This document shows positions 1 through 20,567 of a DNA stretch of 20,567 nucleotides, one piece after another. Source of the stretch: a virus; the IMG/VR virus record IMGVR_UViG_3300045051_000947, positions 1-20,567 of that record; one strand, 5' to 3'. The first letter of the stretch is position 1. Every line of letters starts with the position of its first letter. Under the pieces are notes generated by a model that did no database searches, was not told where the DNA came from, and worked only from the letters and a program-made list of their open reading frames with translations. Position numbers and translations under genes: made by a program.

Positions 1-389
1 TCCAGCATGGACATGGCATCCACTATACCCTCAGCGGCAGTGACAGGTTCCACCAAGGACGGAATACTTGAAAACATGTTGGTCATACCCTTAGGTATAT
101 TTTCTTGCCACGCCCCCCCCAATTTCACAATATTGCGTACTATACCCTCATCCCCAGTTCCAGCCAGAGACATGGGTTCATTTTTCCATTGCTGGATTAT
201 GTTAGCATCGGTAACACTGTTAGGGGTAGCAATACTTCGGGTGTCTACAGGGGCCGACAGAGCCAAGGGAGATTTAGTACCCCAAACCTTCTTCCCCTGT
301 CGAGGACCAGATTCAGGATATTTTAAAAATTCATTTTGTAGGGCAAACAATTGATCATCTGGTAAGCCACGCAAAAAATTGATTGGCAC
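1..389 (-). CDS. Hypothetical phage protein, 5' part only
   Basis: The frame opens with GTG at 387-389, inside the TAGTG overlap with the stop of the 657-aa ejection-type protein, and stays open for 129 codons to the window edge. The visible protein starts MPINFLRGLPDDQLFALQNE and is hydrophilic, with no signal peptide, membrane segment or motif that I recognise. The one-base stop/start overlap and the absence of stops support a real, translationally coupled gene in the same operon. The position after the ejection genes would suit another virion or tail protein, but that is inference from context only. The C-terminal part lies outside the window. Confidence 0.7.
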   Translation of the reverse strand, partial: MPINFLRGLPDDQLFALQNEFLKYPESGPRQGKKVWGTKSPLALSAPVDTRSIATPNSVTDANIIQQWKNEPMSLAGTGDEGIVRNIVKLGGAWQENIPKGMTNMFSSIPSLVEPVTAAEGIVDAMSML

Positions 390-2362
390 TATCTTGGCCC
401 CCTTCTGCGTACAATTTCCTGCTGGATCATATCCTGTATTTCACTGGGTGGAAACCCCATGTCATACAGCTTCTTGGCCATGGCCTTGAGATCAATATTG
501 GCCACAGGTGGTTGTTGGATAGTCGAGAGCCTATCTGCCGTCCTGCCGGGACGGTTTACGGGGTTCCATGGCATATTGATAGGACCTGTGTTACGAGGAC
601 TATCTAGAAGACCCGCTCTTTGACCCCCACCTAAAGGAGTCACTGATCGATACTCCCCATCTATGACAGGGGGTGTCTGGTTGCGTAATGGTCCTCTAGG
701 TGTCATGCCCCTAGGGTTGATTACCATATCTGGTTCATAGGGGCCTGTAGTAAAACCGAGGTCCCGTTTGGCAGGGCCAGCAAACACCGGTTCCTCAGGC
801 ATATACTTATCTACATTATGGAACATCTTTTGAATGATTTTATTGGGGTCATTACCCATTTTAAGGAACCGCTTAACAGCCAACATAGCCCCACCAGCGG
901 CAGCAGTACTGGGTTCTGCCCGGAGCAGACCCGTGACAAGTTTACTGGCACTAAACATGTCAGACAGATCAAAAAACCCGTGAGGATTCTTGCGTTTATC
1001 CACCACAGTGCGTTTTACTACGTCCTTTTCCAGAGCCTTTAACTGACCATACTGATTCTTAAGTTCCTGATAATTATCCCCACCATATCTTTCTATCGTG
1101 TCATCAAGGGCATTACGTAATTTGGTAGCCACCCCGGCCATGGCTTTAGCCTTCATCTCTGAAATTCCAGTAGCGCGACCCTCATAATAGGCTTTCAATT
1201 GGGCATTAAGTATGGCTATGGCTTCCTGTGCCTGTTGAGTGGAATAATTACCCCTATTAATAAATGTTTGCTTCTGTTCATTGGCAAAAGCAACAACATC
1301 AGGAGCAAGGTCCTTGACAACTGGATTGGTAATAACTTCATCAAGTTCAGAAATTATGGGTTTTAACCTAACCGTTGCCCCCTGCTCCCCTGCCTGTTGT
1401 GCGAGAGCATCAAACTTTTTAAATACCTTACCCCTAAGGTTTTCAATCGAGGAGGCAAACTCCTCAAGAGTTTGGGGTACTGGAACTTTGCTTTCTCTGG
1501 CATCTTGAACGATCTGTTTAACTACCCCAATACCCTTATCCTCATACTTACTAATATCCGAAGCAACATTCTTCCCAGCCACGGTAGGGCGGATAGCCGT
1601 ATTAAGGTTTCTCTTTATCAAATTGTCGACATTGGGGGTACGCAATGCCGCCGTTGAAGGTATCCCCCCGGCAACACCACCCAATATGGCACCAGCCATT
1701 TCCGCTTTCCAGTTGTCCGGTGCGAGAGTCCGAGCCATAGCCATACCCCCAGCAGAACCCATCAAGGAAGGGATTGATGCTTTTGCCGCCTTGATGGCCT
1801 GTGGCCCCCTAGTCATGGCCCCGCCCGGGGCCATCAGGGTGGGGGTCATTTCCCCAGCAGAATATAATAGGTTTTCTACAAAGTTTGCCGGTTTTCTTGG
1901 TTGGTTAGGCAACAACTTATCCTGTATCCATTGGGAGCCACCTACGGGATTCTGGATATGTGGTGGTTGGGTTCCTGCCCCAGTAAGGGCGTTCATACCA
2001 CCCATGAAGGTGTTGATCCCCCCAGTAATAGCATCAACAGGAAGACCGGCTAATCCGGCAATACTACGATTGGCACCACCCCCAAAAAGTTCTACTCCCC
2101 TTAATATCTGCTGGGGGATGGTGGGTTTAGGCCGTTGAGGGGCAGCACTAAGAGGGGTTTCTGGCGGTACAAATTGATTGAAAGCCTTGGTCCCTGTCAC
2201 CGTTTTCCCGGTCTGAGTATCCGTAGTCTGTACCCTAGTGTTAGGGTCTTCCGGGATGGATGGCCAGTTGGGGTCGTCTTCAATGGAATATCGTTTACCT
2301 TGGGGGGTGTCGAAAGGATCAACAATACCTTTTTGAGTGTCGAAAGGATCAACGATGGGCAT
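389..2362 (-). CDS. Large internal virion / DNA-ejection-type protein (657 aa)
   Basis: This is the third of three consecutive large proteins in the position of the P22 ejection genes. The N-terminus carries the heptad IVDPFDT twice (residues 3-9 and 13-19), followed by a Pro/Thr-rich stretch. A Gly/Ala/Met-rich, partly hydrophobic region (about residues 88-240) has runs such as GAILGGVAGGIP that could enter a membrane. The second half is charged and helical (ENLRGKVFKKFDALAQQ, NYQELKNQYGQLKALEKDV) and would suit a coiled coil. The C-terminus is Pro-rich and ends RRRGPR. The start ATG overlaps the upstream stop as TAATG, so translation is probably coupled. Size, composition and order suggest a P22 gp16/gp20-like role. 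Sequence alone does not prove this, and a lytic or membrane-remodelling activity is not visible. Confidence 0.7.
   Translation of the reverse strand: MPIVDPFDTQKGIVDPFDTPQGKRYSIEDDPNWPSIPEDPNTRVQTTDTQTGKTVTGTKAFNQFVPPETPLSAAPQRPKPTIPQQILRGVELFGGGANRSIAGLAGLPVDAITGGINTFMGGMNALTGAGTQPPHIQNPVGGSQWIQDKLLPNQPRKPANFVENLLYSAGEMTPTLMAPGGAMTRGPQAIKAAKASIPSLMGSAGGMAMARTLAPDNWKAEMAGAILGGVAGGIPSTAALRTPNVDNLIKRNLNTAIRPTVAGKNVASDISKYEDKGIGVVKQIVQDARESKVPVPQTLEEFASSIENLRGKVFKKFDALAQQAGEQGATVRLKPIISELDEVITNPVVKDLAPDVVAFANEQKQTFINRGNYSTQQAQEAIAILNAQLKAYYEGRATGISEMKAKAMAGVATKLRNALDDTIERYGGDNYQELKNQYGQLKALEKDVVKRTVVDKRKNPHGFFDLSDMFSASKLVTGLLRAEPSTAAAGGAMLAVKRFLKMGNDPNKIIQKMFHNVDKYMPEEPVFAGPAKRDLGFTTGPYEPDMVINPRGMTPRGPLRNQTPPVIDGEYRSVTPLGGGQRAGLLDSPRNTGPINMPWNPVNRPGRTADRLSTIQQPPVANIDLKAMAKKLYDMGFPPSEIQDMIQQEIVRRRGPR
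2307..2353 (-). repeat. Two 17-bp direct repeats coding for IVDPFDT
   Basis: GTGTCGAAAGGATCAAC (plus strand) occurs at 2307-2323 and 2337-2353, 30 bp apart and in frame. It duplicates the heptad at the N-terminus of the 657-aa protein. Confidence 0.85.
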
Positions 2363-3873
2363 TACCGACCCCCATATTTTTTATCGTAGTATCGCCCCAA
2401 TTCTGCATCGGGAACACCGGGATTGGCCTTTCTTGCTGCTGATAACCATTGAGCCAAGGTCGGTTTAGACATAGGCTTTCTGTATACCTTGGGATCCCGG
2501 CGAGAGTTCATCCTTTTTCTTACGGCTTCCTGCTGCTTATCTAAGGCCCGCTCAGCAGCAACACCAAGATCGTGGGCATTGGTCAAAATCTTCTCTATCT
2601 CACCTATCGGCATAGTATCATCATGATAGGCACGTTGAATTGCCGCTTGGGTTTCCCCCACCCCAGCAATACCCAAAGACCCCGTTTCAGACTTACCAAG
2701 TTCTAGTGATATACTATTAAGGGTCTGTTGGATAGCGGCACGTGTTCCTGACCCCATCAGGGTATCGATTTTTGCAGCGGGATATTTAGCCAAACGGTTC
2801 CAATCCGCATAATAGGGTTGTTTTAACTGATTGAAAATACCGATATTTTCATCAATCTTATTGATGAAAGTTTTTGTTAATTCAGCCCTTTTTGTCAGGT
2901 CGGTGGCAACACTAATATCAGCTTTAGTATCAGCTATCTTAGTGGCCGGGGTTCTGGTATCCCCTTCTGCCGTTTCACCTAAACCAAGGGCGGCAGAACG
3001 GGGGTATACTTTTCCTACCGGAGACACTTTTTCACCCTTGGTACTATACTTATACTGTGGACCACCCCTTCTGCTGTAGTAAACCATGTCCCCAGCCTCA
3101 TCGACTCCTGCGGGGGCCTGAAATTCCCCTCTACTGTTAGAGGCATTGGGTCGCATACCACTTGACAGGGCAACCCAGTCATTGGGGTTTGATGGGTCCC
3201 CGCCGGGTTTTAAAGCCCGTTTTTCTACGGTACCTTTATTGTCAATAACAAAATCTTTAACCATTTTATTAGAACTAGGTGCAAACTCCTTGGATCTTCC
3301 AATGAGGTTTTCGATCCCGGCCTCACGCATGGCGGCAGCACGTTGCATGAGAATGGGGTTCATAGACCTTTCAGCGGCACCAATAATGGCTTCGGCCTGA
3401 GCCACAGCACTCTTGCTGTCCTCATCATAGAGACTCTTGGTGCTATCCCATAGAGGCTTTGACCAGACATCGAACTCCCTAGCCTGATCCAGTATCCGTT
3501 TTTCCTGAGCGGCGGCGATGGCCCTCTGCTGTTCGGCAAGTTGCTGCTGGGCAGCATATTCCCCATAGTTGCCAACTGGTAGTTGTTTCTGCCTCATCCC
3601 TACTTGGCCGGGGATCTGCTGTGGTGGCAAAGGGAAGGTAGATCGGCCCTGACCACCGATCATTTTCAGATAGTTGGCAGAGGGGGCCTCTGGATTGTCC
3701 ACCATACCCATGACAGGTTCGCTAGGTGCATTTCCTTGTTTCACTAGCCAATTCTGGCCCTGTTGCGCTTGTTGCTGTTCCAGTTGCCGTTGGCCAAGTA
3801 CCTGTTGTAGTAAGGCATTTTGCAACTGGGATTGATCCACCTGTGCTAGTTCACCTGCAAGATTCCACGCCAT
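2362..3873 (-). CDS. Internal virion / DNA-ejection-type protein (503 aa), Gln-rich coiled coil
   Basis: The N-terminus is very rich in Gln and Leu (QSQLQNALLQQVLGQRQLEQ, then AAQQQLAEQQRAIAAAQEKR), which predicts amphipathic helix or coiled coil. The middle is hydrophilic, with SNKMVKDFVIDNKGTVEK near residues 200-220. The C-terminal half is helical (DTKADISVATDLTKRAELTK, ERALDKQQEAVRKRMNSRRD). It ends with a basic, helical tail (ARKANPGVPDAELGRYYDKK). No enzyme motif is visible. A strong ribosome site (AGGAGG, 9 nt before ATG) fixes the start, and the stop overlaps the next start as TAATG. Together with its two neighbours it occupies the place of P22 genes 7/20/16, so a role as a virion protein ejected with DNA is the best guess. 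Confidence 0.7.
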   Translation of the reverse strand: MAWNLAGELAQVDQSQLQNALLQQVLGQRQLEQQQAQQGQNWLVKQGNAPSEPVMGMVDNPEAPSANYLKMIGGQGRSTFPLPPQQIPGQVGMRQKQLPVGNYGEYAAQQQLAEQQRAIAAAQEKRILDQAREFDVWSKPLWDSTKSLYDEDSKSAVAQAEAIIGAAERSMNPILMQRAAAMREAGIENLIGRSKEFAPSSNKMVKDFVIDNKGTVEKRALKPGGDPSNPNDWVALSSGMRPNASNSRGEFQAPAGVDEAGDMVYYSRRGGPQYKYSTKGEKVSPVGKVYPRSAALGLGETAEGDTRTPATKIADTKADISVATDLTKRAELTKTFINKIDENIGIFNQLKQPYYADWNRLAKYPAAKIDTLMGSGTRAAIQQTLNSISLELGKSETGSLGIAGVGETQAAIQRAYHDDTMPIGEIEKILTNAHDLGVAAERALDKQQEAVRKRMNSRRDPKVYRKPMSKPTLAQWLSAARKANPGVPDAELGRYYDKKYGGR

Positions 3874-3887
3874 TATTTATATCCTCC

Positions 3888-5183
3888 TTACAGGGAACGT
3901 ATTAAGGCATTGCCAGCTGTGCCAAGGTTAGACGCTATGTTCTGTGCGCCCTGTGCAGCGGCCTGACCACCCATAACCCCAAATCCACCTGAGTTGGACG
4001 CAGCATTCGCTCCCAAGGTGCCCAACTGGTTGGCGGTAGTTTGACCCACCCCGGCAAGGGAACTCTGTCTGTTCCACAACTGGTTCTGATTGGCAATCTG
4101 GGCGTTGTACAATTGAGTTGCAGCATTAGCATCCAGACCATATTGCTGCATGACTCGGTTAATATCGTTCGCATATTGGGTCTGCGTGTTGCTGGTCTGG
4201 TTCTGCCAGTTCTGTTGGTTCGCAGCATTACTGAAAGTTGCGTTCTGCAAATTAGCCTGATTGTTAGCCTGTTGATTGGCCATCTGTGCCGCAACCTGAT
4301 TGCTGTAACCCTGCTGAATATATTGGTTATATAACTGCATATTGGTTGCATTGGCCTGATTATTGGCACCGAGGGAGGCAAGTTGCGCCTGTTGGTTAGC
4401 ACCATACGCCCCCAACTGTTGGTTGTAATCCTGATTCTGGTACTGTGCCCCCAACTGCATACCCAACTGTTGTAATGCGGCGGCCTGATTACCTGAGCCA
4501 AAATTGCCTTTTGCGGCGGCGGATGCATCTATGGCCTGAGTACCGGCCTTCATTTGTGCCTGATATGCGGGGTTACTAAAAAAGGAATTGGGGTCATAGT
4601 TAAAACCCGCGAGATTTATACCCTGTTGTCCCGCATTAGTCTGTAGATTTGGACCATACCCCACATTCAAACCCTGTTGATTGGCATTGGTCTGTAGTGT
4701 GGGTGCATTCACTCCCTGATATGTAGGCAATCGGGTACCGGCAGTGGATATTGCGCGTCTATATTCGTCCACGGACGGCATTGCGGCAAATCCGGGTTGG
4801 GACATCTGTTGTAGGGCATTAGTCCCGGCTTGGAGCCACGGCGCAAGGTTTTTCTGAGAGGTGGCGAACTGGGCCATCTGGGCATTAATAGCATTTTGTG
4901 CTGCCTGTTGCTGGGCCTGACTACCATACAACGAGGCGAGAGTGCCACCAGCCCCCGATAATAAACTACCTAAATTAGATGTAGCCCCCGTATCCCCGGC
5001 CAATAGCTTTGGAAAAGCAGTCCCCAGTGATGATGTAATATTACTCCAAAAATTTGGGTCACCCCCAGTCACATCACCGGCATTATCCATGGTCCAGTCT
5101 AGCATATTAAAATCTTCACCAGTATAAATTGGATCATTGGGGTCGGAATAATCTGGTAATTCAAACGAATAGTCATTGGCCAT
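3888..5183 (-). CDS. Asn/Gln/Ala-rich internal virion / ejection-type protein (431 aa)
   Basis: An acidic, aromatic N-terminus (MANDYSFELPDYSDPNDPIY) leads into a Ser/Gly/Ala segment and then, from about residue 95, a long low-complexity helical region dominated by Gln, Asn and Ala. Within it, LQTNANQQGLN and LQTNAGQQGIN repeat near residues 160-190. The Asn/Gln content between about residues 225 and 385 is extreme. There are no Cys residues or catalytic motifs. Proteins of this composition are common beside podoviral ejection genes and are often labelled DNA transfer or injection protein; that assignment rests on composition and position. The start follows GGAG by 6 nt. The out-of-frame 197-codon reading frame inside it is a by-product of the repetitive composition. 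Confidence 0.7.
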   Translation of the reverse strand: MANDYSFELPDYSDPNDPIYTGEDFNMLDWTMDNAGDVTGGDPNFWSNITSSLGTAFPKLLAGDTGATSNLGSLLSGAGGTLASLYGSQAQQQAAQNAINAQMAQFATSQKNLAPWLQAGTNALQQMSQPGFAAMPSVDEYRRAISTAGTRLPTYQGVNAPTLQTNANQQGLNVGYGPNLQTNAGQQGINLAGFNYDPNSFFSNPAYQAQMKAGTQAIDASAAAKGNFGSGNQAAALQQLGMQLGAQYQNQDYNQQLGAYGANQQAQLASLGANNQANATNMQLYNQYIQQGYSNQVAAQMANQQANNQANLQNATFSNAANQQNWQNQTSNTQTQYANDINRVMQQYGLDANAATQLYNAQIANQNQLWNRQSSLAGVGQTTANQLGTLGANAASNSGGFGVMGGQAAAQGAQNIASNLGTAGNALIRSL

Positions 5184-5194
5184 GGTGTACTCCT

Positions 5195-6841
5195 TTATCC
5201 AAAAAGCGTTTGTAATTTGTTAAAACCCATAGTAGGAGTTGATGCTTTAGGTGTCGGTAATGCAGAAAGTATACCAGAATCAGACATATATGAGGGGCGG
5301 ATTGGCCCAAGTTTGTCATTTTTAGTGACCGGAGCATTCAGTCTATTTGGTAGTGTAGAGGTTTTTTGCTGCGTTGCTTTCTTTAGTGCGTTGTTCATTA
5401 TTGTTTGGTTTGTTGCCTGTTGTCTGTTTTCACCAAACTGTGGGCCGAAAGTATTATATACTAGAGGGGCAATACGACCAAAATCTAAATTAGTACCCAT
5501 TTGGTCTTGTAATAAATAATTGAAAGCAGGGGTGGTGTTAGTTACCCCAAAATCGATTAAAGCCTTTTCCCACGGCTTTATTCCTGCTGCTATTTGTCCA
5601 CCGGCATCTACGGCTGATCCAACAAATTGACCCATTGTTGGAGTCAACTTATCAAAAAGATCGGGGTTAAGGTTTGCTTGTATCTGATGATCATTGAAGC
5701 CCATGATCTTTAAATCGTTTTCATTGGCCCCAGCACTAATGGCATCTTTAATTGATATTGGTTGCCCTGCTAAAGTTCCGTAGTCTATACCATGCTGTAT
5801 ACCAGTAGCCCCGCCTTTAATAGCCCCGGATATTGCCGCTTGTTCCAGATTATTCCCGGTTATCCCGGCCATTGTGGTATTGGCCCCACTTTGTACAGCG
5901 GCGTGGGCCAAAGTTTCGGCAACAGCAGGACTTATCCCGGCATTAATCAACGCATTGGTTGACCAATTAGATAAGGGGGCCACCCCAGCACCGATGCCAC
6001 CAGCAGCGGCACCATACAGAGCCCCTTGACCTATATCACCACCATTAGCGGCAGCGGACAAAGAACCAGTAGCTGCCCCAGTAGCCGCTTGACTTATGAT
6101 AGGTGCAACAGCGGCATTGACCCCTGCATCAACAAGAGCATTAGCTCCAGATGCTGTCAAATCACCTAACCCACCACCTCCAACAAATCCTCCTATAGTA
6201 CCGAGTCCAGCAGCAGTCGGATTACCCCCAGAAGATATACCGCTCATCGCCCCACCAACAATACCAGCCGCTAATGGACCCAAGGCCCCACCAGTCATTA
6301 TGGTGGCCCCCGTACCTACAATGCCTCCTATAATAGTGTTGGCTAGTCCAACTCCATCATCTTTAGTCACATACTGAGGATTGATATAACCTTTATATGG
6401 ATCACTATTTTGTGTTGACCGGAAATCAGTTGGTGTAGAAACAAACTGGGATAGTATATACCGCCCAACAGGATCATCTTTAACATTGAAATTGTTAAGT
6501 GCTAATGTCCCACCGGATTTATAACCAGTGTTTAGGTATGCTTTATACAGTTGATCCCACTTTTCTGGCCCTATTTGCTGGTAGAGTAGGGCTGTGTCAT
6601 AAGCATCTTTGTTAGCTTGTGCTAGAGCTTGGTCCCCACTATAGCCGAATAGATCATAGATTCTAGATCTCTGAGAGCTGAGAGTGGGAAACATACTATA
6701 GGACTCACGAGGGTCTGGTGTAGGTTGAGCCGTGGACTGGGTAGGATGTAAGGAGCCCCAAATCTCTGCGGTAGCGGCATCTTCACGTGCTTTCTGTTCT
6801 GAGGTTGTTACCCCAAAGATGTCATCGATAGTTTGTACCAT
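5195..6841 (-). CDS. Gly/Ala-rich, membrane-active-looking virion protein (548 aa)
   Basis: Residues 1-160 are hydrophilic, with a Tyr-rich part (IYDLFGYSGD, LLYQQIGPEKWDQLY). Residues about 165-345 are a very Gly/Ala-rich hydrophobic block with glycine-zipper patterns (IIGGIVGTGATIMTGGALG, AAGIVGGAMSGISSGG). The C-terminal 200 residues are ordinary soluble sequence ending MGFNKLQTLFG. Gly-zipper blocks of this kind occur in phage ejection proteins that build a channel through the host envelope, and the gene stands first in the ejection group, two bases after the adaptor gene (TAACCATG). A pore or tunnel function is inferred, not shown. It could also be a structural or tape-like protein. Confidence 0.68.
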   Translation of the reverse strand: MVQTIDDIFGVTTSEQKAREDAATAEIWGSLHPTQSTAQPTPDPRESYSMFPTLSSQRSRIYDLFGYSGDQALAQANKDAYDTALLYQQIGPEKWDQLYKAYLNTGYKSGGTLALNNFNVKDDPVGRYILSQFVSTPTDFRSTQNSDPYKGYINPQYVTKDDGVGLANTIIGGIVGTGATIMTGGALGPLAAGIVGGAMSGISSGGNPTAAGLGTIGGFVGGGGLGDLTASGANALVDAGVNAAVAPIISQAATGAATGSLSAAANGGDIGQGALYGAAAGGIGAGVAPLSNWSTNALINAGISPAVAETLAHAAVQSGANTTMAGITGNNLEQAAISGAIKGGATGIQHGIDYGTLAGQPISIKDAISAGANENDLKIMGFNDHQIQANLNPDLFDKLTPTMGQFVGSAVDAGGQIAAGIKPWEKALIDFGVTNTTPAFNYLLQDQMGTNLDFGRIAPLVYNTFGPQFGENRQQATNQTIMNNALKKATQQKTSTLPNRLNAPVTKNDKLGPIRPSYMSDSGILSALPTPKASTPTMGFNKLQTLFG

Positions 6842-6843
6842 GG

Positions 6844-7575
6844 TTAATTATACCCGTCAGTGTAGATATTGTAGGTACTCGTTTTACCCGGCAAATCCAT
6901 TCCTGCTGTTATCTGCACAGAGTTCATGGTACGAAGATTATTAAGTGAATTGTTGGCAATTGAAATAATTTCAATTGGTACTGGTACAGAAGCATCACGG
7001 AAAAATCGGAAGGACCTTACTGCAATGTTATAAATTAATGCCTCATAATATGCAGGTTCAAAAGAAACAGTGTCAGTGAGGTTAACAAATTCGTTAAGAT
7101 AGGCATCCACTTCCATAAACAAGGTATAGGATTTATCGGGATTATAGTAAACGGAGATAGTACCAATATTTGTAGTCTGTTGAGCGTCACCGGGATCATA
7201 TGCCAGATACATCGGTTGCCCAGTAGAATCGGTTTTATCAGACAAACTGTTATACGTCTCAACAGGAATGATGTCTAAGGTTGTATCCAAATTACTGGAA
7301 TCCCTGATATAAGCGGACCTTACTGAGATGGGTTTTGCCGCCGTGACTGTGGCACCAGAAGGGCCAATAGTATAGGTGGGGGTCCCTGCGTTGATGGTAA
7401 AGGATGTGGGATGAGTTGAACGCAATAAAAGTCGCTGGGTTGACCAACGATCGATCATCACATTGGCAACACGCAACAAAACAGCGTATTCACTGGTAGT
7501 GGGGGTTTCATCCATTGCTATTACACCAGACAATGCTAAGGCATCCTTAAGCACATCCTGTACTTGGATAATCAT
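6844..7575 (-). CDS. P22 gp4-like head-to-tail adaptor / DNA-stabilization protein (243 aa)
   Basis: The N-terminus (VQDVLKDALALSGVIAMDET, then LLRVANVMIDRWSTQRLLL) is the typical helical start of gp4-type adaptors: a DALxxxGV..(D/E)xP segment followed by a helix ending in xxRWSxxRLLL. A TYTIGPSG turn at about residues 67-74 is also characteristic. The adaptor would form the ring under the portal and close the packaged head. Length and place (after coat, before the ejection genes) agree with P22 gene 4. The start overlaps the (VKEP)n gene as ATGA. In P22 gp4 has been linked to peptidoglycan hydrolysis; I see no catalytic motif here to support that. No obvious gp10 or gp26 homologue follows it in the window. 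Confidence 0.8.
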   Translation of the reverse strand: MIIQVQDVLKDALALSGVIAMDETPTTSEYAVLLRVANVMIDRWSTQRLLLRSTHPTSFTINAGTPTYTIGPSGATVTAAKPISVRSAYIRDSSNLDTTLDIIPVETYNSLSDKTDSTGQPMYLAYDPGDAQQTTNIGTISVYYNPDKSYTLFMEVDAYLNEFVNLTDTVSFEPAYYEALIYNIAVRSFRFFRDASVPVPIEIISIANNSLNNLRTMNSVQITAGMDLPGKTSTYNIYTDGYN

Positions 7576-7823
7576 TTTTTACCCTTTTGAACAACCGTTG
7601 AATGTTTAACCTCTTTTTTTGCCGGAGGTTCCTTTACTGGTTCCTTTACTGGTTCCTTTACTGGTTCCTTTACTGGTTCCTTTACTGGTTCCTTTACTGG
7701 TTCCTTTACTGGTTCCTTTACTGGTTCCTTTACTGGTTCCTTTACTGGTTCCTTTACCGAAGTAACTGGAATTTGATTATATATCCCGGTGATCGGGTCC
7801 CTCACGATAGTATAACCATTCAT
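7572..7823 (-). CDS. Small protein with eleven VKEP tetrapeptide repeats (83 aa)
   Basis: The protein has three parts: a 22-residue head (MNGYTIVRDPITGIYNQIPV plus TS), eleven perfect VKEP repeats (residues 23-66), and a Lys-rich tail (PAKKEVKHSTVVQKGKK). Alternating Lys/Glu with a Pro every fourth residue predicts an extended, charged rod rather than a helix. Function is unknown. It lies between the Lys-rich 56-aa gene and the adaptor gene, with an ATGA overlap into the adaptor, so it may be a minor virion or assembly protein. The opposite strand also reads open through the array (FLYW repeats) only because the 12-bp unit contains no stop in that frame. Confidence 0.75.
   Translation of the reverse strand: MNGYTIVRDPITGIYNQIPVTSVKEPVKEPVKEPVKEPVKEPVKEPVKEPVKEPVKEPVKEPVKEPPAKKEVKHSTVVQKGKK
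7627..7758 (-). repeat. 12-bp minisatellite, 11 copies
   Basis: GGTTCCTTTACT (plus strand) is repeated head to tail eleven times with 12-bp period. Only the last copy differs, ending TTTACC. The unit is in frame and codes for VKEP. Confidence 0.97.
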
Positions 7824-7825
7824 AA

Positions 7826-7996
7826 TTAATATCCCATTTTCATTTTCTTGGGTTTAGTAATTTTAGCCATCGCTTTTACTTTGGGCACAGACACTTTAGT
7901 CTTTTTGGGTTTAGAGGCTTTCACGGCTTTCATTTCTGCTTTGTAATTATCACCCATTGCCAAAGGACTGGAACCAAAAGATTTAGTTTTCTTCAT
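7826..7996 (-). CDS. Lys-rich small basic protein (56 aa)
   Basis: ATG at 7994-7996 follows AAGGAG by 7 nt and lies within the last codons of the glycosyltransferase gene (14-nt overlap). The frame runs 56 codons to TAA, two bases before the start of the (VKEP)n gene. The product begins MKKTKSFGSSPLAMGDNYKA and then is dominated by Lys, Pro, Val, Ala and Met (PKKTKVSVPKVKAMAKITKP), ending KKMKMGY. Nearly one third of residues are Lys, so nucleic-acid binding or packing against DNA in the head is plausible, but no family is recognised. The good ribosome site and tight spacing on both sides support it as a real gene. Confidence 0.75.
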   Translation of the reverse strand: MKKTKSFGSSPLAMGDNYKAEMKAVKASKPKKTKVSVPKVKAMAKITKPKKMKMGY

Positions 7997-8693
7997 CCTG
8001 TTTCTCCTTGTTATAATTTATAAGATGTTGGTGGAAATTACCCTTGTAAACCTCAGTTGCATTATTTTTCCAGTGATTAAGATTCAGGTCAGGAATTATC
8101 CATATTTCCCCACCCATTTCAATCCACCGTTTGCTAAATGCGTAGTCCTCACCATACCACACACCCTCAATAACCCCGTGATTAAACATATCAATCTGTT
8201 GGCTAAGAGGTGGGCCAAACAACAACTCCGGGTAGCGTCTAGCAAAAGCATTCACGGCATTCATGGATACTTTCAAGAATCCCGCCGGAATCTTTTCAGC
8301 CTTTATACAACCATCGGAACGGACCATGAGTTGTCCGGTTTTGTCAGTGGCCAAGACCCCCATGTAGATCTCCTCTACATTGGGTTTACGATACGTCCCG
8401 GCAACCACGTCACCCTCAGTTTCCAACAATTTCACCATATCCTCAGGTTGCCATTCAAGGTCCCAGTCTAGAAATACGATGAAATCAACATCAGCATTGG
8501 CGGCTTTACGGATGACCTTGGCACGGGCTGCAGAGATATAAGGACAGTTCTCCTCCACAGCTACCGAATGTTCCCATCCAGCAGCTTCCACAGCAGGAAT
8601 GCATGCTTCCAAAGAGCGGACAAAGGGTGGTGTAGGCTTTCTTCCCATGTACAGTGTGACGAAAGCTACCTTCTTGCGTGTTTCGACTATCAT
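7983..8693 (-). CDS. GT-A type glycosyltransferase (236 aa)
   Basis: The fold signature is clear: a beta strand KVAFVTLYMG at residues 8-17, NCPYISAARAKVIRKA at 49-64, FIVFLDWDLEW at 71-81 giving a DWD (DxD) metal/nucleotide-sugar motif, a second-half motif GVWYGEDYAFSKRW (177-190) with Glu182/Asp183 as candidate catalytic acids, and a late His (LNHW, 207) as a possible metal ligand. No signal peptide or membrane helix is seen, so it should act in the cytoplasm. The gene follows a strong hairpin and has its own GGGAG ribosome site. Glycosyltransferases in phages modify host O-antigen, DNA bases or virion proteins; the target here is unknown. The place among structural genes makes a virion protein worth testing. 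Confidence 0.82.
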   Translation of the reverse strand: MIVETRKKVAFVTLYMGRKPTPPFVRSLEACIPAVEAAGWEHSVAVEENCPYISAARAKVIRKAANADVDFIVFLDWDLEWQPEDMVKLLETEGDVVAGTYRKPNVEEIYMGVLATDKTGQLMVRSDGCIKAEKIPAGFLKVSMNAVNAFARRYPELLFGPPLSQQIDMFNHGVIEGVWYGEDYAFSKRWIEMGGEIWIIPDLNLNHWKNNATEVYKGNFHQHLINYNKEKQDEEN

Positions 8694-8703
8694 GTAGTTC
8701 TCC

Positions 8704-8743
8704 CAAAAATTGAAATCAGGGGAGTGGGTTTACCCCACTCCCC
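8704..8743 (-). terminator. Hairpin terminator after the head genes
   Basis: On the minus strand, GGGGAGTGGG and CCCACTCCCC form a perfect 10-bp stem (8719-8728 with 8734-8743) around a 5-nt loop. TGATTTCAATTTTT follows. The T-run starts about 9 nt after the stem, so termination may be partial. It sits between the 65-aa gene and the glycosyltransferase gene. Confidence 0.7.
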
Positions 8744-8750
8744 GCCGAAA

Positions 8751-8948
8751 TTACGATGTTGCCCAGATACCGAGAGCGATGAAAGTTGCCATGCAGTTAT
8801 TCAAGGCAGTAGTGTGGCCAGCAGCAAAGTCAGTGGACGAGGCTACTGTGGATGCAGCGGCAGCAACCTTCAAATAGGGCTTGTCGACCAGATATGTCGG
8901 AAAGGCCGCATACAGGGTGGTTGAACTTGAGGAATCAATGAGAGCCAT
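8751..8948 (-). CDS. Small Ala/Ser/Thr-rich protein (65 aa), function unknown
   Basis: The start is preceded by AAAGGAG with 8-nt spacing. The product (MALIDSSSSTTLYAAFPTYL at the N-terminus) has a short hydrophobic centre and ends TFIALGIWATS. There is no signal peptide. It is the second of two small genes directly after the coat gene and is closed by the hairpin at 8719-8743. Small proteins in this place are often head-decoration or head-completion proteins; no motif proves that here. Confidence 0.65.
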   Translation of the reverse strand: MALIDSSSSTTLYAAFPTYLVDKPYLKVAAAASTVASSTDFAAGHTTALNNCMATFIALGIWATS

Positions 8949-8965
8949 GGGAATTACTCCTTTAT

Positions 8966-9178
8966 TTAATATGTGAGTACAGCTTGGGTGGTAGTTCCGG
9001 TGGCGGTTTTGCCATCGCTAGCAGCATTGACGATCTCCCACACCAATTGATATTCATCGTTGCCCAGTTTGATCTGGTTCAACCGTGACATGGTGAGAAT
9101 GCGTTCACAAAATGCCCTCAAAACGGCAAAATTAACCGCAGCACTTGGAGTTGATGCGTCTATGGTTATAGTTGACAT
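8966..9178 (-). CDS. Small protein after coat (70 aa), function unknown
   Basis: ATG follows AAGGGG with 6-nt spacing. The product begins MSTITIDASTPSAAVNFAVL, has a central helix (AFCERILTMSRLNQIKL) and a Thr-rich end (GKTATGTTTQAVLTY). No known family is recognised. It is separated from the coat gene by 60 bp and from the next small gene by 17 bp. High-expression-type spacing and place beside coat make a head-associated role possible. Confidence 0.65.
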   Translation of the reverse strand: MSTITIDASTPSAAVNFAVLRAFCERILTMSRLNQIKLGNDEYQLVWEIVNAASDGKTATGTTTQAVLTY

Positions 9179-9238
9179 AGATAACCCCTTGGTTAATTTG
9201 TGCGTTGATTAGGGAGAGTCGCACCCCTCTCTGTAAAT

Positions 9239-10543
9239 TTAACCAGCCAGACGCACGGCCAGTTCGGGGCGCAGACACCCAAAACCACCCAAGACATCGA
9301 TACGGCAGACCATGAAATCGTTCATGATGTCGTAATCGCGGATGATGCGCATTGAAATCCCGTCATGGGACTCACGGGCACCAAAGGCAACCCCCTGAGG
9401 AATCTCCATATCGCAGGTTCCAAGGGTAAAGGCATCTTTGTGGAATGCCAAGTTCTGAGGTGACACGGTGGATGCCGCACCGGTAAAAACGATCACGTCA
9501 GAGGCCGTGGGTACCCGTGTGATGTTGGCATCCGCGACAGTAGCGGCGGCAACTTTTGGGGTCGGGAAGATCTTGACGGTGGTGGTACCCGACAGAGTAA
9601 CGGCTTCCGTGACCACGAACTGTTGAAGGACCCCTGTGGACTGCTGATTCTCCGGGTTAACGGCAATACAACCGGCGGCAAGAGTACCTATAGTGAAGGT
9701 GTCACCAGCAGCAATGGTGGTTGCCCCACCTGTCAGCTTGATCGTTCCTGCATCCGCCGTGGTCCATGTGGCCTGTACAGTAGTAACACCGGAAGCAACG
9801 CGGGTACCCATGCTCAGGGACGGCATGTTCTGGTCCATAACGAAGTCAAAGCCCAGAGCGTTCCCCAGCAGACCATTCTTGTATTGGTCGCTGATAACTC
9901 CCTGAGGATTGAACAGACCGGCGAGGGCACCAATGGATTGAGCATTGGCTGCTGGGTTAAGGCAGAACGTACGGCCACCATCACGGGGGGCAGCCGAGTT
10001 GTCAAGGATCAGACCAGCATTCAGAAAACAGGAAGGGGCATTGTATTGAGCCAGACCTGTGGCCGAACCACCAGCTGTACCCGGAGTAGTACCCGGGGTG
10101 CCGATCTGCCAGAATACCGGACCAGCCCCACCAGAAGCAGCAATGCCATCGGAATAATACCCGGTGACGGCGGCAGAGGCGCAGTCGAGGTCAATAGTCG
10201 AGGCCAGTTTCGCAACCGCCGGTTTGATATAGCGGTTACTGAACTCATCGATATGCAGCGTCAGTTCCTTGGACGAGAACGTCATCGGAACAACCCATTG
10301 GCGGTCAAGGGTCAAGGGTACGGTGGATTCCGTGGTACCCTGCGGGGTAATAGCCGGGCCTTGCTGTACCGTGTACCGATTTGGTTTACGAACATTGATG
10401 GACTGGCCGATTTTTGCCCCAGTATTACCGAACTGGGAACTGTACTCACGGTTGACACCCTTGACAAAACTAAGGGTGTTGTGCAGAACCCTGAGGGACT
10501 CTTTGGTAATTACGGCATCGGTAAGGATAGTATTTGTTGCCAT
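9239..10543 (-). CDS. Major capsid (coat) protein, P22 gp5-like (434 aa)
   Basis: The N-terminal part reads as a P22-type coat protein: MATNTILTDAVITKESLRVL, then NREYSSQFGNTGAKIGQSIN and VRKPNRYT at about residues 31-57, and DRQWVVPMTFSSKELTLHID at about 80-99. Length equals that family (about 430 residues). A Thr/Val/Ala-rich middle (about residues 235-340) would correspond to the inserted domain region. It self-assembles into the HK97-fold shell on the scaffold encoded just upstream. The start ATG follows AAGGAG with 8-nt spacing. The 366-codon open frame on the opposite strand is antisense composition, not a gene. Coat is the most secure structural call after TerL and portal. Confidence 0.88.
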   Translation of the reverse strand: MATNTILTDAVITKESLRVLHNTLSFVKGVNREYSSQFGNTGAKIGQSINVRKPNRYTVQQGPAITPQGTTESTVPLTLDRQWVVPMTFSSKELTLHIDEFSNRYIKPAVAKLASTIDLDCASAAVTGYYSDGIAASGGAGPVFWQIGTPGTTPGTAGGSATGLAQYNAPSCFLNAGLILDNSAAPRDGGRTFCLNPAANAQSIGALAGLFNPQGVISDQYKNGLLGNALGFDFVMDQNMPSLSMGTRVASGVTTVQATWTTADAGTIKLTGGATTIAAGDTFTIGTLAAGCIAVNPENQQSTGVLQQFVVTEAVTLSGTTTVKIFPTPKVAAATVADANITRVPTASDVIVFTGAASTVSPQNLAFHKDAFTLGTCDMEIPQGVAFGARESHDGISMRIIRDYDIMNDFMVCRIDVLGGFGCLRPELAVRLAG

Positions 10544-10565
10544 TTGGTGAACTCCTTATTTTTAG

Positions 10566-11399
10566 TTATCGCCCAAATTGGGCTTTATTTCGTCTTGCAA
10601 TATACTGGTCGATCGGTAAATCTTCCTCATTCACAGCTATGGAACCCGCTGGAACTATTGTTGGAATCGGTTCGGGGGCCTGACTTACCTTTTTTGCGGG
10701 TTCTGGCTTGGGTTTCAACTTGATCTGCGTTTCAATCATCCCCATTGCTTTTGCGGCTTCTAGTGGCATCAGTCGTGACAGTCGCATTGCTTCCTTGGGA
10801 TTTTGGTCAAAATACCTGACCAAATCGATGCCCATTTCAGAACCTACAACCAATTCCGCAATCAGGGGACTGACCATACTACCCACGGATTTGACGGTAG
10901 CGCGAATATCTGGATCGTCCGTTTCAGCAGCGGCCAGCTTTTGCTGGAAGGTTTCCTGTGTTTTTGCCGCCTCCTGTCTGCGGCTCTGTTCCTGTATCTC
11001 CCTTACGAATTCAGTTTTTGCCCTGTTAATGACGTAGGCATCACGCGCCTGTTCAAACTCTTCCCACGTTTCAAACTGGTCGGATGTGGGTGGAGTGAAC
11101 ACTGTTGAGGCTACCGGGACTACCGGGGCGGTCGGGGTTTCTGTTTTTACCCTGCCCTCTGCAACCCCTTTCCAATAGGCAGCGTCCTGTTCGGCCTGTT
11201 GCCTACGCTTTCGTTGGGCAATCAGTTCCTTTGTCCGTTTGTCGGGTTCCGAACCCTGTACTTCTTCGGGGTTTGCAACGGGCGTTTGTTGCGAATCTTC
11301 TGTCGCAGGGGCCGATTCTGTGGTGTTCACGGCATTTGCTTCCACTACCAACTCATTGACAGGGGCCGATTCTGTCATTACGGCCTGTTCATCGCTCAT
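10566..11399 (-). CDS. Scaffolding protein (277 aa)
   Basis: This is an acidic, Glu/Gln/Ala/Pro-rich, Gly-poor protein without Cys, placed between portal and coat exactly as gene 8 in P22. The first 55 residues are disordered-looking (TESAPVNELVVEANAVNTTE). A charged helix follows (DKRTKELIAQRKRRQQAEQD, about 53-72), then a second long helix with EQSRRQEAAKTQETFQQKLA. The C-terminus is mixed basic/acidic (PIDQYIARRNKAQFGR), suitable for contact with coat N-arms. It would direct procapsid assembly and leave before or during packaging. GGAG lies 10 nt before the ATG, a slightly long spacing. Confidence 0.82.
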   Translation of the reverse strand: MSDEQAVMTESAPVNELVVEANAVNTTESAPATEDSQQTPVANPEEVQGSEPDKRTKELIAQRKRRQQAEQDAAYWKGVAEGRVKTETPTAPVVPVASTVFTPPTSDQFETWEEFEQARDAYVINRAKTEFVREIQEQSRRQEAAKTQETFQQKLAAAETDDPDIRATVKSVGSMVSPLIAELVVGSEMGIDLVRYFDQNPKEAMRLSRLMPLEAAKAMGMIETQIKLKPKPEPAKKVSQAPEPIPTIVPAGSIAVNEEDLPIDQYIARRNKAQFGR

Positions 11400-11432
11400 T
11401 GGCGCTATACTCCTTTTATTTTAGTTACCGGA

Positions 11433-11654
11433 TTAAAATTCACCACCTATGTCAATCCTTCTCCACTTGTGTGAGGAAGCACAGAGAAAAATGTAAGCAT
11501 CATTCCTTTTTAGTTCCCCGATCACACAACCAGCGGGTTTGGTGGAACTGGAAACATTACGAAAGGAAAGATTCATCTGGTTAGGTTTATCTCCACTAGC
11601 GGCAAAAACGCTGGTTGCAGCAAACAACAACACCCCGATTATAAACCTGTTCAT
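11433..11654 (-). CDS. Small exported protein with Sec signal peptide (73 aa)
   Basis: I chose ATG at 11652-11654 because GGAGG lies 6 nt upstream and the frame then opens with a textbook signal peptide: MNR, a hydrophobic core FIIGVLLFAATSV, and a likely cleavage site after VFA (residue 18). A longer in-frame start at 11690 would bury the signal and overlap the previous gene. The mature part (about 55 residues) is polar and has two Cys (43 and 58) that could form a disulfide in the periplasm. No lipobox is present. Function is unknown. It is odd to find an exported protein between portal and scaffold genes. Confidence 0.75.
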   Translation of the reverse strand: MNRFIIGVLLFAATSVFAASGDKPNQMNLSFRNVSSSTKPAGCVIGELKRNDAYIFLCASSHKWRRIDIGGEF

Positions 11655-11655
11655 G

Positions 11656-11886
11656 TTATACCTCCACCGGGGCCAGAAGCCCATTGGCAATAGTGAGTTT
11701 ATATGTTGTTGCTGTGGCAGTATCGACGGTGGTTAGCAACCCGGACGAACTGAGTGACCACGTGCCAGACAGGGCCGAACCGGTGCTGATAGCTGTCGGG
11801 TCAACGTATAACTCACCACTTTCCCTCATCTTGATTGTGGTATCATCAACTGTACTCTTGGTTAGAATCGGATGTCCCATCGTCAT
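11656..11886 (-). CDS. Small Thr/Ser-rich protein (76 aa), function unknown
   Basis: ATG at 11884-11886 overlaps the stop of the Com-like gene as ATGA. An ATG two codons later (11880) has better spacing to AAGGAG and may be the real start. The product begins with GHPILTKSTVDDTTIKMRES and continues with short beta-prone, Ser/Thr-rich sequence (SALSGTWSLSSSGLLTTVDT), then AANGLL-like sequence ending LAPVEV. It resembles a small beta-sandwich or decoration-type protein by composition only. One base separates its stop from the signal-peptide gene. Confidence 0.7.
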   Translation of the reverse strand: MTMGHPILTKSTVDDTTIKMRESGELYVDPTAISTGSALSGTWSLSSSGLLTTVDTATATTYKLTIANGLLAPVEV

Positions 11887-12035
11887 ACTCCTTTTATAGG
11901 ATCGTACTTTTTATCCGTCTGCGGTTTCGGTAACAAACCCCCCTGTAACAGTTTACAGCGAGGACATTTAATCTCATAGTGCCCTTTTATTTTGCCCAAC
12001 AGTTTACCACATTCACATCTTGCCTCATACAACAT
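11883..12035 (-). CDS. Com-like zinc-finger protein (50 aa)
   Basis: A 50-codon frame sits exactly between portal and the 76-aa gene: its ATG shares a base with the portal stop (TGATG) and its TGA lies in the next start (ATGA). The product MLYEARCECGKLLGKIKGHY is followed by EIKCPRCKLL. Four Cys at 7, 9, 24 and 27 and the phrase CGKLLxKxxGxYEIKCPRCK match the Com family, founded by phage Mu Com, a zinc-binding translational activator of mom. There is no mom-like gene in the window, so the target is unknown. It may bind RNA, or be a structural zinc ribbon. Lys-rich C-terminus (TDKKYDPIKGV). Confidence 0.85.
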   Translation of the reverse strand: MLYEARCECGKLLGKIKGHYEIKCPRCKLLQGGLLPKPQTDKKYDPIKGV

Positions 12036-14575
12036 CACGCCCCGCCTTCAAAAGAGGTTATGATCGGCTTTACATTCTTCATCATGTCATTGGCCATATC
12101 GCCATCTATTTTGCGGCGTTCATTATCCAGCTTTATCTTTTCTACAGCCGAGTTATGGCCGAATTTGACATAATCATGACTTTTCTGGTGTTCAAATTTT
12201 TCCCGCTCAAGCCTTAGCCTTTCAGCCTCCATCGCAAGCCTTGCTGCTTTTTCCTGAGACTCTTGAGGATTCGAACCCCCAAATCTATCATTGCTATTAC
12301 CACTTTCTGCTTGCAACTTAATCATCTCCAGTTGCATCTTTATCTTTTCGTGTTCCAGTTTAACCTTTTCCTGTTCAATCTTCATCATTTGCAACTGTTG
12401 TTTACCCTGCTCCAGTTGCATTTTGGCTTGGGCAAGCTGTAACTGGGGGTTAGGTGGGGGTGGGGTGGCAGCTTCACCCGGCCTTGGTTTAACCATACCC
12501 GGAGGAAGCATTTTCCGTAGCCTAGCCGCGAGTTCGTCCGCTTCCTTGAAATCCATATTTTGTACGATAAGGTCGGCAGCCATGGCCATCTGTTGTGGCA
12601 ATGACTGGGTTAATTGAAGCAAGTGTGCAGCCGATTCTTGGCGTTGTGTTGCGTAGCTAGGGCCAGTAGTCACAACCACACTGTATTTACCGGCAGTAAT
12701 GTCATTATATTTAGTATCCTTGCCCTCTTTAGCAAAAAGGGTCTTGAGTTTAACTGGGTCAATCCCTTGAAATTTATCAGGAGACTTATTTACAGACTTT
12801 AAGGCAGAACCGACCGTAGTATTGATTGGGATAAACGATTCAGACTCATCGAAATTGCGGATTCGAACATCCCGTTCGGTGTCGTACACCTCTGGGATCA
12901 TTTCATTCAGAACCCGCCCAGTGTACATAACAGCACGGGAAAAGTTCTCCATGAATTCGAATGTTCCAATATCGCCGGGGCGTTGGGCGGCCCGAACGGC
13001 TTCCCCCGTCTGCTGGGAAATATTCCCACCCACATCCGCATTGAACATGCCCAATACCGACTTGAGATTTTCCTCTCCTCTGCGGATCTGTTCAAATATA
13101 GCAACTGGGGGTTGACCGGGGGGCTGTCTCTGTGGCGGTCCTGCTGCTTCCGGGTCCACATTGTATTTCAACATCGGGAAGTTTTCAACGTTGGCTGAGG
13201 CATAATCAGTCTCAAACCCTTCGAACTGTTTGGCCGTACCGAGCCAAGGGGCTTTGGGGGCTAGAGCAATGGTTTCTGCTGCTGCTGAGTTCCAGTAATT
13301 AATAAGTTTTTGGGGGTCTTTACCGTTACGTACCAAACTAGTTACGTAATTTTTCCCCTCTATATTTAGCTCTTTCCCCTTAAGAAGTATCAGTGGAATG
13401 TATTTACCGGGGAATTTGTGCCCGTCCTTACCCCCTGACAATATATTGGTACAGGTGAGTATTCTGTGTCTTATCACCGTGTTTTGGGTGTCCCGTTTTT
13501 TGACGACCTTTGGCTCTACCCCTAATTGTTCCAACTCCATGGCCAAGGGGTTAGGTCCAGCGGGGCCGGGGACCGGTGAGGGTGCCTGGGGTATTCCTCC
13601 CGGCATTATTTGTGGCGCAGGAGCGCCTTGCACTCCCATGGCCGGGGGTCCGGCCGGGGGCAATGGTGCGGGGCTACCCGGCATGGGGGCGGGAGGACCA
13701 CCACCCACGGGAGGAGCCGGGGTAGCCCCTACTGGAGGTCCCATTGGTACATTAAGTCCACCTTTGGGGCCAACTTCTATTTTTTTGAGAACGGATTTCT
13801 GTTTATCTTTCCATTCCTTCCTGATTTCGTCAAATTCTTCTTCTGTTACCACACGGCCATCTTCCAACTGGCACATGATAACGGTTTCTTCTTCCTTACA
13901 AAAATACTCTGCCACAGTAACATTATCACCATCATACCAGAGTTCATTACTTAACCCGCGCCCAGTTTTAAGGCCATCTGATGGGACTATCCCATCCGGA
14001 TAACGCTCTTCGAACTCATCCTTAGGCACCTTCTCTAACAGGAACCCCCATTTGGCATCAGCATAATTCTGGTCTTTGCTGGAGGGGTCCATGTATACTA
14101 GAAAGGGGTTGCGAATCCCCTCCAGATATGCTTCCTGTAAAAACGGATTTTCCTCAGTGTAGCGAGTCAGGATGCGCCATGCCCCATAGCCACAGGAAAC
14201 CATCTGTTTACCGGCATAACTGTATATACCTTTAGCGTTACTCTGATATTCCACCGAGGATATGATACCCTGACGGATCTTAGCAATGGCTACATCGGCT
14301 TGGCTGTTTTCTGGGCGGATCTTGATGCTGGGGGAATTATGAAGCATGTCGCCAACCACTTGGTCAACGAATTTGGGTAAAAAATTGAGGGTAAGAGCGG
14401 GGCGGCCCTTATCGGAACGGCGTTTCTTTTCTTCTTGGGACCATTGTTCGCCATTAAGAAACTTGAGGTCCTCTATAGCGGCATTACGATTGTGGTCATC
14501 GGCGGCAACTGCGTCTTTCAACCGCTTCATGGCAGTATCTATTATTTTCCGTTCAGCAGCAGTTGCTCTGGCCAT
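12035..14575 (-). CDS. Portal protein, P22 gp1-like (846 aa)
   Basis: The N-terminal 260 residues follow the P22-type portal pattern: NRNAAIEDLKFLNGEQWSQE (30-49), RPALTLNFLPKFVDQVVGDM (58-77), SIKIRPEN (83-90), NPFLVYMDPSSKD (156-168) and WGFLLEKVPKDEFEERYPDG (176-195). Residues about 269-343 are a Gly/Pro/Ala/Met-rich insertion of low complexity. The core then resumes (VIRHRILTCTNILSGGKDGH; later TGEAVRAAQRPGDIGTFEFM). The last 150 residues are a long Gln/Lys/Glu coiled coil, likely the barrel that protrudes into the head. The portal dodecamer is the vertex through which TerL drives DNA. GGAG precedes ATG by 6 nt. The stop overlaps the Com-like start. Confidence 0.88.
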   Translation of the reverse strand: MARATAAERKIIDTAMKRLKDAVAADDHNRNAAIEDLKFLNGEQWSQEEKKRRSDKGRPALTLNFLPKFVDQVVGDMLHNSPSIKIRPENSQADVAIAKIRQGIISSVEYQSNAKGIYSYAGKQMVSCGYGAWRILTRYTEENPFLQEAYLEGIRNPFLVYMDPSSKDQNYADAKWGFLLEKVPKDEFEERYPDGIVPSDGLKTGRGLSNELWYDGDNVTVAEYFCKEEETVIMCQLEDGRVVTEEEFDEIRKEWKDKQKSVLKKIEVGPKGGLNVPMGPPVGATPAPPVGGGPPAPMPGSPAPLPPAGPPAMGVQGAPAPQIMPGGIPQAPSPVPGPAGPNPLAMELEQLGVEPKVVKKRDTQNTVIRHRILTCTNILSGGKDGHKFPGKYIPLILLKGKELNIEGKNYVTSLVRNGKDPQKLINYWNSAAAETIALAPKAPWLGTAKQFEGFETDYASANVENFPMLKYNVDPEAAGPPQRQPPGQPPVAIFEQIRRGEENLKSVLGMFNADVGGNISQQTGEAVRAAQRPGDIGTFEFMENFSRAVMYTGRVLNEMIPEVYDTERDVRIRNFDESESFIPINTTVGSALKSVNKSPDKFQGIDPVKLKTLFAKEGKDTKYNDITAGKYSVVVTTGPSYATQRQESAAHLLQLTQSLPQQMAMAADLIVQNMDFKEADELAARLRKMLPPGMVKPRPGEAATPPPPNPQLQLAQAKMQLEQGKQQLQMMKIEQEKVKLEHEKIKMQLEMIKLQAESGNSNDRFGGSNPQESQEKAARLAMEAERLRLEREKFEHQKSHDYVKFGHNSAVEKIKLDNERRKIDGDMANDMMKNVKPIITSFEGGA

Positions 14576-14608
14576 GAGTCACTCCGATTAATTATATCCT
14601 TACTACCA

Positions 14609-14637
14609 TCTAAACCACAAATAGAACCCCCTGTCAA
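14609..14637 (-). promoter_or_regulatory. Sigma70-like promoter ahead of portal
   Basis: TTGACA (14632-14637), a 17-bp spacer and TTTAGA (14609-14614) on the minus strand. The -10 box is poor (3 of 6), but 23 of 29 positions match the promoter at 18886-18914, including GGGGTT and TTTGTG inside the spacer. A TATAAT at 14591-14596 may give a second start. Confidence 0.6.
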
Positions 14638-14666
14638 GTATTTCTGTTGAATGACCTTACTGAATC

Positions 14667-17033
14667 TTACCAAGCCCCCCGGAAATTTCTACTGGCCATG
14701 ATATCGGAAACGGATTTTACCGGTTTATTTTGTCTCGCCTTGAACATAATTGTAGCGGGGTATTGGATAGCATCATGAATATGTGAGTATTCATTTTTGG
14801 CCGGTTCGGTACGGAAAACACCGCTATTACCAATCTCCGGGTAGGCATAACCCCCATCAAAGCCATCAATAGTCATGGTACAGGAATGATCAATAAGCAA
14901 AGCAGGTTCACCATTGATGAGTTTTGACAGACGTTCGGCAACAGACTCCCTTCTCACTTTGAAAGTCTGTATCCCTTTTATTATATTAATAGTTTTACCA
15001 TACTCTTTAGCCTTTTCCTGTATATATTGTGCCGGGGTCTTTTTCACAGAATCCCTACCCTGCGACCCTGCGGGGTCCCCAATGTCCTTAAAGGTGCATT
15101 TAGCATGAAGGTTCATGTTGCACCAGACGACCATCTCCTCTGTAGCATCCATGATCCCCGTAGCATCTTCCCACGTGAATTCTTTAAAAAGATTCCACTG
15201 GCCGGTGGGACCCACATAGGTGAGGATAATAGCTGGACTCAAGCCAGTGTTATCCCACCCCCTGATAATTTCACAAGGTCCTACCGGCTTCAAAGGGGCC
15301 TTGGACACGTGCAGACTACGTTTAAACTCTGGGTAGACCGGCTTTCCCGCCACAGTAATACCCCAAGTGCCCTGTACAAGGGTCTTAAGCAAATCGGGGC
15401 GATCAGCGTAGTCCTTGGCCAGATCCTCATAATACCCCGGCCTAAGGTTGTGCTTATTCTCCTCTTGGCCCTGTTCATAAATAGTATACCCCTCAACGGG
15501 GTTAGAAACAAAATCCTTATATAACCAGTGTTGAGTACTAGGATAGTTTGTGGACAATATAACCTGCGGTGGGGACAGGAAAGGGTTTTTACCCTGTGTG
15601 GATTTCATAGACGGATAGCGGCCTACACGACCAAGCAGACCTTTAACCACATCTGCATGAATTTCTCGTGCTTCATCAACATGGGCACCAGTGAGTTCCA
15701 GTGAGAGTAGGTCACGGACATCCTTCGGATTGTCCAAAGCCTTGAAAATAATCTCGATTTCCCGGTCTTCATAACTTATTTTATATATTTTATCAGTTTG
15801 GTTATAATTACCGAAGATGTTTGTGGGGAACCAGTCAAAATATGATTTTATGGTGGTGTCTCGTAGTTCCGGATAAGTATTTCGTACCACGGCAAAACGA
15901 CTTCTCCGCTTACCCATTACAGGCAAGACCCGTTTACTGGCCATTTCGATGAGGTCGAAAGCACTAGAAGACGTTTTTCCAGTGTTTCCGGTAATAAAGA
16001 CCCTGCCGTTTCTACGGGCCACAAAAAACCCCGTAGATGATTCGAAACAATACTTATAACCATCCACAGAGGGTTTTATATTTATTTTAGAACCTCTAAT
16101 GGTGGTCATCTGATTTCTCTGGTTCGCATATAACCTGTAGACATCTTTCCAATTAGTCTGATGGGGTTTAGTGTATTTCACTCTATTGATCGTAGCCCTA
16201 CAGTTTTGCGTGGCACAGACGTACTGGATAAAATCCGCGTTGGTTGCAACAGTAGTAGAGAATATTTTGCCGCCGTAATTATCAACACAACCGTCCCAGT
16301 GAGGCCATTCATCGTGGATGATGACTAGTTGTTCCGGGGTTGCCTCTATATATTTCCACAGATCCTTATTTTCTTCCGGGGCAAAAAAACATAACCTGAA
16401 TTCTGCAGGTCTTGTAGGAGATACAAACTCGTCCCATCTGATATCACACCTAGACAACAATCCCCGTAACCTTTCGATTTTTCTCTGTTTTCTAAGTGTA
16501 ATTATACACTTACGTTCGGCGGCCCCAACTGCAAAACAACCATCGGCAGAAATGGCCACCATCAACCGTAACTCATCATCACTTAAATTTATACCATTAG
16601 TATTACCAGCACCAAAAGTGGTCGGGAATCTACCATCGAAACCACCCTTCAATTCTTGGTGACTTTGATACAAATCAAATGCCTTGATGGTTTTCCAATC
16701 ACCCGGTTTGTTTTTTAGATCATATAACACCGTATGTTCGGGGGACAACATCTGATCCACGCGGCTATTAAATAGGTGGAAAAATTCTTTACATGGTAAT
16801 TTTACATAATTTTTGGGTTTTCGCCACTCAATTTTGTCGGTACCGATATTGTATTCGGCAACAATATCCCCATCCTGCCATTCATCGAAACTAATCCAAC
16901 CACGTTTCGACAAATACTCAGTGTATTTATCCAGACACCCAAATGGACCGATCAGGAGCTTTACGCGGCTTGAAATATCGGCATGGAAGTCTCTGGCTAC
17001 CGGTCCACAATTATAAGTCAGATCATAAATCAT
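14667..17033 (-). CDS. terL: Terminase large subunit (TerL) interrupted by an intein
   Basis: The frame encodes 788 residues; removing the intein (33-350) leaves 470, a normal TerL length. The ligated exteins restore a Walker A loop, GPFG plus TGKTS. Further TerL marks are Walker B with catalytic acid (HVDEARE, Asp453/Glu454), a coupling segment VILSTNYPS (491-499), and the RNase H-like nuclease with Asp593 (GWDNTG), acids near 650-653 (FKDIGDPAG) and Asp754 (HIHDAIQY). TerL cuts concatemeric DNA and pumps it into the head through the portal. The unspliced precursor has no continuous P-loop, so ATPase activity should need protein splicing. The start is the last of six CTTAATG copies in the repeat array upstream, has GGAGG before it, and overlaps the stop of a 14-codon leader frame. 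Confidence 0.93.
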   Translation of the reverse strand: MIYDLTYNCGPVARDFHADISSRVKLLIGPFGCLDKYTEYLSKRGWISFDEWQDGDIVAEYNIGTDKIEWRKPKNYVKLPCKEFFHLFNSRVDQMLSPEHTVLYDLKNKPGDWKTIKAFDLYQSHQELKGGFDGRFPTTFGAGNTNGINLSDDELRLMVAISADGCFAVGAAERKCIITLRKQRKIERLRGLLSRCDIRWDEFVSPTRPAEFRLCFFAPEENKDLWKYIEATPEQLVIIHDEWPHWDGCVDNYGGKIFSTTVATNADFIQYVCATQNCRATINRVKYTKPHQTNWKDVYRLYANQRNQMTTIRGSKINIKPSVDGYKYCFESSTGFFVARRNGRVFITGNTGKTSSSAFDLIEMASKRVLPVMGKRRSRFAVVRNTYPELRDTTIKSYFDWFPTNIFGNYNQTDKIYKISYEDREIEIIFKALDNPKDVRDLLSLELTGAHVDEAREIHADVVKGLLGRVGRYPSMKSTQGKNPFLSPPQVILSTNYPSTQHWLYKDFVSNPVEGYTIYEQGQEENKHNLRPGYYEDLAKDYADRPDLLKTLVQGTWGITVAGKPVYPEFKRSLHVSKAPLKPVGPCEIIRGWDNTGLSPAIILTYVGPTGQWNLFKEFTWEDATGIMDATEEMVVWCNMNLHAKCTFKDIGDPAGSQGRDSVKKTPAQYIQEKAKEYGKTINIIKGIQTFKVRRESVAERLSKLINGEPALLIDHSCTMTIDGFDGGYAYPEIGNSGVFRTEPAKNEYSHIHDAIQYPATIMFKARQNKPVKSVSDIMASRNFRGAW
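15984..16937 (-). mobile_element. Intein with LAGLIDADG-type homing endonuclease, in TerL Walker A
   Basis: The 318-residue element runs from Cys33 to Asn350 of the TerL frame. Splicing blocks are visible: N-terminal Cys, block B MLSPEHTVLY with His100, and a C-terminal VARRNGRVFITGN followed by Thr (+1). The middle is LAGLIDADG-like: LRLMVAISADG (155-165, Asp164) and a weaker second motif LVIIHDEWPHWDG (236-248, Asp247), followed by IFSTTVATNADFIQYVCATQ, typical of this endonuclease class. Deviations: Ser instead of Thr in block B (SPEH), and Gly instead of the usual penultimate His. Both occur in some active inteins. The element should splice itself out and may home into intein-less terL alleles. 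Confidence 0.93.
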
Positions 17034-17197
17034 TAAGCCTCCATCGATAAGTCATTAAGTCCCCATCGGTAATTCATTAAGTCCCACCCACAACCCCGTC
17101 AGTAATTATTCTGAGGCCCTTCTTCACCCCGTCAGTAATTCATTAAGCCCCACCCACAACCCCATCGGTAATTCATTAAGCCTCCATCGGTAATTCA
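17034..17197 (-). repeat. Nested 22/33/66-bp repeat array of the TerL start junction
   Basis: CTTAATG (minus strand) occurs six times, with its ATG first bases at 17198, 17176, 17143, 17077, 17055 and 17033. The spacings are 22, 33, 66, 22 and 22 bp, all multiples of 11. The units share the start AATTAC(C/T)GA(T/C)GG and the end CTTAATG; the 66-bp unit also repeats the end of the upstream gene (KKGLRI-TDGVVGG coding). Short overlapping frames chain through it: 24 codons from ATG 17198 to TGA 17124, 16 codons from GTG 17127 to TAA 17077, 14 codons from ATG 17077 to TAA 17033, then TerL at 17033. Confidence 0.92.
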
Positions 17198-17665
17198 TTA
17201 AGCCCCACCCACAACCCCGTCAGTAACTATCCTGAGGCCCTTCTTCACCCCTTTGGCGGGAATGACCTTATCTTTCACCGCCTGACCAGAGTATCTGTAT
17301 GCTATGTTGGTGCCTCTACGTAATACCCGGTCTAGCAATCTAGGCTGGTGACCCTCTCTCACCATGGAAGATACATACCCCAACTCAGCGACAAGTTGGG
17401 ATAAAGTTTTGATCTTCGCCTTTATCCGGGCAATTTCAGCATCATAATGTTCAGCAAGGGCGGGGAGAAGATGCGTAGGCACTGGATTCCCCTTGGAGGC
17501 CATGATCTTGGCCCGATAGGCGGGATCTTTCCATTTCGCCTTTTGCCTGTTGGATACTTCTTCCCGATAAGCGGGGTCCTTCCACTTTTCCTTCATCCTT
17601 TTACTGGATTTATCTCTGGCAGAACCCGGTTCTGCCTTTTTTAATTTACCGATCCGTATGCCCAC
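17198..17665 (-). CDS. KWKDPAYR-repeat, NUMOD3-like DNA-binding protein (155 aa)
   Basis: Residues 20-60 hold two copies of a basic aromatic helix motif: EKWKDPAYREEV (26-37) and AKWKDPAYRAKI (43-54), 17 residues apart, preceded by SSKRMK. This arrangement resembles the NUMOD3-type DNA-binding repeats found in phage GIY-YIG and HNH homing endonucleases, but no nuclease domain is present. The rest has a helix LAEHYDAEIARIKAKIKTLS and a basic end (RVLRRGTNIAYRYSG; KKGLRIVTDGVVGGA). I chose GTG at 17663-17665, eight bases after GAGG. A TTG at 17687-17689, directly after the TerS stop, would add eight residues. Its 3' end is partly copied in the repeat array downstream. Function unknown; it may be a homing-endonuclease remnant or a packaging accessory factor. 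Confidence 0.65.
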   Translation of the reverse strand: MGIRIGKLKKAEPGSARDKSSKRMKEKWKDPAYREEVSNRQKAKWKDPAYRAKIMASKGNPVPTHLLPALAEHYDAEIARIKAKIKTLSQLVAELGYVSSMVREGHQPRLLDRVLRRGTNIAYRYSGQAVKDKVIPAKGVKKGLRIVTDGVVGGA

Positions 17666-17689
17666 AATTCTACCCTCAGCTGACCACAA

Positions 17690-18277
17690 CTACTCTAACT
17701 GGCCCTCAATCACCTGACCCTCAATGATAGGGGTGGCCACATTACTCTGGATTCTTATGGTGACCTTGTTATTAATTTCGCTGATGGTCTTGTCGGCAAA
17801 CATGGCCATAGTCTTACCAATCAATTCCAGACCACGAAGGGCATTACCGGCATCCATCTTATCCGTATCCATACACCGTTCCACCACTTCCCGCAAATTT
17901 TGCATGACCCACTTCTGGTCCATATCGGCAGCGCGGGCAATGGCTACGGCCTTTTTCCGGATCGCGGCCTGTACTGGTTTCCGTTGCAGGAAACCCTGCA
18001 CAGTAGTCCCTTTGATTTCTAGTACCTGTGCTACTTTTTTCTTATCAAAATTAGCTTTAACATACTCCCGCACAAATACTTCTTCCCGGAGTGTTAAGGG
18101 CTTTAACTTAAGATACCTGACTAGTTTTTGACCATAGGTTTTGCTGTTGGGATCAGTGTCGGTATACTTTTCAGTTTTTTCTTCTGGAGCGATCGTCTCA
18201 TCAAGAAGCCAATCGCCTCCGCTGCACCAAAGCACACCTGAGTCTTCCACCCCAGACTGTTCAATATCATCAGACAT
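17690..18277 (-). CDS. terS: Terminase small subunit (TerS) (195 aa)
   Basis: Residues about 57-108 form the usual TerS helix-turn-helix: PLTLREEVFVREYVKANFDK, then VAQVLEIKGTTVQGFLQRKP and VQAAIRKKA. Helices after it (WVMQNLREVVERCMDT, NALRGLELIGKTMAMFA) would be the oligomerisation core, and the C-terminus (VIEGQVIEGQLE) could contact TerL or portal. TerS recognises the phage pac/cos site and starts packaging. AAGGAG lies 8 nt before the ATG, so the start is well supported even though 157 nt of the gene lie inside the VRR-NUC gene. There is no later in-frame ATG, GTG or TTG before the HTH. The first 56 residues are acidic and low in order. Confidence 0.85.
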   Translation of the reverse strand: MSDDIEQSGVEDSGVLWCSGGDWLLDETIAPEEKTEKYTDTDPNSKTYGQKLVRYLKLKPLTLREEVFVREYVKANFDKKKVAQVLEIKGTTVQGFLQRKPVQAAIRKKAVAIARAADMDQKWVMQNLREVVERCMDTDKMDAGNALRGLELIGKTMAMFADKTISEINNKVTIRIQSNVATPIIEGQVIEGQLE

Positions 18278-18588
18278 TCACTTTGCTCCTTGCTCACTCT
18301 TGAGGGTGTGGTTAACCGGCCTGACTTACCCACCATTTTTATACGCTTTAATTCTATGGCTATATTTTCTGGTCCCGGTATAATGAAGTCTGGGGCACCT
18401 TTTACCATACCCATACGTTTCAAAAGCACAGCCTGACCTACACTACGTTGACCCTCATTCGGTATATGTATAAAAAACACACCATGTTTGTTGAGCCAGT
18501 CACACAAAATCAAGTGTTCCTCCAGTTCTAGAGGAACTTTCGCGGATGTGGATTTGGTTGTAGCCTTCGTTGCAGGGGTAATTTTCAC
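18121..18588 (-). CDS. VRR-NUC domain nuclease (155 aa)
   Basis: The sequence covers a complete stand-alone VRR-NUC fold: LELEEHLILCDWL (20-32), VFFIHIPNEGQRS (37-49), GQAVLLKRMGMVKGAPDFII (51-70), IAIELKRIK (76-84), SKEQSECLMILNSLGWKTQV (99-118) and GAAEAIGFL (121-129). Catalytic PD-(D/E)xK residues are Asp67, Glu79 and Lys81, with Gln102 in the expected helix. Such proteins are Holliday-junction-type or structure-specific nucleases, and phages often place them near terminase, where they may clear branched DNA before packaging. ATG overlaps the NUMOD3 gene stop (ATGA). The last 52 codons overlap the TerS start in another frame. Confidence 0.88.
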   Translation of the reverse strand: MKITPATKATTKSTSAKVPLELEEHLILCDWLNKHGVFFIHIPNEGQRSVGQAVLLKRMGMVKGAPDFIIPGPENIAIELKRIKMVGKSGRLTTPSRVSKEQSECLMILNSLGWKTQVCFGAAEAIGFLMRRSLQKKKLKSIPTLIPTAKPMVKN

Positions 18589-18866
18589 AAAACCCCCACC
18601 AAAGTATCAGAAATTATGTCCTCACCCTCTGATTTGAGTCTTTGCAATTCAAGGAACATTTCCATTTCCTTCTCCTTGAGCCTTTCTTGCATCATCCTAG
18701 TACGGGTGATGATTTTTTCTAATTTATCGGGTTTATTCAGGGAGGCAGAAATCTTCACCCTAATCTCTTGCGATAAACTTTTTCCTTTGTTCCATGGTTC
18801 TCTTCCCTTGGCCTTAGCAGAAATTTTTGCCTTGGTTTCATCACTGTGATTTTTGGGACCTCTCAC
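18585..18866 (-). CDS. NUMOD3-motif protein without nuclease domain (93 aa)
   Basis: I chose GTG at 18864-18866: GGAGG precedes it by 6 nt, while the more upstream ATGs lie in or directly beside the promoter -10 box. Two NUMOD3 helix units are clear: HSDETKAKISAKAKG (7-21), linker REPWNKGKS, and LSQEIRVKISASLNK (31-45). NUMOD3 is a DNA-binding motif of phage homing endonucleases. The rest is a charged coiled helix (RMMQERLKEKEMEMFLELQR) without GIY-YIG or HNH residues. It heads the packaging operon, so it might be a DNA-binding regulator or packaging factor, or the remnant of a free-standing homing endonuclease. Confidence 0.75.
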   Translation of the reverse strand: MRGPKNHSDETKAKISAKAKGREPWNKGKSLSQEIRVKISASLNKPDKLEKIITRTRMMQERLKEKEMEMFLELQRLKSEGEDIISDTLVGVL

Positions 18867-18885
18867 TGTACCCTCCATACTATTC

Positions 18886-18914
18886 ATTAAAGCACAAACA
18901 AAACCCCTTGTCAA
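18886..18914 (-). promoter_or_regulatory. Sigma70-type promoter of the packaging operon
   Basis: On the minus strand, TTGACA (18909-18914, perfect -35), a 17-bp spacer and TTTAAT (18886-18891, 5 of 6 to TATAAT). The expected transcription start is near 18878-18880, just ahead of the GGAGG and GTG of the NUMOD3 gene. Confidence 0.8.
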
Positions 18915-18929
18915 GAATTTTCATTAGTC

Positions 18930-18974
18930 CTACAAAATGAAAATTTTGTAGCACCACCACGATTGAGGTGCTAC
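18930..18974. promoter_or_regulatory. Two overlapping, mutually exclusive hairpins
   Basis: CTACAAAAT (18930-18938) pairs with ATTTTGTAG (18943-18951) around GAAA. GTAGCACC (18948-18955) pairs with GGTGCTAC (18967-18974). GTAG is shared, so only one can form at a time. They lie just upstream of the packaging promoter. Confidence 0.75.
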
Positions 18975-18992
18975 ACAGTGCCACATGGGAAA

Positions 18993-19007
18993 TTTAGTCT
19001 GACTAAA
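18993..19007. promoter_or_regulatory. Palindrome TTTAGTCTGACTAAA, operator-like
   Basis: A perfect 15-bp dyad (7-bp arms, 1-bp centre). A further half site GACTAAA lies at 19031-19037. This is typical of a dimeric regulator site; the regulator is unknown. Confidence 0.6.
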
Positions 19008-19053
19008 AAAGCTTTATTTCTTTTTACTCCGACTAAATGCTAAAAATTTTCAC

Positions 19054-19065
19054 TGTGGCACTGTA
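19054..19065. repeat. TGTGGCACTGT element (three dispersed copies)
   Basis: TGTGGCACTGTA occurs at 19054-19065 and 20011-20022 on the plus strand, and TGTGGCACTGT at 18975-18985 on the minus strand, always beside a hairpin. Role unknown. Confidence 0.7.
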
Positions 19066-19087
19066 TACAACGAACCTAAAAAGCAAG

Positions 19088-19115
19088 CCCCGTAGGGACG
19101 GGGGTTTTCTCTTTT
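19088..19115 (+). terminator. Hairpin with T-rich tail
   Basis: CCCCGT (19088-19093), loop AGGG, ACGGGG (19098-19103), then GTTTTCTCTTTT. On the opposite strand the same stem is followed by CTTGCTTTTT, so it could act in both directions. Confidence 0.65.
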
Positions 19116-19120
19116 GTAGC

Positions 19121-19192
19121 TGTAGCACTTCTTTCCGGAAAAAAGAAAACAAAACGAGTTTCTTTTTTCCGGGGAACCCCTTTACTGCTACA
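19121..19192. repeat. Nested inverted repeats around a 14-bp perfect stem
   Basis: CCGGAAAAAAGAAA (19135-19148) and its exact inverse complement (19159-19172) flank a 10-bp loop. Outside them, TGTAGCA (19121-19127) faces TGCTACA (19186-19192), and GGGGAACCCC (19171-19180) is a further dyad. Confidence 0.8.
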
Positions 19193-19248
19193 ACCGTTGG
19201 TGCCTTTTGAGACCCTTGTATATTCCCTGACTGATACTTTTTGTCCTA

Positions 19249-19394
19249 CATATTCTGTATACAGGGTCATCCCTATCTTGCCACATATTTTGTATACAGG
19301 GTCATCTTTTTCTTGTCAGCGAACCCGCATATTCTGTATGCAGGACCACCTTTTTCTTGTCAGCGAACCCATATATTCTGTATACAGGGCCACC
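19249..19394. repeat. Four iteron-like 23-bp repeats with GTATAC core
   Basis: Copies start at 19249, 19284, 19328 and 19372 (spacings 35, 44, 44). The common core is TATTYTGTATRCAGG with palindrome CTGTATACAG. Copies 2-4 are followed by TTTTTCTT then CAGCGAACC. One strand stays open through them by chance. Confidence 0.88.
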
Positions 19395-19459
19395 TTTTTC
19401 TTACCAGCGAACCACATTGGCGTACAAAAAAGAAAATGCGTCCAAGGGTGTACGGATAT

Positions 19460-19537
19460 GGTCAAAAAGGGCGGAAAATAGGTCAAAAATAGGTCAAAAA
19501 TAGGTCAAAAATAGGTCAAAAATAGGTCAAAAATGGG
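19460..19537. repeat. 11-bp tandem repeats GGTCAAAAATA
   Basis: GGTCAAAAAT begins at 19481, 19492, 19503, 19514 and 19525, exactly one helical turn apart, with a degenerate copy at 19460. This is typical of iterons bound by a replication or partition protein on one DNA face. Confidence 0.92.
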
Positions 19538-19601
19538 TGAGAAAATTTTTCGGCGGGTGATAACCAAAAGACAAAGGGTGGAGAAAATTTTTCGGCGGAT
19601 G
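19535..19601. repeat. AT-rich direct repeats GAGAAAATTTTTCGGCGG
   Basis: Two copies lie at 19539-19556 and 19581-19598, each preceded by GGGTG and followed by a TG-containing end. They directly adjoin the 11-bp array and could be the melting element of an origin. Confidence 0.85.
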
Positions 19602-19645
19602 TGCGAGGATTTTGTATTGCCTGTGTACTTTTACCCTATTCCTTA

Positions 19646-19678
19646 CTGACAAAATACCTGAATCCTCCAAGGTATTTT
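19646..19678. repeat. Inverted repeat AAAATACC/GGTATTTT with a repeated CTGACAAAATACC
   Basis: AAAATACC (19651-19658) pairs with GGTATTTT (19671-19678) across 12 bp. CTGACAAAATACC (19646-19658) recurs at 19862-19874. Confidence 0.7.
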
Positions 19679-19729
19679 CTCCAATGTATATAAAGCCCGC
19701 GAATCCCGGCTCTAATATTCCCTTCCAGT

Positions 19730-19769
19730 GGGTAGGGGTAAATATCCATCGGGTGGGGGTAAATATCCA
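19730..19769. repeat. 21-bp direct repeat with GGGGTAAATATCCA
   Basis: Two near-identical 19-bp copies lie at 19730-19748 and 19751-19769. They are spaced by two helical turns. Confidence 0.8.
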
Positions 19770-19908
19770 GTATCAAATACCTAAACCCCCCTAGGGCAGG
19801 GGCAGGGGGTTGCTTATTCGGTGGTATAGTACTCGATATCAGTCATCAGCTTTACATCCAACTGACAAAATACCCCTTACAATTGAGTATTTACCTACAT
19901 GACGGGGG

Positions 19909-19954
19909 TTTGACATTTCGTGTCAAAGGTCCGACATTTCGTGTCAAAGGTCCG
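19909..19954. promoter_or_regulatory. Tandem operator-like dyads, 21-bp period
   Basis: TTTGACATTTCGTGTCAAA (19909-19927) is a dyad with 7-bp arms. GACATTTCGTGTCAAAGGTC is repeated exactly at 19912 and 19933. This looks like a pair of repressor sites on the same DNA face; TTGACA at 19910-19915 could be a -35 box covered by the first site. Confidence 0.7.
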
Positions 19955-19977
19955 TCATATGGATAGCGGGTGACAGG

Positions 19978-20068
19978 CCCCGTAAAGATGGAGTTCGATT
20001 GCGGGGTTGTTGTGGCACTGTAGCAACCCTTCCGGGAAAAAGACAACTTTTTTCTGTTCGATTCCCGG
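19978..20068. repeat. Second hairpin / TGTAGCA / AAAAAG-stem module
   Basis: CCCCG (19978-19982) with CGGGG (20002-20006), then TGTGGCACTGTAGCA, then CCGGGAA (20032-20038) with TTCCCGG (20062-20068) and inner AAAAAG/CTTTTT. It has the same order of parts as the module at 19088-19172. Confidence 0.65.
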
Positions 20069-20099
20069 CGAAAACCGCCACAGCCACGACAGAGAGAAG

Positions 20100-20119
20100 G
20101 CCCGTCCTTCCGGGCTTTT
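20100..20119 (+). terminator. Intrinsic terminator-like hairpin
   Basis: GCCCG (20100-20104), loop TCCTTC, CGGGC (20111-20115), then TTTTC. It is followed by TGTAGCACTTC at 20122-20132. Confidence 0.6.
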
Positions 20120-20146
20120 CGTGTAGCACTTCTAACGACCAGAAAG

Positions 20147-20217
20147 TCCCGTTTGCGGGTTTAGGTACCCTTCTTCGGGGTTATTGTCCCGTCCGGGACA
20201 GTTGCCTGTAGCACTTC
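20147..20217 (+). promoter_or_regulatory. Row of small GC hairpins ending in TGTAGCACTTC
   Basis: CCCG-TTTG-CGGG (20148-20159) followed by TTT, then GTCCCG-TC-CGGGAC (20186-20199), then TGTAGCACTTC (20207-20217). The stems could form in a rightward leader transcript. Role unknown. Confidence 0.5.
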
Positions 20218-20224
20218 GCGAGGT

Positions 20225-20266
20225 TCTGCGGGGGACTCTGTGGGGGACTCTGCGGGGGGTTCTGTG
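20225..20266. repeat. 12-bp G-rich tandem repeat
   Basis: Three and a half copies of TCTG(C/T)GGGGGAC-like units. Three runs of five to six G lie 12 bp apart on the plus strand. Confidence 0.75.
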
Positions 20267-20283
20267 AAGCTCCGTATACAAAT

Positions 20284-20300
20284 TGGCACGAGATGTGCAT
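20284..20300 (+). promoter_or_regulatory. Possible sigma54-type promoter
   Basis: TTGGCACGAGATGTGCAT has GG (20285-20286) and GC (20297-20298) separated by ten bases, as in the -24/-12 pattern TGGCAC-N5-TTGCA with one mismatch. GCAC/GTGC also makes a short dyad, so another meaning is possible. Confidence 0.3.
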
Positions 20301-20311
20301 GTCTAAGAGTG

Positions 20312-20338
20312 GGGCCTAGGCCCTGTCGGTCCGCCGAC
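20312..20338 (+). promoter_or_regulatory. Dyads in the leader of the rightward gene
   Basis: GGGCCTAGGCCC (20312-20323) is a perfect palindrome. GTCGG-TCCG-CCGAC (20325-20338) is a perfect 5-bp hairpin. Both lie just ahead of the ribosome site. Confidence 0.5.
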
Positions 20339-20368
20339 CATTCGCAGCACCTAGAGAGGAGAATCACC

Positions 20369-20567
20369 ATGAAACCCACGACACAGAGCCCCCTACACTA
20401 CGCCCCGATCAGCAACACCCGTACTTTTTGTGGTGCAGTAACAGCAACCATCACCAACAGCATCACAAAAAAAGAAAATGTTACCTGCAAACGTTGCCTT
20501 GCCGCTTTGGCCAAGATGGCTTTTGTTGCTGACCCCGAAGATACTTTCCCTGATCCCCCCAAAGGCC
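20369..20567 (+). CDS. Small Cys-rich (putative zinc-binding) protein, 5' part only
   Basis: ATG at 20369-20371 follows AGGAG with 7-nt spacing, and the frame stays open for 66 codons to the window edge. The product starts MKPTTQSPLHYAPISNTRTF, then CGAVTATITNSITKKENVTC and KRCLAALAKMAF. Cys21, Cys40 and Cys43 in an FCG...VTCxRC pattern resemble the small zinc-binding proteins that are frequent among early phage genes. A likely fourth ligand is His10. It is the only convincing rightward gene here and is probably the first of a second (early or replication) operon. Its 3' end is outside the window. Confidence 0.75.
   Translation, partial: MKPTTQSPLHYAPISNTRTFCGAVTATITNSITKKENVTCKRCLAALAKMAFVADPEDTFPDPPKG

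Follow-up and report, generated by a model that had tools for sequence, protein, structure and literature searches.

A 165-bp tandem array on the minus strand of a viral DNA fragment (20,567 nt, hereafter the window) carries an unbroken chain of three overlapping mini frames, which leads from the stop of an upstream gene with KWKDPAYR repeats into the start of TerL. We propose that the array is probably a near-neutral tandem expansion of an initiation junction, with TerL starting at its own site and the last mini frame helping locally. TerL has a strong ribosome site of its own, and the chain is missing from its closest relatives; the locus is therefore most likely to be a repeat of an ordinary kind, in which any translational coupling is local.

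The array and its chain of mini frames

The features around the junction, in coordinates of the window, are as follows.

17690 to 18277, minus strand: likely small terminase subunit (TerS)
17198 to 17689, minus strand: upstream gene with KWKDPAYR repeats, no recognised catalytic domain
17034 to 17198, minus strand: 165-bp tandem array separating the upstream gene from TerL, with six units that are ATG-led or ATG-derived
17124 to 17198, minus strand: mini frame 1, ATG 17198, 24 codons (MNYRWRLNELPMGLWVGLNELLTG), TGA 17126-17124
17077 to 17127, minus strand: mini frame 2, GTG 17127 in a GTGA overlap, 16 codons (VKKGLRIITDGVVGGT), TAA 17079-17077
17033 to 17077, minus strand: mini frame 3, ATG 17077 in TAATG, 14 codons (MNYRWGLNDLSMEA), TAA 17035-17033
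17033 to 17044, minus strand: nested frame ATG-GAG-GCT-TAA, 3 codons (MEA), with the same TAATG end at TerL
17041 to 17130, minus strand: 90-bp block with 92% identity to 17162-17251, the copies lying 121 bp apart
14667 to 17033, minus strand: TerL, with a likely intein inside Walker A

The upstream gene stops in a TAATG at 17198, and TerL starts in a TAATG at 17033. Along the chain, the junctions are spaced by -1, -4, -1 and -1 nt, and the 1- or 4-nt stop/start overlaps of termination-reinitiation pairs are thus found at the array junctions. The stop of mini frame 3 overlaps ATG 17033 of TerL, and its 3' end contains the TerL Shine-Dalgarno GGAGG. An earlier note on this DNA had traced the chain of 24, 16 and 14 codons from TAATG 17198 via GTG 17127 to TAATG 17033, and all of these coordinates were confirmed. 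It had also named three array ATGs that do not feed TerL, which is borne out by their stops: the frames from ATGs 17176 and 17143 both end at 17134-17132, and that from ATG 17055 ends at 17025-17023. Its list of starts was right as given but missed the feeding frame at ATG 17044.

In array order, the units measure 22, 33, 33, 33, 22 and 22 bp; of the sizes reported in that note, 22 and 33 bp hold, whereas the third, 66 bp, is 33+33. The upstream gene's 3' end is present a second time within the array: its GGGGTGAAGAAGGGCCTCAG recurs in the first 33-bp unit of this pair, and mini frame 2 (VKKGLRIITDGVVGGT) therefore duplicates the C-terminus of the upstream protein, VKKGLRIVTDGVVGGA. The two copies of the 90-bp block differ at seven positions, none of them within any TAATG module. 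We count this sparing of every module against a neutral reading; by our own estimate, about one third of random seven-substitution sets would also spare all of them.

The repeat is far above chance, its motif count being matched in 0 of 100 shuffles. Within the 20.6-kb window the unit motifs cluster at 17030-17228 only, and the AATTACYGAYGGRG core is conserved in seven copies that are almost confined to the array. These core copies, the unit lengths in multiples of 11 bp and the position between the terminase genes, which makes the array a pac-like candidate, would fit a DNA-level site where the repeats bind the small terminase subunit or the KWKDPAYR protein. We regard such a site as quite unlikely: by our own arithmetic, 11-bp steps drift against the 10.5-bp turn of B-DNA, no inverted repeats were found in the array, and nothing alike is present in relatives. 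Helical phasing of the units was also rejected, since a turn of 10.5 bp does not fit evenly into 22 or 33 bp.

The chain departs only mildly from expectation

When the same units are reordered, the strict chain is kept in 48 of 720 orders, and the last link alone is present in 360 of the 720. Unit-resampled arrays of 3-7 units contain a chain in 6-14% of cases and Markov-1 random spacers in 3%. No chain built from ATG starts alone exists in the array; the GTG link is required. Against these nulls the chain, though unbroken, stands out only a little and is weakly informative.

A functional reinitiation relay, in which ribosomes would traverse the three mini frames into TerL and array length would set TerL output, appears unlikely to us. 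The exact spacings of the chain are those most used in coupling (PMC12548453), and the relay would have a bacterial analogue in the mycobacterial MIRUs, whose tandem copy number is variable (PMC9392950). However, a chain is expected in 3-7% of null arrays, a rarity that also speaks somewhat against the neutral reading, and three serial reinitiations should shed ribosomes at each step. Moreover, the strict chain does not survive if one 22-bp unit, whichever it is, is added or removed, although the TerL Shine-Dalgarno stays in place; the chain does survive when the second unit (33 bp) is lost or duplicated. It had been suggested that copy number could tune TerL synthesis. With the strict relay lost at every 22-bp change, copy number would act as an on/off switch for it and would not tune.

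TerL has a strong initiation site of its own

Scored with the common bacterial anti-Shine-Dalgarno in place of one from the host, the GGAGG of TerL has a pairing energy of -9.3 kcal/mol, which ranks with the strongest in the window (5% cut-off over all minus-strand ATGs, -7.7 kcal/mol). The starts of mini frames 1 and 3 are weaker than the TerL site (-6.7 and -6.3 kcal/mol, respectively), and the GTG of mini frame 2 shows no Shine-Dalgarno pairing (+0.4 kcal/mol). The unpaired GTG and the strong TerL pairing both argue against a relay. Accessibility of the TerL site is ordinary, its occlusion not being above that of other genes. The RNA fold of the array region is no better than that of shuffles (z 0.5), no Rfam match to a structured RNA was obtained for the region, and a promoter was looked for inside the array and none was found. 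Nothing suggests that TerL depends on a delivered ribosome.

Coupling is best at spacings of -4 to +3 nt, with a share of the Shine-Dalgarno that varies (PMC12548453, PMC10666635, PMC6728339). In E. coli it acts locally, needing no more than the final 15 nt of the upstream frame and being reduced or abolished by a 38-nt gap (PMC10666635). By these published rules, local stop/start coupling from mini frame 3 to TerL at 17033 is plausible. Of the reinitiation into TerL that had been proposed, this local step may be retained; the full relay is not, its GTG being unpaired and the TerL site strong and of ordinary accessibility.

The closest TerL relatives lack the array

The closest TerL relatives are L105 and L106, at 64-65% identity, and L178, at 56%. 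Their TerL genes come from a pair of bacterial MAGs that belong to a single order, with Deltaproteobacteria in the title of one record. Array, upstream gene and intein are absent from all three, and their TerL starts are likewise TAATG; the N-termini of the relatives favour ATG 17033 as the true TerL start. In L105 and L106 the frame ending at TAATG has no start codon, and nothing feeds TerL. On the reverse strand of L178, a single 6-codon frame joins the gene upstream (ATGA) to TerL (TAATG), a short bridge that we also count against the neutral reading.

The earlier note had derived the array from an original direct TAATG overlap and had proposed comparing the locus in related phages. As the closest relatives have neither the array nor a shared upstream gene, and two of the three have no feeding frame, the ancestral direct overlap is unsupported and the relay is not conserved; what survives is the expansion of a junction.

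We further surveyed 133 loci, where start choices were automatic and approximate: at 50 of them the TerL start lies within the end of the upstream frame, with overlaps of 4 or 1 nt (-4/-1), and at others it is spaced. None of the 133 loci has a comparable array at the TerL junction; L067 and L151 have tandem repeats upstream of TerL with different periods. Across 35 spaced TerL junctions, 5 chains were observed against 2.3 expected, four of the five being frames of 53-59 codons, and conservation of the relay over spaced junctions was rejected on these numbers. Also rejected was an array travelling with the homing-endonuclease-like gene, there being no array beside its relatives L002-L009.

Searches with the upstream protein, TerL, the repeat DNA pattern and the portal gave no close strains, the array DNA pattern had no exact match in viral contigs, and blastn of the region against phages returned chance matches only. 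Beyond the relatives at 56-65%, the host order (48 genomes) and phylum (395) gave only 35% TerL matches. An assembly artefact, with unit copy number or order misjoined from short metagenomic reads, would agree with an array known from a single record and with units shorter than typical reads. Yet the copies carry differing substitutions and the two flanking coding frames, upstream gene and TerL, are unbroken, and we judge an artefact very unlikely.

Comparison with known systems

A repeat with overlapping mini-ORF junctions already has a described analogue, the mycobacterial MIRU, which lies between co-oriented genes and has a small ORF overlapping the next start (PMC12548453). In the TerL array, too, a small ORF in the repeat overlaps the stop and start of its neighbours. 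In contrast, MIRUs are dispersed and apparently mobile, with 77 bp at senX3-regX3 and -4 nt coupling, whereas the TerL array is a single one, and its 22/33-bp units come from the gene next to it. Because no dispersed homologous copies were found within the 20.6-kb fragment or by the viral-contig pattern search, we do not class it as a MIRU. We consider it highly improbable that the array is a phage counterpart of the MIRUs whose count of 22/33-bp units determines whether ribosomes from the upstream gene pass in frame to TerL, as an on/off, length-variable control of the packaging motor.

In the bicistronic design of synthetic biology, a short leader cistron is placed ahead of the main gene. 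The array shares with it a short leader frame, a 3' Shine-Dalgarno and a stop at the start of the main gene, but is natural and repeated, and any enhancement of expression is putative. The TAATG (-1) and GTGA (-4) overlaps and the Shine-Dalgarno within the upstream frame are those of termination-reinitiation pairs (PMC6728339, PMC10666635); here, by contrast, the intermediate frames are chained, at 14-24 codons, and their coupling is putative. The gene order terS-terL-portal-scaffold-coat is that of P22-like podovirus packaging modules. In the P22-like VvAW1 terS and terL overlap directly, whereas here an additional gene and the array separate them.

A proposed origin by junction expansion

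In the expansion that we favour, the upstream gene, itself derived from a homing endonuclease, would have had its 3' end duplicated in tandem along with the adjoining Shine-Dalgarno/TAATG module. As most modules have an ATG and a Shine-Dalgarno, weak or strong, mini frames would arise automatically. Most TerL translation would begin afresh at the gene's own GGAGG, the last mini frame (17077-17033) would add local stop/start coupling like a bicistronic leader, and the three-step relay would be largely a by-product of unit lengths, neutral or nearly so. Tandem duplication at a stop/start overlap may thus yield chained mini frames under little selection, which cautions against taking such relays as regulation. 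A working relay would amount to a chained bicistronic leader found in nature, and to a switch on the packaging motor that is prone to slippage.

Mobile-element traces and other repeats

The KWKDPAYR repeats are of a DNA-binding type and make up the tails of homing endonucleases, GIY-YIG and others, in relatives (domain names read from the sequences). The gene shares its frame with the small terminase gene, a single TAG (17692-17690) lying between them, and therefore has no clear start of its own. The probable TerL intein spans 318 residues (33-350, C...GN/T), splits Walker A as GPFG/TGKT and shows a weak LAGLIDADG-like match; Walker A is a known intein insertion site (PMC5050341). A small NUMOD3 gene at 18585-18914, without a nuclease domain, is likely a homing endonuclease remnant. 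With the KWKDPAYR gene, the NUMOD3 gene and the TerL intein, the packaging region therefore holds several mobile-element traces.

Tandem repeats make up 3.5% of the window against a median of 0.4%, a level reached by 4 of 84 related loci. As the window is rich in tandem arrays, slippage expansion needs no special cause. A small gene contains a 12-bp repeat coding for KEPV, in eleven perfect copies at 7627-7757, and two arrays, with periods of 44/22 and 11 bp, lie at 19281-19546 in a region poor in clear genes.
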